NCBI GenBank assembly: GCA_902797305.1
Contig: CADBSK010000013.1
Span: 1-64,000, forward strand
DNA length: 64,000 nt
DNA from: an uncultured Spirochaetaceae bacterium
GTDB lineage: Bacteria; Spirochaetota; Spirochaetia; Treponematales; Treponemataceae
Direction of reading: 5' to 3'
Shown here: one piece after another, positions 1-64,000 of the stretch
Numbering within the stretch: position 1 is the stretch's first letter
Layout of the letters: the number at the start of each line of letters is the position of its first letter
Notes under the pieces: generated by a model
The model's database searches: none
What the model was told of the DNA's origin: nothing
The model's input: only the letters and a program-made list of their open reading frames with translations
Translations under genes and position numbers: made by a program

Positions 1-138
1 AGTTTGCTACACGCGTTTTGTGCTTGTAATTATATACATTCGCCGCTCACGCGGCAGCACAAAACGAGTGTTTTTGTAAGCCAGTTTTCTCCTTCGCGCC
101 ATTTTTGATACAAAGTCAAATATAATGCGTTTGCCCTG
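1..138. mobile_element. Right part of a MITE-like structured repeat (copy 1)
   Basis: These bases match 30799-30936 with only three differences (positions 14, 88 and 96 in this copy by my reading). The block holds a 16-bp inverted repeat with one mismatch (9-24 against 56-71) and an inner GCCGC/GCGGC hairpin (42-55). The right end, TTGCCCTG, stops four bases before the stop codon of the riboflavin synthase gene. In the full copy at 30720-30936 this end is one of two inverted termini, so the left half of this copy probably lies outside the window. No transposase is present, so mobility would need an enzyme supplied elsewhere. Confidence 0.75.
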
Positions 139-142
139 GGAT

Positions 143-808
143 TTATTCTTCCAGCCAGGTTTTGAGTTTGTTTTCTAAACTTGTATTTGAAGCAGATGGT
201 GATTGTTTGTCGCAATCACCGTTTATACCAAGCAATTTTTGAACATATTTTGCAACAATATCATTTTCCAGGTTAACAATATCTCCGCAAGATTTTGTTA
301 AGAGGGTGGTTTCGCTTGCGGTGTGAGGAATTACGCTTACAGCAAAACTTGTTGAGTCTATCTTTGCGACTGTAAGACTTATTCCGTCGATGGTGATTGA
401 ACCTTTTTGTACGATTAAACTGAGGATGTCAGAAGAACATTCGATGTATACCCAGACAGCATTTTCTTCTTTTATAAGTTTTGAGATTTTTCCAGTTCCG
501 TCGATGTGGCCACTTACGATATGTCCGCCAAAACGACCGTCTGCTGCCATGGCGCGTTCAAGGTTAACTTTGCTTCCGGTAGAAAGACTTCCCAGGTTGG
601 TGCGTCGTACGGTTTCTGCCATTACATCGGCTGTAAAAGAAGAATTAGTCATGCTTGTAACAGTGAGGCATACTCCGTTTACGGCGATGCTGTCTCCGAC
701 GAGGGAGTTTTCAAGAACTTTGCTGGCTTTTATGCTGATTGAACCAGAGTTTCCTTTGAGTGAGATATTTTGAATTGTTCCTACTTCTTCGATAATTCCG
801 GTAAACAT
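143..808 (-). CDS. ribE: Riboflavin synthase, alpha chain
   Basis: Joins two molecules of 6,7-dimethyl-8-ribityllumazine to give riboflavin and the pyrimidine precursor, in the cytoplasm. The 221-residue protein begins MFTGIIEEVG, the family signature, and has the two tandem lumazine-binding barrels (about 1-97 and 98-200), with GGHIVSGHIDG at the junction. The C-terminal 20 residues are a Ser/Asn/Lys-rich extension. A GAGG Shine-Dalgarno sits 5 bases before the ATG. It is the last gene of a minus-strand run starting at pyrE; ribD lies two genes upstream. ribB/ribA and ribH are not in the window. The stop codon almost touches the repeat at 1-138. Confidence 0.95.
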   Translation of the reverse strand: MFTGIIEEVGTIQNISLKGNSGSISIKASKVLENSLVGDSIAVNGVCLTVTSMTNSSFTADVMAETVRRTNLGSLSTGSKVNLERAMAADGRFGGHIVSGHIDGTGKISKLIKEENAVWVYIECSSDILSLIVQKGSITIDGISLTVAKIDSTSFAVSVIPHTASETTLLTKSCGDIVNLENDIVAKYVQKLLGINGDCDKQSPSASNTSLENKLKTWLEE

Positions 809-819
809 GGATTCCTCAA

Positions 820-1308
820 TTATTTTGTTTGCTCTGTGTTTTTGTTTCCGTAAAAGAATGAACTTACTGCCATTTTTCTTTCTACGAGAATCGGTTTGTT
901 GTTCAGTTTTTGCATAACTTCGTTAACAATCTGAATAATTTGTTCTTCTGTGGCAAAATCAATTACGTACATGAGGGATTTTTCCTGGATTATATTTCCG
1001 CTGGTAGTAAAATATCCACCATTTACGACTGTACTTGAGTAGCCGCAGTTATTTTTGAGACAAATCTGATTTACAAGGTTAAGTGCATCTTCTTCATTTA
1101 TGATCTGTTCGTTTGTTTCTTCGTCATTGAGTCCAATGTATAAGGTGAACTGCTCGCTTAACTGTGTAGAATTACCAAAATCGTCAGTATTTGGATGATA
1201 CATATCTATGCGGGCAAGAATTACGGCGCAGAATAAGAACAGACCGATTACTGCAAAGGTCAGAAACAGGCAGTAAAGGCTGAGAGTGATGTGTGCTTTT
1301 TTGGACAT
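820..1308 (-). CDS. Small membrane-anchored or exported protein, unknown function
   Basis: A 162-residue protein with one hydrophobic segment at about 8-32, followed by a soluble domain of about 110 residues. It could be an N-terminal anchor or an uncleaved signal. The soluble part (FTLYIGLNDEE, then a Gly-rich turn and a basic C-terminal strand) vaguely recalls the layout of the DUF3574 family, but I cannot confirm this. A GAGGAG ribosome site precedes the ATG. It lies between ribD and ribE with gaps of 15 and 11 bases, so it is co-transcribed with riboflavin genes. That does not show it takes part in riboflavin synthesis. Confidence 0.7.
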   Translation of the reverse strand: MSKKAHITLSLYCLFLTFAVIGLFLFCAVILARIDMYHPNTDDFGNSTQLSEQFTLYIGLNDEETNEQIINEEDALNLVNQICLKNNCGYSSTVVNGGYFTTSGNIIQEKSLMYVIDFATEEQIIQIVNEVMQKLNNKPILVERKMAVSSFFYGNKNTEQTK

Positions 1309-1323
1309 GGATTATCTCCTCGT

Positions 1324-2475
1324 TTAGTTGTTTATTTTATCGTATTGCAAAAGAATGTCTTGGTCAATTTTTTCTGTGCTGACAAGGTTGAACATAAAGG
1401 CCTGATCCGGTGTCTCAAGGCCAGTGCCTGCAACAGGGGATTTTGCTGTACCTCCAAAAATCTTTGGGGCAATAAAGGCGTAGATGTGATTTACCATGCC
1501 GGTCTGGAGGGCACTGTAATTGATTTGTCCGCCCCCTTCTATCAGGATGCTGTCGATTTTGTTTTTTCCTAATTGAATAAAAAGCTCTTTAAGGCTCAGG
1601 TGAGGATTTTCTTTATCTTGAGAACTATCCTGAGGGAGGAAAAAAATCTGTGCCCCCAGATTGATTAGCTTCTGGACTTTTGGATTGTTGTGATTTTGAG
1701 GTGTGTCCAGTGCTGCGATTATAAGAGGAACTTCCCGGGCTGTTTTTACGAGATTGCCATTTAGAGGAATCGAAAGGTTATCGTCGCAAATGATTCTGGT
1801 GGGGTTGTGACCGCCAGGGATTCTGCAGGTTAAAAGCGGGTCGTCTGCAAGAACTGTTCCGATTCCGGCAAGGATTGCGTTGTAACGGCTGCGGAGAGTC
1901 TGAACAAACTCACGGCTTTTTTCACTAGTTATCCATTTTGATGCACCTGTTTTAGTTGCGATTTTTCCGTCTAGGGTCATGGCGTATTTTAGGGCGACGT
2001 AAGGCGTTTTTGTTGTAATATAATGAAAGAAAATAGGATTTAATGCGTCACATTCTGATCGGAGAAAGTCTTCTTCAACTGTAATTCCGTGTTCGCGCAG
2101 ATATGAATTGCCTTTTCCGTGAACAAGAGGATTTGGGTCGCGGCTTCCGACATATACTTTGGAGATTTTGGCTTCGGCAAGGGCGTTACAGCAAGGGGGT
2201 TGCTTTCCAAAGTGTGCGCAAGGCTCCAGCGTTACATAAGCGATTGCACCAGCGGGATCAAATCCACGATTTTGGCAGTCTTTCAGGGCTTCTCGTTCGG
2301 CGTGAAGGTCGCCGTATCGGTGGTGAAAGCCTTCTCCGATGATTTTTCCGTCTTTTACAAGAACTGCGCCAACAAGAGGATTAGGATTGGTCCAGCCGAG
2401 GCCGCATTTTGCAAGTTCAATTGCATGGCGCATAAAATTTATGTCTTTTTCTTGTAAATTATTTTGATTCATCAT
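1324..2475 (-). CDS. ribD: Bifunctional riboflavin deaminase/reductase RibD
   Basis: Carries out the second and third steps from GTP to riboflavin: deamination of the pyrimidine ring and NADPH-dependent reduction of the ribosyl side chain. The deaminase domain (about 1-145) has HAE at 58-60 and PCAHFGKQPPC at 85-95, supplying the zinc ligands His58, Cys86, Cys95 and catalytic Glu60. The reductase domain follows (about 150-370), with ALKYAMTLDGKIAT and the late IEGGG motif. The length of 383 is typical. Two adjacent ATGs (2475, 2472) could start it. The start overlaps the previous gene by 17 bases, which suggests coupled translation. Confidence 0.95.
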   Translation of the reverse strand: MMNQNNLQEKDINFMRHAIELAKCGLGWTNPNPLVGAVLVKDGKIIGEGFHHRYGDLHAEREALKDCQNRGFDPAGAIAYVTLEPCAHFGKQPPCCNALAEAKISKVYVGSRDPNPLVHGKGNSYLREHGITVEEDFLRSECDALNPIFFHYITTKTPYVALKYAMTLDGKIATKTGASKWITSEKSREFVQTLRSRYNAILAGIGTVLADDPLLTCRIPGGHNPTRIICDDNLSIPLNGNLVKTAREVPLIIAALDTPQNHNNPKVQKLINLGAQIFFLPQDSSQDKENPHLSLKELFIQLGKNKIDSILIEGGGQINYSALQTGMVNHIYAFIAPKIFGGTAKSPVAGTGLETPDQAFMFNLVSTEKIDQDILLQYDKINN

Positions 2476-2803
2476 TTGATCCGTTATTTATTTTAATAGA
2501 AGAAAAAATCAAAATAAAAGCAATAATCAGAACTATTACGTAAACTAATGCAAGATATGAAAAAAGCTCTGGCATAAGTTTAGTAATAATTCCGCAGATA
2601 AGTGTAAAGCCACCAACTCCCATTGCTATTGAACCGCAAAGTTTACCCGATTTTACGGCATTCTGTGCCTTTTGGGGTGTGTCAAAAGAAGCCTGCAACG
2701 AGTTCAGGTATTTTTGCGACTTAAGGAATAATCCCAGGGCCATAAAAACGAGACCGCAAAGGCAAAAGGCAATAAGAATAATGGTGGCTTTTTGAGCTGT
2801 CAT
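2459..2803 (-). CDS. Small integral membrane protein, unknown function
   Basis: A 114-residue protein with three hydrophobic segments (about 7-27, 57-75 and 79-102) and a short polar tail. The size and layout recall small three-helix families such as DUF3784, but I see no decisive motif. Its ATG follows the pyrE stop codon directly (TAAATG), and its end overlaps the ribD start by 17 bases, so it is embedded in the pyrE-ribD operon and probably translated by coupling. The sequence suggests no function. Confidence 0.75.
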   Translation of the reverse strand: MTAQKATIILIAFCLCGLVFMALGLFLKSQKYLNSLQASFDTPQKAQNAVKSGKLCGSIAMGVGGFTLICGIITKLMPELFSYLALVYVIVLIIAFILIFSSIKINNGSNDESK

Positions 2804-3490
2804 TTATTTTGCACCGTACTGTTCGTAATATTTATCAATTGCTGCTTTGATTTCGTCGGTGATGATTGTTTTGTCGCCGTTTGTATACAAAGCTTCAATT
2901 ACGTCCTGCATAGAAACGATTGCCTTTGCAGGGAAGCCGTATTTTTCAGTAATTGTGTCCAGAGCAGCTTTATCGCTGTCCGGGGCTTTTTCCATTCTGT
3001 TAAGGCTTACGATTTCTCCAACAATTTTGATTCCGCCTGGAGTTGTTTCCTGTGCCTTGATTTTTGGATAGGTTTCTTCGATTGATTTTCCGGAGGTGGT
3101 TACATCTTCGATGATAACAACGCGGTCTCCGTCTTTGATTTTGTAACCTAAGAGAGCGCCTTTGTCTGCACCGTGGTCTTTTTCTTCTTTTCTATCTGAA
3201 CAATATTTAACTTCTTTGCCATAGAGTTTTGAATAAGCAACTGCTGTAACAACTGCAAGAGGAATTCCTTTGTAAGCAGGACCAAAGAATACATCAAAGT
3301 CATCACCAAAGTTGTCGTGAATTGCTTTTGCGTAATATTCTCCGAGACGAGCGAGCTGACTACCAGTAACATAAGCACCAGCGTTCATAAAGAATGGGCT
3401 CTGTCTTCCACTTTTCAATGTGAATGAACCAAATTTTAGAACCTCACATTCAACCATAAAATCAATAAATTCTTTCTTATACTGTTCCAT
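2804..3490 (-). CDS. pyrE: Orotate phosphoribosyltransferase
   Basis: Transfers ribose-5-phosphate from PRPP to orotate to make OMP, the fifth step of pyrimidine synthesis. The PRPP-binding motif VVIIEDVTTSGKS is intact, and the catalytic-loop region (SDRKEEKDHG) is recognisable. I start it at the ATG giving MEQYKKEF, because family members begin near this point; an upstream in-frame TTG at 3526 would add 12 residues that look non-coding. No strong Shine-Dalgarno is visible for either. It heads the pyrE-ribD-ribE operon. Two tandem palindromes lie 66-102 bases upstream of the chosen ATG. No other pyr gene is in the window. Confidence 0.93.
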   Translation of the reverse strand: MEQYKKEFIDFMVECEVLKFGSFTLKSGRQSPFFMNAGAYVTGSQLARLGEYYAKAIHDNFGDDFDVFFGPAYKGIPLAVVTAVAYSKLYGKEVKYCSDRKEEKDHGADKGALLGYKIKDGDRVVIIEDVTTSGKSIEETYPKIKAQETTPGGIKIVGEIVSLNRMEKAPDSDKAALDTITEKYGFPAKAIVSMQDVIEALYTNGDKTIITDEIKAAIDKYYEQYGAK

Positions 3491-3555
3491 GGGTTTTATT
3501 TTAATGAATGCAATAACGTCTTTCAATAAACCAACGATTTTTTGAGTTGAATCAG

Positions 3556-3597
3556 GGGTAACCGCGGTTACTTTTTGGGTAACTTCGGTTACTTTTG
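3556..3597. repeat. Tandem pair of palindromes upstream of pyrE
   Basis: Two copies of a 21-base unit lie head to tail. Each contains GTAAC and GTTAC arms: the first is the perfect 14-bp palindrome GTAACCGCGGTTAC (3558-3571), the second is GTAAC-TTCG-GTTAC (3579-3592). Each is followed by a run of T on the plus strand. The pair sits between divergent pyrE and the lipoprotein gene. It could be a pair of operator sites, RNA hairpins in the pyrE leader, or a small repeat. I cannot tell which. Confidence 0.6.
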
Positions 3598-3678
3598 CTA
3601 AAAAGGTATTGAGGATGTTTTAATTCAATGAAAAAATAGGAATATCAAAATGATAGGAGTAAGTTTTTAAGTAAAAAA

Positions 3679-4890
3679 ATGAAAAAAGCAAGATACGGAA
3701 TATTATTGATAGTAAACTTGTTCTTGCTGCTGGGGTGTTCTTCATGTGTGTTTGAAGATAAAACCCCAGATAATCAAGTATTTACAAGTTTTGAGCCATT
3801 AGAGTGGTCTGATAATTATATTTTTGCTGCGACAAACTATCCTCCTTCAATACAAGTATGGGATAAAGAAAGCTGCAAATTGATAAAGAATTATTCTCTG
3901 GTGAAGAATTATAAAAATAATTACAGAGAATTATTCATCTGGGATATGGAAGTTCTTGGGTATAGTGTATGGTTTACGGCTTCTGGATATCAGAAGAATA
4001 CGATTAGATTTGATATTGAGACAGGAAGACTTAATTATATTCAGCTTGATTGTAAACCTGAATTTATAGAGATTTGTAAGGAAAGAAATTCTGTATTGCT
4101 ATCAACAGTTAGTGCAAAACATGTTGGTGTAGCAATTAGAGAACTAGATATACAAGGTAATATAATTAATACGTATGATATTAAACATGATGATATCAAA
4201 TTAAATGAAGTTGCAGGTGCAAGGTATGTAAATGGTAATTATTATTTGACAGCTTCAAAGGATGATGATTATTCGAAAGAAAAACAAGATGAGATTGGAT
4301 ATAGAATACTTTGCTTAAAAGATTCAAATTATTCAATAAAAGAGCTTTGCAAAGATACTCTAATTAAATATATCGAAATATCACTTGATAAATATATTTC
4401 AAGTTTTCGAATGATTCAATCTTATAGTAATACTGCTCCGGTTTTTGCAGAATTAAATATAATACGTGGTTCAGAATGTTCTAGATATCTCTATCGCATA
4501 AATTCTTTTGAGCCATTTGATGCAGAATATACAGGAATCAAATATGATGGAGAATCAGCGCGTGCAATGTTCTCAGTAACAGAGAAAGATGAAAGTATAT
4601 ATTGGACAGGACGTCTTTTATATGGTGATATAAGTGGTCTTGAGTGTGCAAGATATCTAAAAGAAGGCGGTGAAGAGATTAGTGCAGTTAAAATGCCTCA
4701 TTCTAATCAATTATATTGTGCAAGATTTGAAGACTGTACCTGGTTCAGTAAAGATGTATACACCCAGGATGATGAAACTCTTGAGTGGGATAAAACAGGG
4801 GAACCGAAAATTTATAAAGTAGATTTTATTAACAATAAAGTTCTACTCTATAATTCAGACGGTACTTATGAGGTTGAGGGAACCCTTTAG
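3679..4890 (+). CDS. Putative lipoprotein with beta-propeller-like sequence
   Basis: A 403-residue secreted lipoprotein of unknown function. A Lys-rich start and hydrophobic stretch lead to the lipobox LLLGCSSC, so Cys20 is the likely lipidated residue. The mature part is rich in beta-strand-like segments with repeated aromatic and Asp turns (for example SIQVWDKESCKLIKNY), which suggests a WD40/YVTN-like propeller, but no family can be named. AGGAG lies about 20 bases before the ATG, further than usual. The gene is monocistronic: pyrE diverges on its left, and on its right it overlaps the convergent neighbour by four bases. Codon use is more AT-rich than in the housekeeping genes around it. 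Confidence 0.8.
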   Translation: MKKARYGILLIVNLFLLLGCSSCVFEDKTPDNQVFTSFEPLEWSDNYIFAATNYPPSIQVWDKESCKLIKNYSLVKNYKNNYRELFIWDMEVLGYSVWFTASGYQKNTIRFDIETGRLNYIQLDCKPEFIEICKERNSVLLSTVSAKHVGVAIRELDIQGNIINTYDIKHDDIKLNEVAGARYVNGNYYLTASKDDDYSKEKQDEIGYRILCLKDSNYSIKELCKDTLIKYIEISLDKYISSFRMIQSYSNTAPVFAELNIIRGSECSRYLYRINSFEPFDAEYTGIKYDGESARAMFSVTEKDESIYWTGRLLYGDISGLECARYLKEGGEEISAVKMPHSNQLYCARFEDCTWFSKDVYTQDDETLEWDKTGEPKIYKVDFINNKVLLYNSDGTYEVEGTL

Positions 4891-5492
4891 TTTTTTACCC
4901 CAACAAATGCCGTGACAGATTTTTCTGGGGCCATTATGAGGCTGTCCATCAGAGTAAGACCAATTTTCTGGCAAGGTAAAAGGCGAAAGAATTCTTTTTG
5001 GAACTCAAGGGGCACATCGCCGTAACCCGGGCTGTAGCGGGGGCGGAGGAATTTGCCGTGGAGGGTGGATTCGTCCCGGAGTTTGTCGTTGAGTTTATCC
5101 ACAAAGCTCTCGATAAACATTGCACCTGTTGCCTGCATAAGGGCTGCATCGGCACTGCCGCTTAGCTGACTGCGCCGTATTATCTGGTCTACGCCGGCAC
5201 CCACGGTGGCTGCAAGCAATATAACTTTAGAACACCCTTCAAGATTACGGGATAAATCCTTGCTCTCAAGAGAGATATCTGCAAATTGAATAAGATTTTG
5301 TCGAATTTTAAGGTCGAATTCCTCGTAAACTGCATGAGGAACAAGTGCCAGCTGTAATTTCTGGATGCACTGTTCAATTTTTTGCTTAATTTCGGGAGAA
5401 ATTGAATCTGTTTTAAAAAAACCAGAATATCTTGCTGCCTCTTTAAAATCTGCTGGGATTTCTGAGGCAGTCAATTTATAGAAAAACGGCAT
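4887..5492 (-). CDS. Methionine synthase reactivation-domain-like protein
   Basis: A 201-residue protein resembling the C-terminal activation domain of cobalamin-dependent methionine synthase. In MetH that domain binds SAM and remethylates oxidised B12. The best evidence is RPRYSPGYGDVPLEFQ (about 148-163), which matches the RxSxGYgd SAM-binding loop, and the later LMDSLIMAPEKSVTAFVG. Stand-alone versions are known next to split MetH systems in anaerobes. No MetH catalytic gene is in the window, but metK lies 2.2 kb upstream on the same strand. It follows the UPF0340 gene by four bases, so the two are probably co-transcribed. Confidence 0.75.
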   Translation of the reverse strand: MPFFYKLTASEIPADFKEAARYSGFFKTDSISPEIKQKIEQCIQKLQLALVPHAVYEEFDLKIRQNLIQFADISLESKDLSRNLEGCSKVILLAATVGAGVDQIIRRSQLSGSADAALMQATGAMFIESFVDKLNDKLRDESTLHGKFLRPRYSPGYGDVPLEFQKEFFRLLPCQKIGLTLMDSLIMAPEKSVTAFVGVKN

Positions 5493-5496
5493 TAAT

Positions 5497-6063
5497 TTAG
5501 TCTTCCCGTGTGTAGTGTGCCCGTTCTCCGCCGATTAGTTTTGGTCTTGAGAAAGCTGCAGTAACATAGGCGTTACCAATAAACTTGTTTTTGAGTCGAA
5601 CTGGAACGGCAACATCTTTTAAGTGCATTCCGATTAAAGTACTTCCGATGTCCATTCCGCAGCAAGCTTTTACATGTTCTACAACACAAGGTTCTTTGAG
5701 ACCGTAGTAGGTTGCGGTTGCAAGAGAACCGCCTCCTTTTAACCAAGGAACAACACAAACTTCCTGATAATCATACTTTTGAGCACATTCTTTTTCTATA
5801 ACAAGGGCTCTGTTTAAGTGCTCGCAACACTGAGAAGCAAGATAAACGCCCATTTTTTTGCAGGCGCTACTTGCACCTTTAAAAACGGCTTTTCCAACTT
5901 CTGCACTTGAAGCGTGACCGATAAGGCCGCCGGAGATTTCGCTTGAAGAACACCCCAGGACAAAAATCGAACCTTTTGGTTGTGGGTGCTCAGTTAATAA
6001 TTCAAGAATGTTTTCTTCAACAAGCTTAGTGATTGAATCAAGATTTATCTGTGCCTGTTCCAT
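5497..6063 (-). CDS. UPF0340/DUF436 family protein (YwlG-like)
   Basis: A 188-residue member of the UPF0340 family (TIGR01440), whose role is not established. The family features visible are FVLGCSSSEISGGLIG near residue 33, CCEHLNRALVIE in the middle, and the Cys/Gly-rich ACCGMDIGSTLIGMHL with VPVR near the C-terminus. Length is normal. GAGG precedes the ATG by six bases. It is followed after four bases by the MetH-reactivation-like gene and preceded by the MscS channel, all on the minus strand. Confidence 0.88.
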   Translation of the reverse strand: MEQAQINLDSITKLVEENILELLTEHPQPKGSIFVLGCSSSEISGGLIGHASSAEVGKAVFKGASSACKKMGVYLASQCCEHLNRALVIEKECAQKYDYQEVCVVPWLKGGGSLATATYYGLKEPCVVEHVKACCGMDIGSTLIGMHLKDVAVPVRLKNKFIGNAYVTAAFSRPKLIGGERAHYTRED

Positions 6064-6087
6064 ATCTAGCCTCGTTTATTATCTTTT

Positions 6088-6984
6088 TTATTTATTGTCT
6101 ACCATCTGAACATCAAGACGATTGAATGGAATATTGACTCCGGCTTTGTCAAAGGCAGTTTTAATTCCAATGTAAACATCGTTCTTAACATCACCGAGAC
6201 CAGCATTTGCTGGATTGAACCATACAGCCAGAGTCATATTAATTCCACTATCTCCAAAACCGTCGTACCAGCAGCCAGGTTCTGGATCTTTTAGGATAGT
6301 TGTACACATTTCTGGAACAGATTTTAGGGCGTCGAGGGCAACTTTCATATCTGATGAATAATCAATAGAAACGCTAAAGCAAACTCGTCTAACATCAAAG
6401 AAACTGTTGTTCTGAAAGTTTGAATTAATAACCGTACTGTTTGGAATACGAATCATCTGGTTATCAAGAGTATGTATTTTAATACTCAAAAGGCCAACTG
6501 AATCTACAGTTCCGCTTACGCCGCCAACAACGATAAAGTCACCAACTTTCATTGTTTTTTCGCCAAGAACAAAAAGACCGCTGATGAGGTTGCTTACAGA
6601 AGTCTGGGCTGCAAAACCAATTGCGATACCGGCAATACCGGCTGCGCCCCATATGGCACTCAGTTTTACACCGAATAAACTTAGGACATACATTGCTACT
6701 AAAAAATACAGCAGGTAGTTTACAAAACGGATGATGATTGAACGATAATGTGGCTGTAATTTTTCGGCAGGGACTTTCTTGATAAAGTGTTTAATGATTT
6801 TAAATACAATCAGAATTAAAAGAATAACAATCACTGCACCTATAACTTTAAATAGATTTTCCCAGGTCAGGAAAGTTTTTGCAAAATCTGCAAATTTGTG
6901 GGTAAATTGGCCAAAAGTTGCTTCTGCAGCAGCTGAAGCAGCATCTGAAACAGCATGAAGAGTTTCGTTAGTTTGTTCTTCCAT
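6088..6984 (-). CDS. Small-conductance mechanosensitive channel, MscS family
   Basis: An inner-membrane channel that opens under membrane tension and releases solutes after osmotic downshock. Of the 298 residues, about 1-40 are an Ala-rich helical N-terminus. Three membrane segments follow (about 44-66, 85-105 and the Gly/Ala-rich pore helix 112-140, IWGAAGIAGIAIGFAAQTSV), then the beta domain (GDFIVVGGVSGTVDSVGLLSI) and the alpha/beta C-terminal domain. The glycine-alanine pattern of the pore helix is diagnostic. GGAGG sits eight bases before the ATG. A T. pallidum-like minimal MscS is a reasonable analogue. Confidence 0.93.
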   Translation of the reverse strand: MEEQTNETLHAVSDAASAAAEATFGQFTHKFADFAKTFLTWENLFKVIGAVIVILLILIVFKIIKHFIKKVPAEKLQPHYRSIIIRFVNYLLYFLVAMYVLSLFGVKLSAIWGAAGIAGIAIGFAAQTSVSNLISGLFVLGEKTMKVGDFIVVGGVSGTVDSVGLLSIKIHTLDNQMIRIPNSTVINSNFQNNSFFDVRRVCFSVSIDYSSDMKVALDALKSVPEMCTTILKDPEPGCWYDGFGDSGINMTLAVWFNPANAGLGDVKNDVYIGIKTAFDKAGVNIPFNRLDVQMVDNK

Positions 6985-7021
6985 TTATATTCCTCCAAAA
7001 TAATGCTTTTTGATAATATCA

Positions 7022-7663
7022 CTAAAGGTTGTGTTTGCACAAATCCTTAATAAGGCAGTTTGAACAGTCGGGGTTCTTTGCTTTGCATACATATCTTCCG
7101 TGTAGAATAAGCCAGTGATGGGCATGAACCATATACTGTGAAGGAATGTTTTTACACAATTCTTGTTCTATCTGTTCAGGAGTTGAGCCATTAGCAAGAC
7201 CAATTCTTGGACTTATTCTAAGAAGGTGGGTGTCAACCGGCATTGTGGGCTGTCCAAAGACTACATTCAAAACAACATTGGCGGTTTTTCGACCGACTCC
7301 CGGTAAAGTCATTAAGTCTTTTCTATTATTTGGAACGATTCCATCAAAATCATCCAATAACTTTTTGCTTAAAGAAAGAATATTCTTGCTTTTGGTTGAA
7401 GTAAGACCGATTGGTCTTATTATTTGTGCGATTTGCTCCTGGGTTAAATCTGCCATTGCCTGAGGTGTGTCGGCAAGTTTAAAAAGAGGAGCTGTAACTT
7501 TGTTCACGCTTTTATCGGTGGTCTGAGCACTTAAAACAACTGCGACCAGCAGAGTAAAAGGAGAATAATAGTCCAGCTCCGGTTTAGGATCAGGATTTTG
7601 AGCCTTAAATCTTTCAAAAATTTGGATAATTTGTTCTGTAGATAAAAGCTCAAAATTAGTCAT
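7022..7663 (-). CDS. nth: Endonuclease III
   Basis: A DNA glycosylase/AP lyase that removes oxidised pyrimidines in base-excision repair. The helix-hairpin-helix LPGVGRKTANVV carries the catalytic lysine, followed by the catalytic aspartate in MPVDTHLLR. Four cysteines at the C-terminus (spacing C-x6-C-x2-C-x5-C) bind the 4Fe-4S cluster. The start chosen gives MTNFELL and 213 residues, normal for the family; a longer reading would run into metK. The metK stop and nth start overlap by one base (TAATG), so nth is translationally coupled to metK and likely shares its regulation. Confidence 0.95.
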   Translation of the reverse strand: MTNFELLSTEQIIQIFERFKAQNPDPKPELDYYSPFTLLVAVVLSAQTTDKSVNKVTAPLFKLADTPQAMADLTQEQIAQIIRPIGLTSTKSKNILSLSKKLLDDFDGIVPNNRKDLMTLPGVGRKTANVVLNVVFGQPTMPVDTHLLRISPRIGLANGSTPEQIEQELCKNIPSQYMVHAHHWLILHGRYVCKAKNPDCSNCLIKDLCKHNL

Positions 7664-8880
7664 TATTTGTTTGCTTGAATAAAAGCTTTTAATTCCTGAA
7701 TTTTGTTTGTTTCTTCCCAAGGGAAGCCTTCTCTACCAAAGTGTCCGTAACTAGCAGTTTTGCGGTAAATTGGCTGTTTAAGATTTAAGGTCTTTATGAT
7801 TCCTGCTGGTGTACAGTCAAAAATCTTTTTAACAGCTTCTTCGATTAGGGCGCGAGGAGCCTTTTCTGTTCCAAAAGTTTCGACGAGAATAGAAACAGGG
7901 AACGGAACACCGATTGCGTATGCAAGTTCAACTTCTGCGCGGTCTGCAAGCTTTGCTGCAACGATGTTTTTAGCGATATAACGAGCCATATATGCTGCTG
8001 AACGGTCAACTTTACTTGGATCTTTACCACTAAAGGCACCGCCACCGTGACGACCCATTCCACCGTATGTGTCTACGATAATCTTACGACCTGTAAGACC
8101 TGAGTCTCCGTCCGGTCCTCCAGTTACAAATCGTCCGGTTGGATTGATAAAGAACTTAGTTTTATCATCTAAGAGACCTGTTGGTTCAAGAACTGGTTTA
8201 ATAATCTGTTCAATGATTGTTTTTTCGATTTCTTCGTGTGTAACGCTTTCATCGTGCTGATGAGAAACTACGACTGTATCGATTCTTACAGGTTTGTATC
8301 CATCGTATTCTACTGTTACCTGGCTTTTTGCATCCGGTCTAAGCCATTTGATTGTACCGTTGTGACGCAATTCGTGGGCTTTTAATAGAATCTGATGAGA
8401 ATAATAAACAGGAGCAGGCATAAAAGAAGGGGTTTCGTTACATGCAAAACCGAACATCATTCCCTGGTCTCCGGCTCCCTGCTGACCTTCGTATTCTTCC
8501 AGACCTTTTCCAACAACTCCCTGATTGATGTCGGCGCTCTGAGCATGAAGTCTGTTCATAAAGAGACAGTTTGCTCCATCAAGTCCTACTTTTGGGTCAT
8601 TGTATCCGATATCTAAAGCTACGTTACGAGCAATTTTTTCTACCTGTCGATTAAATGACTGTATTTCTGAGTCTGTAAAAGGCTTTGAAAATCCGATTTC
8701 TCCTCCCACAAGCAAAAAGTCGGTAGAAGAAAAACTTTCGCAAGCTACGTGTGCATTTGGATCTAAAGAAAGACAATAATCAAGAACTGCGTCAGAAACT
8801 TGATCGCATAATTTGTCAGGGTGGCCTTCGCCAACAGATTCTGATGTGAATAAATAGTGATTAGAAGTGATAATTCCCAT
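7663..8880 (-). CDS. metK: S-adenosylmethionine synthetase
   Basis: Makes SAM from methionine and ATP. At 405 residues it has all family signatures: [22 protein letters not shown], the [12 protein letters not shown] loop, the substrate stretch [24 protein letters not shown] and [19 protein letters not shown]. The ATG at 8880 is supported by AAGGAG six bases upstream; longer in-frame readings pass through the 5' leader. That leader is about 80 nt from a sigma-70 promoter at 8968-8996 and folds like a SAM-II-class riboswitch (see the separate entry), so translation may be repressed by SAM. nth follows by TAATG overlap. Confidence 0.97.
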
Positions 8881-8886
8881 TTGGAA

Positions 8887-8950
8887 CTCCTTTTTAGCAA
8901 GATTTACCGGTTTTACGGCCTCCGTTCTGCAATTTGGATAACTCGACGGA
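8887..8950 (-). promoter_or_regulatory. Candidate SAM-II-like riboswitch in the metK leader
   Basis: Reading the minus strand, TCCGT pairs with ACGGA to form P1 (8950-8946 with 8925-8921). The enclosed loop reads GAGTTATCC...ATTGCAG, like the SAM-II loop with its conserved CC and UUGCAG. After P1 come a short GCCG/CGGT hairpin and GTAAATCTTGCTAAAAAGGAG-type sequence, carrying the conserved GCUAAA just before the Shine-Dalgarno. Two pseudoknot contacts are possible: loop GCAG with UUGC, and loop UCC with GGA of the ribosome site. The SAM-II consensus used is from memory. The extra small hairpin is not in the classic form. No covariance search was possible. Confidence 0.6.
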
Positions 8951-8967
8951 TATTCAATTGTATGTTC

Positions 8968-8996
8968 AATATAACGACTTGCAGGAAATTGTTCAA
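8968..8996 (-). promoter_or_regulatory. Sigma-70-type promoter of metK
   Basis: On the minus strand TTGAAC (8996-8991) and TATATT (8973-8968) are separated by 17 bases. A start about seven bases downstream would place the riboswitch-like P1 stem within roughly the first 15 nt of the transcript and give a leader of about 80 nt before the metK ATG. Confidence 0.65.
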
Positions 8997-9151
8997 CAGA
9001 AATATTTGATAGTGGCTGAATCAATTATAAATGGGTGTGTCAATCCTTCTATCAAAAAACTTAAAATAATAATAGAATTTTATAAACCTATGTACATTTA
9101 AAAAATATTGTAGTAAAATATTAAATCATAGAATTGGTTATGGAGGGTGAA

Positions 9152-9472
9152 ATGTCACTCAAAAAAACATTTTCAAAAGATAAGACAAAGTGTAATGTTA
9201 CTTTTACAGTGTCGGCAGAAGCAGCTCAGGGAGCTAAGTCTGTAAATATTGCTGGAGATTTTAACAGTTGGAGTAGCACAGATACTCCTCTTAAACAGGG
9301 AAAAGACGGTTCTTTCTCAGTAAAGCTAGAACTTGAAGCAAACAGAGAATATCAGTTCCGTTATTTATTGGATGGATACAAATGGGAGAACGACTGGAAA
9401 GCAGATAAATACATTCCAGCTCCTTATTCTAACGCAGACAATTCTGTTGTTGTAACAAAACCTTCTAAATAA
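9152..9472 (+). CDS. Stand-alone CBM48 (glycogen-binding) domain protein
   Basis: A 106-residue protein that is almost entirely one carbohydrate-binding module 48/isoamylase N-terminal-type fold. The motif KSVNIAGDFNSWS (about 34-46), then FSVKLEL and YQFRYLLDGYKWENDW, is the classic pattern seen in AMPK beta subunits and glycogen enzymes. There is no catalytic domain, signal peptide or membrane segment, so it probably acts in the cytoplasm, perhaps tethering something to glycogen. GGAGGG lies four bases before the chosen ATG; an upstream in-frame ATG at 9140 is less likely. It is a single-gene unit ending in a strong terminator. Confidence 0.88.
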   Translation: MSLKKTFSKDKTKCNVTFTVSAEAAQGAKSVNIAGDFNSWSSTDTPLKQGKDGSFSVKLELEANREYQFRYLLDGYKWENDWKADKYIPAPYSNADNSVVVTKPSK

Positions 9473-9476
9473 ATGC

Positions 9477-9508
9477 AAAAGGCACTTCAAAACGAAGTGC
9501 CTTTTTTA
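9477..9508 (+). terminator. Rho-independent terminator after the CBM48 gene
   Basis: A perfect 8-bp stem, GGCACTTC with GAAGTGCC, encloses the five-base loop AAAAC and is followed by six T. The stem is preceded by four A. Confidence 0.92.
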
Positions 9509-9510
9509 AT

Positions 9511-9577
9511 TTAGGGTTTATTACAAACCCTAAAAACGGCGAAGTCAAGGCTTTAAGCGTACGCGTGCTTTGACTCG
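9511..9577. repeat. Two further hairpin-forming inverted repeats in the convergent gap
   Basis: A perfect 9-bp inverted repeat (TTAGGGTTT with AAACCCTAA, five-base loop) is followed by CGA(A)GTCAA...TTGACTCG, which encloses the palindrome GCGTACGC. The second is followed by a T-rich stretch. They lie between two convergent genes and may take part in termination from either side, but neither has a clean U-tract on the exonuclease strand. Confidence 0.5.
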
Positions 9578-9587
9578 ACGTATTTTT

Positions 9588-10367
9588 CTATTCCTGAATT
9601 TTTATTTCGATTGGACAGTGATCGCTTCCGGTAACATCTTTTAAAATTGTAGAAGAAATAACTTTGTCGATAAATGCAGGGTTTACGCACTGGTAATCAA
9701 TACGCCACCCGATATTCTTTTCCCGTGCATGAAAACGGTAACTCCACCAGGTGTATTGTGCAGGTTCATTGCAAAAGTGTCTAAAGGTATCTACATAACC
9801 GGCTTGAGTAAAGGTGTCCATCCATGCTCGTTCTTCTGGAAGGTAGCCTGGATTTTTTTCGTTTGTTTTTGGATTTGCAAGGTCGATTGGTTTGTGGGCA
9901 ATGTTGTAGTCACCGCACAAAACAATGTTAAAACCTTCTGCCACTAGTTGATTGCATTTGTTTAACATTGCTTCGCAAAAAGCAAGTTTGTAGTCTAGTC
10001 TTGCTCCTGCATCCTGACTATTAGGAAAATATGCACTGATTACAGCGAGTTTGTTGTATTTAGCAATTAATACGCGGCCTTCGCTGTCAAAACGTTCATC
10101 CTGCATAATTTCTACTGAATCAGGTTCTTTTTTGCTGTAAATTGCTGTTCCCGAGTAACCGGGTTTTTTTGCACTTGAAAAATACGAGTGGTAATAGATG
10201 CTCTTATTCGGGCTTTCTGGATTTAGTAATGCTGGAGAAAGCTGTCCGGGGCAAGCTTTTGTTTCTTGTATGCAAACAACATCTGCGTTGCTCTGCAAAA
10301 TCCAGTCGATAAAGCCTTTTTTTTCTACGGCTCTGATGCCGTTAACATTCCAGGAGATAATATTCAT
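9588..10367 (-). CDS. xth: Exodeoxyribonuclease III / AP endonuclease
   Basis: Cuts DNA at abasic sites and degrades 3' ends in base-excision repair. The 259-residue protein shows the family motifs in order: ISWNVNGIRA at the start, VCIQETK with the metal-binding Glu, CGDYNIAH with the catalytic Asp and Asn, and the final GSDHCPIEI with the Asp-His pair. It also has the WWSYRFHAREKNIGWRIDY block of the ExoIII subgroup. No good Shine-Dalgarno precedes the ATG. It stands alone, convergent with the CBM48 gene. Confidence 0.96.
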   Translation of the reverse strand: MNIISWNVNGIRAVEKKGFIDWILQSNADVVCIQETKACPGQLSPALLNPESPNKSIYYHSYFSSAKKPGYSGTAIYSKKEPDSVEIMQDERFDSEGRVLIAKYNKLAVISAYFPNSQDAGARLDYKLAFCEAMLNKCNQLVAEGFNIVLCGDYNIAHKPIDLANPKTNEKNPGYLPEERAWMDTFTQAGYVDTFRHFCNEPAQYTWWSYRFHAREKNIGWRIDYQCVNPAFIDKVISSTILKDVTGSDHCPIEIKIQE

Positions 10368-10416
10368 AAGTAAAGATTAGCATATAAAAAAAATTTTTTG
10401 AATAAAAATAAGTGGC

Positions 10417-10454
10417 AAAAAAAGAGGGATGGTCGAGATTATCGAAACCACCCC
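10417..10454 (-). terminator. Rho-independent terminator of the outer-membrane protein gene
   Basis: On the minus strand GGGTGGTTTCGA pairs with TCGACCATCCC with small mismatches, and is followed by TCTTTTTTT. It lies 72 bases after the stop codon of the barrel-protein gene. Confidence 0.8.
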
Positions 10455-10525
10455 TTATTAGGAATGCGGTGATTGAACCTTAAGACTAGCTCAAATACCG
10501 TAAAATGTATTAGACAAAGATTTAA

Positions 10526-11227
10526 TTAGAATCTGTATACGAAAGATACGTCTGGGATAAGCATAAGTGCTGAATTGTTATCAAGATCATCTGTTGTTGT
10601 CTCAGAAACTTTAGGATTGTTATTATTTACATATGTTGAACCAGTTCCGTGTCCCCAAAGGTATGCAAATGTTAAACCAATTTTGAGACCAGCCTTTTTA
10701 GAAAGTAAAAATTCAGCATCGGCTTTTGTTCCAATACCTAAATAAATATTAGTTGTTGTGTATGTTGCATTATAGTTTCCGAATAAAACGGAAGAATAAT
10801 TTACATCATCATTGAACGCAAGTATCATAAGATCAAATCCTGCAGCAACATTTAAATTGAATGATTTATTTATGTCAAATGTGTAATAAGGTCCAATTAA
10901 ACCATTGAACTGAAAGCCACCGTCATAGATATTTGAACCGTCACCTTTACTGCCATTAGAATAGGTAGTTTCCCATTTGCATTCAGAATTAAGAGGGAAC
11001 AAGAAAGATGTTTCAAGCATAAAACCAAAATCTTTTGTAAGTCCTAAATCACCTTCAAGCTTTAACCCCAATGAGTTGGTTGTACGAACGGTTTTTTGAT
11101 TATCTACACTGTCATCATAGTAGTTGCCTAATCCATACGCAAAACCAGCGCTTCCTTTGAATGTAAGTGCAAATGAACTTGTTGCAATTAAAGCTCCCAT
11201 TGCAATTGCAGCTAATAATTTTTTCAT
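10526..11227 (-). CDS. Putative outer-membrane beta-barrel protein
   Basis: A 233-residue exported protein. A clear signal peptide (MKKLLAAIAMGALIATSSFA) is followed by alternating-pattern strands (LTFKGSAGFAYGLGNYY, LGLKLEGDLGLTKDFGFMLETSF, FNLNVAAGFDLMIL, FGNYNATYTTTNIYLGIGTKADAEFL, AGLKIGLTFAYLWG). It ends in SFVYRF, a terminal Phe typical of proteins folded by the BAM complex. The repeated amphipathic strands suggest an eight- to ten-strand barrel. AGGAGG precedes the ATG by about nine bases. It has its own promoter and terminator although it lies 77 bases after ftsK on the same strand. Function is unknown. Confidence 0.82.
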   Translation of the reverse strand: MKKLLAAIAMGALIATSSFALTFKGSAGFAYGLGNYYDDSVDNQKTVRTTNSLGLKLEGDLGLTKDFGFMLETSFLFPLNSECKWETTYSNGSKGDGSNIYDGGFQFNGLIGPYYTFDINKSFNLNVAAGFDLMILAFNDDVNYSSVLFGNYNATYTTTNIYLGIGTKADAEFLLSKKAGLKIGLTFAYLWGHGTGSTYVNNNNPKVSETTTDDLDNNSALMLIPDVSFVYRF

Positions 11228-11254
11228 TTAAATGTCCTCCTAAATGAAATACAA

Positions 11255-11282
11255 ATTATAAAACAATGTTAGTGCTTTAAAT
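11255..11282 (-). promoter_or_regulatory. Promoter of the outer-membrane protein gene
   Basis: On the minus strand TATAAT (11260-11255) is preceded at 16-17 bases by the weak -35 ATTTAA. The ATG follows about 28 bases after the -10 and has a good AGGAGG, giving a short normal leader. Confidence 0.5.
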
Positions 11283-11304
11283 TAAATTTTACAACCCCAA
11301 TTTT

Positions 11305-14300
11305 TTAAGAAGGAACATGGATGATTTCTCGAGGTTTAGAGCCGTTTGCAGGACCTACAATTCCTCTTTCTTCCATTTCTTCTACCAGGCGGGCTGCGCG
11401 GTTATAACCAATGCTTAATCGTCGCTGAAGATAACTTGCACTTGCTTTGCCAGACTGAATAACTATATCAAGGGCTTGTTCGTAGAGAGGGTCTCCGGAA
11501 CCGTCATTAAACAGTCCTGTTCCACCTCCATTTTCATCTTCTTCGTCTTCTACAAAGATTTCATCGTCGATATATTCTGGTTCACCGAGAGTTTTTACAA
11601 AATCAACAACAGCTTCTACATCGTTATCGCTTTCGAAAGTTCCCTGAATTCTTACTGGATATGGATCCACTGCACTTGCGTAGAGCATGTCACCCTTACC
11701 AAGAAGTTTTTCTGCACCAACAGAGTCGATGATAATGTTAGAATCGGTACGGCTTGAAACCATGAATGCAATTCGGCTTGGGATGTTTGCCTTGATTAAA
11801 CCTGTAATTACGTTTACAGAAGGTCGCTGGGTAGCAAGAACAAGGTGAATACCTACAGCGCGGCTCATTGCGGTTAATCGGGCAACGATGCTTTCGAGAT
11901 CGCGACCACTGGTTGCCATAAGGTCTGCAAATTCGTCTATGATGACAACTATGTAAGGCAATTTTTCGGTGCAGATATTTCTTTCCTGGATTCGCTTGTT
12001 GTAGTTAGAAATATCACGAACTCCCATTCCGTCTAAAAGCGCGTAGCGGCGTTCCATTTCGCAAAGACAATACTGAAGAGCCTGAATTGCTTTTTTGGGT
12101 TCAGTAATTACAGGAGTCAAAAGATGTGGAATGTCATTGTAGAGTTTAAGTTCAACTACTTTTGGGTCTACAAGAATCATTTTTACTTCTTTTGGAGAGC
12201 GTTTGTACAAAATAGAAAGAATGAGGGAGTTTACACAAACAGATTTTCCGGCACCGGTTGCACCTGCAATCAAAAGGTGAGGTGTTTTTGCAATGTCGAT
12301 AATCTGGCTTTTTCCAAGGATGTCTTTTCCTAGAATAACCGGAATGGCCATTTTCTTAAATTCCGGTAAGTCCTGTTCAATCATTTCGCGGAAAGAAACA
12401 ATTGAACGCTTTTTGTTTGGTATTTCGATACCAACGGCTGCTTTTCCTGGGATTGGGGCTACGATACGAACGCTGCTTGCGGCAAGACTTAAAGCGATAT
12501 TGTCCTGAAGTCCTACGATACGGCTAAGTTTTACACCTGGTGCAGGGGCGATTTCGAACATTGTAACAACCGGGCCTTTTTTTACACCGATTACTTCTGC
12601 ACTGATGCCAAACTGATTCAAGGTTTCTTTGAGTTTAAGTGCGTCCTGTTTTGTTGCATCGTCGATTATCCAGTACTGGTCGTCTTCGTATTCTTCAAGT
12701 AAATCTGTTGGAACGATGTATGGTTTTTTAGGTGCAACGCGATTGGTTTTTGGACTGTTATCGGTTGCAATAGTTGTTCGTTTTGGTTCTTGAGAATCAA
12801 AGATATTTTTTTCTGCAGAAGGAACTGGAACAGAAATTTCCTGGTCTTCATCTGCCTGGTCTGCCCTGCTTTCGGAATCTAGCTCTGTATTTAGCTCTGA
12901 ATCCGATTCTGAATCATCAGATGCTTTTGCGCTGGCGTAGATTGATTCCTCCGGCTTGTATGGAGTTCCATTTTCTAATTCATCTTTTGCGTCTGCGGCC
13001 ATGTCAGCAAATACATCGCTTGCAATTCCAAATCCTGATGGTTCTAAATCGAATCGGGTTGGAGCTGATTCTTCTGAGATACCTCTTTCGTCTGAGGTGT
13101 GGATTTCTTCTGAGAGGTCAGTTTCTTCTGTGTGATCTGCTTCTTCCTCTACAGAGTTGTTTTCACTATAAGAATCATCTTCTTCGCTATAATCGGTTTC
13201 CTCGATTTTGCTTTCTTCTGTTGTCGGGTCGATATCAAAAAAGTCCTCTGAGAGAGTGTCAGGAGAAAAGTCGTCTTCGGAGATGCTTTCATTTAAGCTT
13301 ACTTCAAAGTCATTTGCAGCCTGTTCAAAAGCTTCGTCCAGTTCTTTAGCGGCTTCTTCTGGGGTATAAGCCTGTTCATTTGTAGGTTCTTCAGAAGGTT
13401 CTGTTTCTGCCTCATTAAATTGTTCAGAGGTTTCTTCTTTCTGTGGGGTAAAATCAAAATCGGTGATTTGACTTTCAGGGTCCTCAAAATCATCTTTAGG
13501 TTCTGAGTAAAGTTCTTCTGAATTAGAGTTATAATCCTGTTCGTCGTTACCGTAAGGGGATTTATAAGCTGAATATGAATCTGTTTGTTCAGCTTCGGTT
13601 TCTTCTATAGAGTCTGTTTCTGATGCTGTATCTGGTTGTTCTGCAGAATAACTTTCTGTGTTTGCATAGGATTCTTCTGCGGAATAGCTTTCGGTTTCTG
13701 CATCGGTACCTGTTTCTTTTTCAGATTCATTTAAGTCTTCGTCTGTAAAGGCAAGGGCAGCGTATTCTTCCTGGGTTATAAAGGCTCCTGGATTTTCTGA
13801 ATCTTCATGGGCTACTGTATTTTCTGATTCTGATGAAGTGGATTCTTGTTCGTTTACGCTAGTTTCTGGTTCTTCATCAAAAACATGGGCAAATGGGTCG
13901 TCTTTTGGCGGAATATATTCTTCTTGTGAATCTGTGGCTGGAGAATTGTAGTTTTCAGAATCAGGATTTTCCTCAAAGGAATCGTTGTCATCTGAGAGAG
14001 ATGTTTGTTCGCTTATAGAATTTTCCTTCTCTTCAGAGGAATCAGAATCTTGGTTTATAACGGCATTGCTTTTTTTGCCGTTAAAGAGTTTTTCGCCGAT
14101 AATTCCTGCTAAAAGAATTTCGATTACGATAAGCATTATTCCGATTAAAATGGCTAAAGTTAATTTTATTGTAGTAAAATCATCGTAACTTGAGGCCTGA
14201 ATTGAGTCGCAAAATTTTTCTGTTCCTACGGCTGTAAAGAAAGGAATGATTGCTGTTATCAGTCGCATCGATTTTTTTCCATTCCATCTTGATGTAAAAC

Positions 14301-14517
14301 ATGAAATTGCGGCTATAAAAATAAATACAGGAATCAAAATACTTGAATATCCGTACGCCTTAGAAAGAATTTGGCCAAGTTTATTCAAAAAATTGAAATT
14401 TGGGTTTTCTAAAGCACCTAAATCAATGAATTGGGTCAAAATTGTTAATGTGAAAAATGCCGCTACAAGTAAAAGAATAAAGCCGGCACCGATGTTAGGT
14501 TTATTTGATTTCTTCAT
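11305..14517 (-). CDS. ftsK: DNA translocase FtsK/SpoIIIE with long acidic linker
   Basis: A septum-located ATP-driven pump that moves chromosomes through the closing septum. The 1070-residue protein starts at MKKSNKPNIG. Four membrane helices come first (about 9-30, 47-68, 76-93 and 113-137). A linker of roughly 450 residues follows, extremely rich in Glu, Ser and Asp, with short near-repeats such as YSAEE. The motor (about 590-990) has Walker A GATGAGKS and Walker B VVIIDEFADL. The C-terminal gamma winged helix (IGYNRAARLVEEMEERGIVG) recognises polarity sequences. Upstream in-frame codons before 14517 look non-coding. The ATG follows a GATAAT box by six bases without a Shine-Dalgarno. Confidence 0.96.
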   Translation of the reverse strand: MKKSNKPNIGAGFILLLVAAFFTLTILTQFIDLGALENPNFNFLNKLGQILSKAYGYSSILIPVFIFIAAISCFTSRWNGKKSMRLITAIIPFFTAVGTEKFCDSIQASSYDDFTTIKLTLAILIGIMLIVIEILLAGIIGEKLFNGKKSNAVINQDSDSSEEKENSISEQTSLSDDNDSFEENPDSENYNSPATDSQEEYIPPKDDPFAHVFDEEPETSVNEQESTSSESENTVAHEDSENPGAFITQEEYAALAFTDEDLNESEKETGTDAETESYSAEESYANTESYSAEQPDTASETDSIEETEAEQTDSYSAYKSPYGNDEQDYNSNSEELYSEPKDDFEDPESQITDFDFTPQKEETSEQFNEAETEPSEEPTNEQAYTPEEAAKELDEAFEQAANDFEVSLNESISEDDFSPDTLSEDFFDIDPTTEESKIEETDYSEEDDSYSENNSVEEEADHTEETDLSEEIHTSDERGISEESAPTRFDLEPSGFGIASDVFADMAADAKDELENGTPYKPEESIYASAKASDDSESDSELNTELDSESRADQADEDQEISVPVPSAEKNIFDSQEPKRTTIATDNSPKTNRVAPKKPYIVPTDLLEEYEDDQYWIIDDATKQDALKLKETLNQFGISAEVIGVKKGPVVTMFEIAPAPGVKLSRIVGLQDNIALSLAASSVRIVAPIPGKAAVGIEIPNKKRSIVSFREMIEQDLPEFKKMAIPVILGKDILGKSQIIDIAKTPHLLIAGATGAGKSVCVNSLILSILYKRSPKEVKMILVDPKVVELKLYNDIPHLLTPVITEPKKAIQALQYCLCEMERRYALLDGMGVRDISNYNKRIQERNICTEKLPYIVVIIDEFADLMATSGRDLESIVARLTAMSRAVGIHLVLATQRPSVNVITGLIKANIPSRIAFMVSSRTDSNIIIDSVGAEKLLGKGDMLYASAVDPYPVRIQGTFESDNDVEAVVDFVKTLGEPEYIDDEIFVEDEEDENGGGTGLFNDGSGDPLYEQALDIVIQSGKASASYLQRRLSIGYNRAARLVEEMEERGIVGPANGSKPREIIHVPS

Positions 14518-14760
14518 AATCACATTATCGGAAAAAAAATAATTCAATTTTAAATTTTTTTTAGTAATATTTGTGCTTTTTGGTGTATCAAAAGCGATTA
14601 ATAGTGTAGAGGGAAGAAGAAAATAGAAAAGGAAACGAAAATTGATGTTGATTGAATTATAAAATATTGTTAATGTGTTGGTGAGTACAAAAAGTGTTTT
14701 CTTCAGGTCACGGTGCTGACTTCTTTCCCTCATTTTATTTTTTCAAAATGGGAGAAAAAA

Positions 14761-15549
14761 ATGAAATCCTTTTTATCAAAGTTCCAGACAATGAATTTTG
14801 ACCAGCTTATTGCCGTAAATGGCGGCTACGGTGGTGGTTCAGGAGGTTCTGGTAGTTCCAGTTGTAGCGGAGGTGGGTACAGTTCCTCAAGTGGCTTAAC
14901 TGCTGCCCGTTATGTTAACGCTCGTAATCGTGCAAAGGAACTCGCTGCAAAAGCAGCTGCAAAAAACGGTGGTTCAAGTTACAGCCTTCCGAGTACCGGA
15001 TACGATGCTCTAACAAACGGCCTGAATTCCGAACGATACACCCAGGCCCGCGATAACGCAGAAAAAAGAAAGAAGGAGGAAGAGGCGGCAGCAGCAAAAA
15101 AACAGGCTGAACTGGAAGCTCAAAAAAAGGCGGAATATGAAGCCTTTAATGCTTATATTGAGAATCAAAAAACTAAAAAAGGTGAATATGACCTTGGAAC
15201 TTTTGACTGCGACATATGGGTACAGGAAACTCTTAAAAATCTTGGAAAAGATATAACAGAACAATGGAATGATGCTAAAACAACAAATGTTGCAGGACAT
15301 GAACAGGCTCTTGAAGGACAGACTACAAATACACCTGAGAATGGCTGGAGTGTAGTTTTGATGACGGATTCAGATAAATATTCGATTAATCATACGGGCT
15401 TGATACGCGTAAATGATGATGGTTCTTGTGATTTATATCAGAATTCAAAGTATTGTCCTTATGAAGAACATTATAGTTCTGTTAAAGAGTTTGAAAATTC
15501 CTATGCTTACAATGATTTTGATTATTTACATGTTTTAGGAAAAAAATAA
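14761..15549 (+). CDS. Double-glycine-leader protein with Cys/His hydrolase-like C-terminus
   Basis: I do not recognise a named family. The first 22 residues (MKSFLSKFQTMNFDQL, then IAVNGG) look like a double-glycine leader of the kind cut by C39-peptidase ABC exporters. A Gly/Ser-rich stretch follows (23-45). Two related helical motifs, LTAARYVNARNRA (about 46-58) and LNSERYTQARDNA (88-100), lead into a charged Ala/Lys/Glu helix to about 138. The C-terminal 125 residues have FDC at 148-150 and NHTGLI at 210-215. This is the Cys...His order of NlpC/P60 or CHAP hydrolases, though too weak to assign. GGGAG precedes the ATG at 14761. The next gene, 37 bases on, encodes a secreted WG-repeat protein. 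No exporter is in the window. Confidence 0.72.
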   Translation: MKSFLSKFQTMNFDQLIAVNGGYGGGSGGSGSSSCSGGGYSSSSGLTAARYVNARNRAKELAAKAAAKNGGSSYSLPSTGYDALTNGLNSERYTQARDNAEKRKKEEEAAAAKKQAELEAQKKAEYEAFNAYIENQKTKKGEYDLGTFDCDIWVQETLKNLGKDITEQWNDAKTTNVAGHEQALEGQTTNTPENGWSVVLMTDSDKYSINHTGLIRVNDDGSCDLYQNSKYCPYEEHYSSVKEFENSYAYNDFDYLHVLGKK

Positions 15550-15585
15550 TGACTAATATTTAATTGAGGATATTAAGGAAAAAAT

Positions 15586-16590
15586 ATGAAACGAATTGAT
15601 GGATTACTTAAAGTTTGTTTGATGGTTGTTATGGGGACAGTTTGCTTGTGGGGAGAGACTCATAATAGACGGTTTATAAATTCTTCCTGGCAATATGGAA
15701 TCATAGATGATAATTTTAATGTCATTATTCCACCCAAATATAAATATGCCGGAAAATATTCTGAAGGTGCCGTCAATGTTGAGTTGTCACAAGGTGAATG
15801 GGCATTAATAGACAAAAACGAAAATGTCCTTTGCAAGGTAAAAGCTAAACGACTGAGTAGTTTACATAATGGCTGGGCAATTGCAGACACAGAAAGCAAT
15901 GAAAGATTTTATATAAATAAAAAGGGAAAAGTTATGGGAAACTATGGTTTTGCTTCTGAGTTTAATGAAGGAAAAGCATATGTAAGCCCAGAAAATTCCG
16001 GAGGATATTTTATAAATTCAGACGGTGAGAAAATTTCTGAAGATTTACCATATAGGTCTGCTGTGTATGCGGAAAACGGTTTATGGTTAGTTTATTGTAA
16101 TGGAGAGGGGGTTATTAACAGTAACTATCAGGAAATTGTTCCGTGTGCAAGACCTGCTATCGATATTGCAGGTGAAGGATATTTTGTTTCAATGTTACCT
16201 GAAGATTTATCCAGATGTTGTTTTTTGGATTCAAAAGGAAAAAGAGTTGGTTCTGTAACTTTTAAGCATTCTTCGAGAGTGTATAACGGAATTGCCTTTA
16301 TCAAGAAACCGGAATCTAGTGATGCTTATATTTATGATTTAAAGAACGATAAGCTTACAGGTCCGCTTAAAAACTGTGAAAGAATGAACAAGGAAAGCAA
16401 AAATATTGTTCTTATTAAAAAGATTGAAGATAAGTGGAAATATGTTGTCGTAAATCGTAATAATGAACAGATTTGTCCTGTTTATTTTGATGAATTTATG
16501 GATGAATCGGATGAAATGCTTTGGATGCAAAAGGACGGAAAAGATTTTATTGTAAACTCTAAGGGTATGTATTGGTCTTTTGCTAAGTAA
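15586..16590 (+). CDS. Secreted WG-repeat protein
   Basis: A 334-residue protein with an N-terminal signal peptide (cleavage near residue 23, after LWG or GET) and several WG/KWG-type repeats. Examples are WQYGIIDDNFNVIIPPKY, EWALIDKNENVL, ERFYINKKGKV, GGYFINSDGEKI, GVINSNYQEIVP and KWKYVVVNRNNEQICPVYFDEF. Each repeat is about 35-45 residues with a hydrophobic strand, a turn and a basic residue. WG-repeat proteins are usually exported and of unknown role. AAGGA sits near the ATG. It lies just after the double-glycine-leader gene, so co-transcription is likely; a partner or immunity role is conceivable but unproven. Confidence 0.82.
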   Translation: MKRIDGLLKVCLMVVMGTVCLWGETHNRRFINSSWQYGIIDDNFNVIIPPKYKYAGKYSEGAVNVELSQGEWALIDKNENVLCKVKAKRLSSLHNGWAIADTESNERFYINKKGKVMGNYGFASEFNEGKAYVSPENSGGYFINSDGEKISEDLPYRSAVYAENGLWLVYCNGEGVINSNYQEIVPCARPAIDIAGEGYFVSMLPEDLSRCCFLDSKGKRVGSVTFKHSSRVYNGIAFIKKPESSDAYIYDLKNDKLTGPLKNCERMNKESKNIVLIKKIEDKWKYVVVNRNNEQICPVYFDEFMDESDEMLWMQKDGKDFIVNSKGMYWSFAK

Positions 16591-16597
16591 AAAAGAT

Positions 16598-16626
16598 TTT
16601 CAACTTGTGTGAAAAACTGTTATAAT
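16598..16626 (+). promoter_or_regulatory. Promoter of pfkA, giving a near-leaderless mRNA
   Basis: A perfect TATAAT (16621-16626) lies only seven bases before the ATG, with TTTCAA at 17-base spacing as a weak -35. There is no Shine-Dalgarno, so transcription would start at or within a base or two of the start codon. Confidence 0.6.
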
Positions 16627-16633
16627 TCAAGAT

Positions 16634-17719
16634 ATGTTGAATTCGACAGTAAAAACAATTGGCATTCTTACTTCTGGGGGTGATGCTCCGGGGTTGAATG
16701 CTGCTATCCGCGGTGTTTGTTACTCTTGTATCGATAAGTATGGAATCAAGGTTGTAGGCTTTAGAGATGGTTATCGCGGTTTGATTAATGGTGATGCTTT
16801 TTCTCTTTCTAAAGAAAATGTTTCTGATCTTTTGGCAGAAGGTGGTACTTTTTTGGGTACGTCCAGGTGCAAACCTTTTAAGAAGCCTGTAGAAGATCCT
16901 GAAACTGGTTTGTTACCCGTTGATGCGATAAAGAAAAATTACAAGAAATTTAAGCTTGATGGATTAATCGTTCTTGGTGGTAATGGAACAAATACAACTG
17001 CAAGTTTGCTTGCTCAAGAAGGCTTGAATGTGATTGGGCTTCCGAAGACTATTGATAATGATATTGTAGGAACTGATGTTACATTTGGTTTTCATACGGC
17101 AGTGCAGGTTGCGACTGATTCAATAGATAGAATTCGTTCTACGGCGCGTAGTCATGGCCGAATCATGGTTGTAGAAGTGATGGGTCATAAGGCCGGGTGG
17201 TTAGGCTTGTATTCTGCGATTGCTGGTGGAGCTGACGTCTGTTTAATACCGGAAATACCTTATGACATAAATGTAGTGGCACAGAGCGTGATGGAAAAGC
17301 AAAACTCTGGCAAGGGTTATACGATTATAGTTGTTGCGGAAGGTGCTTTGTCTAAAGAAGAAGCTAAACTGGATAAGAAGGCTTTGAAAAAAGCAAGGGC
17401 TTCGATGGAACAATCTATCGGCTTTAGAGTTGCTAAAGAACTGGAAGCGGTCATTGGTAATGAGATTCGTGTAACGGTGCTTGGGTATTTGCAGAGAGGA
17501 GGAGTTCCTTCTCCGTATGACCGTGTTCTTGCTACGCAATTTGGAACTTATGCGGCTGACCTGGCTTTTAAGGGTGAGTTTGGCAAGTTAGTTGCAATGC
17601 AGAATAACGCTGTTGTTGGTATTCCTTTGGAAACTTGTGCTGGCAAAGTAAAAAATATTCAAAATGATGAGCCTTTGGTTCAGACTGGAAAGTCTGTAGG
17701 AATTTGTTTTGGCGACTAG
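16634..17719 (+). CDS. pfkA: 6-phosphofructokinase (group III type)
   Basis: Phosphorylates fructose 6-phosphate in glycolysis. The 361-residue protein begins GILTSGGDAPGLNAAIRG and carries PKTIDNDI with the catalytic aspartate, MGHKAGW for substrate binding and LGYLQRGG near the end. The donor site reads GGNGTNT where E. coli has GGDGS: the glycine at position 104 favours ATP, but the lysine in PKTIDND (position 124) is the residue seen in PPi enzymes. This G104/K124 pair occurs in actinobacterial ATP enzymes, so ATP is more likely, not certain. The metal-binding Asp of GGDG is replaced by Asn. The next gene overlaps or abuts its end. Confidence 0.93.
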   Translation: MLNSTVKTIGILTSGGDAPGLNAAIRGVCYSCIDKYGIKVVGFRDGYRGLINGDAFSLSKENVSDLLAEGGTFLGTSRCKPFKKPVEDPETGLLPVDAIKKNYKKFKLDGLIVLGGNGTNTTASLLAQEGLNVIGLPKTIDNDIVGTDVTFGFHTAVQVATDSIDRIRSTARSHGRIMVVEVMGHKAGWLGLYSAIAGGADVCLIPEIPYDINVVAQSVMEKQNSGKGYTIIVVAEGALSKEEAKLDKKALKKARASMEQSIGFRVAKELEAVIGNEIRVTVLGYLQRGGVPSPYDRVLATQFGTYAADLAFKGEFGKLVAMQNNAVVGIPLETCAGKVKNIQNDEPLVQTGKSVGICFGD

Positions 17720-17726
17720 TTGTACA

Positions 17727-18644
17727 ATGGAATGTTTTTCCTGGGTTCCCGGGGAAGATGAAAAGTTTAAGTGTAGAAGTTGTAAAATCTGTAATGGATT
17801 AGGTTGTGTAGGACAGCTTCCTGGTATGGGGGGTGTGTCTTCCAGCGAAAATTTTATCGAAAACTGTCTTTCCTGGGATTTGTTTTATAAAAAATCCTCA
17901 GTAGATGTTCAAAAAAAGATTAACAGCATAACTGTTCGTCCCGAAAACATTGGTATTGCGCCAGTAACTGGTGCTGTCCAAAATATAGGTTTTTTACGAG
18001 AGAGTGATTTTTATCAGCCGTATTTTGCAGCTGCCTGCCAGGCCGGAAATTTTATTTGTGTAGGTGATGGCGCCCCTGATGAAAAATTACAACTGGGACA
18101 CAAAGCCGTATGTTCACTTAACACTAAAGCATACTATTTTTTTAAACCATATCCTGATGAGATTTTAAAAAGACGAATTGATTTGGTTCGTGAAAATGCA
18201 ATTGCAGTCGGCATGGATATTGACGCGTTTAACATTGTCACAATGCGTAATCAAGCTCACCTGGAGTACAAAACTAGAGAGCAGGTAGAGGCATTTAGAG
18301 CGTATTCAAAGTTACCAATTATGCTTAAAGGCATTTTCACTCAAAAGGATATTGAACTTTGTAAACAGGTCAAGCCTGATATCTGTGTTGTTTCAAATCA
18401 TGGTGGTCGTGTGGATACTCAGAAGGGATCCACTATGGATTTTCTATTAAAAAATGCAGAGACACTGCATTCCTGTTGCAGTCAGGTTTGGGTAGATGGT
18501 GGAATAAGAACAAAGCAAGATATTCAGTCGGCATTGTATCTTGGAGCTGACAAAGTTTTAATTGCCAGAGGTTTTATAAGCAGACTTATAAAAGGCGGCG
18601 TAAAAGCTATGGTTGAATATTCAAATTCACTGCTATCAAATTGA
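17727..18644 (+). CDS. FMN-dependent alpha-hydroxy-acid oxidase/dehydrogenase family protein
   Basis: A 305-residue TIM-barrel flavoenzyme of the lactate/glycolate oxidase superfamily. The FMN and active-site end is clear: LPIMLKGIFTQKDI with the FMN lysine, CVVSNHGGRVDT with the catalytic His, VWVDGGIRTKQDI and GADKVLIARGF for the phosphate. The N-terminus differs from classical members: it has a cysteine cluster (CRSC, then C-x4-C) before PGMGG, as in a group common in anaerobic Firmicutes. The substrate is unknown. A TTG at 17709 inside pfkA would add six residues; I prefer the ATG at 17727, which starts after the pfkA stop. Neither has a clear Shine-Dalgarno. Confidence 0.85.
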   Translation: MECFSWVPGEDEKFKCRSCKICNGLGCVGQLPGMGGVSSSENFIENCLSWDLFYKKSSVDVQKKINSITVRPENIGIAPVTGAVQNIGFLRESDFYQPYFAAACQAGNFICVGDGAPDEKLQLGHKAVCSLNTKAYYFFKPYPDEILKRRIDLVRENAIAVGMDIDAFNIVTMRNQAHLEYKTREQVEAFRAYSKLPIMLKGIFTQKDIELCKQVKPDICVVSNHGGRVDTQKGSTMDFLLKNAETLHSCCSQVWVDGGIRTKQDIQSALYLGADKVLIARGFISRLIKGGVKAMVEYSNSLLSN

Positions 18645-18687
18645 TAAATTAAAAACCTTAATGGGACTCGCATTATCAAAGATATTT

Positions 18688-18716
18688 TTGCTTTATAAAA
18701 AATCAAATGTTACAAT
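18688..18716 (+). promoter_or_regulatory. Promoter and leader of the glycerol operon
   Basis: TTGCTT (18688-18693) and TACAAT (18711-18716) are spaced 17 bases. The leader of about 48 nt can form a small GCAG/CTGC hairpin and a CCC...GGG pairing that covers part of the GGGGG ribosome site. That could weaken initiation, but the pairing is short. Confidence 0.7.
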
Positions 18717-18770
18717 AGAACCATAACAAGGCAGGAAAATTCTGCATATCCCACTTTAGGGGGTTCTACT

Positions 18771-20276
18771 ATGTCCCGTTATATTCTAGCCCTTGATCAA
18801 GGAACTACATCCTCCAGAGCAATTATTTTTGACGAAAAAGTAAATAAGATTTCTGTTTCTCAGCAGGAATTTACCCAATATTTTCCAAAACCTGGATGGG
18901 TCGAACATGATCCAGAAGAATTGTTTAATTGTCAGCTTGCTGTATTAAAAGAGGTTGTTGAAAAATCTTGCATCGATACAAAGGATATTGCCGCTATCGG
19001 GATTACAAATCAGCGAGAAACAGTAGTTCTATGGGATAAAAATACCGGAAAGCCTGTATACAATGCTATTGTATGGCAATGTCGCAGAACCGCAGAAATT
19101 GCAGAACTTTTAATTTGTGGCGGCTATAGCGACATGATTAAGGAAAAAACGGGGCTTTTGCCGGATGCATATTTTTCTGGAACAAAGGTTAAATGGATTT
19201 TGGACAATGTTCCGGGAGTTAGAGAAAAAGCCGAAAAAGGCGAGATTTTGGCTGGAACAATTGATACCTGGCTAATATGGAAGCTTAGTGGTGGCAAAGC
19301 GCATGTTACAGATTATACAAATGCGTGCAGAACAATGCTTTTTAATATCAAAACACTGGAATGGGATAAGGAGCTTTTAGATTTACTTGGAGTTCCTCAG
19401 TGTATTCTCCCTGAAGTAAAGGATTCTTCTTGTATTTACACAACAACGGATAAATCTGTCTGCGGCTTTGAGGTTCCTATTGCATCTGCTATTGGAGATC
19501 AGCAGGCAGCATTATTTGGTCAGGGCTGTTTTAACAAGGGAGAAGCAAAATCTACCTACGGTACCGGTTGTTTCTTACTTATGAATACTGGTGAAGAGAT
19601 AATTTATTCCAAAAACAAGTTGATTACGACAATTGCGCTGGGATTAAATGGAAAAATTGAATATGCCCTGGAAGGAAGTGTTTTCATTGGTGGAGCGGTA
19701 ATAAAATGGCTCAGAGATGAACTTAAAATAATTGATTCTGCCCATGAATGCGACACACTTGCGGGCTCAGTACCGGATTCCAATGATGTGATTATGGTTC
19801 CTGCGTTTACCGGGTTGGGAGCGCCTTACTGGGATCCCTATGCAAGAGGAACTATTGTGGGCCTTACACGTGGGGCAAATCGAGCTCATATTTGTAGGGC
19901 GGCCCTGGATTCCATTGCATATCAGGTAAAAGATGAACTTGACTGTATGAAGCAGGATGCAGGAATCGATATTCCAATTTTAAAAGTTGATGGTGGAGCA
20001 AGTGTTAGTAATCCGCTGCTTCAATTTCAGGCGGATATCCTGGGAATACCAGTTTGCAGACCTAAGAATGTAGAAACCACGGCTACAGGTGCGGCCTTTC
20101 TTGCGGGGCTGGCAGTTGGAGTATGGTCTAGCAAAAAGGATATTCTTGATGTGTGGAAAAAAGAAAAAGAATTTGATCCACAAATGAGTGACAAACAGCG
20201 GGATAAGCTTTATTCCAAGTGGAAAAAAGCTCTGGATAGGGCTAAAAGCTGGCAGGAAGAATGGGAAGAGGATTAG
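18771..20276 (+). CDS. glpK: Glycerol kinase
   Basis: Phosphorylates glycerol to glycerol 3-phosphate, the entry step of glycerol use. The 501-residue FGGY kinase begins [21 protein letters not shown] and has GITNQRET, the catalytic [12 protein letters not shown], the GTGCFLL loop and the C-terminal [10 protein letters not shown] plus [10 protein letters not shown]. All are typical. It has its own promoter and is followed after ten bases by a GlpA-like oxidoreductase, a second flavoprotein and a DUF1667 protein. Together these would convert glycerol to dihydroxyacetone phosphate anaerobically. No glycerol facilitator gene is visible. Confidence 0.97.
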
Positions 20277-20286
20277 GAGCGGTAAA

Positions 20287-21771
20287 ATGAAACAATACGA
20301 TGTAATAGTAATTGGGGGTGGCGTTTCAGGAGCCTGTATAACCCGTGAAATCAGTAAAACAAAGGCCAGCGTTTGTCTTGTTGAAAAGGAAAACGATGTT
20401 GCCTGCGGAAGTTCTAAAGCAAATTCGGGAATAGTGCATGCGGGATACGATCCTCTTCCTGATACATTGATGGCGAAATTGAATGTCAGGGGAACAAGTC
20501 TTTATCCTGAACTTTCTAAAAAGTTGAATTTTGAATATAAAAACTGTGGTTCTCTGGTTGTGGCTTTTGATGACGAAGGCTTAAAAACTGTAGATAAATT
20601 ATATAAAAGAGGAATTACAAACGGAGTTTCTGATTTATCAGTTCTTTCTGCGGAGGAATTACGAAAAATAGAACCAAAAATCTCTAGCGAAGCCAAAGGT
20701 GCTCTTTATGCTAAAACAGCAGGAATCGTAAATCCTTATCAGGCAACATGGGCATTTGCAGAAAACGCCGTCATGAACGGTGCAACTTTTATGCGAAACG
20801 CAACTGTACATTCAATTAAAAAAAATGAGCAGGGGCTATTTGAGGTAAATTGCGGAGGAGAGACTCTTTTAGCAAAATATGTTGTAAATGCGGCAGGAAC
20901 TCATGCAGACAAAATTAGCGCGATGGCAGGTGCTAGAAAATTTTCGATTTTGCAGCGTCGCGGTGAATACCTTTTGTTCGATAACGAAATTGGTTCTATG
21001 GCACAGCATGTAATCTTTCAGACGCCAACTGCTTTGGGAAAGGGCGTTCTTGTAACTCAGACAGTAGATGGAAATTTACTGGTTGGACCTTCCGCAGATG
21101 ACCAAAGTGGAGACCTTCTTGACTACACAGGAACAACAAAAAAATCTCAGGACGAAGTTTATCAAAAATCAGCACTTTCAATTCCTAATATTTCAAAGGC
21201 ATATTTGATTAACTCATTTGCAGGAATTCGTTCTATCGCAATTGATAATGACGGAAAGCCTGTAAACGATTTTATAATCGAGGAAGATAGTGCTGTTAAA
21301 AACTTTATAAATGTTGCAGGAATTTGTTCTCCGGGGCTCAGTGCAGCCCCTGCTATTGGTGAATATGTCCTTGGACTTTTGAATAAGGCGGGCCTGCACT
21401 GTGAATTGGACGAGAATGGTGCGGTAATCCCAAGAGCTGATTTTAAGGATACTCGTCCTGGAATCCCTTGTTTTAAGCTTGCATCTCTGGAACAAAAACA
21501 CGAACTAATAAAGAAAAATCCTCTGTACGGACAGATAATATGTCGCTGTGAAACTATCACAGAAGGTGAAATTGTGGAAGCAATTAACAGTCCTCTAGGT
21601 GCACGGGATATAGATGGCGTAAAGCGCCGTACAAGAGCAGGAATGGGCCGATGTCAGGGTGGATTCTGTATGCCACGAGTTACAGAAATTATTTCGAGAG
21701 AAACTGGTATTCCTATGACCTCGGTTACAAAGTTTGGCGGTACCTCTTTCGTTCTGGAATCACAAAAATAG
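20287..21771 (+). CDS. FAD-dependent glycerol-3-phosphate dehydrogenase-like protein with BFD [2Fe-2S] domain
   Basis: Likely oxidises glycerol 3-phosphate in the anaerobic glycerol operon. The 494-residue protein has an N-terminal FAD fold (VIVIGGGVSGACITREI), the substrate-side CGSSKANSGIVHAGYDP and a DAO-type barrel ending near residue 370. Its C-terminal BFD-like domain has four cysteines (CRC, then CQGGFC about 32 residues later) for an iron-sulfur cluster. The start at MKQYDVIVIGG is supported by GGAG nine bases upstream; longer readings overlap glpK. It resembles GlpA-like proteins of Firmicutes, where the same four-gene order is common. Confidence 0.92.
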   Translation: MKQYDVIVIGGGVSGACITREISKTKASVCLVEKENDVACGSSKANSGIVHAGYDPLPDTLMAKLNVRGTSLYPELSKKLNFEYKNCGSLVVAFDDEGLKTVDKLYKRGITNGVSDLSVLSAEELRKIEPKISSEAKGALYAKTAGIVNPYQATWAFAENAVMNGATFMRNATVHSIKKNEQGLFEVNCGGETLLAKYVVNAAGTHADKISAMAGARKFSILQRRGEYLLFDNEIGSMAQHVIFQTPTALGKGVLVTQTVDGNLLVGPSADDQSGDLLDYTGTTKKSQDEVYQKSALSIPNISKAYLINSFAGIRSIAIDNDGKPVNDFIIEEDSAVKNFINVAGICSPGLSAAPAIGEYVLGLLNKAGLHCELDENGAVIPRADFKDTRPGIPCFKLASLEQKHELIKKNPLYGQIICRCETITEGEIVEAINSPLGARDIDGVKRRTRAGMGRCQGGFCMPRVTEIISRETGIPMTSVTKFGGTSFVLESQK

Positions 21772-21780
21772 GGGTAAGGC

Positions 21781-22806
21781 ATGAAAGAAGAAATTTACGA
21801 TATGATAATTATTGGTGGTGGTCCTGCGGGGCTTGCTGCTGCTGTAAGTGCTAAACAGAATGGACTTGAAAAAATCCTTATCCTCGAGCGCGATATACGA
21901 TTGGGGGGTGTATTGCTCCAGTGTATTCACAACGGATTTGGGCTTCATTACTTTAAAAAAGAATTAACAGGGCCTGAATACGCATATCGTTTTGTTCAGC
22001 AGATAAACGAATTGAAGATAGAATCCAAAGTAAATACGATGGTACTTTCTGTTGATGAAGGTTTAGATATGCAAGGAACTAGTGGCGAGGGGGAAGAAAT
22101 TCCTTTGCACACGGTTTGTGCCATTAACAACAAAGACGGATTAATGTACCTGACCACTAAAACTGTTGTAATCGCAACCGGTTGTAGAGAAAGAACCAGA
22201 GGTGCAATTAATATTCCGGGAACCCGTCCGGCAGGCGTTATTACTGCGGGCGCAGCGCAACGCTTTGTAAACATAGACGGTTATATTCCTGGAAAGAAGA
22301 TTGTAATTCTAGGGTCTGGAGATATCGGTCTTATTATGGCTCGCAGAATGACGCTTGAAGGCAGTAAGGTGTTGATGTGTTGTGAGGTTATGCCTAAATC
22401 CAGTGGGTTGGCCCGCAATATTACTCAGTGTCTTGATAATTTTGGAATTCCACTTTTACTTCAGACTAATGTAATCGAAATCCATGGTAAAGACAGAATT
22501 AAAGGCGTAACGATTGCAAAAATCGATGATAAAATGCAGGTTGTTCCAGGTACGGAACAGTATGTAGAATGTGACACCTTACTTTTGTCGGTAGGCTTGA
22601 TTCCTGAAAATGAAGTTAGTAAAACTGCCGGCGTACAAATGAATCCGAAAACAAGAGGACCTGTTGTAGATGATAAAATGATGACAACAATTCCAGGTAT
22701 TTACGCTTGTGGTAATGCAGCTTGGGTTCATGATTTAGCAGATAATGTTACAAAAGAAGCATTATTGGTTGGAAAATCTGCATCAGAATATATCAAGGCT
22801 AACTAA
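21781..22806 (+). CDS. FAD/NAD(P)-dependent oxidoreductase of the glycerol operon
   Basis: A 341-residue pyridine-nucleotide-disulfide-type flavoprotein. It has two dinucleotide folds, DMIIIGGGPAGLAAAVSA at the start (FAD) and KKIVILGSGDIGLIMARRM near residue 170 (NAD), and the closing FAD motif TTIPGIYACGNAAWVHD. The usual redox-active CxxC of thioredoxin reductases is absent. Partner proteins of this kind pass electrons between GlpA-like enzymes and NAD or another carrier. It starts nine bases after the previous gene with GGGG in the gap. Confidence 0.9.
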   Translation: MKEEIYDMIIIGGGPAGLAAAVSAKQNGLEKILILERDIRLGGVLLQCIHNGFGLHYFKKELTGPEYAYRFVQQINELKIESKVNTMVLSVDEGLDMQGTSGEGEEIPLHTVCAINNKDGLMYLTTKTVVIATGCRERTRGAINIPGTRPAGVITAGAAQRFVNIDGYIPGKKIVILGSGDIGLIMARRMTLEGSKVLMCCEVMPKSSGLARNITQCLDNFGIPLLLQTNVIEIHGKDRIKGVTIAKIDDKMQVVPGTEQYVECDTLLLSVGLIPENEVSKTAGVQMNPKTRGPVVDDKMMTTIPGIYACGNAAWVHDLADNVTKEALLVGKSASEYIKAN

Positions 22807-22818
22807 CGGGGGCAATGT

Positions 22819-23208
22819 ATGAATATTAATGAAAGCGTAAAATTAACATGTATTGGTTGTCCTAAAGGTTGCCAGTTAACTGTCACAAAGACAGGTTCAG
22901 GAACAGAAAAAGAAGATTTTAAGATTGAAGGAAATTCTTGTAAAATCGGGCTTGAATATGCTTACAAAGAAATGACTTCACCAATGCGAGTTCTTACTTC
23001 GACAATTCGTGTAAATGGTGGCGAAAGAGTTCTTGTTCCTGTAAAATCTGAACCGGATGTTCCAAAGGATATGCAGCTTGCCTGCATGGAAGTGATTAAA
23101 CGTACAGTAGTAAATGCCCCAGTTCACGCGGGCGATATCTTGATAAAAGATATCCTCGGAACCGGCGCAAACATAATTGCAGGAGAAGATGTTTTTGCTA
23201 AGCGCTGA
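22819..23208 (+). CDS. DUF1667 protein of the glycerol operon
   Basis: A 129-residue protein of the DUF1667 family. The N-terminus has CIGCPKGCQLTV and a later NSCKIG, four cysteines that probably bind an iron-sulfur cluster. VPVKSEPDVPK and the C-terminal DILGTGANIIA match the family. Members almost always follow glpK and the two flavoproteins, as here, and are thought to be a small electron-transfer subunit. Direct biochemical evidence is not known to me. The start follows the previous stop by 12 bases, with GGGGG. The operon ends at the next terminator. Confidence 0.92.
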   Translation: MNINESVKLTCIGCPKGCQLTVTKTGSGTEKEDFKIEGNSCKIGLEYAYKEMTSPMRVLTSTIRVNGGERVLVPVKSEPDVPKDMQLACMEVIKRTVVNAPVHAGDILIKDILGTGANIIAGEDVFAKR

Positions 23209-23228
23209 TTAAATTGAGTTTTAAAATA

Positions 23229-23293
23229 AAAAAGGCTGTCCGATGGAGTGCTTTACACGAGGTATAAGCAAAACTCTTTGGGCAGCCTTTTTG
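23229..23293. terminator. Bidirectional terminator between the glycerol operon and pheS
   Basis: AAAAAAGGCTGTCC pairs with GGGCAGCCTTTTT (one G-T wobble) around a long loop that itself contains an imperfect inverted repeat. T-runs occur on both strands, so it can end the DUF1667 transcript and the convergent pheS transcript. Confidence 0.85.
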
Positions 23294-23310
23294 TTTGTAG
23301 AAACTAAGTA

Positions 23311-24867
23311 TTAGAACTTAGCTTTTCTTTGTCTAACTCTTTCGATGTCTTCGCAGAAGAGTTCGCGGAGGTCGTTTAAACCTAGAGCCATTAAAGCCAT
23401 ACGGTCAATACCGATACCCCATGCAAGAACAGGAGCATCAATACCCATAGCTTTTGTAACTTCAGGACGGAAAATACCAGATCCTCCAAGCTCGAACCAG
23501 CCAAGAACTGGGTGTTTGATGTGTACTTCTACAGATGGTTCTGTGAATGGGAAGTAACCAGGAACATATTTTACTTCTGTTGCTCCAGCGATTTCTGTAG
23601 CAAACATCTTTAAGAAGCCAAGTAATGTTCTAAGATTTGCTTCTTCTCCAATTACGATACCTTCTGTCTGATAAAAGTCAGAAAGGTGAGTAGCATCTAC
23701 TTTGTCGTAGCGGAAACATCGGGCAATACCAAAGTATTTACCAGGAACTTCTGCTTTGTGTAACTGGTGAGCAGAAAGAACTGTTCCCTGAGAACGGAGA
23801 ATAAGGCGACGAGTAAATTCACGGTCAAAGGAATAATTCCAACCGCGGCTACCAGAGTCTCCTCCGTTTTCGTGAACGCGAGCAATATTACTCAAATAAG
23901 GTTCTTCGATTGATTTTGCGTGTGTAGGATTTTTAATGCGATAAACATCATGAATATCCCGGGCAGCATGGAACTGAGGCATGAACAATGCATCTCCGTT
24001 CCAGAATTCTGTTTCTACAAGAGGTCCATCAAATTCCTGGAAACCAAGAGAACAGAGTTTATCCTTTACAGATTCAAGGAACTGAACGTATGGATTTGTG
24101 CGTCCAGGAATAATGCGTGCAGGCTGAAGACTAATGTTATAGCCACGGAAAGTACCTGATTTCCATTCACCAGAGGCAAGCATTTTTGGAGTAACTTCTC
24201 CAAGTTCCTTTCCGGTGATACCAGCTTTGCGTAAAGCTTCTGCAACCTGTTTTGCACCTTCTATAAGTTTATGTGTAACTGTTTCCCGTTCAATGATCTT
24301 AAATGGAGAATCAGTTGCACCACGCTTTTTAGCAAGGTTAGAAATTGTATCTAATTCTTCTTTAGAAAGGTTTGCTTTATCGAGTTGTCCGTTTTCTGCG
24401 GCAATTGCTTTTTGTAAAAGACTTGCGGTGATTGCAATACGAGCAGGAAGTGCTGCCCCTGTATATTCTGCTTTCTTTTCTGCGTTCATTTTAAGAACGC
24501 CTTCTTTAGAAAGCTGACCAAAGGCAGAACCGATATCCTTTTGTTCAAGACCAATGCCACTGGCAATTTCTGGTAAAGTTTTTGCTCCGTTTGCTTTGAG
24601 GAAAGAAACAACTCTTTCTTCTACAGAACCTGTTTTTGCTAATTCTCGACCATAATCGGTGATTTCAAAGTAAGTGTGAGGAACACGACCTACTTCTTTA
24701 AGCAAATTTTTACCAGCCAACCAAGAGAAGGCCTGATTTGCATGACCTTCCTTGTAATCCAACTCTTTAATCAGTTTATCAGATGTTAAATCATCCTTTT
24801 CTGAATACTTTAATAGCACCTTTACTTCAAGCGGGTGCAAATTTTTGATGATGTTTGAAATATCCAT
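23311..24867 (-). CDS. pheS: Phenylalanyl-tRNA synthetase alpha subunit, archaeal/eukaryotic type
   Basis: Charges tRNA-Phe together with a beta subunit. The 518-residue chain has N-terminal winged-helix repeats (about 1-140; LHPLEVKVLLKYSEKDDL, GRELAKTGSVEERVVSFL), not the short coiled coil of most bacterial PheS. The class II core follows: motif 2-like RDIHDVYRI and LILRSQGTVLSAHQL, and motif 3 LAWGIGIDRMALM. Spirochaetes are known to carry this archaeal-type enzyme, so it supports the taxonomic assignment. pheT is not adjacent on either side. The ATG follows an AT-rich TATATAAAT stretch closely and lacks a Shine-Dalgarno. Confidence 0.95.
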   Translation of the reverse strand: MDISNIIKNLHPLEVKVLLKYSEKDDLTSDKLIKELDYKEGHANQAFSWLAGKNLLKEVGRVPHTYFEITDYGRELAKTGSVEERVVSFLKANGAKTLPEIASGIGLEQKDIGSAFGQLSKEGVLKMNAEKKAEYTGAALPARIAITASLLQKAIAAENGQLDKANLSKEELDTISNLAKKRGATDSPFKIIERETVTHKLIEGAKQVAEALRKAGITGKELGEVTPKMLASGEWKSGTFRGYNISLQPARIIPGRTNPYVQFLESVKDKLCSLGFQEFDGPLVETEFWNGDALFMPQFHAARDIHDVYRIKNPTHAKSIEEPYLSNIARVHENGGDSGSRGWNYSFDREFTRRLILRSQGTVLSAHQLHKAEVPGKYFGIARCFRYDKVDATHLSDFYQTEGIVIGEEANLRTLLGFLKMFATEIAGATEVKYVPGYFPFTEPSVEVHIKHPVLGWFELGGSGIFRPEVTKAMGIDAPVLAWGIGIDRMALMALGLNDLRELFCEDIERVRQRKAKF

Positions 24868-24899
24868 TTTTATTTATATATTTTTAACCAATAAATTTT

Positions 24900-25298
24900 T
24901 TAGCGAACGAAACGAACGTGTGAATAGCGCTGAGCCCAACTGATACCACGACTATCCTTGTAGAATTTTTCTTTGTCCTGTTCCATGTAAATGTAACGGT
25001 AGTACTGATGTTCTTTTGTAAAATCTTCAAGAACACCAAGAACAGAGTTCATAGCACGGCCTTCGTCGTAAGTTACATACATACATGTGTAGTAAATACG
25101 AGCTTCATTAGACATTGGAATATATTCAATGCGAATTTTTCCTGTTTTGTCTTCTGGATGAAGATGCTGATTTTCTGGAACAATAGTCTTTACAGAGATA
25201 TCTACTTTTTCTTCAGGAAGTGCTGATGCAGTTGACTGTGCAAAAACTGAACCAGCAAAAACAAAAAGTGAAAGAAGAATTGCAATTGATTTTTTCAT
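24900..25298 (-). CDS. Small secreted protein, unknown function
   Basis: A 132-residue protein with a textbook signal peptide (MKKSIAILLSLFVFAGSVFA) and a likely cleavage site before QSTAS. The mature domain of about 110 residues has no family I can name; it has several Tyr-rich strands (EARIYYTCMYVTYDEG, HQYYRYIYMEQDKEKFY). GGGAGGA lies seven bases before the ATG. It is 32 bases upstream of pheS on the same strand and 32 bases downstream of another secreted protein gene, so it may belong to the transcript that begins at 28716. Periplasmic or outer-membrane location is likely. Confidence 0.8.
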   Translation of the reverse strand: MKKSIAILLSLFVFAGSVFAQSTASALPEEKVDISVKTIVPENQHLHPEDKTGKIRIEYIPMSNEARIYYTCMYVTYDEGRAMNSVLGVLEDFTKEHQYYRYIYMEQDKEKFYKDSRGISWAQRYSHVRFVR

Positions 25299-25330
25299 GG
25301 TAGTCCTCCCAAAAGTGGCAGTTCACAAAT

Positions 25331-26023
25331 TTAGAATTGTGTGTACTTAATTATTCTATCCGTTTCTAGAAAAAAATCAAGTTCAACTATATATTGTCCT
25401 TCGATTATGCCAATTCTAGGTGCGGCGGAAAGAATGAGTTTTCCGTCGATTTCTTTTGGTTTGTTTTTTATAATTCCACGGTAGTATTTGCGGATACCGT
25501 CAATTATGGCGTTATTCGTGGCTTCTATAATTCCGTCAAATCCGCTGCTTAATTTGCCGGCCCCTCTTCCTTGTCCTTTTTTTGTTTGAATAGAATTCCA
25601 CTGTGAAAAGGTCCATTTTTGCTGGTCTGTACGCAGATATTCAGCCCAACTGTGCAATTTGTTTTCTATTACTAGAGGCTTTTTATAAACAATTGGATTT
25701 TGTGTGTAATCTACAGTATTAATCGGTTCAGTTTCAAAATATTCTTTTACATTTCTAAGTTTGTCAGAAGGAGTGTAGTAAAAATTCCAGCCATAAACCA
25801 TACCGTTTATCAAAAATTCGCTGACGGTTTTTATTCGGTTAATTGAATAGTCAAATGGTTCTGCTTCAGTATTTTTTGCTTCATCTGATTCTGGATAAGC
25901 GTCTAATTCTGCCCAGATATCAATTACAATTCTGTTTGTAAAGTCTGGAGTTTGAGAATAAATAAATGCACTGAGGCAACTTAAAAAGAGAGTTGTAAAA
26001 AGGAGATAGAGTTTTTTTTTCAC
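25331..26023 (-). CDS. Secreted protein, unknown function
   Basis: A 230-residue protein with a signal peptide (MKKKLYLLFTTLFLSCLSAFIYS, cleavage near residue 23). The mature part has long stretches typical of conserved treponemal periplasmic proteins: EFLINGMVYGWNFYYTPSD, a Trp-rich KWTFSQWNSIQ, and a final strand region GIIEGQYIVELDFFLETDR. I recognise no catalytic motif. The start follows the GGDEF gene stop by two bases, so the two are almost certainly co-transcribed. This hints at, but does not prove, a link to c-di-GMP signalling. Confidence 0.8.
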   Translation of the reverse strand: MKKKLYLLFTTLFLSCLSAFIYSQTPDFTNRIVIDIWAELDAYPESDEAKNTEAEPFDYSINRIKTVSEFLINGMVYGWNFYYTPSDKLRNVKEYFETEPINTVDYTQNPIVYKKPLVIENKLHSWAEYLRTDQQKWTFSQWNSIQTKKGQGRGAGKLSSGFDGIIEATNNAIIDGIRKYYRGIIKNKPKEIDGKLILSAAPRIGIIEGQYIVELDFFLETDRIIKYTQF

Positions 26024-26025
26024 TA

Positions 26026-27129
26026 TTATTCTTCTTCCAGATTTGTTACAAGAGAAGGAGGTGCATAGGTTACTCTGTTACGACCATTATGCTTAGACAT
26101 ATAAAGCCCCTGATCGGCCTGGTTTACAAGGTTTTTAGGAACGGTGATAGGGTTGTCCTTATAGTCAAAAACTGCAACACCAACAGAAATAGTTACTTTC
26201 ATATGCTGATCGTTGTAAACAAAGTCGTGAGCGGCAATACTTGATCTGATTCTTTCTGCGATTGCCATTGCAACTTCTTTTTTTGTGTTGTTCAAAAGGG
26301 CTGTAAATTCTTCTCCACCGTAACGGCTTGCAAGATCTTCTTCGCGGAGATTAGATTTTATAAGTGAGGCAACTTCTTTTAGAACGTAATCACCACATTC
26401 GTGACCGTAAGTATCGTTAAAGTGCTTAAAAAAGTCGATATCAAACATCAGTACTGAAAGTGGAAGATGCTGAGAGTGGGCAATATCAAGCTTTTCAGAA
26501 AGTACGTTAAAGAAGAAATATTTGAGCTTAAGATGTGTCATCATGTCTGTAGAAGACCGCTCGATTAATGCTGTATTATTGATAGAAATTGCTGCGAGGT
26601 TTGCAATATTCAATATCTGATCTTTTTCATAGTCAGAATAAGCAATGTCTGCATCTGGGTCTAACAAGAACCTTTCTCCGAGATACAAAATACCGTTGAT
26701 GTGGTTCTTTAGAATAAGTGGAACGATTAGTGTTGGATTAAGACTTTTGAGCATTGGAATTGCAGGACTTTCTGAGCAGCGCAATAACAGGTAATCAAGT
26801 TGTACAGGTCTTTTTTCTTCTGCAAGTACATTTATTATTGGATCGTTAAAGGCAATTACATATTCTTCGTCTTTTTTTGATTTATTTCGAGTCTGTAGTT
26901 CAAAGTTTTCTGATTTGAGAAGGTCTAAAACAAAAATACCGGCATTTGTGACATGCATCTGAGCCATGCACGAAAAGGTGATTGAGTCTAAAAGTTTTGA
27001 GCCTTCCAGTGTTGTAGAAAACGATCGGGAAATATCTAAAAGTTGTTCCAAATCGTAAATACGTTTTTCATAACTGGCTGTGAGTTCCTGTAATTTTGTT
27101 GTGTCGTATCTACTGTTTTCCATACTCAT
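26026..27129 (-). CDS. GAF-GGDEF diguanylate cyclase
   Basis: Makes the second messenger cyclic di-GMP. The 367-residue protein has a short N-terminal coiled coil (about 10-35), a GAF-type sensor domain (about 40-190) and a C-terminal GGDEF domain. The active site reads RYGGEEF, a functional variant, and REED five residues before it is an intact RxxD inhibitory site, so product feedback is expected. There are no membrane helices, so it is cytoplasmic. GGGAG lies eight bases before the ATG. It sits between a spirochaete-specific protein (15-base gap) and a secreted protein (two-base gap). Confidence 0.95.
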   Translation of the reverse strand: MSMENSRYDTTKLQELTASYEKRIYDLEQLLDISRSFSTTLEGSKLLDSITFSCMAQMHVTNAGIFVLDLLKSENFELQTRNKSKKDEEYVIAFNDPIINVLAEEKRPVQLDYLLLRCSESPAIPMLKSLNPTLIVPLILKNHINGILYLGERFLLDPDADIAYSDYEKDQILNIANLAAISINNTALIERSSTDMMTHLKLKYFFFNVLSEKLDIAHSQHLPLSVLMFDIDFFKHFNDTYGHECGDYVLKEVASLIKSNLREEDLASRYGGEEFTALLNNTKKEVAMAIAERIRSSIAAHDFVYNDQHMKVTISVGVAVFDYKDNPITVPKNLVNQADQGLYMSKHNGRNRVTYAPPSLVTNLEEE

Positions 27130-27144
27130 AATTACTCCCGTTTT

Positions 27145-28716
27145 CTAAGCAGATATTATAGCATAGTTTTTCATGATATCAAAAAAAGTTCCCCATCGTG
27201 AGTACTGTTGTTCAAGCAAATCGCTGTTATCTCTATTTCGGGAAGACATCATCAAAACTTTAAGGTTAGAAATAATTTCGCAGTTAGGTTTTTTTGCATC
27301 TGCTAAAAGGGATTCAATGTGTCGGTTCAGAACGTTTAGAACGTGAACCTGAGTTGTTATAAGTTTATTTGCTTCGGAATTAATTCCGTTAACCATCATC
27401 TCGAGCTTTTTAAAGAAGTCTGGGTCGTTGTGGCTGTCTCTCAAATATCCTTCGATATGGGAAACGTCGTATTTTTCGCCTTTGTCAAAACTGTGTTCAA
27501 ATTCCTGAATTGCGGAAGCTGTGTTAAGTGCGGCGTAAATATCGTCAGAAAAGTCGGATTTAAACTGTGGGTTGTTAAAAAAACCTTCAATTACAATGTC
27601 GTTTAAGAGAGAACGGATTGGCTCAGAAAGGTATGCCTCTACGAAAGTTTTTAAAATCTGTACTGGTAAAATCCATAAGAATGACAACTGAGTTTCTGCT
27701 CCCAGTTTGTCGTTTAAGGTCTGGTTGTATCCGTTTACTGTTAAAAGATTTTGTGAACCAAAAAGCATTTCGACTTCGGCACGGATATTTTCGTTTTTCA
27801 TTTCGGTTTTAATTCTAGCTTCGTCTGCCTTAAATTTAGATTGAAGCATTTCTATAAAGTTCTTTTTTGCAGATTCTTTGTATGTAACAGAAGCTGGCTG
27901 AAAGTTTAAATCAGATTTTGCATAACAAATCAACAGCTTTAGTTTTTCAGGCGAAAGAATGTGGTTTATTACATATGCAATTTTTTTAACGTTCTCTGTA
28001 AGTTTATCTTCGCTAAAATTATGATTGCCGTTATTTTTGAGTTTAGCTAGAGCTGCAATTGCATTGCTTACAGAACTGGTTATGTTTAAACCGTTCATCT
28101 GATAGTAAAGATCTTCAAGTATGTTTGTGATGCGGCTTGCAGGAATTTCCAGATATGACGGCTGATATTTTAAATCTACAGCGATAAAGTTTGGATCAAA
28201 AATCTGTAATGCAGTTACAAAATTAAATCGGCAGAAATCTGCAAGCTGATGTAGAGAAATCAGAGTCTTATCGATTTGAGCAAAGGTTGGGCTGTTCATT
28301 TCGTGTATGACTTTTTCCAAGTTTTTATGCTGCCTGTCGTAAATCTGAGAGGTTGTCATACTTGTTTTAGAATAGAGTTCTTTTTTTCGTTCTTCGTAAG
28401 AAAGAGTTTCGATTAGTTGCTGTGTTTCGGCAGAAAAACCCGTCATAACCAGCTGTGCTTCGAATCGTTTTGAACGGGGAACGTCTGAACCGCCAATCGT
28501 ACAGTCTAAAAGATTGTTTAGGGGTTTGGCATTTACATATAAAAGTCTGAGGGCTTCGGCAAAATTAGGAAGAAGGTTTCCACTTTTAAAAATAACTGGC
28601 TCGTAATTGTGTAATTCGTTTTCCAGTTTACGCATTTGTATTTTTTTTTGTACTTCTGGGGAATTACGCTTGAAAATTGACTCAAAAAAATCTGAGATTG
28701 CCTGAATAATACTCAT
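27145..28716 (-). CDS. Spirochaete-specific conserved protein (DUF5312-like)
   Basis: A 523-residue, mostly helical, cytoplasmic protein with no signal peptide or membrane segment. Its size, the opening (IQAISDFFESIFKRNSPEVQKKIQMRKLE) and general layout fit a family I remember as spirochaete-restricted (DUF5312), but I could not check this. No enzymatic motif is visible. It is the first gene of the run that continues into the GGDEF cyclase and two secreted proteins. The ATG lacks a Shine-Dalgarno; a weak TTGTAA / TAAACT pair with 17-base spacing ends six bases before it. Confidence 0.75.
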   Translation of the reverse strand: MSIIQAISDFFESIFKRNSPEVQKKIQMRKLENELHNYEPVIFKSGNLLPNFAEALRLLYVNAKPLNNLLDCTIGGSDVPRSKRFEAQLVMTGFSAETQQLIETLSYEERKKELYSKTSMTTSQIYDRQHKNLEKVIHEMNSPTFAQIDKTLISLHQLADFCRFNFVTALQIFDPNFIAVDLKYQPSYLEIPASRITNILEDLYYQMNGLNITSSVSNAIAALAKLKNNGNHNFSEDKLTENVKKIAYVINHILSPEKLKLLICYAKSDLNFQPASVTYKESAKKNFIEMLQSKFKADEARIKTEMKNENIRAEVEMLFGSQNLLTVNGYNQTLNDKLGAETQLSFLWILPVQILKTFVEAYLSEPIRSLLNDIVIEGFFNNPQFKSDFSDDIYAALNTASAIQEFEHSFDKGEKYDVSHIEGYLRDSHNDPDFFKKLEMMVNGINSEANKLITTQVHVLNVLNRHIESLLADAKKPNCEIISNLKVLMMSSRNRDNSDLLEQQYSRWGTFFDIMKNYAIISA

Positions 28717-28797
28717 ACAAAAAGTTTAATCGGAAATGGCGAATTTTACAATGCTATTATATAGAAAGGAGGAGGTAAGACAGGGTTTTATTCTGTA

Positions 28798-29781
28798 TTA
28801 TTTTGCGACACTGTCAAAGATACGGTGATAATCAGCAATTGTGTTTGCATGTATTATCTGTGCTCTTAGTTCTGCTCCGCCAGGGATTCCTTTGGAATAT
28901 GCGCAGAATCGCTTTCGCATTTCGCGGCAGGCTGGTTCTTCCCCAATATCAGCGGCCAGCATATCTAATTCTTTGTAGCCGGTAATAATTTTACTTGAAA
29001 GAGGAATTTCTTGAAATGAGCCATTTTGAAGAAGAGATATTGTTTTAGTAAAGATAAAAGGATTACCCATCGCGCCACGGGCAAACATTACTCCCGAGCA
29101 GCCTGTTTCCTGGAGCATTCGTTGTGCATCCTGAGGCGTAAAAAGATCTCCGCTACCGAATACAGGCACTCTTGAATCAACCATTTCTACAAGTTCTTTT
29201 AATTTAGTCCAGTCGGCTTTGCCTTCGTAACCTTGTGCGCGGGTACGTGGATGCAGAGTTATAGCATCGCAGCCTGCCTGTAAAGCGGCATCAGCAGCTT
29301 CTTTAAATGTTATATGTTCGCTGTCCCAGCCAGATCTTATTTTTACAGTTACGGCGGCATTGCCATTTACGGCATTTTTTACAGCACTTACAACTTTGTA
29401 GAGTCTGTCGGGATCTCGGGTAAGGGCAGAGCCTGCTTCGGTTTTGATGATTTTTGGAACGGGGCATCCGCAGTTAATGTCGATACATTCGGTATGAGTT
29501 TTGTCTAAAACTATCTGTGCGGCTCTGGCCATGGTGTCAGGGTCTCCGCCAAAAATCTGTACGGAATAAACCTTTTCGTTTTGGGCGCGTCGCATCAGAG
29601 TTTCTGTTTTTTCGTTGTTACGGGTCAAGGCTTCGGCACTAACCATTTCGGTGTAAGTAAAACTTGCTCCGTGTTCGATACAAATGGAACGAAAAGAACG
29701 GTCGCTGTAACCTGCAACTGGTGCAAGAAACAAGTTCCCGTTCAATTGGATTGAGCCGATTTTTACCGGATGATACAGCAT
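28798..29781 (-). CDS. dus: tRNA-dihydrouridine synthase
   Basis: Reduces specific uridines in the tRNA D-arm using FMN. The 327-residue protein has NLFLAPVAGYSDRSFR at the FMN site, the active-site cysteine in CIDINCGCPVPKI, VTVKIRSGW, the HPRTRAQGYEG motif and GCSGVMFARGAMGNPFIF for phosphate binding. It falls in the DusB-like group. The start lies nine bases after the TatD gene, so the two form an operon. Confidence 0.95.
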   Translation of the reverse strand: MLYHPVKIGSIQLNGNLFLAPVAGYSDRSFRSICIEHGASFTYTEMVSAEALTRNNEKTETLMRRAQNEKVYSVQIFGGDPDTMARAAQIVLDKTHTECIDINCGCPVPKIIKTEAGSALTRDPDRLYKVVSAVKNAVNGNAAVTVKIRSGWDSEHITFKEAADAALQAGCDAITLHPRTRAQGYEGKADWTKLKELVEMVDSRVPVFGSGDLFTPQDAQRMLQETGCSGVMFARGAMGNPFIFTKTISLLQNGSFQEIPLSSKIITGYKELDMLAADIGEEPACREMRKRFCAYSKGIPGGAELRAQIIHANTIADYHRIFDSVAK

Positions 29782-29790
29782 CGTTTTACC

Positions 29791-30570
29791 TTAGGCTTCA
29801 GGAAGCTTAAATACTTTACAACTGTTTTTCCAGAGCTGAGCACTAAGTTCTTCGATGTCCATTTCGAGCATTTCTGCAAGGAAATTAGCTGTAGAAGTTA
29901 AGTAAGCTGGCATGGTGCGTTTTCGTTCGCGGTATTCTGCCGGAATCATAAATGGAGATTCTGTTTCGATTAAAACGCGGTCTAATGGAATATTCATGAT
30001 TGTTTCGTGGAGATTGCGGGCGTTACGATATGTAAGGTTACCTGCAAAACTGAACCAAACGTTCATATCGAGACATTTTTTTGCATATTCAGCGTCTTCT
30101 GAATAACAGTGGAAAATTGCTCCTGAATCTGGGATTCTTTCGCGGAGAATGTCATATACATCTTTTCCTGCATCGCGGTTATGGATGATTACAGGAAGGT
30201 TGTGATGCTGAGCAATTTCGAGCTGAGAAATAAAAAGTTCGATTTGACTTCGTTTATCACCAAACTGTTTGTAGTAATCAAGGCCTGTTTCTCCAACTGC
30301 TACAACGTTTGGATTGTTGAGATATGTTTCGATTTTGTTGATGTAGTCTGGACCAGGATTTGTAACTTCTGATGGAGCAACACCTACGGCATGATAAATG
30401 CCAGGAATAGCCTTGAGGTTTGGGTACACTCTTTCAAAATCGTGAAGACTGTTATTTATAGATACAATACGAGCTACACCTGCCTGTTTAGCCTGTGTGA
30501 TTACGCGTAATTGTTCAATTGGATCATCGTATATAAGCCCGATGTGAGCATGAGTATCAAAAAGTTGCAT
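29791..30570 (-). CDS. TatD-family metal-dependent DNase
   Basis: A 259-residue TIM-barrel hydrolase of the TatD family, which includes 3'-5' exonucleases acting in DNA repair. Metal ligands are visible: FDTHAHIG at the start, GETGLDYYK with the bridging Glu, PVIIHNRDAG, AIFHCYSED and LIETESPFMIPA. Length is typical. It starts the two-gene operon with dus. Which of TatD, YcfH or YjjV it matches best cannot be decided by eye. Confidence 0.93.
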   Translation of the reverse strand: MQLFDTHAHIGLIYDDPIEQLRVITQAKQAGVARIVSINNSLHDFERVYPNLKAIPGIYHAVGVAPSEVTNPGPDYINKIETYLNNPNVVAVGETGLDYYKQFGDKRSQIELFISQLEIAQHHNLPVIIHNRDAGKDVYDILRERIPDSGAIFHCYSEDAEYAKKCLDMNVWFSFAGNLTYRNARNLHETIMNIPLDRVLIETESPFMIPAEYRERKRTMPAYLTSTANFLAEMLEMDIEELSAQLWKNSCKVFKLPEA

Positions 30571-30719
30571 GGATTTCTTCCGAAAAAATGATATGAGGCA
30601 GGAATACCTCAGAAATGATTTGAGAATTCAATCACTTCTACCGATAAAGATAATATAGGAATCTTTTGTTGTCAACTTTATTCGACACTAACAGAAAAAA
30701 CAGTGTCAAAGAGTGCCAG

Positions 30720-30936
30720 CAGAGCAACCGCATTATAAACTGTTCTGCCTACAAAAATGGCTCCCAGTCGCAAAAACGGCTTATCAAAACCGCAAACTAG
30801 TTTGCTACACGCATTTTGTGCTTGTAATTATATACATTCGCCGCTCACGCGGCAGCACAAAACGAGTGTTTTTGTAAGCCAGTTTGCTCCTTCGCACCAT
30901 TTTTGATACAAAGTCAAATATAATGCGTTTGCCCTG
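30720..30936. mobile_element. MITE-like element with inverted ends (copy 2, complete)
   Basis: This 217-bp element occupies most of a 388-bp gene-free gap. Its ends are inverted repeats: CAGAGCAACCGCATTATA (30720-30737) against TATAATGCGTTTGCCCTG (30919-30936), 16 of 18 matching. Further inward the arms stay similar, sharing AAAAATGG and GGCTTA. A perfect 14-bp palindrome, GCAAACTAGTTTGC, lies at 30792-30805. Bases 30799-30936 repeat at 1-138 with about 98% identity. No direct target duplication is clear. On the minus strand both copies carry a 31-codon reading frame. The remainder of the gap (30571-30719) has only a GACACT/AGTGTC hairpin and the tatD upstream region. Confidence 0.7.
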
Positions 30937-30958
30937 ATAATTTAAACCTTTATGTTTA

Positions 30959-31750
30959 TTAGTTATCTTCAGAATCGCTAAAAATACAAACCGAACCTAA
31001 AAAAGTAACAGTACTATAAGAACGGGAAAGAGTTATATCCTGAGCAACAGAAACTGCATACAAAGCCACATACCACTGATCATCACCATCACTTGATGAA
31101 CCAGATGTATTCAAATCAGCATCTCCTTCCTCTGGTACCTTGTTCACATTTTCATCTAATGCAGTTCTACCAAAGTCAAAAGACAACTCATTTTCGTGGC
31201 GCATTGGAATATATTCTTTTAAGATATTATTATTACCATCATAAATATTCAGATAATAGGGAACATTTTCACCGTAGTTTGTTAATCTAAATTCAACCTT
31301 GAGAGTTTCTTCTATGCAGTTACCATTGCTATCTTTATTAAAAATTACAGGACTGTTAGTTGAATCCTTAAGTCCAAGAGTTTGATAAGTATAGGTTTCG
31401 ATTAATCTTGTTGCAGCGGCAGATTCATTTGTAGAAGATACAAGAGAACTGATAGCAGATATATGAGAACTCATTGTTGAGTAGTGTTTATATATTTTGT
31501 AATAAATATCCGTTCCTAAAAACTTAAATCCAGCACTTCCGTCTAAATAATTTTTATTATTAACCCCGGCTTCTGCAGTATAAAAAGAAAAATATGATTC
31601 ATCGTAGTTAGGATATGTTTCTACCCCAGTAACAGTAGGAACGTGATTAGCAGTTGGTGGATCAAGAACATAATATTCGTCTAGACCACAAGAAAAAAAT
31701 AAAAGGCAAAAACAAAAAAGAAATAAACTAAATAATTTATTCTTCTTCAT
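30959..31750 (-). CDS. Putative lipoprotein
   Basis: A 263-residue exported lipoprotein. The N-terminus is a Lys-rich, Phe/Leu-rich signal ending in the lipobox LLFFSCG, so the mature protein would begin at Cys21. The rest has no recognised domain. It contains a Ser/Thr-rich segment, a carbohydrate-binding-like strand region (VEFRLTNYGENVPYYLNIYDGNNN) and a low-complexity Ser/Asp turn near residue 217. AGGAGG lies six bases before the ATG. It is the last gene before the MITE-like element and follows the TPR membrane protein by 47 bases. Confidence 0.8.
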   Translation of the reverse strand: MKKNKLFSLFLFCFCLLFFSCGLDEYYVLDPPTANHVPTVTGVETYPNYDESYFSFYTAEAGVNNKNYLDGSAGFKFLGTDIYYKIYKHYSTMSSHISAISSLVSSTNESAAATRLIETYTYQTLGLKDSTNSPVIFNKDSNGNCIEETLKVEFRLTNYGENVPYYLNIYDGNNNILKEYIPMRHENELSFDFGRTALDENVNKVPEEGDADLNTSGSSSDGDDQWYVALYAVSVAQDITLSRSYSTVTFLGSVCIFSDSEDN

Positions 31751-31797
31751 TTTTGCCTCCTATAATTTTACTAATATTTAAATATAAAATTTACTCA

Positions 31798-32466
31798 TTA
31801 GTTACTGGAATTATCCAATAAAAGTAAACGAGATTTTGCAAGGTTTACAAATGAATCATTAGAGACAGTATCTGTCAAATCCTTATAAGCCTTGATAGCC
31901 CCTTCTACATCACCTTTTGCTTCTTTAACACGACCAAGACTAAACTTTGCATGAGCAATCTGAACAAATTCTTTATATCCGATAGCTTTTTCATAACAAC
32001 TTTCAGCCTTATCAAGATTACCTAATTCTTCGTAAGCTACAGCAGCGTTATAATAACACAAAGGAGCTGTATAAACATTCTTATCTTTTTTTGCAGCAGT
32101 TTCCCAATAAGAAACGCATGATTCATAATTTTTCTGTGAATAAGAAATTTCTCCAGCGAGCATGTTTGCTCTAACACCAACTACTCCACCTTTTTTTGTA
32201 TAAGGTGTCAAATCTGTCATTGCTTTTGCACGACGAACATCAAGATCTTCTGCAGAAAGAGAAACAGAATCTTTTGTTAAATTGTAAGAAATAGAATCAA
32301 TTGCTGTTAAACCCTTTTTGCTAACTTTTGTATTGATAACAGAACATAATACAAACACTGTAATTACAACAACAGCCGCAACTAATACAGAAATTAAAAT
32401 TGTTTTTGCCGATGCAATTTTACCAGCAACTTTTTCGCTAACGCTTGAGTTTTCTTTTTTTTCCAT
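31798..32466 (-). CDS. TPR membrane protein
   Basis: A 222-residue protein with a short cytoplasmic N-terminus, one membrane helix (about 22-46) and an extracytoplasmic TPR region. The repeats are visible as GEISYSQKNYESCVSYWETAAKKD, APLCYYNAAVAYEELGNLDKAESCYEKAIG and HAKFSLGRVKEAKGDVEGAIKAYKDL. The layout resembles YfgM-like and tol-pal accessory proteins that act as periplasmic scaffolds. GGAGG lies about nine bases before the ATG. It follows the sigma-54-type activator by 31 bases. Confidence 0.85.
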   Translation of the reverse strand: MEKKENSSVSEKVAGKIASAKTILISVLVAAVVVITVFVLCSVINTKVSKKGLTAIDSISYNLTKDSVSLSAEDLDVRRAKAMTDLTPYTKKGGVVGVRANMLAGEISYSQKNYESCVSYWETAAKKDKNVYTAPLCYYNAAVAYEELGNLDKAESCYEKAIGYKEFVQIAHAKFSLGRVKEAKGDVEGAIKAYKDLTDTVSNDSFVNLAKSRLLLLDNSSN

Positions 32467-32497
32467 TTTTTATATATCCTCCAAATTAGATATCAAT

Positions 32498-34033
32498 TTA
32501 TTTTTCACGGATATGCAGCTCATTCATTAAACGAGATACATAAGTACGTTGAATACCTAAAACATAACCCGCTTTTGTCTGATTCCATTTACACTCATTA
32601 AGAATTTGAATCAAATAAGAGCGCTTAAATTGATACAAGGCATTTTTTAAGGTTCTGTCAGAATCAGAAGTTAAACCGATTATATCAAGAACATTTAAAT
32701 TACCCTGCGCAGTGTCAGAAGCCCCCATGAAAGAAGTTTCAAAAAATAAATCGTTTTTTTGAATTTCTGTTCCTTCAGCAATAACACATGCCCTGGAAAC
32801 AACATTATCAAGTTCTCTGACGTTTCCTGGCCAATTATATTCTTTTAAGGCAAGAATTGCATCTTCAGAAAAACCATATATAGTTTTACCAGAATCATTA
32901 CATGCTTTTTTCAAAAAGAAATTAGCCAAAGGCAAAATATCTTCAACTCTTCTTCTAAGAGGCGGTACCCTTACAGGAAGAACATTTAATCTAAAATATA
33001 AATCTTCCCTGAATTTACCCTGTCGGACCATTTCTTCAAGATTACGATTAGTTGCTGCAATAATTCTAACATCAACAGACAACGTATTAGATGAACCTAC
33101 TCGTTCAAACTGTTTATCCTGAATAACCCTAAGCAATTTTGCCTGAAGAGGAAGAGGAATTTCTCCAACTTCATCTAAAAAAATAGTTCCACCATCTGCA
33201 AGCTCAAAGCGACCTTTTTGCATTGAATCAGCGCTTGTATAGGCACCTTTTTCATGACCAAAAAGCTCACTTTCCATTAAAGTCTGTGATAAAGCAGCAC
33301 AATTTACCCTTACAAAGGGCTTATTAGCTCGCTTTGAATTAATAAAAACCTGTTCAGCGAACAACTCTTTACCAACACCGCTTTCACCAGTTATTAAAAC
33401 TGCTGACTGTGTTAAAGCCATTTTTTTTACCATCGAAAGCAAGTCATTTACTATCGGACTAACAGAAATAAACTCATGTATCAACGATGGATTTAAATAA
33501 TTTTTTTCTGAACCTTTATCAGTAGAATACTTTTTGCAATTATCAAGGGCATTCGCCACAATTTCTGCAAATAAAATGCCTAATGCATTATCTGAATCTG
33601 TAAATCCATAACTTGACTTACTGTTCATACACTCAATTACTGCAATCAACTTTCCATTTGAATATACAGGAATCGAAATTAAATTCTCAACAATAAGAGG
33701 TTCAAGAAAAGTGACAAACTGATAATAATACGAACTTTCACCTACATTATTAACTATCAACGGCTTTTTTTCTTCTGCGGTCAATAAAGCGATACTTGAA
33801 CCCGTCAAATCTTTATCAAGTACCTTATATTCACCCTGTTGAACAAAAGAAACCAGCTTAAACGGAACTACTCCACTTAATGCATTGACAAAACAAGCAA
33901 CGTCACAGTTAATAAGACGCATTGCTGATTTTAGTATTCTAAACAGCAATGCGTCTTTATTTGAAAAATCCGAATTTATTTCATTGCCGATTTCGATGAG
34001 AGTCTTCATGTAATCGTAAGAAAACTGATTCAT
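32498..34033 (-). CDS. Sigma-54-type transcriptional activator with GAF domain
   Basis: A 511-residue enhancer-binding-type regulator. An N-terminal GAF sensor (about 10-165) precedes an AAA+ domain with Walker A GESGVGKE and Walker B GGTIFLDE, the sensor region RDVR-like VDVRIIAATNRNL and REDLYFRLNVLPVRVPPLRRR. The Fis-type DNA-binding helix-turn-helix is at the end (NQTKAGYVLGIQRTYVSRLM). The sigma-54-contacting loop reads GAYTSA in place of GAFTGA; the Tyr is common, the Ser is not. The start at MNQFSYDY is supported by GAAGG; a TTG four codons upstream is an alternative. It follows cmk-rpsA by about 15 bases. Targets are unknown. Confidence 0.92.
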   Translation of the reverse strand: MNQFSYDYMKTLIEIGNEINSDFSNKDALLFRILKSAMRLINCDVACFVNALSGVVPFKLVSFVQQGEYKVLDKDLTGSSIALLTAEEKKPLIVNNVGESSYYYQFVTFLEPLIVENLISIPVYSNGKLIAVIECMNSKSSYGFTDSDNALGILFAEIVANALDNCKKYSTDKGSEKNYLNPSLIHEFISVSPIVNDLLSMVKKMALTQSAVLITGESGVGKELFAEQVFINSKRANKPFVRVNCAALSQTLMESELFGHEKGAYTSADSMQKGRFELADGGTIFLDEVGEIPLPLQAKLLRVIQDKQFERVGSSNTLSVDVRIIAATNRNLEEMVRQGKFREDLYFRLNVLPVRVPPLRRRVEDILPLANFFLKKACNDSGKTIYGFSEDAILALKEYNWPGNVRELDNVVSRACVIAEGTEIQKNDLFFETSFMGASDTAQGNLNVLDIIGLTSDSDRTLKNALYQFKRSYLIQILNECKWNQTKAGYVLGIQRTYVSRLMNELHIREK

Positions 34034-34048
34034 CAAAACCTTCAATAA

Positions 34049-36406
34049 TTAGTTCTTTTGATTCTGGAAGTAATCTCCAAGTGTATATGCACCGTCATCT
34101 TCACTGTTTGACTGTGACATGTACTGAGAGATTTCATCCCGCTGCTGCTTTCTCTTGAATTCTCTTACAGAGAAAGCAACCTTTTCTTTGTCTGTATTTA
34201 CATCTACAACGTAAACGTTAATTTTGTCACCTACGTTGTACTTCTTTACAGCTTCTTCATATGGAGTATCGCGATCTTCGCTTAAGTTAGCCTTATTTAC
34301 AAGACCTTCAATTCCGTTAGGAGCTTTTACAAATACACCAAAATCAGTGATTGAAGTAACCTCTCCTTCGAGAGTAGAACCTGGCTTATATTCTTCTGCA
34401 AACTGCTTCCATGGATCTGGAGTAAGCTGCTTGATACCTACCTTTACACGATGATTTTCTACATCGCAGTCGATTACAACAACTTCAATTTCCTGGTTTA
34501 CAGAAAGTTCGCTTCCAGGATGCTTAACTTTCTTTGTCCAAGAAATATCATCAGCATGAAGGAATCCATCGATACCTTCTTCTAACTGGATAAAAGCACC
34601 TACATTTGTGAGTTTTACAACCTTTCCAGTTACTTTTGTTCCTACAGGATATTTTTCTGCAATTGAATCCCATGGGTTAGCAGTAATCTGCTTGATACCA
34701 AGAGATACACGACCCTGCTGGATATCATAACCAAGAATCATACATTCAACTTCGTCACCAACGTTGAGCATGTCTGCAGGTTTGTTAATTTTTTTTGTCC
34801 AAGAGAATTCGCTGATGTGTACAAGACCTTCGATACCTTCTTCCAGTTCGATGAATGCACCAAAATCAGTAAGTTTTGTTACTTTCCCCTTTACAACATC
34901 ATTGAGGTGATATTTTTCTTCAAAGTGAATCCATGGATCTTCTGCAAAATGCTTAAGAGAAAGATTAATTCTCTTTTCAGCAGGATCAAGACGAATAACC
35001 TTAAGTTCGATTTCCTGTCCTTTCTTTACAAAATCCTTTGGACGAGCCACATGTCCCCAGCTCATATCATTGATATGAAGAAGACCATCAAATCCACCTA
35101 AGTCAATGAATGCACCAAAACTTGTAAAGCTCTTAACAGTACCTTTTACAGTGTCTCCAATCTTTACATTATTAAAGAATTCATCGCGCTTAGAATCGAT
35201 TTCTTCTTCAAGATACTTACGGCGATTTACAACAACATTCTTCTTGTTATCGCTGAACAAGCGTTCGATATAGAACTTTGAACGAACACCGATAAGACTT
35301 TCAGGTTTTTCAACTTTCTGGCTGTCTGACTGGCTGATTGGCAAGAATGCATGAATATCACCACCAAGATCAACATCATAACCGCCGCGTACAATCTTAA
35401 CGATTACACCGTCTACTGCTGTATTATTTTTATGAGCCTGTGTAAAATCTTTCCACAAGCGTTTTTCATCTGCTTTTGATTTTGAGATTTCTGGGCTGCC
35501 ATTGCGACCAATTGCACGTACTAAATAAACTTGTACTTTGTCGCCAACTTTTGGCATATCATCTCTAAATTCTGTTACAGGGAGTTTTCCTTCTGACTTA
35601 CAACCATCAATGTTCAAGAAAACAAAATCATCTGTAATCTGAATTACTGTACCTTCTACAGTCTGTCCTTCCTCTGGGTTACTTAAACCGTTCAGAGCCT
35701 CTTCTAATTGTGCGTGAATGGCACTCTTCTGAGCAACATCCTTTTCCACTTCCATTTCTTCCATTTTAAAACCTTGCTTAAAAATTTGTTCTAGTATTAT
35801 TGCACAAACACTATCTATCGTCAAGTTAGATGTATCTATGTAGATTGCGTCAGGTGCTATCTTGAGAGCCCCTTCGGCTTTATTTCTGTCAATTTCATCT
35901 CTTTTTCTTATAGCCTCTTTTATTTCTTCAAGGGTCATATTGCTAACACCCTGATCAAAACGACGCTGTGCCTGAACATCGAGAGATGCATCAAGATAGA
36001 ACTTGCATTCCGCATCAGGAAAAACAACTGTAGTCATATCGCGGCCTTCGCACACAATATCAAGACTCTTTGCAATTTTACGAAGATGCTCATTTACAAG
36101 ATGGCGAATTTCAACAACTGCAGAAACCTGAGCTACCTGAGAACTTACTCTGTCCTGATGCAAAAGGGATTCGACATCTTTTCCATTAAGAATAAGATGA
36201 GAATTAACATAATCAAGTTTTTGTTTTTTACAAAACTCAACCATCTTTTCTTTATCTGTCAAAGGAATATTTGCATCCAGCATAGAAAGTGTAAGCGCCC
36301 GATAGAAACTTCCACTGTTTAGATTTGTTATTCTTAACTTTTTTGCAATTTCACTTGCAATTGTACTTTTTCCTGTTCCTGCAGGGCCATCAATTGCTAC
36401 AATCAT
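34049..36406 (-). CDS. Cytidylate kinase fused to ribosomal protein S1
   Basis: A single 785-codon frame encodes two proteins' worth of sequence. Residues 1-214 are cytidylate kinase (IDGPAGTGKST P-loop, CEGRDMTTVVFPDA, RKRDEIDRNKAEGALK), which phosphorylates CMP and dCMP. Residues 215-785 are ribosomal protein S1 with six S1 RNA-binding domains, several carrying the FGAFIDL/FGAFIEL signature, which helps mRNA bind the 30S subunit. Similar fusions are annotated in treponemes. An internal ATG at 35764 with an AAGG site could also give free S1. GAGG lies six bases before the main ATG. Confidence 0.95.
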   Translation of the reverse strand: MIVAIDGPAGTGKSTIASEIAKKLRITNLNSGSFYRALTLSMLDANIPLTDKEKMVEFCKKQKLDYVNSHLILNGKDVESLLHQDRVSSQVAQVSAVVEIRHLVNEHLRKIAKSLDIVCEGRDMTTVVFPDAECKFYLDASLDVQAQRRFDQGVSNMTLEEIKEAIRKRDEIDRNKAEGALKIAPDAIYIDTSNLTIDSVCAIILEQIFKQGFKMEEMEVEKDVAQKSAIHAQLEEALNGLSNPEEGQTVEGTVIQITDDFVFLNIDGCKSEGKLPVTEFRDDMPKVGDKVQVYLVRAIGRNGSPEISKSKADEKRLWKDFTQAHKNNTAVDGVIVKIVRGGYDVDLGGDIHAFLPISQSDSQKVEKPESLIGVRSKFYIERLFSDNKKNVVVNRRKYLEEEIDSKRDEFFNNVKIGDTVKGTVKSFTSFGAFIDLGGFDGLLHINDMSWGHVARPKDFVKKGQEIELKVIRLDPAEKRINLSLKHFAEDPWIHFEEKYHLNDVVKGKVTKLTDFGAFIELEEGIEGLVHISEFSWTKKINKPADMLNVGDEVECMILGYDIQQGRVSLGIKQITANPWDSIAEKYPVGTKVTGKVVKLTNVGAFIQLEEGIDGFLHADDISWTKKVKHPGSELSVNQEIEVVVIDCDVENHRVKVGIKQLTPDPWKQFAEEYKPGSTLEGEVTSITDFGVFVKAPNGIEGLVNKANLSEDRDTPYEEAVKKYNVGDKINVYVVDVNTDKEKVAFSVREFKRKQQRDEISQYMSQSNSEDDGAYTLGDYFQNQKN
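35762..35776 (-). promoter_or_regulatory. Possible internal ribosome site and start for free S1
   Basis: On the minus strand CAAGG is followed seven bases later by an in-frame ATG (codon 215) at exactly the kinase/S1 boundary. The protein from this start, MEEMEVEKDV..., would have 571 residues, the usual S1 length. Confidence 0.5.
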
Positions 36407-36419
36407 AGTATTCCTCTAT

Positions 36420-37175
36420 TTATAAATTTTTACAAAGTTTTAAAAGACCAGACACTTCCTGTTCTGTCAAATCTCTAAATTGACCAGGTTTAAGCTCTCC
36501 GATCTGAACATTTCCAATTCTTACTCTGGTCAGTTTACGAATTACAACATCCCTTGAGGCAAAAACATTTCTAATTTCACGATTTTTACCTTCTATTAAA
36601 ACAACCTTCATTTTATGAGAATTTAAATCCCTGGCAGATTTACATTTATAAAATACATTATCAACTCTAACACCTTTTTCAAATTCTTCTGCTAAATCTT
36701 TTGGAAGAGGCTGACTTGATTCAACAATATATTCTTTTTCCAGTTCCGCAGAGGGATGAGAAAGTTTTGAAGCAAACTCACCGTCATTTGTAAAGATAAT
36801 CAAACCCTGACTAAACATATCCAGACGACCTACGTTATAAAGTCTTTCTGAATATGTTTCTTTTAAAATATCAGATGCTATCGGACGGTCTTTTTCGTCA
36901 GAAAGGGAGCACACATATCCGGCAGGCTTATTTAAGAGAACATATCGTTTTACTTCTTCTGGTTTTATTTCTTTTCCGTCTACACAAACAGTATCAGAGG
37001 AAGTAACCTTGGTTCCCAATTCTGTAACAATGTTTCCGTTTACAGTAACCCTACCATCAGCAATTATTTTTTCGCTGACGCGACGACTGGCAACTCCGCT
37101 ATGAGCCAGATAAACTTGTAGTCTGATTTCTGATTTGTTATCTTGCAAGTTCAAACCTCTGTTCTTCGTCTTCAT
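36420..37175 (-). CDS. 16S/23S rRNA pseudouridine synthase, RsuA/RluB family
   Basis: Isomerises a specific uridine in rRNA. The protein of 251 residues has an N-terminal S4 domain (LQVYLAHSGVASRRVSEKIIADGRVTVNG), KPAGYVCSL, the catalytic aspartate in YNVGRLDMFSQGLIIFTNDG and the late VVLIEGKNREIRN block. RluB and RluE/RsuA cannot be separated by eye. Two adjacent candidates start it (TTG 37178, ATG 37175). The 5' end overlaps scpB by 38 bases, an arrangement often seen for scpA-scpB-rluB. It is followed after 13 bases by cmk-rpsA. Confidence 0.92.
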   Translation of the reverse strand: MKTKNRGLNLQDNKSEIRLQVYLAHSGVASRRVSEKIIADGRVTVNGNIVTELGTKVTSSDTVCVDGKEIKPEEVKRYVLLNKPAGYVCSLSDEKDRPIASDILKETYSERLYNVGRLDMFSQGLIIFTNDGEFASKLSHPSAELEKEYIVESSQPLPKDLAEEFEKGVRVDNVFYKCKSARDLNSHKMKVVLIEGKNREIRNVFASRDVVIRKLTRVRIGNVQIGELKPGQFRDLTEQEVSGLLKLCKNL

Positions 37176-37677
37176 CAAGTTTTGGTAACTCTGAAATACT
37201 GTTTAAGTGGAAGAATTTTAAAAATTCTTTTGTGGTTCCAAATTGAACTGGTTTACCAGGTACTTCTTTACGACCTACTTCTTTTATCAAATTTCTTTCA
37301 ATTAAAAGTCTGATCATATTATCCGCACTAACACCACGAATCTGTTCAATTTCACTTCTGGTAATGGGCTGTGAATATGCAATAATTGAAAGCGTTTCTA
37401 AAGCTGACTTAGAAAGTCGGCCGCTGTTTTTTTCGCCATATTTTTCACGGAGAACATCCCAAAACTCTGATTTTGGAACCAAACACCATCCACCAGTTAT
37501 CATTGCCAGTTCCAGACCACTGGATTCCTGTGCATATTTTTCTTTTAAATTTTCAATACAATGACCAACAACTTCTTCTGAAAGCTGAGCAATATTAGAA
37601 ATCTGTTTTTCTGCAATTGGTTCGCTCTCTAAAAAAAGTATAGTCTCAACAAGGGCTGTTTCTTTTTCTAATTCCAT
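37138..37677 (-). CDS. scpB: Segregation and condensation protein B
   Basis: Part of the SMC-ScpAB condensin that compacts and separates chromosomes. The 179-residue protein shows two winged-helix domains: LVETILFLESEPIAEKQI at the start and LSKSALETLSIIAYSQPITRSEIEQIRGVSADNMIRLLIERNLI, the most conserved stretch of ScpB. The C-terminus ends in an acidic tail. It starts eight bases after scpA, and its end overlaps the pseudouridine synthase gene. The SMC gene is elsewhere. Confidence 0.95.
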   Translation of the reverse strand: MELEKETALVETILFLESEPIAEKQISNIAQLSEEVVGHCIENLKEKYAQESSGLELAMITGGWCLVPKSEFWDVLREKYGEKNSGRLSKSALETLSIIAYSQPITRSEIEQIRGVSADNMIRLLIERNLIKEVGRKEVPGKPVQFGTTKEFLKFFHLNSISELPKLDEDEEQRFELAR

Positions 37678-37685
37678 ATTTTTAC

Positions 37686-38564
37686 CTAACTATTTTCTTG
37701 ATTTTCTTCTTCTGAATCAATAACTTTTTCTACTCTATCGATTGTTATTTCGAAATTTTCAAAACTTTCATTAGTATCAAGTCGTTTACAAATCTTAATA
37801 TCACCAAAAATGCGATTCTGCATAATAGTTATCATTCTGAACTTTACGGCTTCAAGAATAGCCATAAACGCGCAGATAATATCCATTTCATTTCCCTCAC
37901 GGGTAATTAAATCTGTAAACATACATTCGTTATTCTTTTCAAAAAGTTCATTCATCAGGGTAATTTTTTCATTTACACTGATTTCTTCATACATGTTTAG
38001 AATCTTTTCGTTGGAATACTGACTAACCATCGACTTAAACAACTTTTGCATCTGTTGTAAAAGTTCCCAGGTATCAATCTGTTCCCATTCATTTTCATTA
38101 TCATCAAATGGCAATGTTCTCTGAATTTTACTTCTTTCAAAGTTCCACTCAGAAGTATCTTCTTTTTGTTCCATTAATTCAGATAACTTCTTAAATTTCT
38201 GATATTCAATTAACTTTTCAACAAGTTCCTGTCGAGGATCTTCAACTTCTTCGTCTTCATATGTGATTTCCACAGGCAAAAGCATTTTGCTCTTCATATT
38301 TAGAAGCATTGCAGCCCATTTATAAAATTCGCTTAAATCTCCCAAGTCTGTCTGAACCGCATAATCCAGATATTCAAGATATTGCTCTGTGATTTGTGCA
38401 ATTGGAATATCATAAATATTGATTTCGCTTTTATGAATTAAAAACCATAACAAATCAAGAGGGCCTTCAAATTCGCCTGCCGCAAATCTCTTCTTTCCTT
38501 CTTCTGCAGTTTCCTGCTCTGCCGTTAAAGTATTTACAGTTGTGGTTGAGTTTCGAGTTTTCAT
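37686..38564 (-). CDS. scpA: Segregation and condensation protein A
   Basis: The kleisin subunit that bridges the SMC heads. FEGPLDLLWFLIHKSEINIYDIPIAQITEQYLEYL (about 33-67) is the diagnostic N-terminal helical region that binds the SMC neck. DEEVEDPRQELVEKLIEYQKFK follows, and the C-terminal winged helix (residues 200-275) binds the other head. The first 28 residues are a Thr/Glu-rich extension; no nearer start is evident. Length 292 is somewhat above average. It is followed by scpB after eight bases. Confidence 0.94.
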   Translation of the reverse strand: MKTRNSTTTVNTLTAEQETAEEGKKRFAAGEFEGPLDLLWFLIHKSEINIYDIPIAQITEQYLEYLDYAVQTDLGDLSEFYKWAAMLLNMKSKMLLPVEITYEDEEVEDPRQELVEKLIEYQKFKKLSELMEQKEDTSEWNFERSKIQRTLPFDDNENEWEQIDTWELLQQMQKLFKSMVSQYSNEKILNMYEEISVNEKITLMNELFEKNNECMFTDLITREGNEMDIICAFMAILEAVKFRMITIMQNRIFGDIKICKRLDTNESFENFEITIDRVEKVIDSEEENQENS

Positions 38565-38588
38565 ATTTTCCGCCTTGTCATTACAACA

Positions 38589-39137
38589 TTAAAAGGTTTT
38601 AGCATGACAAACCGATTCAAATCGCTTTTGAACCTGTTCATCGCACAATACAACCCCTTGACCAGGAAGCAAATCCAATTGCTTTTTTATTTGTTCCTTT
38701 TTTAGACAATCGGCAGATTTAGAAAAAATCTCAAGTACTGGAAGCAAAACAAATTGACGTTCTGCCATTCTTGGATGAGGAAGAATCAAGTCTGGTTCAT
38801 TAAGACAAACAGAACCAAATTCTTCTATATCAATATCAAGACTTCGAGGACCAAATCTAATTTCTTTAGAACGGTCTCTACCATATTTGGCTTCTATTTT
38901 ATGAATAAAATTTAAAAGGCTGTAAGGAGTAATCTCGTCTGGAACGTGCCCCATTACAGCCATATTAAAGAAATTATTTTGATCAGTTACATACATAGCC
39001 TTGGATTCATAAATACTGGAAACAGAAACCTCCTCCAAAACTTCCCTAAGCTCATTAACAGCATGAGCAAGAAGTTCTACAGGAGACATTTCATTAAATG
39101 AATTATTAGATCCAAGACCAAGTACTACAGTGTTCAT
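38589..39137 (-). CDS. folK: 2-amino-4-hydroxy-6-hydroxymethyldihydropteridine pyrophosphokinase
   Basis: Transfers pyrophosphate from ATP to the pterin precursor in folate synthesis. The 182-residue protein starts MNTVVLGLGSN and has YESKAMYVTDQNNFFNMAV, then IEAKYGRDRS and FGPRSLDIDIEEFG with the paired metal-binding aspartates, followed by LPHPRMAERQFVLLPVLEI. The start chosen lies just after the recA stop (TAA-AA-ATG region); longer readings run into recA. folP and folB are not in the window. It is expressed with recA and scpA. Confidence 0.95.
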   Translation of the reverse strand: MNTVVLGLGSNNSFNEMSPVELLAHAVNELREVLEEVSVSSIYESKAMYVTDQNNFFNMAVMGHVPDEITPYSLLNFIHKIEAKYGRDRSKEIRFGPRSLDIDIEEFGSVCLNEPDLILPHPRMAERQFVLLPVLEIFSKSADCLKKEQIKKQLDLLPGQGVVLCDEQVQKRFESVCHAKTF

Positions 39138-39141
39138 TTTA

Positions 39142-40299
39142 TTACAAGGCAGTTTTTTCAGTGCTTGCACCATCAACTGCAGCAGAACCAGAAACTGGAG
39201 CTTCAGAACTTTGATCCTTTACCTTTGTTTCTTTTTTCTGAGTTTTATTAATTGGATTTCCATCCTTATCTTTTAATACAAGTCCTGGGAAAAGCATTTC
39301 TCTTAACTGATTTTCAAGATTTTCTGCGAATTCAGGATTAGATTCAACAAAGGCAACGGCATTTTCATGTCCCTGTCCAATCTTAATATCTCCCTGTGTA
39401 AACCATGCACCTCTTTTATCGATAATTCCATGTTTTACAGCAGAATCCAAAAGACTTGCATATTTATTGATACCTTTACCAAAGTAAATATCAAGTTCAG
39501 TTTTTCTAAATGGTGGCGCAACTTTATTCTTTACGACTTTAACACGTACACGGTTACCAACAGCATCTTCATCACCTTTACCATCGATTGATTCAATTCT
39601 TCGAATTTCGAGACGAACAGATGTATAGAACTTAAGTGCCTGACCTCCGGTAGTCGTTTCAGGATTACCAAACATTACACCAATTTTCATACGAATCTGG
39701 TTAATAAAAATAACGATACAGTTGCTTTTTCCAACAATTGCAGTGAGTTTACGCAAAGCCTGACTCATAAGACGAGCCTGCATACCCATTACAGCATCGC
39801 CCATTTCACCTTCAATTTCTTTCTGAGGTGTAAGAGCAGCTACAGAGTCTACAACAACAATATCCACTGCACCAGAACGAACAAGCTGTTCGGTAATTTC
39901 AAGAGCCTGTTCTCCGCTGTCCGGCTGAGACACCCATAATTCATCAATATTTACACCAAGATTCTTTGCATAAACAGGGTCAAGTGCATGTTCAGCATCT
40001 ACAAAGGCAGCAATTCCTCCTAACTTTTGAGCTTCTGCGATAGCGTGTAAAGCAAGAGTAGTTTTACCAGAACTTTCAGGTCCGTACATTTCGATAATAC
40101 GACCACGAGGATAACCTCCTACCCCCAGTGCCTCGTCTAACATGATTGATCCCGAAGGAACAACGTCGATTCCCTCAACCTTTCCCTGAGCCCCTAGCTT
40201 CATTAATGAATTTTGACCAAATTGTTTTTCAATCTGTAATCGAGCTGCCTCAAGAGCTTTTAATTTTTCAGACATTTCCTTAGAAACTTCTTCTGACAT
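39142..40299 (-). CDS. recA: Recombinase RecA
   Basis: Catalyses homologous strand exchange. The 385-residue protein has Walker A GPESSGKT (about 69-76), the RecA core [20 protein letters not shown], Walker [11 protein letters not shown], loop L1/L2 ([40 protein letters not shown]) and a C-terminal Lys/Ser tail. Two purine-rich ribosome sites precede the ATG (GGGAGG and GGAGG). The upstream 78-bp gap is AT-rich and has TATATAATATAA as a likely -10 region. I see no clear SOS-type operator. It heads the recA-folK-scpA-scpB-pseudouridine synthase-cmk-rpsA run. Confidence 0.98.
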
Positions 40300-40377
40300 T
40301 TCGCCTCCATTCCTCCCTTATATTATATATAGGCGCAGTTTAATAAAAATCCGCAAATTATTATAAAATTTAATTAA

Positions 40378-41463
40378 TTATTTAACGCTTTGAAAAACAG
40401 AACGTCCTTCAAGCGCGATTTTATCATCTTTTTTTGTAAGACGAGCTAAAATCTGAACTGGTTTTGTGGTATCAATAGTTGGAATCACCGTAAAATGCAG
40501 AGGAACAATTCCTTCCACATTTTCCATATTTTCATATCCAACAAGAAGATCACAGTAATAACCGGTTTCATTTTCTATAACATTTGAAACTCGGCCAGAC
40601 CAGGAAACCCAGCAATCCAGATACAACAAAGGCTCTTTTGCAACCATTTTGTAAGTTGGAGAATCTTTTATTCCATCAAAAGACGGTTCTTCCAGGTATT
40701 TCATTAATTCTCTGGCTTTTGTTTTTATAGAAACCGAAGCATTAGAACATAAAATGCGATTAATTTCTATCTGACATAAATTATCCCGATACTGCTGTAT
40801 GTATCTCATTGCCTTGTCATAGCTTTCAGTTATCTGTTTAGATGATAAAATGTAATTATAAGCCCCGGAAGACATATCAACTTCCTGGGCGTTCTGCGTC
40901 TCACTCACAGAAAGAACGTAAGGAGTTAAATCTGCACGTTTTCCCTGCTCAAGATGAGAAAGAGGAAAAAGTTTTGTCACAAGCAGGACTCCTAAAACAC
41001 AGGCAATAACAGGAAAAATAATTCCTGCAATCATAACGGGACTAACTCCAAGAGGTGGATAGAATTCTTCGATTTTACCCGTATCTACCCACTTACAAAT
41101 CGTATTGTAATCACCTTTTGTACGAATAAATTCCAGCGCTTTTAATGCAGTTTTATTTTCAGGGTCATTTTCAATAATATCAATGTAATACTGAACGGCT
41201 CTGTCTGTATCTCCCCGTCTTAAAAACAATGCAGCCTGACCAAGCAAAAGGTTTGTATCAGAAATTTTTATTTTTCTTGCGCACTGAAAAGCATTGGACG
41301 CAGGGCCTGTATCTCCAATATAGAGGCATGCAATACCAAACAGAACATAATATTCAAAATTTCCCTCATAAATATCCGCCTTAGAATCAAGCATCTTTAT
41401 TGCTTTATCAAACTGTCGGCGACGCATAAAGGTTTTTGCAACATCAAGAACATCACGAACCAT
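40378..41463 (-). CDS. TPR protein with one membrane helix
   Basis: A 361-residue protein. The N-terminal half has TPR-like helical hairpins (MVRDVLDVAKTFMRRRQFDKAIKMLDSKADIYEG, YYVLFGIACLYIGDTGPASNAFQCARKI, AALFLRRGDTDRAVQYYIDIIENDPENKTALKALEFI). A membrane helix follows at about 150-172 (VIACVLGVLLVTKLF), then a C-terminal extracytoplasmic domain of about 190 residues that I cannot identify. It is the last gene of a four-gene unit (rpe, TPR/coiled-coil, Lys-rich secreted protein, this one) with gaps of three bases or less. This suggests a shared envelope role. Confidence 0.8.
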   Translation of the reverse strand: MVRDVLDVAKTFMRRRQFDKAIKMLDSKADIYEGNFEYYVLFGIACLYIGDTGPASNAFQCARKIKISDTNLLLGQAALFLRRGDTDRAVQYYIDIIENDPENKTALKALEFIRTKGDYNTICKWVDTGKIEEFYPPLGVSPVMIAGIIFPVIACVLGVLLVTKLFPLSHLEQGKRADLTPYVLSVSETQNAQEVDMSSGAYNYILSSKQITESYDKAMRYIQQYRDNLCQIEINRILCSNASVSIKTKARELMKYLEEPSFDGIKDSPTYKMVAKEPLLYLDCWVSWSGRVSNVIENETGYYCDLLVGYENMENVEGIVPLHFTVIPTIDTTKPVQILARLTKKDDKIALEGRSVFQSVK

Positions 41464-41466
41464 TTT

Positions 41467-43002
41467 TTATTGTGACCCCAGTTTCATCAAAATAGCATCA
41501 AGTTCTGCGTTTAGCATAATAAGTTCTTTACGATCTACGGAATCATCTCCTGCTTCCAGATCATTAATTCTATCCAGCAAACTCTGAATATAATCCGGAT
41601 TTAATTTCTCATCAGGAATATCTTCAGGATCTACCGTAATATCAGAAACAATCTTTTCTTCTTCCACAGGTTTTACAACAGGCTTTTTTACATAACCTGG
41701 AGTTACAATCGGTTTTGTATCAAGATGCTTTTCTGCCTGCTTTTCTTCTACTTTTTCAGGTTCAACCTTTTGTGTGACAAGTTTTTCATTTACTTCCGAA
41801 GGTTTATCCTTTTCTTTCGGCTTGTTTTCAAGAGGCTTTTTAACTGGAGTTTCAACCTTTTCTTCCTTTTTGTCCTCAGTCTTTTCTACAAGTTCCTGTT
41901 CTTCTTCTGCAAGGGCTTTTTCTTCATCCATTTTTTTCTGAAGTCCATCTATAAACTCCAGACCTTTTGGTTCAAGTCCGTCAGTTGAAAGAGCAATGTA
42001 ATAGACATAAGAAACTTCTTCTTGAGGAGCCAGTCGAACGGACTCCCAGTTTACCCCTATAGCGGAGTTATTATAAGAAATAACAGAATCAAAGTTTTTA
42101 CCTGTAACAGCACTTGGAATCCAATTGTTCATCAAAAGCATATCTTTATTTGCAAGAGTTATTGCTTCTGGGCGAGAAACATCTGCTCCATCAAAAATAA
42201 ACTGTGCCTTTGCATATTTATTACCTGACTGGACAAATTTAACTTTATCAAGTTTTCTATACTGAACTTCGCTATCTACGTAAGTACTGTCAGCAGTTGA
42301 AAAATGTGGATGTGCCTGTTCCCCAAGATAAGTATCAATATTCTGCTTTAATCCAAAAATTTCAGTTCGTTTTCCTTTGTTTTTTACTGTAGCAGTAACC
42401 TTAACAATGTCCTCATTTGCATCTTCCGATGATTTTAAGCAGTCATATTTTACAATAAGGCGGAAAAGATTAGGAACCGCATATACCATCTGAACTCCAA
42501 GATCCGATTTTCTGGCGCCAATAACGATTCCTGCATTATTTGTGAGAGTATAAACTTTTTTACCAGCCATTACGCAAAAATGGGTAGATGTAAATTCATC
42601 GTACATTGCGTAAACAGGAATTGCTTTATCATCATGGTTTAATGCATACAACTGAACGCTTCCAACGGTTCCTTTTGCAAAAAGTTTTATATCACCTACA
42701 GAATTTTTTACTGACTTAGATACAAAAACTCCTTCAGAATCCACTAAATCGCTTGAAGATTTTTTATTTCTGTTTTTTGCAGCTGTTTTAGAGTTTTTCC
42801 TGCTTATTTCTACAGGAGTACCATCTGCACCCCCCTGAACTTCTGCATTTCCTTCAAGTTCTACACCTTCAGAAGCCTGTTCTGTCTGTTCAAGAGATTC
42901 TTCTACCGGCTGAACTTTTTTCTTAGCGTAAGTATTATTACAAAGCAAAAGCATTAAAGATAAAAAAAATGTCGCTTTTACAATTTTTTTTGTTCTATTC
43001 AT
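41467..43002 (-). CDS. Secreted protein with Lys/Glu/Pro-rich segment
   Basis: A 511-residue exported protein. The signal peptide (about 1-26) ends NNTYA-KKK. An acidic and polar region follows, then a beta-rich domain of about 230 residues (80-330; GTVGSVQLYALNHDDKAIPVYA, IVKYDCLKSSEDANEDIVKVTATVKNKGKRTE). A low-complexity stretch of Lys, Glu, Pro and Val (about 340-450) ends in a short helical tail (NPDYIQSLLDRINDLEAG). The charged linker resembles those of TonB or periplasmic spanning proteins, but no known domain is visible. It lies three bases before the next gene and three after the previous one. Confidence 0.75.
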   Translation of the reverse strand: MNRTKKIVKATFFLSLMLLLCNNTYAKKKVQPVEESLEQTEQASEGVELEGNAEVQGGADGTPVEISRKNSKTAAKNRNKKSSSDLVDSEGVFVSKSVKNSVGDIKLFAKGTVGSVQLYALNHDDKAIPVYAMYDEFTSTHFCVMAGKKVYTLTNNAGIVIGARKSDLGVQMVYAVPNLFRLIVKYDCLKSSEDANEDIVKVTATVKNKGKRTEIFGLKQNIDTYLGEQAHPHFSTADSTYVDSEVQYRKLDKVKFVQSGNKYAKAQFIFDGADVSRPEAITLANKDMLLMNNWIPSAVTGKNFDSVISYNNSAIGVNWESVRLAPQEEVSYVYYIALSTDGLEPKGLEFIDGLQKKMDEEKALAEEEQELVEKTEDKKEEKVETPVKKPLENKPKEKDKPSEVNEKLVTQKVEPEKVEEKQAEKHLDTKPIVTPGYVKKPVVKPVEEEKIVSDITVDPEDIPDEKLNPDYIQSLLDRINDLEAGDDSVDRKELIMLNAELDAILMKLGSQ

Positions 43003-43005
43003 GTA

Positions 43006-43917
43006 CTACCACCTTCCGCTGGATCTTTTTTCATTTAGAAGTTGCTGAGTCTTCCAGGCTTTTTCCTTTAAGACCTCGATTATTGTATCTTTTTCAGTCT
43101 GAGTTTCAGCAGAAGATTCCTGCACCTGTGCAAGCTGGTTTTCCAAATCTTCATTTGCTTTTGTAAGTTCCAGAATTTTATTTTCCAGATCAGCATTTTT
43201 ACGCTGTAAATCAAGAATTCTTCTTCTTGCATCAGCAGCACTTTCAGAACCGGACAATCTTAACTGCCGTTCATATTCTTCTTTAGCAGCAAGATATTCT
43301 TCTCCAGTTTCTTTTAAAAGATAAAGTAATTTTTCTTCACGATAACTTTGAGATATTGTTTCTAATCTAAATTGAGAAGCACTTGCCTTTGCATCATTTG
43401 GAAAATCTGCAAGTATACGTCTATACAAAACCGACGCTTCATCATAATTGTAACTTGCAAAAAAAGCTTCGGCTATCCAGTACAAGGCAGATGCATACAT
43501 TTCGTGCTCAGGATACTGATGACAAAAATCGCTTAAAAGAAGAACCGATTTTTCATATTCCTGAAGACAGTACAAAGCCTTACCCTTCTGGTACATTACA
43601 TAAGAAACATAGGAGCTATCAGAAAAGTTTTGCAGAAAATACTCACAGTCCTGAAAGGCACTTTTGTACTCTCCAGCATACATCTCTGCAGATATGAGCA
43701 TATAATAAGCATCAGCATTATTGTTTTGTGGATAAGAAACAGCTTTTCTTAAAAGAAAAACAGAACTCATCCATTCTCCCTGTCTATACGCCTCAGTTCC
43801 CTGAACAAAGGAAGTTGCAGCAAGCTTTTGTTCAGCAGACTGACTCTGAGAAAAAGATGAAAACACAATCAGTGACGATAAAACAGAACTAACAATAATC
43901 TTTTTTGCTAAACTCAT
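43006..43917 (-). CDS. Periplasmic TPR and coiled-coil protein
   Basis: A 303-residue protein with signal peptide (MSLAKKIIVSSVLSSLIVFSS). Five TPR-like repeats follow (for example GTEAYRQGEWMSSVFLLRKAVSYPQNNNADAYYML and ALYWIAEAFFASYNYDEASVLYRRILADFPND), the BamD/CpoB style. The last 110 residues form a coiled coil (RRILDLQRKNADLENKILELTKANEDLENQLAQ). TPR first and coil last is the reverse of CpoB, so this is a spirochaete variation and not a clear orthologue. Its start overlaps the rpe stop by one base (TAATG), and the next gene starts three bases after it. Confidence 0.82.
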   Translation of the reverse strand: MSLAKKIIVSSVLSSLIVFSSFSQSQSAEQKLAATSFVQGTEAYRQGEWMSSVFLLRKAVSYPQNNNADAYYMLISAEMYAGEYKSAFQDCEYFLQNFSDSSYVSYVMYQKGKALYCLQEYEKSVLLLSDFCHQYPEHEMYASALYWIAEAFFASYNYDEASVLYRRILADFPNDAKASASQFRLETISQSYREEKLLYLLKETGEEYLAAKEEYERQLRLSGSESAADARRRILDLQRKNADLENKILELTKANEDLENQLAQVQESSAETQTEKDTIIEVLKEKAWKTQQLLNEKRSSGRW

Positions 43918-44552
43918 TAACTATTCTCCCACTTTAACTTACCGGTAAAAAAAGCCGAGCCGGAAACAACTACATCAGCTCCTGCATCAATAACTGTTTT
44001 TAGAGTATCGTTATTTACTCCGCCGTCAACGGAAATCATATAATTTAAATTTAATTCTGAACGGAGTTTTACCAGTTCCTGAATTTTTTTAACGCAGGAA
44101 GGAATCAACTTTTGACCACCAAAACCTGGATTTACCGTCATTACAAGAACAAGGTCTACATATTCCAGCATTTCTTTGATTGCAGCTACAGGGGTAGAAG
44201 GTACAATAGAAATACCAGCTTTCTTGCCAAGACTATGAATTTTTTGAACCAGTCTGTGAGAATGAACACAAGCTTCATGATGAAATGTTATCCAATCTGC
44301 ACCGCATTCAGCCCAGGTTTCAATCTGTTCTTCCGGATGTTCAATCATCAAATGAACATCAAAAGGCAAATCACTAAGAGGACGCATAGATTTAATAACT
44401 GGCTGTCCGTAAGTAATCTGAGGAACAAACCGGCCATCCATAACGTCAATGTGTACTACCTGGCCGCCATTATCTTTTACAAGTTGTAAAGCACCTTTTA
44501 AATCTGCCAAATCTGCACTAAGCAAAGATGGAGCTAACTGTATATTTTTCAT
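43917..44552 (-). CDS. rpe: Ribulose-phosphate 3-epimerase
   Basis: Interconverts ribulose 5-phosphate and xylulose 5-phosphate in the pentose phosphate pathway. The 211-residue TIM barrel has PSLLSADLADL with the start of the active site, VHIDVMDGRFVPQITYG, DVHLMIEHPE, MTVNPGFGGQK and ISVDGGVNNDT with the catalytic aspartate. The ATG lies nine bases after a -10 box and lacks a Shine-Dalgarno. It is followed by three envelope-protein genes with almost no gaps, which is unusual company for a sugar-phosphate enzyme. Confidence 0.96.
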   Translation of the reverse strand: MKNIQLAPSLLSADLADLKGALQLVKDNGGQVVHIDVMDGRFVPQITYGQPVIKSMRPLSDLPFDVHLMIEHPEEQIETWAECGADWITFHHEACVHSHRLVQKIHSLGKKAGISIVPSTPVAAIKEMLEYVDLVLVMTVNPGFGGQKLIPSCVKKIQELVKLRSELNLNYMISVDGGVNNDTLKTVIDAGADVVVSGSAFFTGKLKWENS

Positions 44553-44561
44553 TATTTTACT

Positions 44562-44590
44562 ATAATATCAGATGTATTTCTTATTGTAAA
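44562..44590 (-). promoter_or_regulatory. Promoter of rpe, giving a near-leaderless mRNA
   Basis: On the minus strand TTTACA (44590-44585) and TATTAT (44567-44562) are spaced 17 bases. The rpe ATG begins nine bases after the -10, and no Shine-Dalgarno intervenes. Confidence 0.7.
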
Positions 44591-44666
44591 CATTCAGTCT
44601 TTTTATCTGTTTTTATAGTTATACATTTATTTTTTTTAAAATAATTTTTTGTTTTTGCAAAAACAC

Positions 44667-44695
44667 TTGACAGTTTATTATTTCTACAGTATAAA
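44667..44695 (+). promoter_or_regulatory. Strong consensus promoter facing the GreA-fusion operon
   Basis: TTGACA (44667-44672) and TATAAA (44690-44695) are spaced 17 bases. This is one of the closest matches to the sigma-70 consensus in the window. A transcript from here would have a leader of about 70 nt before the ATG at 44773. Confidence 0.7.
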
Positions 44696-44730
44696 CTTTA
44701 TCCCAGTTTTACTAAAATTTCATTATTCCA

Positions 44731-44758
44731 TTGACTAAAAATCTAAATCTGCTATAAT
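44731..44758 (+). promoter_or_regulatory. Second, closer promoter facing the same operon
   Basis: TTGACT (44731-44736) and a perfect TATAAT (44753-44758) are spaced 16 bases. Transcription from it would begin about eight bases before the ATG, too near for a Shine-Dalgarno. Confidence 0.7.
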
Positions 44759-44772
44759 TATTATTATCGCTT

Positions 44773-45699
44773 ATGGACAATCAATCTGAATATGGACTTA
44801 CAGATGCGCTCTCCTATTTAGAAGCTTGCAACACAGAAGAGGCTAATAAAATACTAACCACCACCTGTGTTAACGATCTTTCAAACCCAAAAATAGCATT
44901 CACAATGGAATGTGCATGTTATTGGAAAGACATTCTTAGTCATATCAGCACTGACAGCCCATATGAAAACGGTGATTATCTTCTCCAGGAATGGAAAACC
45001 TTTATTGCCGTAAAAAAAAGCCAGAGTTATGTTTACGATGCAGCACTTTATGCCTGCTGTCGCGGAGTTTTTTCTACCGCCCTAAGGTATTTTCATCGGC
45101 TGTTAAACGAAAAAGACCTGGTTTACAGAGCCGAAATACTTAAAAAGGTAGGACTCTGCTACAAAAAACTCGGTGAATACGACAACGCAAAACGCTGTCT
45201 TTCCGAGGCAAATACCTGTCATAAGAGTCAGGCAGGAGTTCTTGCAGAACTTGCAGACTGTTATGCACTTTGCGGAGATGACCGGGCTGCAAAGCTTCTC
45301 TTTAGGGAAGCATTTTTTATTGATTACAAGAAAATTGATATAGAGTTTTTTGATTCTAACCTCATCAATATTCTTGTTCAAAAAACAAGGGAATTAGGCT
45401 ACACAGGAGAAATGCTCAATGCATGGATTCCTGTATATGGAGTTTTATGGGGAGTCTTTAATATTAAAAGATCCTTAAGAGCTCAGGAAATTGGAAAGTT
45501 AAAACAGGACATATACGCCCTGGAAACTGATAACAAAGATCCTGCCCGCACAACTCCACAACTGGTACCACGCCTAATCAATATGTATTTCTGGCTTATT
45601 GATTACTGCCAGACAAATAACGACAGCAGACTTATAAACGAGATTCTGCTCAAGATAAAGATTTTGGATACAAACATTTACAATTTGTATGTAAAGTAA
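44773..45699 (+). CDS. TPR-like protein, unknown function
   Basis: A 308-residue helical, soluble protein with at least three TPR-like hairpins (YDAALYACCRGVFSTALRYFHRLLNEKD, AEILKKVGLCYKKLGEYDNAKRCLSEANTCH, AGVLAELADCYALCGDDRAAKLLFREAFFID) and a C-terminal helical domain. There is no signal peptide or membrane segment. It has no Shine-Dalgarno and starts near a -10 box. It lies 47 bases upstream of the GreA fusion, which also has TPR-like helices, so the two proteins may work together. I cannot assign a function. Confidence 0.82.
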   Translation: MDNQSEYGLTDALSYLEACNTEEANKILTTTCVNDLSNPKIAFTMECACYWKDILSHISTDSPYENGDYLLQEWKTFIAVKKSQSYVYDAALYACCRGVFSTALRYFHRLLNEKDLVYRAEILKKVGLCYKKLGEYDNAKRCLSEANTCHKSQAGVLAELADCYALCGDDRAAKLLFREAFFIDYKKIDIEFFDSNLINILVQKTRELGYTGEMLNAWIPVYGVLWGVFNIKRSLRAQEIGKLKQDIYALETDNKDPARTTPQLVPRLINMYFWLIDYCQTNNDSRLINEILLKIKILDTNIYNLYVK

Positions 45700-45746
45700 A
45701 AAATATATAAAGGGTTAAGAGTTTAATATTTTTTAGGAGTTTTTTT

Positions 45747-48461
45747 ATGTCAGAAGAACTTATCAAATCAGTTCAGGATATGCTCAAGGAAGAAACCTGG
45801 ACTCGTGCTGCAATTTCCAGCTATACAAAGGAAAAGTTACAGGAACTTGCAGGAATTCTAGAAAAGGCAAGAGCAGAAAATTGCACTGCCGAAATTCAGG
45901 CAATTTGTGATGAACAGTTAACTGTTTCAAAAGACAGTATCATCGCTCTTTATCTTTCTGGCATGATTTCACTACAGAACAGAACTCTGGACAATTCTTC
46001 TTTAGTTGAACTCGTTGACATCTTCCAGAAGAATCACAAGGAATCTGTTGTAGAATTCCTATGCGAAAGCATTCTTGAAGATGATCCTTCAAACAAATTC
46101 GCACTCAGAACTCTTGCAGAATTCCACAGAACAACAGGCAGTGACAAAACCTGGGAACTTTACGCACAGATTGTTAAGATTGACTTTGAAGAAGCAGATC
46201 TTGCAAAAGCACTTGCAGAACACTACGAAGCAGAAAACGACATTGAAACTGCTACTGAATACTATAAAAAAGCAATTTTACGCTACATTAACCTTGGAAA
46301 TATCGTTGCAACAAAAGAAATGTGGACTAAACTCGTACAGCTTATTCCACAGGAAATCGATTTCTTCCAGCTTGTTAAACGCAAGGTTGCAAAAACTCTT
46401 GGTGATGACAAAACAGCCATTCTTTTACAAGAATTGTACGGCTGGTACAAAGATAACAAGAAATGGGACATTGCAATCAGTCTGTTAAAAGAAATTCTTG
46501 CAATTGACCACCATGACATTTGGGCTCGTAAAGAAATCGTAGACTGCTACCGCGGCAAATACGCAGGTCACAGCCACCTGGAAGACTATATTAAAACATC
46601 AAACCTTACAGCTAATTACAGAAACGTTTTTGAAGCTATCAACGACTTTGAAAAGCACATCGCATTTGATGTTAAGAGCTTTGTATTCCATAGAGCATGG
46701 GGCGTTGGTATCATTCGCAAAGTAGAAAACGACACATTAGTAATCAACTTTGGTAAAAAAGCCGGAATCCGTGAAATGTCTCTTAAAATGGCAGTTACTG
46801 CATTAACTCCACTTTCTAAAGATCACATTTGGGTTCTCAAAGCTACAAAAAACAAAGAAGAACTTGCAAAGATGGTTAAAGATGACAAAGCATGGACTCT
46901 TAAAACCATCATCAAGAGCTTTGACAACAGTTGTGACTTTAAAAAGATTAAGACAGAATTGGTTCCATCTGTACTTACACCTGGTGAATGGACTTCATGG
47001 AACACAGCTGCTAAAAAGATTCTCGAATCAGACGCTTCTTTTGGTGTAAATCCTAACGATATCAACCAGTACATCGTTCGTGAACACGAAATCAGCCCAG
47101 AAGAAAAACTTGCAAATGAATTTAAGGCAGAAAAAGCATTCTTTAGCCGTATTGATATCATCATGAAGTATGTTTCTAGAGATGAAACAGACAAGACAAG
47201 CGAACTCTTTGCAGAAATGTACAGTTACTTCACAGGATTCGTAAAAACTCTTGATCCAAACGAATCTATGATGAAAGTTACAGAACAGAACCTTGCTTCT
47301 TATCTTGTTGTGCAGAGACTTTCTGCTCAGAACAAACAGCTTGTAAATCCTTCAAAATGTACATTCCAGCAGATTTATTCAAAAATCTCTGACCCAAGAG
47401 AAATGTACCTGAACTTAAGAGATACAAAGAATACATCTCTCAAGAAGGATTTCTTGCAGAATATCAAGATGCTCCCTAACTGGGCAGACGAATACATCCG
47501 TCTCTTCCCTACAGTTCTTTCCGGCGAAATGCTATCTACATTGATAAATGCTGGTCAAACAGAAAAAGTTAAGGCTCTTGCTGCAAACTGTTTTACAAAT
47601 GCAAAGGACTTCAGAAATGCTGCTTTGTATATGTTTGAAAACTGCCAGCAGGAAGAATGGTTCAAAAATTGCGGAGTAACATACGAAAGACAGTTGATTA
47701 CTCTTATCCAGTTAATCGAACTTACTTCTCGCGAAATTAACAACCATGTTAATTCAACAGAAAACAAGAAGATTAAGAAAAATGCAACAGATCTTCTTTT
47801 TGTTAACGACACATTGTACAAATACATGTTCTCAAATGATGAAGAAACTGTTAAACGCATGTACACTCTTGTAGATGATCTTGCAGACTTAGATCCATCA
47901 TACAAAGCTCAGATGCGTAAAAAGATTCTCGATGTTTACCCAGACTTCAAGTTCAATGTATCAGAAGAAAAAACTTCTGCTCCAAAGGGAATGCTCGTTA
48001 CAATCAAGATGCTGGAAGCAAAAAAAGAATTGCTTAACAGATATCAGACTGTTGATATTCCTGAAAATGCAAAAGAAATCGCTGATGCAAAAGAAAAGGG
48101 TGACTTGAAAGAAAACGCAGAATATCAAGCAGCTAAAGAAAAGCAGCACTGGCTCAATGCACAATGTGCAAAACTCCAGTCGGAATTAAACCGCGCTGTA
48201 GTATTCGATCCAACAACTGTTACAACTGCTATCATTTCATTTGGTTCAATTGCAACTCTTCACAACGAAGATTCAAACAAAGATGAAACTTATACAATCC
48301 TTGGTCCATGGGAATCAGACCCAGACAACAATGTAATTTCTTACATGGCTCCATTTGGAAATGCAATTCTTGATCGCAAAGCCGGAGAAAAATTCAGCTT
48401 TACAATCAATGAACGCAAGTATAATTACACAGTAAAAGAAATCAAAGCTTACAAGTTCTAA
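45747..48461 (+). CDS. greA: GreA-family transcript cleavage factor with long TPR-like N-terminus
   Basis: The last 160 residues are GreA: a coiled coil with IADAKEKGDLKENAEYQAAKEKQ, which holds the catalytic acidic pair that reaches into RNA polymerase, and the C-terminal FKBP-like domain (TYTILGPWESDPDNNVISYMAPFGNAIL). GreA rescues backtracked polymerase by stimulating RNA cleavage. The preceding 740 residues are helical repeats (CESILEDDPSNKFALRTLAEFHRTTGSDKTWELY, HYEAENDIETATEYYKKA) plus a small SH3-like segment (HRAWGVGIIRKVENDTLVINFGKKAG). Normal GreA has about 158 residues; long forms near 900 residues are recorded in spirochaetes. AGGAG precedes the ATG. A terminator follows. Confidence 0.92.
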   Translation: MSEELIKSVQDMLKEETWTRAAISSYTKEKLQELAGILEKARAENCTAEIQAICDEQLTVSKDSIIALYLSGMISLQNRTLDNSSLVELVDIFQKNHKESVVEFLCESILEDDPSNKFALRTLAEFHRTTGSDKTWELYAQIVKIDFEEADLAKALAEHYEAENDIETATEYYKKAILRYINLGNIVATKEMWTKLVQLIPQEIDFFQLVKRKVAKTLGDDKTAILLQELYGWYKDNKKWDIAISLLKEILAIDHHDIWARKEIVDCYRGKYAGHSHLEDYIKTSNLTANYRNVFEAINDFEKHIAFDVKSFVFHRAWGVGIIRKVENDTLVINFGKKAGIREMSLKMAVTALTPLSKDHIWVLKATKNKEELAKMVKDDKAWTLKTIIKSFDNSCDFKKIKTELVPSVLTPGEWTSWNTAAKKILESDASFGVNPNDINQYIVREHEISPEEKLANEFKAEKAFFSRIDIIMKYVSRDETDKTSELFAEMYSYFTGFVKTLDPNESMMKVTEQNLASYLVVQRLSAQNKQLVNPSKCTFQQIYSKISDPREMYLNLRDTKNTSLKKDFLQNIKMLPNWADEYIRLFPTVLSGEMLSTLINAGQTEKVKALAANCFTNAKDFRNAALYMFENCQQEEWFKNCGVTYERQLITLIQLIELTSREINNHVNSTENKKIKKNATDLLFVNDTLYKYMFSNDEETVKRMYTLVDDLADLDPSYKAQMRKKILDVYPDFKFNVSEEKTSAPKGMLVTIKMLEAKKELLNRYQTVDIPENAKEIADAKEKGDLKENAEYQAAKEKQHWLNAQCAKLQSELNRAVVFDPTTVTTAIISFGSIATLHNEDSNKDETYTILGPWESDPDNNVISYMAPFGNAILDRKAGEKFSFTINERKYNYTVKEIKAYKF

Positions 48462-48483
48462 TTTCTTTTCTAAACAAGCAAAT

Positions 48484-48521
48484 GGCTGCCTGTTGTAATC
48501 AATAGGCAGCCTGATTTTTTT
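48484..48521 (+). terminator. Rho-independent terminator after the GreA fusion
   Basis: GGCTGCCT pairs perfectly with AGGCAGCC across a 12-base loop and is followed by TGA and seven T. The next gene starts only 14 bases later, so its -10 overlaps the T-run end. Confidence 0.93.
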
Positions 48522-48534
48522 AATATAACAAACT

Positions 48535-49473
48535 ATGAACGCAAAAAAATTACTTGAAAATGTATATTATATTCCCGGCCCAACAAATACTGGCATAATC
48601 TGTACTAAAGAACATGAAAAAAACATAGTTTACCTCGTAGACTCTGGAATGGATGACAAAGACGCAGAAAGAATTTATGGGGAAATCTGCGAACTTTTTC
48701 CAGAAGACAAAGGAGGCTTTGAGTTACGGGCAATATTAAATACCCACTCACATGCAGATCATGCAGGCGGAAATGCCTGGTTTCAAGAAAGAACTAATTG
48801 TCAAATTTGGATTACTTATGGAGAAGCCGGAAGCCTTCTTAATCCAGAATTGCAATCCATCATAGTTTGTGGCGGCAACGTAATTTCCGAGTTTAAGTCC
48901 AGTTACAGTAAAGCACGCCCTTCAAAACCAACTAATTTTATTGATATAAACTCAAGGATCACCTTTTCAGACGGCAGCAGAATAACTTTTAAGAGTTTAC
49001 CGGGTCATTATTTAGAAATGGTGGGAGTTCTGTACACAGACAAAGACGACAAAACTGTATTTTTTACAGGCGATGCTGTTTTTGGACAGGCCCATATTCT
49101 AAAATACTGGATACCGTTTTTGTATGATGTGGGAGAGTTTAAAAACACACTGGAAATGCTCAGTAATACTTATTACAACTACTACATCCCAAGCCACGGA
49201 GAATGTGTAACCCGTATTCAGGAAACCACAGAGTTAAATATGATTGCAATACTATCAACTGAATATTGCGTCTTATCTGAAATACAAAAACACCCTGTTA
49301 CAAAAGAGCAGTTATTAAAAGCCGTTGCAGAAAGGAATGATATTACATTTAAGATGAGCCAATACCTGTTTATCAACTGTACCTTAAATGCATATCTGAA
49401 CTATCTTAAAGACAATAAAAAGATTAATGCAAAACTTGAAGACAACCAGTTAATCTGGTTTACAGACCATTAA
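48535..49473 (+). CDS. Metallo-beta-lactamase-fold hydrolase
   Basis: A 312-residue protein of the MBL superfamily. The metal motif THSHADHAGG (HxHxDH, about 71-76) is intact, with further ligands in LPGHYLEMVG, FTGDAVFGQAHI and YIPSHGE. The C-terminal 80 residues are helical (winged-helix-like), as in hydrolases that act on thioesters or nucleotides. The substrate is not evident. There is no Shine-Dalgarno; a TATAAC lies five bases before the ATG, but no -35 can be placed. Its 3' end overlaps convergent deoC by 14 bases. Confidence 0.88.
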   Translation: MNAKKLLENVYYIPGPTNTGIICTKEHEKNIVYLVDSGMDDKDAERIYGEICELFPEDKGGFELRAILNTHSHADHAGGNAWFQERTNCQIWITYGEAGSLLNPELQSIIVCGGNVISEFKSSYSKARPSKPTNFIDINSRITFSDGSRITFKSLPGHYLEMVGVLYTDKDDKTVFFTGDAVFGQAHILKYWIPFLYDVGEFKNTLEMLSNTYYNYYIPSHGECVTRIQETTELNMIAILSTEYCVLSEIQKHPVTKEQLLKAVAERNDITFKMSQYLFINCTLNAYLNYLKDNKKINAKLEDNQLIWFTDH

Positions 49474-50170
49474 TTATCTGAACACCATTACTTGTACCGA
49501 TTCTATTAGCACCGGCTTTGACAAGTTCCATAGCAATTCGTGCAGTCCTTACACCACCGCTGGCCTTTACACCAAAATCAGGGCCAACCGTTTTCCTCAT
49601 AAGGGCAACGTGATGAACACTTGCTCCATTAGGAAGATCCGAACCATCAGAATTTTTAGGAGTTCCAAAACCAGTTGAAGTCTTAACAAAATCGGCCCCC
49701 GCCCTTACAGCGCACTGACAACAAGTTACAATAGTCGAATCATCAAGATAACAAGTTTCAAGGATTACTTTTACAATTATATTTTTGTTTAATGTTTTAC
49801 CACATTCTTTAGAAGCAGTTACAACTGCAAGAATATCCTGCTCAACAATATTGAATAAACCATTCTTTGCAGCTCCAATATTTATCACCATATCGATTTC
49901 ATCAGCACCATTTTTTACTGCATCAACCGCCTCAAATGCTTTTGATTGAGAAGAACTTGCACCCAAAGGAAATCCTACAACTGTACATACCTTTACAGAA
50001 CAGTCTTTTAATTCATTTACACATAGGGGAACATAATAAGAATTAACACAAACAGACGCAAAGGAAAATTTTTTTGCTTCCTGACAAAGTTTAATAATAT
50101 CATTTATACTGGCAGTCGCCTTTAACAAAGTGTGATCAATCATTGCTGAAATTTTTTCTTTATTTTCCAT
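49460..50170 (-). CDS. deoC: Deoxyribose-phosphate aldolase
   Basis: Splits 2-deoxyribose 5-phosphate into acetaldehyde and glyceraldehyde 3-phosphate in nucleoside salvage. The 236-residue TIM barrel has DHTLLKA at the start, VCVNSYYVPL, VGFPLGA, DEIDMVINIG, the Schiff-base lysine in DFVKTSTGFG and GVKASGGVRT. Length is normal. It stands alone on the minus strand with no other deo gene near, and overlaps the convergent MBL-fold gene by 14 bases. Confidence 0.96.
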   Translation of the reverse strand: MENKEKISAMIDHTLLKATASINDIIKLCQEAKKFSFASVCVNSYYVPLCVNELKDCSVKVCTVVGFPLGASSSQSKAFEAVDAVKNGADEIDMVINIGAAKNGLFNIVEQDILAVVTASKECGKTLNKNIIVKVILETCYLDDSTIVTCCQCAVRAGADFVKTSTGFGTPKNSDGSDLPNGASVHHVALMRKTVGPDFGVKASGGVRTARIAMELVKAGANRIGTSNGVQIINGL

Positions 50171-50232
50171 GTTTTAGATTATGAACAAAAGTTGAAACAA
50201 ATACAAGATAACTATTAGTGAATAACTTTTAC

Positions 50233-50261
50233 TTGCAATTCAGAAAACTAAATAGTATATT
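50233..50261 (+). promoter_or_regulatory. Promoter of the ferredoxin gene
   Basis: TTGCAA (50233-50238) and TATATT (50256-50261) are spaced 17 bases. The expected leader is about 92 nt and contains the hairpins annotated next. Confidence 0.65.
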
Positions 50262-50288
50262 TAAATTCAACAAAAATAAGGAGCGTGT

Positions 50289-50342
50289 GATAAAAGTTAT
50301 ACTTTTATCCTCCAAAGTTTTCGTATGGAAACTTGATAAAAA
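50289..50342 (+). promoter_or_regulatory. Alternative hairpins in the ferredoxin leader
   Basis: GATAAAAGT pairs perfectly with ACTTTTATC (50289-50297 with 50301-50309, three-base loop). The same TTTTATC can instead pair with GATAAAA at 50335-50341, closing a longer hairpin whose inner part is AAGTTTTC with GGAAACTT. The two folds exclude each other. The longer one ends about 18 bases before the ferredoxin ATG. Confidence 0.5.
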
Positions 50343-50359
50343 AAACAGGGAGCAAAAAA

Positions 50360-50530
50360 ATGGCTTATAAAATTGACGCAGATTCATGTGTAAACTGTGG
50401 TTCATGCGAACCAGAATGTCCAGTTGGAGCAATTTCTGAAAATGCTGACAAAAGAGTAATCGACGCTGACAAATGTATCAGTTGCGGTTCTTGTGCTTCA
50501 ACATGTCCAGCAGAAGCTATCTCAGAATAG
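50360..50530 (+). CDS. Ferredoxin with two [4Fe-4S] clusters
   Basis: A 56-residue clostridial-type electron carrier. Two CxxCxxCxxxCP motifs are intact (CVNCGSCEPECP and CISCGSCASTCP), each followed by an AIS turn. It probably serves pyruvate oxidation and other anaerobic redox reactions. AGGGAG lies eight bases before the ATG. A 17-bp terminator stem follows the stop at once, so the transcript is mainly monocistronic. The start of the next reading frame lies inside this gene in another frame. Confidence 0.97.
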   Translation: MAYKIDADSCVNCGSCEPECPVGAISENADKRVIDADKCISCGSCASTCPAEAISE

Positions 50531-51492
50531 TTAAAAAAAGTTCAGTTTTAGTTTGGACAAGATTAAAACTGAACTTTTTTATTTTATTCCTTTCAATCGT
50601 TTCTTTCCCGTCTTTTTGTAATGAAAATATAAATCAAATAGTAATTAATCAAGATTTACTACCTGTAATCCAGAATTTAAGCCATACAGACCTAACCTAT
50701 CGCCAGTACATTCAGACCGTAGATCATAATAACAAAATTGCATCAAGGCCAGAACATGATTTTTCAGATTATTTAGAAGAATATTATGCTTATACGGTAA
50801 AAAAAGGTGAAGATTTACTTTCTATACATGCTTCAACAGGAATCCCCTATGACACCATTTCTACCCTCAACAGTATAAGCGACACAAGCGAAGTTATTAC
50901 AAATAAAAGAATAATTCTTCCTACAATAAAAGGAATATATCAGGAAATAAATCCTTCAAATACTATTCAAATATTAATAAATAAAGAAAATTCTGATTTT
51001 GCAAATTCTTTAAGTCAATGTTACAATGTTAACAATCACAAATTTATTTTTTTCCCGGGAAAAAGATTTACATCACTACAGAGAGCTTTCTTTCTCGATT
51101 CTGGAATGGGACTTCCTTTAGATTCGATTCAAGTTACATCTGAATTCGGATATAGAACCAGTCCAATCTCCGGAACATGGAAATTTCATAAAGGAGTTGA
51201 TTTTAGAGCAAAAATCGGCACCCAGGTTTACGCCTGTAAAGGAGGAGTCGTTACAACCTGTGTAAAAAATGATCCGATTTTTGGAAACTACATAATTCTT
51301 TCACATCCAAACGGTATTACCAGCGTTTATGCACATCTTTCGAAAATCATGGTTACAAAGAATCAGGTAGTCCAAAAAGGGAATGTAATTGGTCTGGTAG
51401 GACAAACAGGGGCAGCAACAGGACCTCATCTTCACTTTGAAATAAGGCAAAACGGAATCGCCACAGATCCTAAGTTTATTTATGACCGATAA
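50503..51492 (+). CDS. Secreted M23 peptidase with LysM-like domain
   Basis: Probably cuts peptidoglycan cross-links in the periplasm. A signal-like hydrophobic stretch (LNFFILFLSIVSFPSFC) precedes a LysM-like segment (YTVKKGEDLLSIHASTGIPYDTISTLN) and the M23 domain. In that domain HKGVDF and HLHFEI supply the zinc ligands and GNYIILSHPNGITSVYAHLS is conserved. The start is uncertain: no ATG, GTG or TTG occurs in frame after the ferredoxin stop and before the hydrophobic region. ATG 50503 or 50473, both inside ferredoxin, are the only good choices, and the ferredoxin terminator lies within the coding sequence. The end overlaps the next gene by 11 bases. Confidence 0.88.
   Translation: MSSRSYLRIVKKSSVLVWTRLKLNFFILFLSIVSFPSFCNENINQIVINQDLLPVIQNLSHTDLTYRQYIQTVDHNNKIASRPEHDFSDYLEEYYAYTVKKGEDLLSIHASTGIPYDTISTLNSISDTSEVITNKRIILPTIKGIYQEINPSNTIQILINKENSDFANSLSQCYNVNNHKFIFFPGKRFTSLQRAFFLDSGMGLPLDSIQVTSEFGYRTSPISGTWKFHKGVDFRAKIGTQVYACKGGVVTTCVKNDPIFGNYIILSHPNGITSVYAHLSKIMVTKNQVVQKGNVIGLVGQTGAATGPHLHFEIRQNGIATDPKFIYDR
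50534..50580 (+). terminator. Terminator of ferredoxin, embedded in the M23 coding region
   Basis: A perfect 17-bp stem (50534-50550 with 50564-50580) surrounds a 13-base loop, with A-run and T-run built into the arms. It lies three bases after the ferredoxin stop but upstream of the region coding for the M23 signal peptide. Confidence 0.9.
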
Positions 51493-52459
51493 AAAAATAA
51501 GAGCAGGACTCTTTTTTCTACTTTTGATTTTCTCAAATCTCTTCGCAGAAGAATCTTTTAGAGTGCGAAAACTCCATTCTCTAAAACTCTTAGAAGACAC
51601 TCAGCAAGAAACCTCCTGCACCATCGGGATAAACGACAGTATTGCAATCTTTTTACCAGAAGATAAGACCTTTATCGAAGGAATAGAAGTGCGGGTTCAG
51701 ATACCACAGGCAATTTCTGCCTGGAGAGACAGTGTTGCCTGTTCCATATATGAAGATATCCGCCCTACTCCAGAAGCAGGACAGATTGACTATACAGGTA
51801 AAAAATTATATTTAACGCCACTTCCTTCTAAATTAAGCTGGATTATTAAAATTCCTCTGAGAGAAGACAATACTATAAAAGATAATCAGTATTCTCAAAA
51901 ACTTCATTTTATACCTCAGACACAAAACGGATTTACCTTCTTGCGTTTTCAACCTGTAATGAAAGGCGTCCCTGAAGAAACCTTAAACGCAACTTTGACA
52001 GTTTCTGCAAAACCCATATTAATAAACAAAGGGCGTCTCAATATTAATTTATCAGGCCTCAAAAGTGACCAGAAATACGAACTCTATATTGATGATGAAC
52101 CTGTTCAGAACCTGCAAAACATAATTCTTTCAAGCGGAATGCATAATATCAATATACAGTCTGAAGATTTTAGAAACGAAGTTCGTTCAGTTTACATTGA
52201 ACAGGCAAAAACAACTGATTTGAATATCAAATTAAAAAGCATAACTCCAAGCCTTATAATTATTTCACCTGGGAATGCTGATGTATATCTTGATAATGAA
52301 AGATGTTCCTCTCTAGGAAAGGAAATTCAAATATCAGAAGGTGAACATAAGATTCGTTTTGTAATGGGAAGTTACGAAATAATCAGAACCCTGACTGTCC
52401 TCAAAGGCAAAACATACACTGCAAACCTTTCTATCGATTTGCAAATTACAGAAGAATAA
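51482..52459 (+). CDS. Secreted PEGA-domain protein
   Basis: A 325-residue exported protein. The signal peptide (GLFFLLLIFSNLFA) ends near residue 23. The body has several beta-sandwich-like segments, and the C-terminus (about 255-325) is a PEGA domain: SLIIISPGNADVYLDNERCSSLGKEIQISEGEHKIRF. PEGA domains occur in surface and cell-wall-associated proteins. The ATG overlaps the end of the M23 gene by 11 bases, so the two are translated together and may act on the same envelope structure. Confidence 0.85.
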   Translation: MTDKKIRAGLFFLLLIFSNLFAEESFRVRKLHSLKLLEDTQQETSCTIGINDSIAIFLPEDKTFIEGIEVRVQIPQAISAWRDSVACSIYEDIRPTPEAGQIDYTGKKLYLTPLPSKLSWIIKIPLREDNTIKDNQYSQKLHFIPQTQNGFTFLRFQPVMKGVPEETLNATLTVSAKPILINKGRLNINLSGLKSDQKYELYIDDEPVQNLQNIILSSGMHNINIQSEDFRNEVRSVYIEQAKTTDLNIKLKSITPSLIIISPGNADVYLDNERCSSLGKEIQISEGEHKIRFVMGSYEIIRTLTVLKGKTYTANLSIDLQITEE

Positions 52460-52533
52460 ACCGTTTACTACTAAACATTAGTTTTTTCAAAAAAACAGTA
52501 AAGATTTTTTACATTCATGGCGATAATATAAGT

Positions 52534-52612
52534 GTCAAGGGCATTTTCCCCTCCCACCCATGTCCTTGACTGCCTGATGGGCACTGGCACGGCTGCGACC
52601 GTGCCTTTTTTT
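52534..52612 (+). ncRNA. Candidate small RNA or leader with three hairpins
   Basis: In 79 bases there are three hairpins in a row: GTCAAGG with CCTTGAC (7 bp, 23-base C-rich loop containing CCCTCCCACCC), TGCC with GGCA, and GGCACGG with CCGTGCC (7 bp, loop CTGCGA) followed by seven T. The last is a strong intrinsic terminator. The segment is GC-rich beside its AT-rich flanks. It starts just after an AT-rich GATAATATAAG stretch that may be a -10, but I cannot place a -35. It is not SRP RNA or tmRNA by motif. It could also be just the terminator of the PEGA transcript. Confidence 0.5.
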
Positions 52613-52673
52613 ATTTAAAAAAATGCTCATTTTCCTAGATTTTTTATAGTTTCTTCTATATATGGCTTTTACA

Positions 52674-52702
52674 TTGACTAAATAGCTCTTATTTTTTATT
52701 AT
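52674..52702 (+). promoter_or_regulatory. Promoter of the penicillin-binding protein gene
   Basis: TTGACT (52674-52679) and TATTAT (52697-52702) are spaced 17 bases. The ATG at 52712 is nine bases after the -10, so the mRNA would be near-leaderless. There is no Shine-Dalgarno. Confidence 0.65.
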
Positions 52703-52711
52703 TATAAAGTT

Positions 52712-55267
52712 ATGAATAAGATTAAAAAGTCAACCATTGTATGGTTTTCATTGCTTTTTTTTGCAGTCACAGTTTTAGGATGTTTACTGGGATGGGGATT
52801 ATCAGAAACCGTAAACATTAAAAATTCAGAATATATCACAACATTTGACACAGCTTTACCAACAAAACTCCTGGACATAAATGGTGAATTAATTACAGAA
52901 TTTGCTTCTGATGAGAAGCGAGAAATTATCAGTTTAAATCAATTACCTCAGCACATGATTGATGCTCTGATTACCCGCGAAGACCGAATTTTTTATTCAC
53001 ACCATGGTTTTAGTTTTAAAGCCGTAATGCGTGCTGTCGTAGGTAAACTTACAGGACGCTCTTTAGGGGGTGGTTCTACTCTCACACAGCAAATTGCAGG
53101 AACCTTGTACTGTGACCGCACAGACATGTCCATAACCCGTAAGATAAAGGAATTATGGTGGGCGATTCAGATAGAAAGAAGATATTCTAAAAATGAAATT
53201 CTGGAACTGTATTTAAATAAAATCTACTTCGGTGGTGGTACATACGGAGTAAATGCAGCTTCTAAATACTATTTTGGCCACAGTGCAGAAGAAATTACAC
53301 CTGCAGAAGCAGCTATTCTTGTTATTCAGCTTTCAAACCCAGCTTTTTATAACCCTTTTGATCATCCAAACCGAGCAATGGAACGTCAGAAAGACGTTTT
53401 AAACTCCATGGTAAAACTAGGATACCTGGATAAAGAAGTAGCAGAAGAATCCTTTGAAGAATACTGGAGTGGTTTTGATTATACTCGCACCAGCACTTCT
53501 GCATATATGATGAGAGATGATAAAGCTCCATGGTTCAGTGAATATGTTCGTCGTGAACTTGGAAATTTAATCTACGGTTCGCAAAATATCTACACAAGTG
53601 GCTTTACAGTAAATACAACTCTTAACCTTAATCATCAGAAAGCTGCTCAAAAATCCATGGACAAGTGGATAAAAAACGCCAATGCACGCTATCAGGAAGA
53701 ACACAACAGCAAGTCAGAAGGATCTTTTAGCACATATATTCCTATGACAGAAATGCTTTCTCTTGTATTTAATCTTCCAGGAATTAAAGTAAGCGAACAG
53801 AGAGCAGAAACAATTGCAAACCAGACCTTCCTGTCAGAGATAAATCCTGTTTTGGATGTTGTTTCCATGATGACAGGTGTAGACAGCGTAAAACTCAGCA
53901 TAGTAAATAAAGCAAATTCTAAAACAAAACAGGAAAGCGAAAAAACAACAATCGAAGGAACAATGATTTCCCTTGAAAATGAAACCGGATATATTACAGC
54001 TCTTGTTGGAGGATCTAAATACGATTCTGAAAACCAGTTTATTCGTGCTGTTCAGGCAAGAGTTCAACCTGGTTCAACATTCAAGCCGCTTTATTATACA
54101 GAAGCAATCGATTCAAGAAAGTTTACTCCTACATCAATGATTAGTGATACCCCGGTTGTATTCCATACAGCCGATGGAAAACCATATATTCCTCAAAACT
54201 TTAAGGGAGAATGGGAAGGAAACGTTCAGGTATGGTATGCGTTGTGCCGCTCAATGAACGTTCCATCGCTAAAAGTACTGGATACTATCGGATTTGATGC
54301 AGCAATCAACAGAGCTGTTAGTCTTCTCGGTATTTCTAAAGAAGAACTCCCTACCCGAGCATTTGTTCCTGGTTATCCAATCGGATTAGGGGTATGTTCT
54401 GTAAGACCTATAGAAATGGCTCGCGCGTTCAGCATTATTGCCAGCGGCGGTAAAGAAATCACTCCAATATGTATTAGAACTGTAGAAGACCGCAACGGTA
54501 ATGTTATATATAATCCTGAACTGGACGTAAGAAAAGCTCAGCAGGCTAAAGGTGAAGGAATCCAAATCCTGTCACCACAAACTGCTTACGTTATGGCAAA
54601 AATGCTGGAAAATACAGTTCTTGGACCTGGTACCCTTGCAGCTCAAAACTGGCGCGGTAAATTTGACTTCAAAGATGAAAAGAACAAAACCTTTACAATG
54701 CATGCCGGCGGAAAAACTGGTACTACACAAAACTGGGCCGATGCATGGACTGTTGGATTTACTGCATACAATACTTCTGCTTTCTGGTTTGGGTTTGATA
54801 AACCTGGACAGTCTCTTGGACTTAAGATTACAGGGGCAACCCTCGCCGGATATGCATGGGGTGATTACATGCATGATATTCACGAAGGTCTTCCTCAAAA
54901 AGATTTTAATATGCCTTTAAGCGGTGTAATTCAGGCAACAGTATGTTCTGAAAGTGGTATGATTCCTACACCAGAATGTGGTAACCATGTAACAACTCAG
55001 TGGTTTATTACAGGGACACAACCAACCACAATTTGTCCTATTCACTCAAATAAGACAGGAAGTGCACTGGGAATCAGCCGTCTTGAAAGAGAAAAGTATC
55101 AGTCAGGACAACATATGACTGCAAAAATTGATACAACACCTTTAAAAGTTGATTTAAGTTTCCTTTTGAGTGATAATATTGATAGCACAACTCCTTCTAA
55201 TACAACAGTAACAGAAGAACCTGTAAAAGAAGAAGTTTTGCCAGACTTTAACTACTTAATGGAGTAA
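52712..55267 (+). CDS. Class A penicillin-binding protein 1A
   Basis: A bifunctional cell-wall synthase that polymerises glycan strands and cross-links peptides. The 851-residue protein has one N-terminal membrane helix (about 9-31) and a transglycosylase domain (TREDRIFYSHHGFSFKAV with the catalytic Glu, GGSTLTQQIAG, RKIKELWWAIQIERRYSKNEILELYLN). Its transpeptidase has the three motifs: STFK (after RVQPG), SMN and KTGTT. Both active sites are complete. The C-terminal 150 residues have a Cys-rich insertion (CSESGMIPTPECG) and a Thr/Glu tail. It is followed after nine bases by the ParB-like gene. Confidence 0.96.
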   Translation: MNKIKKSTIVWFSLLFFAVTVLGCLLGWGLSETVNIKNSEYITTFDTALPTKLLDINGELITEFASDEKREIISLNQLPQHMIDALITREDRIFYSHHGFSFKAVMRAVVGKLTGRSLGGGSTLTQQIAGTLYCDRTDMSITRKIKELWWAIQIERRYSKNEILELYLNKIYFGGGTYGVNAASKYYFGHSAEEITPAEAAILVIQLSNPAFYNPFDHPNRAMERQKDVLNSMVKLGYLDKEVAEESFEEYWSGFDYTRTSTSAYMMRDDKAPWFSEYVRRELGNLIYGSQNIYTSGFTVNTTLNLNHQKAAQKSMDKWIKNANARYQEEHNSKSEGSFSTYIPMTEMLSLVFNLPGIKVSEQRAETIANQTFLSEINPVLDVVSMMTGVDSVKLSIVNKANSKTKQESEKTTIEGTMISLENETGYITALVGGSKYDSENQFIRAVQARVQPGSTFKPLYYTEAIDSRKFTPTSMISDTPVVFHTADGKPYIPQNFKGEWEGNVQVWYALCRSMNVPSLKVLDTIGFDAAINRAVSLLGISKEELPTRAFVPGYPIGLGVCSVRPIEMARAFSIIASGGKEITPICIRTVEDRNGNVIYNPELDVRKAQQAKGEGIQILSPQTAYVMAKMLENTVLGPGTLAAQNWRGKFDFKDEKNKTFTMHAGGKTGTTQNWADAWTVGFTAYNTSAFWFGFDKPGQSLGLKITGATLAGYAWGDYMHDIHEGLPQKDFNMPLSGVIQATVCSESGMIPTPECGNHVTTQWFITGTQPTTICPIHSNKTGSALGISRLEREKYQSGQHMTAKIDTTPLKVDLSFLLSDNIDSTTPSNTTVTEEPVKEEVLPDFNYLME

Positions 55268-55276
55268 AATCGGATA

Positions 55277-55681
55277 ATGCTTGTTAACATTCAAGACATA
55301 AAAGTAAAAAAAAGAGTCCGCAAAGATTTAGGTGATTTAGAAGCACTAAAGAACAGCCTTAGAACTTACGGACTTTTGAATCCGATTACAATAAACGATA
55401 AGTATGAATTAATTGCCGGAGAGCGTCGTTTAACAGCAGCAAAAGCCCTTGGCTGGACTAATATCAACGCAGTTGTAGTAAATAATATCTCAGAAATAGA
55501 TCAATTAGAAATGGAGCTGGAAGAAAATAATCAGCGCAAAGAATTTACAAACGAAGAATTGCTAGAAGGCTACAATCGCCTGGAAAAACTAAGAAATCCA
55601 GGATTCTTCAGAAAAATATGGAAACTTTTCTGTGCTCTAGGATCCTGGATTAAGTCTTTATTTACTAAAAAGAAAAAATAG
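55277..55681 (+). CDS. ParB-domain protein with amphipathic tail
   Basis: A 134-residue protein. Residues 1-~100 are the ParB/Srx-like N-terminal CTPase fold: DIKVKKRVRKDLGDLEALKNSLRTYGLLNPI, the GERRLTAAKALGW box, and ENNQRKEFTNEELLEGYNRL, the counterpart of ENIQR. The central DNA-binding HTH and C-terminal dimer domain of ParB are missing. The end is a basic, aromatic, amphipathic helix (FFRKIWKLFCALGSWIKSLFTKKKK) that could lie on a membrane. It follows the penicillin-binding protein gene by nine bases. Function is unknown; a true chromosome-partition ParB would be elsewhere. Confidence 0.85.
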   Translation: MLVNIQDIKVKKRVRKDLGDLEALKNSLRTYGLLNPITINDKYELIAGERRLTAAKALGWTNINAVVVNNISEIDQLEMELEENNQRKEFTNEELLEGYNRLEKLRNPGFFRKIWKLFCALGSWIKSLFTKKKK

Positions 55682-55694
55682 CTTTTTTAATAAA

Positions 55695-56927
55695 TTACAA
55701 TTGACCGATAAAGTACTTTTTCTTACCACGTCGGAAAATTATAATCTTTCCTTCTAATGCCACATCTTTTGTAATTATTGTCTGCTCATCGTTAACAATC
55801 TTTCCATTTACAGAAATAGCATTTGCCTTCAAGAAATCTCTTGCCTCGCGTTTTGAAGAAGCCATTTTATTGTTAACAAGAATATCGATAACAGGTTCTT
55901 CTTTTTCAAACTTAAAGTTTGGAACCCCTTTCATACCGCTTAAGATATCTTTAACAGAAAGACCTTCAAAATCACCAGCAAAAAGCTTTTGACTTACTGC
56001 AACAGCATTATCAGCTTCTTCTTTTCCATGAAGATCTTTTACAACTTCCCAGGCAAGTGTTTTTTGAGCAATACGTGTTTCTGGAGCAGCCTGTTGCTGA
56101 GCGTAAACTTCTTCAATCTGTTCTTTTGAAAGGAATGTAAATACCTTGAGATATTCTAATACCTTTGAATCGTCAGAATTAATAAGGTACTGATAAATTT
56201 CATAAGCACTGGTTTTATTAATATCAAGCCAAAGAGCATTTCCTTCAGATTTACCGAATTTCTTTCCTGTAGCATCAAGAATAAGTGGCATTGTAAAGGC
56301 GTAGGCAGGTTTATCCAACATTTTGCGGATTAAATCAACACCAGTTGTAATATTACCCCACTGGTCGCTTCCTGCAACTTCCATGATACAATTCTTTTCC
56401 TGATACAAATGAACAAAGTCAAATCCCTGCATAAGCATATAAGAAAATTCTGCATAAGTAATACCAGTATCGAGACGACGGCGAATAATATCTTTATCAA
56501 GCATATAGTTTACATTTATATACTTACCCACATCACGTAAGAAATTTAAGAAAGTATAATCTTTAAGCCAGTCGTAATTATCTACAACTTCTGCTTCTGG
56601 AACAATTCTTGAAACCTGAGCCTGAAGTCCTTTTATATTATTGTTTACAGTTTCTTCTGAAATAATTTCTCGTTCTGCTGTTGGGCGAGGATCACCGATT
56701 CTCCCTGTAGCACCACCACAAAGTAAAACCGGATGATGTCCAGCTTTTGCAAGACGTTTTGCCATACAGAGAGACGAATAATGTCCAATATGAAGGCTGT
56801 CTGCCGTAGGGTCAGTTCCCCAATAAAATGAAAACGGTTTTCCGTCTAAAAGCTCTGCAAGTTCTTTTTCATCTCCAGCGATATCTTTAATAAGACCTCG
56901 CCATTTCAAATCTTCATATAGTGACAT
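55695..56927 (-). CDS. tyrS: Tyrosyl-tRNA synthetase
   Basis: Charges tRNA-Tyr. The 410-residue class I enzyme has HIGH at 46-49 (DSLHIGHY), the tyrosine-site YMLMQGFDFVHLYQ and VAGSDQWGN, KFGKS in the KMSKS position (GKKFGKSEGNALWLD) and a C-terminal S4 domain (KREARDFLKANAISVNGKIV). It belongs to the bacterial TyrRS group with KFGKS. An AAGGA lies eight bases before the ATG. It faces the ParB-like gene with a 13-base gap. No T-box leader is visible upstream. Confidence 0.97.
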   Translation of the reverse strand: MSLYEDLKWRGLIKDIAGDEKELAELLDGKPFSFYWGTDPTADSLHIGHYSSLCMAKRLAKAGHHPVLLCGGATGRIGDPRPTAEREIISEETVNNNIKGLQAQVSRIVPEAEVVDNYDWLKDYTFLNFLRDVGKYINVNYMLDKDIIRRRLDTGITYAEFSYMLMQGFDFVHLYQEKNCIMEVAGSDQWGNITTGVDLIRKMLDKPAYAFTMPLILDATGKKFGKSEGNALWLDINKTSAYEIYQYLINSDDSKVLEYLKVFTFLSKEQIEEVYAQQQAAPETRIAQKTLAWEVVKDLHGKEEADNAVAVSQKLFAGDFEGLSVKDILSGMKGVPNFKFEKEEPVIDILVNNKMASSKREARDFLKANAISVNGKIVNDEQTIITKDVALEGKIIIFRRGKKKYFIGQL

Positions 56928-57034
56928 ATTTTAGTCCTTTTAATTTATTTTTAACATTATTGATTATAGAAGATTTAAAACAATTATTAAAGACGCTTTG
57001 TAAAATATTTACTATTATAAAAATGCAGAAAACA

Positions 57035-57973
57035 TTAGAGCATTTGAACAGAATAACTTCCCTTTCCCTGTCGTCCCAGAAGCTTTGCAAGATATGGCAG
57101 GACAGCAATTAAATGCTGATCGGTATTCCAGCACGGATTTATAACAAACATTCCGCTTCCATATAATCTGGGTTTTTCACTTCCGATAGATTCTGTTAAA
57201 GATGTTTCGATATGACTATCAGGAGTATCAACTAATAAAGTTGCATCTAGAACTTCTGTATGATTATCACGATTTTTAACAGTAGAAAGAATAGACTGCT
57301 TCATTCCATCTATTTCTTCTTTACGATTAGAAAGCAGCGGATACCACAGAAGAATTGTTGCAGCACTCCATTTTTTATGGGCATAAGAAAGAATTTCAGA
57401 AGCATTAATATAATCTGACTTTTCTTCATAGCTTGGATCGCAGAGAATAAATCCTCTTTTTATTACAGGAGGTAATGAAGTTTTTAGTAACGAAAAACCA
57501 TCCCTATTCTCTATTTTTATATAGCATCCCTTTGATACAAATTCTTTTAATTCTACAGAGTATTTCTCTATTTTGCTGATATTTTGCTCAAGATGCTGGT
57601 ATTCAGACTTATGTAATTCAGTAAGAAAGAGCGAACTTCCATTATTTAATAAAGAACGTTCATAACAAGGACTACCAGGATAAAAACCTTTATCTAAGAA
57701 ATGCAAAACAAAATCGATATAGGAATTAAGTTCCTGAGGATAATTTTTATTATATTTTACATCTTCTAAAAGGCGTTCAATACCGTTTAACGCTTCTTTT
57801 GTTTTACAAGCTTCAATTCCAGACAAATCATACAATGCTCGTCCCGAATGAGTATCAAAAATCGTGTAGGGTTTATTTTTTTTGTTAAAATAACTCTGTG
57901 TATACAATAAAGTTATATGTTTTAATATATCTGCATGATTTCCGGCATGAAAACTGTGTAAATATGAAAGCAT
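57035..57973 (-). CDS. rlmJ: 23S rRNA adenine-N6 methyltransferase, RlmJ family
   Basis: Methylates the adenine equivalent to A2030 of E. coli 23S rRNA using SAM. The 312-residue protein has HSFHAGNHADILKHITLLY at the start (family signature), FDTHSGRALYDL for SAM and the catalytic FILCDPSYEEKSDY (DPSY). YGSGMFVINPCW near the end also matches. A typical RlmJ has about 280 residues; this one is somewhat longer at the C-terminus. It lies 22 bases downstream of nadE on the same strand. Confidence 0.9.
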   Translation of the reverse strand: MLSYLHSFHAGNHADILKHITLLYTQSYFNKKNKPYTIFDTHSGRALYDLSGIEACKTKEALNGIERLLEDVKYNKNYPQELNSYIDFVLHFLDKGFYPGSPCYERSLLNNGSSLFLTELHKSEYQHLEQNISKIEKYSVELKEFVSKGCYIKIENRDGFSLLKTSLPPVIKRGFILCDPSYEEKSDYINASEILSYAHKKWSAATILLWYPLLSNRKEEIDGMKQSILSTVKNRDNHTEVLDATLLVDTPDSHIETSLTESIGSEKPRLYGSGMFVINPCWNTDQHLIAVLPYLAKLLGRQGKGSYSVQML

Positions 57974-57995
57974 AAATTTCCCTGTGAAAAGCGTA

Positions 57996-59942
57996 TTATT
58001 TTAAACTATCAATTTCTTCTAACCAGATTGCCGCACTTGCATCGCTAGGCATGCGCCAGTCACCTCTTGGAGAAAGATTTACAGTACCAACTTTTGCTCC
58101 ATCTGGCATACAACTACGCTTAAACTGCTGGCCAAAAAATCTTTTATAAAAAGTCCGCAACCACTTTATTTTAAACTCTCGAGGATAATTAAGGGCTGAA
58201 CAATCTGCCAGGAACAAAATCTTTTTAGGAGAAAAACCAAATCTTAAGAGGTAGTACAAATAAAAGTCGTGAAGTTCGTAAGGACCTACAAGATCTTCTG
58301 TTTTTTGACTGATTACACCATCTTTTGGAGGGAGGAGCTCAGGACTTACTGGTGTGTCTAAAATATCATTAAGTACAAATGACAGTGCTTTTGAGTTTTC
58401 ATTCTGACTTGCCTGAATGCTAACATATTCAACAAGATAACGAACTAATGTTTTTGGAACCGATGTATTTACACCATACATACTCATATGGTCTCCATTG
58501 TAAGTGCACCAACCCAATGCAAGTTCACTTAAATCTCCGGTTCCAATGACAATTCCTCCAACCTTATTTGCAAGATCCATGAGAACCTGAGTTCTTTCAC
58601 GTGCCTGACAATTTTCATAAGTTACATCATGAATATCCTGACTGTGACCTATATCTTTCATGTGAAGAGAAACACTATCGGCAATTCTAATTTCCTTAAG
58701 AGTTGTTCCACACTCTTTTGCAAGAGAACAAGCATTGTTATATGTTCGATCTGTTGTACCAAAACATGGCATTGTAACTGTAGTAATGCCTTTTTTATTA
58801 AAACCACATAAATCAAAGGCTTTGCATGTAACAAGCAAAGCAAGTGTAGAGTCCAGTCCACCGCTCAATCCAAGAACTACATTTTGGCAATTTATATGAC
58901 GCAATCTTTTTGCAAGTCCCTCGGCCTGCAATTGAATTACAGCCTTACAACGCTCTGCCCTTTCTTCTTTTGAAGAAGGAACAAAAGGATGTGCGTCAAT
59001 AAATCTTTTTAGATTCTGAGGGCGCAAATTTAGCTTTTTGTATTGCACATATATCTTTCTATACTCTTCGATTGTACTGCTTTCCTGAATAAAGGTAGTT
59101 GTTTTGCGGCGCTCCTGACACAGGCGCTCAATATCAATATCTGCATAAATAATTCCATTATTGAATAATTCAGATTCAGCAAGGACAGAACCATTTTCAC
59201 AAATCAAACTGTGGCCACTATATACGAGATCCTGAGTTGATTCATCATGGCCGGCATTAGCATACAAATAAGCAGTTAAGGTATGAGCGGAATGCATTTT
59301 TACAAGATTACGACGATAATCAGCCTTTCCAATAATTTCGTTAGAACCGCTTAAATTTACAATAACAGTAGCCCCCTTTAACGAAGCCTTTGTAGAAGGA
59401 GGAAGAGGAACCCATAAATCCTCGCAAAGTTCGACACCTATATTAAAATTTGAACCATCATCAGCGCAGACAAGGATGTCAGTACCAAAAGGCACAGTTC
59501 CCAATGCAGAAGACAAATAAATTGTTTTAGGACAAGAAGTTGTGTACGGAGCAAAATATCGTTTTTCGTAGAATTCGCTATAATTAGGAATAAAAGTTTT
59601 TGGAACAACGCATAATACCTTTCCCTTGTATAAAAGGGCTGCACAATTGTACAAGGCATTATCAAGAGCAACAGGAAGTCCCACCGCAAGAACACATGGC
59701 ATTAGACAAGTTTTTTTAGCAATAAATTCAAGAGAGTGAATAGCAGCTTCCTGCAAACTTTTTTGCAAGAACAAATCTCCGCAAGTGTATCCCGTTATAC
59801 ATAGTTCTGGAAATACAACCAGATTAGCACCTTCTGAATAGGCTGTTCTTGCACAATCAATTATTTTTTCTGAGTTGAAAACACAATCACAAACTTTTAA
59901 TACAGGTGAACAACACGCTGCTCTGTAAAATCCATAGTTCAT
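57996..59942 (-). CDS. nadE: Glutamine-dependent NAD+ synthetase
   Basis: Makes NAD+ from deamido-NAD with ammonia released from glutamine. The 648-residue protein has an N-terminal nitrilase-type glutaminase (VVFPELCITGYTCGDLF with Glu, PKTFIPNYSEFYEKRYF with Lys, GVELCEDLWVPLPP with the catalytic Cys). The C-terminal synthetase (from about 335) has the P-loop VVLGLSGGLDSTLAL, GTGDLSELALGWCTYNGDHMSMY and the final DWRMPSDASA. It is the long two-domain form. rlmJ follows and the flavin reductase gene precedes. Confidence 0.96.
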   Translation of the reverse strand: MNYGFYRAACCSPVLKVCDCVFNSEKIIDCARTAYSEGANLVVFPELCITGYTCGDLFLQKSLQEAAIHSLEFIAKKTCLMPCVLAVGLPVALDNALYNCAALLYKGKVLCVVPKTFIPNYSEFYEKRYFAPYTTSCPKTIYLSSALGTVPFGTDILVCADDGSNFNIGVELCEDLWVPLPPSTKASLKGATVIVNLSGSNEIIGKADYRRNLVKMHSAHTLTAYLYANAGHDESTQDLVYSGHSLICENGSVLAESELFNNGIIYADIDIERLCQERRKTTTFIQESSTIEEYRKIYVQYKKLNLRPQNLKRFIDAHPFVPSSKEERAERCKAVIQLQAEGLAKRLRHINCQNVVLGLSGGLDSTLALLVTCKAFDLCGFNKKGITTVTMPCFGTTDRTYNNACSLAKECGTTLKEIRIADSVSLHMKDIGHSQDIHDVTYENCQARERTQVLMDLANKVGGIVIGTGDLSELALGWCTYNGDHMSMYGVNTSVPKTLVRYLVEYVSIQASQNENSKALSFVLNDILDTPVSPELLPPKDGVISQKTEDLVGPYELHDFYLYYLLRFGFSPKKILFLADCSALNYPREFKIKWLRTFYKRFFGQQFKRSCMPDGAKVGTVNLSPRGDWRMPSDASAAIWLEEIDSLK

Positions 59943-59964
59943 GATTGCATTTTACCATTTAGCT

Positions 59965-60522
59965 TTATTTTAGGGCAAGACCATCTTTAAAGGCATTACC
60001 CACTACAGAGCCAAGACCAATATATTTGTGGTTAACTGGATCAAAAGTTATAAGTTTTACTTTTGATGGATCAATTTTTCCATTGGTAAGAACTTCTTCG
60101 TCGGCAACAAGATTAACTATATCAGCAACCATGTACTCGCTTTCTGGATCATAACTAACAAAAAAACACTCTAAAGCAACAGGGAGTTCATTTATAACAG
60201 GAGCATCAACTTTTTCGGCTTTAGAAACTGTAAATCCAGCTTTTTGTAGCTTATTTGGCTCTTTATGACCAGAAACAACACCAACATAATCGCAGGAAGC
60301 AACATGTTTTTCATCTGCAAAACTTACTGTAAAAGCTTTTTTTGCAAGAATATTATCTACAGTCTTATGTTCTTTGCTAAGACAGATTCCAATCTGGTTT
60401 GTGTTGTGGATTCCACCCCAAGCTGCATTCATTGCATCTACAGTTCCATCAGAATTATAAGTAGTAATAATAAGAACAGGCATTGGATAAAGCACTGTTT
60501 GAACACCAAAAGATTTTTTCAT
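59965..60522 (-). CDS. Flavin reductase-like (FMN-binding) protein
   Basis: A 185-residue protein of the flavin reductase-like FMN-binding family. The features are PVLIITTYNSDGTVDAMNAAWGG at the start, QIGICLSKEHKTVDNIL, KAFTVSFADEKHVASCDYVGVVSG and the Gly-rich FVSYDPES region. Members act as NAD(P)H:flavin oxidoreductases or small anaerobic flavoproteins. Its partner is unknown. GGAGG lies eight bases before the ATG. It lies between the HD hydrolase and nadE on the same strand. Confidence 0.9.
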   Translation of the reverse strand: MKKSFGVQTVLYPMPVLIITTYNSDGTVDAMNAAWGGIHNTNQIGICLSKEHKTVDNILAKKAFTVSFADEKHVASCDYVGVVSGHKEPNKLQKAGFTVSKAEKVDAPVINELPVALECFFVSYDPESEYMVADIVNLVADEEVLTNGKIDPSKVKLITFDPVNHKYIGLGSVVGNAFKDGLALK

Positions 60523-60545
60523 TTTTTTCCTCCATTTAGGCTATT

Positions 60546-61175
60546 TTAGTTTGAATCAGGATTATTCTTTTTTCGTTCAATATATCCAGAATCTTCAAGA
60601 TATTTACGACGGGTAATTATAAGATTAATTAATTCCTGATACATATTGTAGTCAACTTCAATTGCGATAGGAAGAATATAAAATTCTGTCTCATCACAAT
60701 ATCGTTCGATAAATTTACAGTCGGTTACATACCCGAGACTAATCATATTGCTGATTCGGTCTGCACATTTTAAAATTTTTGCTTTTGGACTTCCAGTTGT
60801 TAAAATTCTCTGCAAGAAATCAGATTTTGTTTCACCTTCTCGTTTTGTAACTTCCATAACAAGCTGGTATACATCAGGTCCGTCAGAATCAACATTTATA
60901 ATTCTATTGTGATCAAAATCAGGAATATCTTCTATACAGTCATGACAAACACTAGCTTTTAACAAAATCGAATCAATATATCCATAGTCAATGAGGATAG
61001 CCATTGTATCAAGTTGATGTCTAAACATATTTCCACCAGCATGACGAGCTTTTCCAATCAATTCAGTTGCAAGCTGCATGTAAGGAGCAAGAAAAATATT
61101 CTTAAGCTGCAACATGTGCTGTTCGTCCATTTTTAAAGGTTTTTCTGTCGCCATTTCGTATTTTTCTTTTGCCAT
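60546..61175 (-). CDS. HD hydrolase resembling the RelA/SpoT hydrolase domain
   Basis: A 209-residue protein with an HD phosphohydrolase core like the (p)ppGpp hydrolase part of SpoT and small alarmone hydrolases. RHQLDTMAIL near residue 50 supplies the first histidine, CHDCIEDIP the HD and ED pairs, LVMEVTKREGETKSDFLQRIL the middle helix, and AKILKCADRISNM the final aspartate. There is no synthetase, TGS or ACT domain. It could clear ppGpp or act on a related nucleotide; the family also has members with other substrates. The start at MAKEKYEM is backed by GGGAG; a TTG four codons upstream is less likely. Confidence 0.8.
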   Translation of the reverse strand: MAKEKYEMATEKPLKMDEQHMLQLKNIFLAPYMQLATELIGKARHAGGNMFRHQLDTMAILIDYGYIDSILLKASVCHDCIEDIPDFDHNRIINVDSDGPDVYQLVMEVTKREGETKSDFLQRILTTGSPKAKILKCADRISNMISLGYVTDCKFIERYCDETEFYILPIAIEVDYNMYQELINLIITRRKYLEDSGYIERKKNNPDSN

Positions 61176-61222
61176 TTGCGCTCCCAATTTAGATATAAAA
61201 TCTGCACAAAACTATTTTATCA

Positions 61223-61272
61223 TAAAAAAAACACAAGAAAACCAATTTTTAAGTTAATTTTCTTGTGTTTTT
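61223..61272 (-). terminator. Terminator after valS
   Basis: A long stem (AAAAACACAAGAAAA against TTTTCTTGTGTTTTT) encloses a 16-base loop. On the minus strand it is followed by more T, starting 10 bases after the valS stop codon. Confidence 0.88.
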
Positions 61273-61281
61273 ATTTAAAAA

Positions 61282-64000
61282 TTACAAACTGTCTACATAA
61301 GACTGAAGTTTTTCAATTTTTCGTTTACTTTCTTCCATCTTTGCTTTTTCTGCTTCTACAATTTCTTTAGGAGCATGTTGTGCAAAGTTACCAGAAAGTT
61401 TAGCTTCACTCTTTTTTACCCAGCCTGTTTCTGTTTCAATTTCTTTCTTAAAGCGGGCAATCAAAGCCTCTTTGTTAATGGATTCATCAACAAGAATAAA
61501 TGCTTCAAAGCCTTTTCCAACAGTTCCAACAGAACTAGATGGTTTTGCATCCACAAATTCTACATTTGCAACACCGGCTAAAAGTTTAATCATGTCAACT
61601 TTTTCACGGCATACTTCTGCTTCGCTGTCTTTTGTAACAGAAATTGCAATATTAATCTTGTTTGCAGGATCAATTCCACATTCTGCTCGTAAGGCACGAA
61701 CCTGTCCAATTAAATCCTTTAATGCATCAAAACGAGACTGAATCTTTTCATCATTTCTTTCCTGAATAACTTCTGGGAAAGGTGCATTTATAAGCATTGC
61801 TTTGTATTCTGAATTACAAAGAATCTTCTGAGCACCAGCTTTCTTTCTATTTTCTACAATTTCTGAAAGTGGAAGTTTTGAATAAATCTCTTCTGTAACA
61901 AAAGGAATGAATGGATGAAGAAGACGGAGAGACTCTTCAAGAACGTTCAAAAGAACAGAAACTGCTCTATCCTTTTCGTTCTCGTCTCCGTGCCAGAAAC
62001 TTAGTTTTGTTGCTTCAACATACCAGTCACAGAATTCATTCCAGAAGAATTCCATTATTGCGCTGGCAGCATCATTATAACGATAACTTTCAAGAGCTTC
62101 GCGATTTGCTTTTACACTGGCATTTAAGCGTGCATAAATCCACTTATCAAGTTCTGTTAAATCTGAATCCGTAACAGGAATTAAAGTACGTCCTTCAAGA
62201 TTACCAAGAATATAGCGGCTTGCGTTCCATACTTTGTTACAGAAACGACTTCCCAATTTAAATGAATCTTTATCAATAAGAATGTCCTGTCCCTGAGCAC
62301 ACATAAAACTTAGTGTAAACTTAAGGGCATCAGAACCATACAAATCAATAATTTCAAGAGGGTCGATACCGTTTCCAAGAGATTTACTCATCTTACGGCC
62401 CTGCTTATCCCGAACAAGTCCGTGGATATAAATATCATGGAATGGAACTTTTCCTGTAAATTCCAGAGAAGCCATAATCATACGGCTTACCCAGAAGAAT
62501 ATGATGTCATAAGCGGTTACGAGAGCGCTTGTAGGGAAGAATCGTTTAAAATCTTCAGTTTCCTGCGGCCAGCCGAGAGTTGAAAACGGCCATAACCATG
62601 AACTAAACCAGGTATCAAGAACATCAGGATCCTGAGTTAATTTTTTAGACTTACACTTTGGACATTCTGCTGGTTCTGTACGACTAACGATTGTCTCACC
62701 GCAGTCATCACAATACCACGCAGGAATACGGTGACCCCACCAGATCTGACGGCTTACACACCAGTCACGAATATTTGTAAGCCAGTGTTCGTAAGTGTTT
62801 TCCCATTTTTTAGGGAAGAACTGGATTTCTCCATTTTTCCATGCTGCAAGAGCCTTATCTGCCATTGGCTTCATTTTTACAAACCACTGGTAACTCAAAT
62901 ATGGTTCTACAACTGTTTTACAACGGTAACAGTGACCTACAGAGTGAACCATTTTTTCTTCACCCTTGAACAAACCGAGGGCAGTTAAATCTTCTATAAC
63001 AAGGGCACGAGCCTGTTCTGGCTTTAGTCCACGATATTTTTCAGGAACATTTTCATTAAGCTTTCCATCAGGAGTCAAAAGATTGATAACTTCCAGATTA
63101 TGTCTCTTACCTACTTCCCAATCGTTTGGGTCATGAGCAGGAGTAATCTTAACCATACCTGTTCCAAATTCTTTATCTACATAATCATCAGCGATTATTG
63201 GGATTTCTTTTCCTGTGATTGGAAGCTTTAATTTTTTACCTACAATAGCTTTGTAGCGTTCATCACTTGGATTTACGGCAACGGCAGTATCACCAAAGAA
63301 GGTTTCTGGACGAGTTGTTGCAACTTCGATTTTTCCACTACCATCTGCGTATTCGTAATAAAGGTGGTACATTGCTCCCTGTGTATCTTCGTGGTCTACT
63401 TCATCATCTGCAAGAGCAGTTCCACAACGAGGACACCAGTTTACAAGACGCTGGCCTTTATACATAAGTCCTCGTTCATAAAGAGTTACAAAAACATCTC
63501 GAACTGCATTAGAAAGACCTTCATCATAGGTAAAGCGTTCCCTTTCCCAGTCTGTTGAGTTACCCAGTTTTCTCTGCTGTTTTACAATGATGTCGTGATG
63601 GGCTTTTTTAACTTCCCATGTGCGTTCAATAAATTTTTCACGACCGAGGTCATTTCGGGTTTTACCTTCTTTTTTAAGCTGACGTTCTACTACATTCTGA
63701 GTAGCAATACCGGCATGATCAGTACCAGTTATCCAAAGTGTGTTATCGCCCTTCATTCGGTGATAGCGAACAACAATATCCTGTAAAGTATTATTAAGGC
63801 CATGTCCCATGTGGAGTACGCCTGTTACATTTGGAGGAGGAATTACAACTGTGTAAGTTCCTGTCTTACCAGAACAGTCTTTACACTTGCATTTTTCCTG
63901 ATATTCAGAGTGAATTGGAGAGGACTCATCGCTTGCAGGCTTAAAATAATTACCTTTGTCCCATTCATTATAAATTCTGTCTTCAAAATCTTTTGGATTA
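61282..64000 (-). CDS. valS: Valyl-tRNA synthetase, 5' end outside the window
   Basis: Charges tRNA-Val and edits threonine. The window encodes about 905 residues. It runs from NPKDFEDRIYNEWDKG through PPPNVTGVLHMGHGLN (class I HIGH-type site), the CP1 editing domain (CWPRCGTALAD-like NWCPRCGTALADDEV), the zinc-like CDDCGE...CPKCKSKK and KMSKSLGNGIDP, to the anticodon-binding domain and a C-terminal coiled coil. The start codon lies beyond 64000. An unusual Cys-rich insertion (KCKCKDCSGKTG) sits just before PPPNVTG. An HD hydrolase gene lies 107 bases downstream on the same strand, after the terminator. Confidence 0.97.
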   Translation of the reverse strand, partial: NPKDFEDRIYNEWDKGNYFKPASDESSPIHSEYQEKCKCKDCSGKTGTYTVVIPPPNVTGVLHMGHGLNNTLQDIVVRYHRMKGDNTLWITGTDHAGIATQNVVERQLKKEGKTRNDLGREKFIERTWEVKKAHHDIIVKQQRKLGNSTDWERERFTYDEGLSNAVRDVFVTLYERGLMYKGQRLVNWCPRCGTALADDEVDHEDTQGAMYHLYYEYADGSGKIEVATTRPETFFGDTAVAVNPSDERYKAIVGKKLKLPITGKEIPIIADDYVDKEFGTGMVKITPAHDPNDWEVGKRHNLEVINLLTPDGKLNENVPEKYRGLKPEQARALVIEDLTALGLFKGEEKMVHSVGHCYRCKTVVEPYLSYQWFVKMKPMADKALAAWKNGEIQFFPKKWENTYEHWLTNIRDWCVSRQIWWGHRIPAWYCDDCGETIVSRTEPAECPKCKSKKLTQDPDVLDTWFSSWLWPFSTLGWPQETEDFKRFFPTSALVTAYDIIFFWVSRMIMASLEFTGKVPFHDIYIHGLVRDKQGRKMSKSLGNGIDPLEIIDLYGSDALKFTLSFMCAQGQDILIDKDSFKLGSRFCNKVWNASRYILGNLEGRTLIPVTDSDLTELDKWIYARLNASVKANREALESYRYNDAASAIMEFFWNEFCDWYVEATKLSFWHGDENEKDRAVSVLLNVLEESLRLLHPFIPFVTEEIYSKLPLSEIVENRKKAGAQKILCNSEYKAMLINAPFPEVIQERNDEKIQSRFDALKDLIGQVRALRAECGIDPANKINIAISVTKDSEAEVCREKVDMIKLLAGVANVEFVDAKPSSSVGTVGKGFEAFILVDESINKEALIARFKKEIETETGWVKKSEAKLSGNFAQHAPKEIVEAEKAKMEESKRKIEKLQSYVDSL

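Follow-up and report, generated by a model that had tools for sequence, protein, structure and literature searches.

According to published descriptions, SAM-II riboswitches occur most often in the Alpha-, Beta-, and Gammaproteobacteria (PMC2704228), and SAM-V has been reported in marine alphaproteobacteria and Bacteroidetes (PMC6061858). Here we analyze an element in the metK leader of an uncultured spirochaete. Its superfamily has mostly been described in proteobacteria and marine bacteria, and the element would widen the known range to much of the spirochaetes. With a probability of about 0.88, we propose that positions 8951 to 8887 of the minus strand form a riboswitch that senses SAM and belongs to the SAM-II/SAM-V superfamily; it would control translation of metK and, via an overlapping start, probably that of nth. 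Positions refer to the window, the whole 64,000-nucleotide (nt) stretch of DNA that was analyzed. The parts of the literature on SAM-II, SAM-V, SAM-alpha, or metK in Treponema and other spirochaetes that were available to us contain no description of the element, and an earlier mention is possible.

Direct reading of the minus strand ahead of metK (S-adenosylmethionine synthetase according to Pfam, 7663 to 8880, minus strand) reveals a 5-bp stem P1, then its loop, a small hairpin, and a 3' strand. P1 consists of UCCGU (DNA TCCGT, 8946 to 8950) and ACGGA (8921 to 8925), both strands being supported by covariation. The loop reads GAGUUA-UCC-AAAUUGCAG and holds CC at 8937 to 8936 and TTGCAG at 8932 to 8927. 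Using an alignment of relatives' leaders, we assigned three parts of it: the third strand GAGUUA (8939 to 8944; compare PMC6061858), the P2a 5' strand UCC (8936 to 8938), which is complementary to GGA of the Shine-Dalgarno sequence and belongs to a CC/GG pairing present in practically all leaders, and the P2 5' strand UUGCA (8928 to 8932). After the small hairpin P3 (GCCG-UAAAAC-CGGU, 8906 to 8919, arms 8919 to 8916 and 8909 to 8906), AAAUCUUGCUAAAAAGGAG is located immediately 5' of metK. In this part, AAATCTTGCTAAA at 8905 to 8893 is followed by GGAG at 8890 to 8887 and by the metK ATG at 8880 to 8878. It comprises the A-rich linker AAAUC (8901 to 8905), aligned as the counterpart of the SAM-V A-minor strand (PMC6061858), and the P2 3' strand UGC with the pocket residues UAAA (8893 to 8899; U8896, A8895, A8894, and A8893). 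The GGA part of the Shine-Dalgarno sequence GGAG (assigned by direct reading and the leader alignment) is the predicted partner in P2a. The sequence-only reading of this DNA had reported P1 with CC and TTGCAG in its loop and GCTAAA before GGAG, and all of these are present where it placed them. A single copy of the core GAKTTATCCAAATTGCAGNNCGG is present in the 64-kb window, where 0.01 would be expected by chance; the pattern was taken from the leaders themselves, and this figure describes rarity and is no independent test.

The metK stop codon TAA overlaps the ATG of nth in TAATG (7665 to 7661). Among 46 related loci, at least 24 have the nth gene (endonuclease III, 7022 to 7663 on the minus strand of the window; assigned by Pfam and the loci of relatives) close to metK, mostly directly 3' of it. 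Divergent from metK, a small protein with a CBM48-type (glycogen-binding) domain is encoded at 9149 to 9472 on the plus strand. The leader is non-coding, its length taking all values modulo 3 and in-frame stops being present in 39 of 55 leaders. Indels and in-frame stops in relatives rule out that metK extends further upstream in frame (ORF from 9024).

A promoter match, TTGAAC-17-TATATT, is located at 8968 to 8996 (minus strand), with a predicted start approximately 10 nt 5' of P1. It is present as had been described, but taken alone it is unremarkable: the window contains 7 promoter-like sites versus 6.0 ± 2.8 expected. Among relatives, promoter matches just 5' of P1 exceeded those in shuffled sequences (mean 8.7 versus 7.2 of 12). 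No terminator-like site was detected in the window's leader, which fits translational control. The minimum-energy fold of the single window leader was no better than that of shuffled sequences (z +0.89, obtained with a folding program that cannot represent a pseudoknot). Thus, the evidence for the element is comparative.

Rfam did not report the element. The whole window gave no SAM-II, SAM-V, or SAM/SAH match at gathering thresholds, and the leader alone gave no match to RF00521 (SAM-II), RF01826 (SAM-V), or RF01727 (SAM/SAH) up to an E value of 10; the RF00521 gathering cut-off of 36 bits was accordingly not reached by the window element. A search with RF01826 over 98 genomes at E ≤ 0.5 found nothing at a metK leader and only chance-level matches elsewhere. 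The sequence-only reading had suggested a scan with the covariance models RF00521 and RF01826 and had named the lack of a hit as a result against its claim. Since the silence of Rfam is literally that result, we examined the leaders of relatives. The most likely reason for this silence is that the Rfam models do not tolerate the P3 insert.

Among named organisms, Treponema sp. JC4 has the MetK closest to the window's (85% identity), and the next-nearest belong to treponemes from horse, goat, rumen, or gut metagenomes. The metK leaders of ten close relatives (L011 to L020) have most or all of CYGATTTATCCAAATTGCAG and AAATCTTGCTAAANAGGAG in common, while the P1 sequence varies and the hairpin is variable and missing in L018. 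No match to the element was found in the metK leaders of the more distant treponemes L021 to L026. A covariance model built from nine Treponema metK leaders (R1) gave matches with E ≤ 1.1e-7 in 36 of the 59 genus genomes; a few of these 36 supplied training sequences or are near-identical to them. In all 36, metK is directly downstream according to tblastn. The window's own genome scored 74.6 bits (E 6e-15) with R1 and E 3e-15 with a broader model (R2), the window being among the training sequences of both; the extent matched by both models is 8887 to 8951. Weaker matches in other families of the order precede metK (for example, L002 to L004, L006, L007, L009, L128, L129, L132, and L138 to L140) or ahcY (L001, L127, and L136), with L196 and L197 adding to this set. 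In L136, metK follows ahcY, and this is the only one of the three fetched stretches that shows metK. R2, from which the chance-like R1 matches L135 and L137 were left out, matched 64 of 393 phylum genomes at E ≤ 0.02, the weakest of the 64 being doubtful. About 20 of the 50 genus genomes in this phylum sample had no match or only a weak one; the element is therefore not universal. A second, convincing-looking P3-bearing copy was observed in one Treponema genome (L131, 1676 to 1759), where it precedes a 21-codon ORF followed by an unknown 287-aa gene.

Next to conservation, we analyzed pairing. When the P1 arms were located by sequence anchors, 60 of 62 leaders showed pairing over 5 bp, with a mean length of 4.95 versus 3.94 ± 0.10 when arms were swapped between leaders. 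In an alignment of 61 leaders, which was fitted to the P1/P3 structure, pairing was formed in 94.4% of cells, and 144 cells were changed on both sides versus 39.7 ± 6.8 in shuffles. The covariation score was 0.288 versus 0.101 when shuffled, and sliding by one base ruined the signal. Because of the fitting, the P1 arm swap and the folding of P3 give cleaner evidence. Of the 45 insert-bearing leaders, 44 fold into a clear P3 hairpin (mean z −3.6). P3 had been regarded as a structural variant; it is real and absent from SAM-II, but it has a precedent, as the crystal structure of SAM-V shows a P3 at the same place (PMC6061858).

P2 pairs were formed in 93.5% of cells in the 61 leaders and are nearly invariant, with one covarying pair (A-U 33, G-C 5, G-U 4, other 13). 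Since the P2 core hardly varies, the pseudoknot is supported mainly by this pair and by homology. The proposed alignment of relatives' leaders thus showed P1 pairing to be kept and covarying, together with one pair of P2. Shuffling P2a arms between leaders had no power to reveal covariation, because the Shine-Dalgarno sequence hardly varies. In two more distant spirochaetes (L150 and L152, both at 1501 to 1578), SAM-II-like elements were observed in which P2a is changed on both strands (UCAC/GUGA and CUUAC/GUAAG, respectively). A putative tandem element in L101, consisting of a partial GCTAAG-AAGGGG repeat 5' of the leader, was judged too weak.

The link to SAM-II is provided by leaders that lack the hairpin. 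A P3-less form of approximately 45 nt is present in two Treponema genomes (L018, 2939 to 2984; L130, 1152 to 1197), both with only about 4 to 5 nt between P1 and GCUAAA, and the hairpin-less form precedes metK or ahcY-metK in other spirochaete families. With RF00521, the L018 leader reached 14.7 bits, below the cut-off. The P3-less metK/ahcY leaders of the other families reached 22 to 30 bits and are among the best sub-threshold RF00521 places; R1 independently reached the same places. Four other spirochaete genomes exceeded the cut-off with 45.2, 38.5, 37.7, and 36.1 bits, three of them by no more than 2.5 bits. R1, whose training set was Treponema only, recovered three of the four with E < 0.01. 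In two of the four (G394 and G415), RF00521 gave a second match, below the cut-off, in front of metK. Thus, the window element is connected to SAM-II through intermediates. That the P3-less sister leaders match RF00521 below its cut-off suggests that P3 was gained within the spirochaetes.

The compact leader overlapping the Shine-Dalgarno sequence could also be thought of as an autoregulatory protein-binding site or an RNA thermosensor lacking a metabolite aptamer. This is very improbable in view of the letter-for-letter match to an aptamer core with a known ligand, the above-threshold RF00521 relatives in the phylum, and the association with SAM-cycle genes.

For the riboswitch reading, we compared the ligand pocket using the SAM-V numbering (PMC6061858). 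All 61 leaders have GCUAAA and the third-strand UU. Counterparts of SAM-V U9, U10, U47, A48, A49, and A50 are likewise present in 61/61, and those of U19, U20, G21, and A18 in 58/61, 60/61, 58/61, and 55/61, respectively. The window has every one of these counterparts (U8941 and U8940 correspond to U9 and U10) and also all SAM-II pocket residues, namely the third-strand UU, the P2 UU, and U-AAA of the 3' strand. Its sole departure is G8942 at the position of U8. At this third-strand position 10, U is present in 51 of 61 leaders, in line with the SAM-II consensus GAUUU, and G in 10 (window, L017, L099, L104, L003, L007, L009, L128, L134, and L139). In SAM-V, U8 hydrogen-bonds U47, the reader of adenine (PMC6061858). 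A changed ligand or weakened specificity in the G10 copies including the window, for example for SAH or another adenosyl compound, would agree with the loss of the U that holds the adenine-reading U and with the recurrence of G in at least two families. We regard it as quite unlikely, since the sulfonium-sensing U pair and the equivalents of U47 and A50 are intact, metK is downstream of nearly all G10 and U10 forms, and O4 of a U can accept a hydrogen bond from G as well. G recurs both within the genus and in a second family, which indicates that it is probably tolerated.

The comparative evidence therefore supports the original proposal that this spirochaete metK leader contains a SAM-II-like riboswitch, whose predicted function is SAM binding. 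This evidence comprises RNA-level conservation, covariation of P1 and P3, one covarying P2 pair, the metK/ahcY association, and a pocket matching except at 8942. From these comparisons we infer SAM as the ligand, the OFF direction, the translational mechanism, and the coupling to nth. In the proposed switch, the RNA would start about 10 nt before P1, P1 would form, and the loop strand UUGCA would pair with UGCUAA to give the pseudoknot P2. SAM would stack between G8930 and A8895, with its adenine on U8896, its sulfonium against the U8931:A8895.U8941 triple, and its aminoacyl end on A8893. Binding would lock the third strand into the P2 groove, stabilizing the P2 triplex and the short P2a, in which UCC (8938 to 8936) would pair with GGA (8890 to 8888) and hide the Shine-Dalgarno sequence. 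Plentiful SAM would then turn off metK translation, so that the product limits its own synthesis. P3 (8919 to 8906) would serve as a variable spacer hairpin, as in SAM-V. Because nth starts inside the metK stop codon and is often near metK in relatives, it could be co-regulated by translational coupling.

SAM-II-like elements were also observed before other genes. Three over-threshold RF00521 elements (L146, 1501 to 1577; L147, 1501 to 1579; L148, 1501 to 1576) precede a small conserved protein with no Pfam family (129 aa in L146 and L148), and two of these genomes also carry an element before metK (L161 and L162). The strongest RF00521 match of the phylum sample (L145, 118 to 195; 45.2 bits), near a contig end, precedes a 145-aa protein of no Pfam family. 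Three SAM-II-like elements (L182, 197 to 248; L183, 223 to 273; L186, 243 to 289) lie directly before similar-looking proteins starting with MY.IQ..V..., of which that of L182 gave no Pfam, PHROGs, PADLOC, or PDB match. In two different families, elements precede similar MoxR-type AAA ATPase genes (L185, 2593 to 2680; L134, 1117 to 1171), with another ORF in between in L134, and one element precedes a WYL-like HTH regulator gene (L184, 2660 to 2716).

A tentative extension, which we consider possible without favoring it, is that the Treponema metK element represents a separate subclass joining SAM-II and SAM-V, with a SAM-II core and an independently acquired SAM-V-like P3. In this view, spirochaetes would have recruited the superfamily beyond methionine metabolism, placing it ahead of MoxR-type ATPase genes and of unknown HTH-like and WYL-like genes, and affinity or the preferred ligand may have shifted in the G10 copies. 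The element is a likely answer to how SAM synthesis is controlled in gut treponemes, and its extra-hairpin version in gut- or rumen-type Treponema escapes standard RNA databases. The P3-bearing and P3-less forms in orthologous metK leaders are relevant to the question of whether SAM-II and SAM-V form a single class, and the natural forms of about 45 nt and the natural pocket variant G10 are available for binding tests.

Compared with known systems, the element resembles the SAM/SAH riboswitch RF01727 in its similar small size, its position before metK, as in Rhodobacterales (PMC4239095), and its H-type pseudoknot topology (PMC7367207). It differs in sequence and structure, giving no match at E ≤ 10, and its conserved letters match RF00521 in relatives; membership in RF01727 can practically be discounted.

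With SAM-V, the element shares a P3 stem-loop that follows P1 and precedes the P2 3' strand, an A-rich linker docking P1, a P2a of 2 to 3 bp that includes the Shine-Dalgarno sequence, and apparent translational control (PMC6061858). By these traits it could be a bona fide SAM-V, sharing an ancestor with marine SAM-V and not descended from SAM-II. This is unlikely: RF01826 has no match in the metK leaders of the 98 genomes, P2 is GCA/UGC as in SAM-II and not the GUGC/GCAC next to UAAA of SAM-V, the gain of P3 suggested by the P3-less sister leaders points the other way, and a grouping of P3-bearing leaders inside SAM-II with P3-less spirochaete forms was partly seen. UUGCAG and GCUAAA had been ascribed to SAM-V as well, which is wrong, as its Rfam consensus reads UUGUGC...GCACUAAA; the letters of the element are therefore those of SAM-II.

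With SAM-II (RF00521), the element shares P1 plus an H-type P2, the CC/GG P2a, and a leader core, GAUUUA...CC...UUGCAG...GCUAAA-N-AGG, that follows the order of the Rfam consensus GAUUUG..CC..CUUGCA..CGCUAAAgAGG. Unlike SAM-II, it has the extra P3 hairpin, a short 3-bp P2a containing the Shine-Dalgarno sequence (usually longer in SAM-II), metK instead of metX/metY/metA as its gene, and a score below the Rfam cut-off. Like the superfamily, it precedes methionine/SAM-metabolism genes (metK, and metK or ahcY-metK in other families). Because it has some of the defining features of SAM-II and of SAM-V and lacks others, we classify the putative riboswitch as a variant within the SAM-II/SAM-V superfamily.

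What the first reader, a model, noticed from the sequence alone, without database searches (positions are those of the whole stretch)
14761..16590. Double-glycine-leader effector with Cys/His hydrolase-like domain beside a secreted WG-repeat protein
Seen: a 22-residue leader ending VNGG, a Gly/Ser stretch, two RYxxAR helical motifs, a charged helix and a C-terminal domain with FDC (150) and NHTGLI (211). A secreted WG-repeat protein follows after 37 bases. Known: VNGG-type leaders are cut by C39-peptidase ABC exporters, normally on small bacteriocins, not 260-residue proteins. Inference: this could be an exported enzyme, perhaps acting on peptidoglycan or a rival cell, and the WG-repeat protein could be a partner or immunity factor. 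The pair sits between two housekeeping genes, as accessory genes do.
Basis: partly seen in the sequence, partly recalled or inferred. Interest (0 to 1): 0.72.

Follow-up and report, generated by a model that had tools for sequence, protein, structure and literature searches.

The report
C39-exported wall-hydrolase toxin with WG-repeat immunity
A rumen-type Treponema appears to carry a protein toxin that is trimmed and exported by a bacteriocin-style pump and probably cuts the cell wall of rival bacteria, next to a secreted protein that probably protects the producer; the same toxin part is swapped onto other delivery proteins in related bacteria, which points to a little-recognised weapon system.

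Summary
The 262-aa ORF has a canonical double-glycine leader, a Gly/Ser-rich helical linker and a C-terminal Cys/His domain, and a WG-repeat protein with a signal peptide follows on the same strand.

Across spirochaetes the C-terminal domain is modular: behind GG leaders, on Rhs tips and on a T4-gp19 tail-tube protein. In 14 of 19 cases a PF14903 WG-repeat gene follows directly (16 with diverged homologues). C150, D151, H180 and H211 are invariant. Sequence, intermediate-sequence and weak structure evidence point to the NlpC/P60-CHAP (papain-like) superfamily.

Sister GG-leader effectors carry M23, M15/VanY and LysM domains in arrays beside C39-ABC/HlyD/TolC exporters. The host genome has three C39 exporters. 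In relatives ftsK and pfkA are directly adjacent, so the pair is an insertion.

Best explanation: a polymorphic toxin exported by a C39 type I system, acting on peptidoglycan in the target periplasm, with the WG-repeat protein as periplasmic immunity. Architecture and linkage are shown; activity, export, target entry and immunity are inferred. It is a new variant of a known kind. Large GG-leader proteins secreted by T. denticola, of unknown function, are a precedent.

The parts
14750..14754 (+). Shine-Dalgarno-like GGGAG 6 bases before the ATG
   Evidence: sequence
14761..15549 (+). GG-leader effector gene (262 aa), putative polymorphic toxin
14761..14826 (+). 22-residue double-glycine leader MKSFLSKFQTMNFDQLIAVNGG, predicted C39 cleavage after G22
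   Evidence: leader profile A3; sister leaders touch TIGR03949 below its cut-off
14827..15180 (+). Gly/Ser-rich stretch, two RYxxAR motifs and charged helix: linker / possible receptor-binding part
   Evidence: sequence; similar in L008
15181..15546 (+). C-terminal Cys/His hydrolase-like domain (aa 141-262); C150 (15208-15210), D151, H180 (15298-15300), H211 (15391-15393) invariant in 19 homologues
15586..16590 (+). WG-repeat protein (334 aa) with signal peptide: putative periplasmic immunity protein; the only PF14903 gene found in this genome
11305..14733 (-). ftsK/spoIIIE (likely true start near 14517): left flank of the insertion
16634..17719 (+). pfkA: right flank; directly beside ftsK in 12 relatives

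Best explanation
The pair is a toxin-immunity module of a polymorphic toxin system that uses a C39-peptidase ABC (type I) exporter. The leader is recognised and cut after Gly22 by a C39 exporter encoded elsewhere in the genome, most likely the one on contig 97, and the mature protein leaves the cell in one step through ABC-HlyD-TolC. The C-terminal domain is an NlpC/P60-CHAP-like cysteine hydrolase that cuts peptidoglycan peptides (or a related wall amide) in the periplasm of rival cells. The WG-repeat protein is exported to the producer's own periplasm, binds the toxin and blocks it. Shown: architecture, modularity, linkage, presence of exporters, insertion between ftsK and pfkA. Inferred: cleavage, export, catalysis, substrate and immunity. 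Unknown: how the toxin crosses the outer membrane of the target.
For: Modularity: the domain occurs behind GG leaders (L008, L014, L015, L017, L031-L035, L044), on Rhs-type tips (L011, L012, L047) and on a T4-gp19 tail-tube protein (L013/L102). A PF14903 gene is immediately 3' on the same strand in 14 of 19 (the 19 genomes hold about 20 such genes; binomial p about 1e-43). Toxin and WG-partner identities correlate over 15 pairs (Mantel r 0.78, p 1e-4). GG-type toxin genomes with a C39 exporter: 11 of 11; leader genomes 21 of 22 against 79 of 196 overall (Fisher p 1e-8). Effector arrays beside C39-ABC/HlyD/TolC with shared N-termini and varied C-termini, including M23, M15/VanY and LysM. One protein has GG leader + LysM + this domain. 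Three tandem tail-tube fusions carry this domain, M23 and NlpC/P60. Fold: hhalign to NlpC/P60 P 0.0007-0.0014 with catalytic Cys/His aligned; distant homologue L049 matches CHAP E 2e-4; trimmed model (pLDDT 60) gives many NlpC/P60, CHAP and C39 matches at Z 5-6.4. T. denticola secretes large GG-leader proteins encoded beside lipoproteins and tepA1 (PMC11879956).
Against: No exporter is linked to the window gene, so the pairing is by inference. No family library matches the domain over its cut-off. The structure model is mediocre, Z stays under 8, and two of the top five VIA matches are designed beta barrels. 1 of 200 column shuffles nearly reaches the hhalign score (25.7 against 24.4-25.8). 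H180 is invariant but has no counterpart in the NlpC/P60 triad. T. denticola showed no growth inhibition of any of seven indicator strains (PMC11879956). A secreted toxin without an injection device needs an unidentified way across the target outer membrane. Three homologous toxins have non-WG secreted neighbours.
Confidence: 0.72

Rival explanations
1. Toxin-immunity pair as above, but the Cys/His domain acts on a periplasmic protein or another amide/ester (protease, transglutaminase, deamidase or acyl hydrolase of papain-like fold) rather than on peptidoglycan.
For: Papain-like fold matches include AvrPphB, C39 peptidases and GtgE; an extra invariant His, H180; a Cys-protease toxin acting on topoisomerases exists (PMC12136450, seen only as a search result).
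Against: Sister effectors in the same arrays are peptidoglycan enzymes (M23, M15/VanY) and one homologue carries LysM; in the tail-tube array the domain takes the slot used by M23 and NlpC/P60.
Confidence: 0.17
2. An exported wall-remodelling enzyme for the producer's own envelope, with the WG protein as regulator or anchor; not a weapon.
For: Single copy in this genome; wall hydrolases often have dedicated inhibitors (general knowledge; LytE-IseA appears among the fold matches).
Against: Patchy distribution (13 of 200 same-genus genomes with the full-protein query; 21 of 200 with the domain profile at E 0.01), insertion at a housekeeping locus, swapping onto Rhs and tail-tube proteins, arrays with identical N-termini and different C-termini.
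Confidence: 0.07
3. The protein is cargo of a secretion or RiPP system for signalling or adhesion; the Cys/His domain is inactive.
For: The own genome's C39 on contig 138 lies in a RiPP-type cluster with radical-SAM/SPASM-like proteins; short Gly/Ser-rich GG proteins exist beside some exporters (L096, L092).
Against: C150, D151, H180 and H211 are invariant across 19 homologues as divergent as about 20% identity, which is not expected of a dead domain.
Confidence: 0.04

Closest known systems
Polymorphic toxin systems (Zhang et al. 2012, PMC3482391), incl. Tox-NLPC/P60
   Same: Conserved N-terminal trafficking part, variable C-terminal toxin, immunity gene 3', tips shared between delivery systems; NlpC/P60-like wall hydrolases are a listed toxin class.
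   Different: The abstract and the passages found list type II, V, VI, VII, PVC, PrsW and MuF routes; the main-text search found no type I / double-glycine route and no WG-repeat immunity.
T. [quoted passage not shown]
   Same: Large GG-leader proteins, tandem duplication, neighbouring lipoproteins, C39-ABC/HlyD; found in culture supernatant.
   Different: No enzymatic domain was reported (only similarity to the ShdA C-terminal region), lipoproteins lie upstream, no killing seen; not described as toxin-immunity pairs.
Class II bacteriocins and microcins exported by C39 ABC transporters
   Same: GG leader, C39 exporter, immunity principle (general knowledge).
   Different: Those are small peptides; this is a 240-residue mature protein with a cysteine-hydrolase-like domain.
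T6SS amidase effectors Tse1/Tae with periplasmic immunity Tsi1/Tai
   Same: Cysteine wall hydrolase (NlpC/P60-like) neutralised by a periplasmic immunity protein (general knowledge; PMC3391265 and PMC3695027 listed).
   Different: Delivered by injection; immunity proteins belong to other families.

Membership tests
Polymorphic toxin system | same C-terminal toxin domain on different delivery N-termini | tested here: met
   GG leader, Rhs, T4 gp19
Polymorphic toxin system | same N-terminus with different C-terminal tips in one genome | tested here: met
   in relatives, not in this genome: L083, L085, L086, L087, L102
Polymorphic toxin system | cognate immunity gene directly 3' | tested here: met
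   WG gene 3' in 14 of 19, diverged WG or other secreted ORF in the rest; protection itself not tested
Polymorphic toxin system | toxicity of the tip | not testable with these tools
   needs expression
C39 / double-glycine export substrate | leader with hydrophobics at -4,-7,-12,-15 ending GG | tested here: met
   sequence
C39 / double-glycine export substrate | C39 ABC exporter in the genome | tested here: met
   three; two with HlyD-like and TolC-like genes
C39 / double-glycine export substrate | exporter linked to the precursor gene | tested here: not met
   not in this genome; met in G043, G079, G033, G084, G016, G124. Not an absolute requirement: T. denticola and G147 also have unlinked copies of exporters
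C39 / double-glycine export substrate | cleavage and export | not testable with these tools
   needs experiment
NlpC/P60 (PF00877) / CHAP (PF05257) | curated profile score | tested here: not met
   no hit for the window domain; L049 to CHAP 22 bits, cut-off 26
NlpC/P60 (PF00877) / CHAP (PF05257) | catalytic Cys at the start of a helix, His on a strand of the following sheet | tested here: met
   model with pLDDT 60: C150 at the start of H10-20, H211 in E69-77; hhalign pairs both; low-confidence model
NlpC/P60 (PF00877) / CHAP (PF05257) | fold | tested here: inconclusive
   many superfamily matches at Z 5-6.4, none over 8; no confident Foldseek match
WG_beta_rep (PF14903) | curated profile score | tested here: met
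   36.1 bits, cut-off 25.6

The most novel reading that the evidence does not exclude
Spirochaetes (and perhaps other Gram-negative bacteria) have a whole class of polymorphic toxins that use a C39-peptidase type I exporter as their trafficking route, loaded with peptidoglycan hydrolases and neutralised by periplasmic immunity proteins, with the WG-repeat family as a major immunity fold. This would explain the orphan Tep-type exporters and GG proteins of Treponema.
Probability: 0.6. Interest if true: 0.8.

Novelty: new variant of a known kind. Interest (0 to 1): 0.7.

Why it matters
If right, it adds a delivery route (double-glycine leader and C39 type I exporter) to the polymorphic toxins, gives a testable function to WG-repeat proteins, which are mostly unexplained, and offers an explanation for the large secreted double-glycine proteins of T. 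denticola whose role was left open. It also raises a clear question: how a freely exported wall hydrolase enters a Gram-negative target.

Tried and rejected
Pfam, NCBIfam, PHROGs and PADLOC on the window proteins: only weak or no matches except PF14903. PDB sequence search: nothing significant; best 2im9 E 0.43. Phage and plasmid records and IMG/VR scans: no relative. DUF6950 (E 0.02) as parent family: no DUF6950 gene found in 198 genomes of the phylum, so no alignment could be built. First structure model with the N-terminal helix: pLDDT 42, Foldseek matches meaningless; only the trimmed domain gave a usable though mediocre model. RiPP-precursor reading rejected because the mature part is a conserved enzyme-like domain. 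Anti-phage defence reading: no PADLOC match.

Full report
What is there. The window is contig 13 of a 2.53-Mb, 87% complete spirochaete assembly; the nearest named relative is a Treponema MAG from cattle abomasum. Between ftsK (-) and pfkA (+) lie two genes on the + strand. The first, 14761-15549, encodes 262 residues: a 22-residue leader ending VNGG, a Gly/Ser stretch, two RYxxAR motifs, a charged helix and a C-terminal domain with C150 and H211. The second, 15586-16590, is a WG-repeat protein with a signal peptide. The gap is 36 bases.

The C-terminal domain is a mobile module. A search of 200 genomes of the genus with the whole protein, then with a domain profile, and of 392 genomes of the phylum found it in several architectures. 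It follows a GG leader in L008/L009, L014, L015, L017, L031-L035 and L044. It is an Rhs-type tip in L011, L012 and L047 ('YAGNNPVKYTDPDG'-like junction; PF03527 below cut-off in L047). In L013 it is fused to a T4-gp19 tail-tube protein. In an alignment of 19 members down to about 20% identity, C150, D151, H180 and H211 are invariant.

The partner gene. Immediately 3' on the same strand there is a PF14903 WG-repeat gene in 14 of 19 toxin genomes, although these genomes hold only about 20 such genes in all; this genome has one, the neighbour. Two more partners (L008, L015) are diverged WG homologues, and the remaining three have other secreted ORFs. Toxin-domain identity and partner identity correlate over 15 pairs (Mantel r 0.78, p 1e-4). 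Partners begin with hydrophobic signal-peptide-like stretches, several with a lipobox (read by eye, no signal-peptide program was available). This is the pattern of periplasmic immunity proteins; protection itself is inferred.

The exporter. The genome has three C39-ABC exporters. Contig 138 lies in a RiPP-type cluster; contigs 65 and 97 are C39-ABC/HlyD/TolC-like operons without adjacent cargo. A leader profile finds the window protein as the only recognised member in this genome (the assembly is incomplete). Across 196 genomes of the genus, 21 of 22 with a strong leader hit have a C39 exporter against 79 of 196 overall, and all 11 genomes with the GG form of this toxin have one. Genomes G023, G144 and G198, with only Rhs or tail-tube forms, were not among the listed C39 hits, but I could not confirm that each was in the sample. 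In many relatives leader genes lie within a few kb of the exporter. The contig-97 exporter is 76% identical to the only C39 exporter found in G062, which carries the closest toxin homologue. Exporter clades broadly follow leader types, which favours contig 97 as the partner.

A system, not a single gene. In relatives, arrays of GG-leader proteins with a common N-terminus and different C-termini sit beside the exporter, each usually followed by a secreted ORF: L083, L085, L086, L087, L088, L100. C-termini include M15/VanY carboxypeptidase (L087, L101) and M23 endopeptidase (L088). One protein has GG leader, LysM and this Cys/His domain (L086:4112-5377). In G198 three tandem tail-tube fusions end in this domain, M23 and NlpC/P60 (L102). 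These sister effectors make peptidoglycan the most likely substrate.

Fold. No curated profile is met by the window domain. A profile-profile comparison with 29 spirochaete NlpC/P60 domains gives P 0.0007-0.0014 and aligns C150 and H211 with the catalytic Cys and His; C39, NBD and TMD controls give 0.27-0.65, and the best of 200 column shuffles scores 25.7 against 24.4-25.8 for the real alignment, with a median of 11.1. The distant member L049 matches CHAP at E 2e-4, below its cut-off. A model of the trimmed domain (pLDDT 60, two sequences) puts C150 at the start of a helix and H211 on a strand, and VIA-align 2 returns an NlpC/P60 endopeptidase (4xcm, Z 6.4, rmsd 3.5, 90 aligned), an S. aureus amidase (5t1q, Z 6.3, rmsd 3.8, 99 aligned), Ly7917, LytE, C39 peptidases and others, mixed with designed barrels. 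Together this supports the NlpC/P60-CHAP (papain-like) superfamily, not membership in PF00877 or PF05257.

Accessory status. In 12 of 29 relatives examined ftsK is directly divergent from pfkA with nothing between. The pair is therefore an insertion at a housekeeping junction. In G124 and G189 GG-effector/exporter loci also lie beside an ftsK-like gene (inference from the N-terminal sequence).

What is known. Polymorphic toxins and NlpC/P60 tips are known (PMC3482391). The searched passages list no type I / double-glycine route and no WG-repeat immunity, and searches of the open-access library found no such description; subscription papers were not covered. T. denticola has 607-614-residue GG proteins beside lipoproteins and tepA1-B1; they were detected in supernatants, no killing was seen and their role is open (PMC11879956, PMC4947327). 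I therefore call this a new variant of a known kind.

Limits. No activity, cleavage, export or protection has been shown. The exporter pairing is inferred. The way across a target outer membrane is unknown; Gram-positive targets would not need one, but a periplasmic immunity protein suggests that kin cells are reached.

Noticed in passing
L102:10632-19597 (G198): Three tandem T4-gp19 tail-tube proteins with near-identical N-termini and different C-terminal domains (Cys/His domain, M23, NlpC/P60), each followed by a secreted ORF: a tail-tube based toxin array.
   Followed up: partly
L087:419-6864 (G084): Array of GG-leader proteins with different C-termini beside a C39 exporter; one putative immunity ORF (1440-2240) is an FGE-sulfatase-like lipoprotein (PF03781).
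   Followed up: partly
L083:4054-7832 (G382) and L088:6573-6941 (G016): C39 exporters beside effector arrays look broken (another ORF, transposase-like, between the two parts; an in-frame stop), so some arrays may depend on exporters elsewhere.
   Followed up: no
L085:8543-9927 (G079): GG-leader part and Cys/His domain lie in two overlapping frames: frameshifted gene or assembly error.
   Followed up: no
L005:2114-12191 (own contig 138): RiPP-type cluster: C39-ABC, HlyD-like, SPASM-like proteins, small GG peptides and four S41-like proteins of about 500 aa with a nearly identical C-terminal tail (NETIFLVTQDEEMKQKLKGI).
   Followed up: no
L011:251-928 and L012:1513-1908: Orphan Rhs-type tips carrying the Cys/His domain with WG-repeat lipoprotein partners; the L012 copy has an in-frame stop.
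   Followed up: partly
L096:5003-5290, L092:6780-7124: Short Gly/Ser-rich GG-leader proteins without an obvious enzyme domain, directly before a C39 exporter and after a glycosyltransferase-like gene.
   Followed up: no
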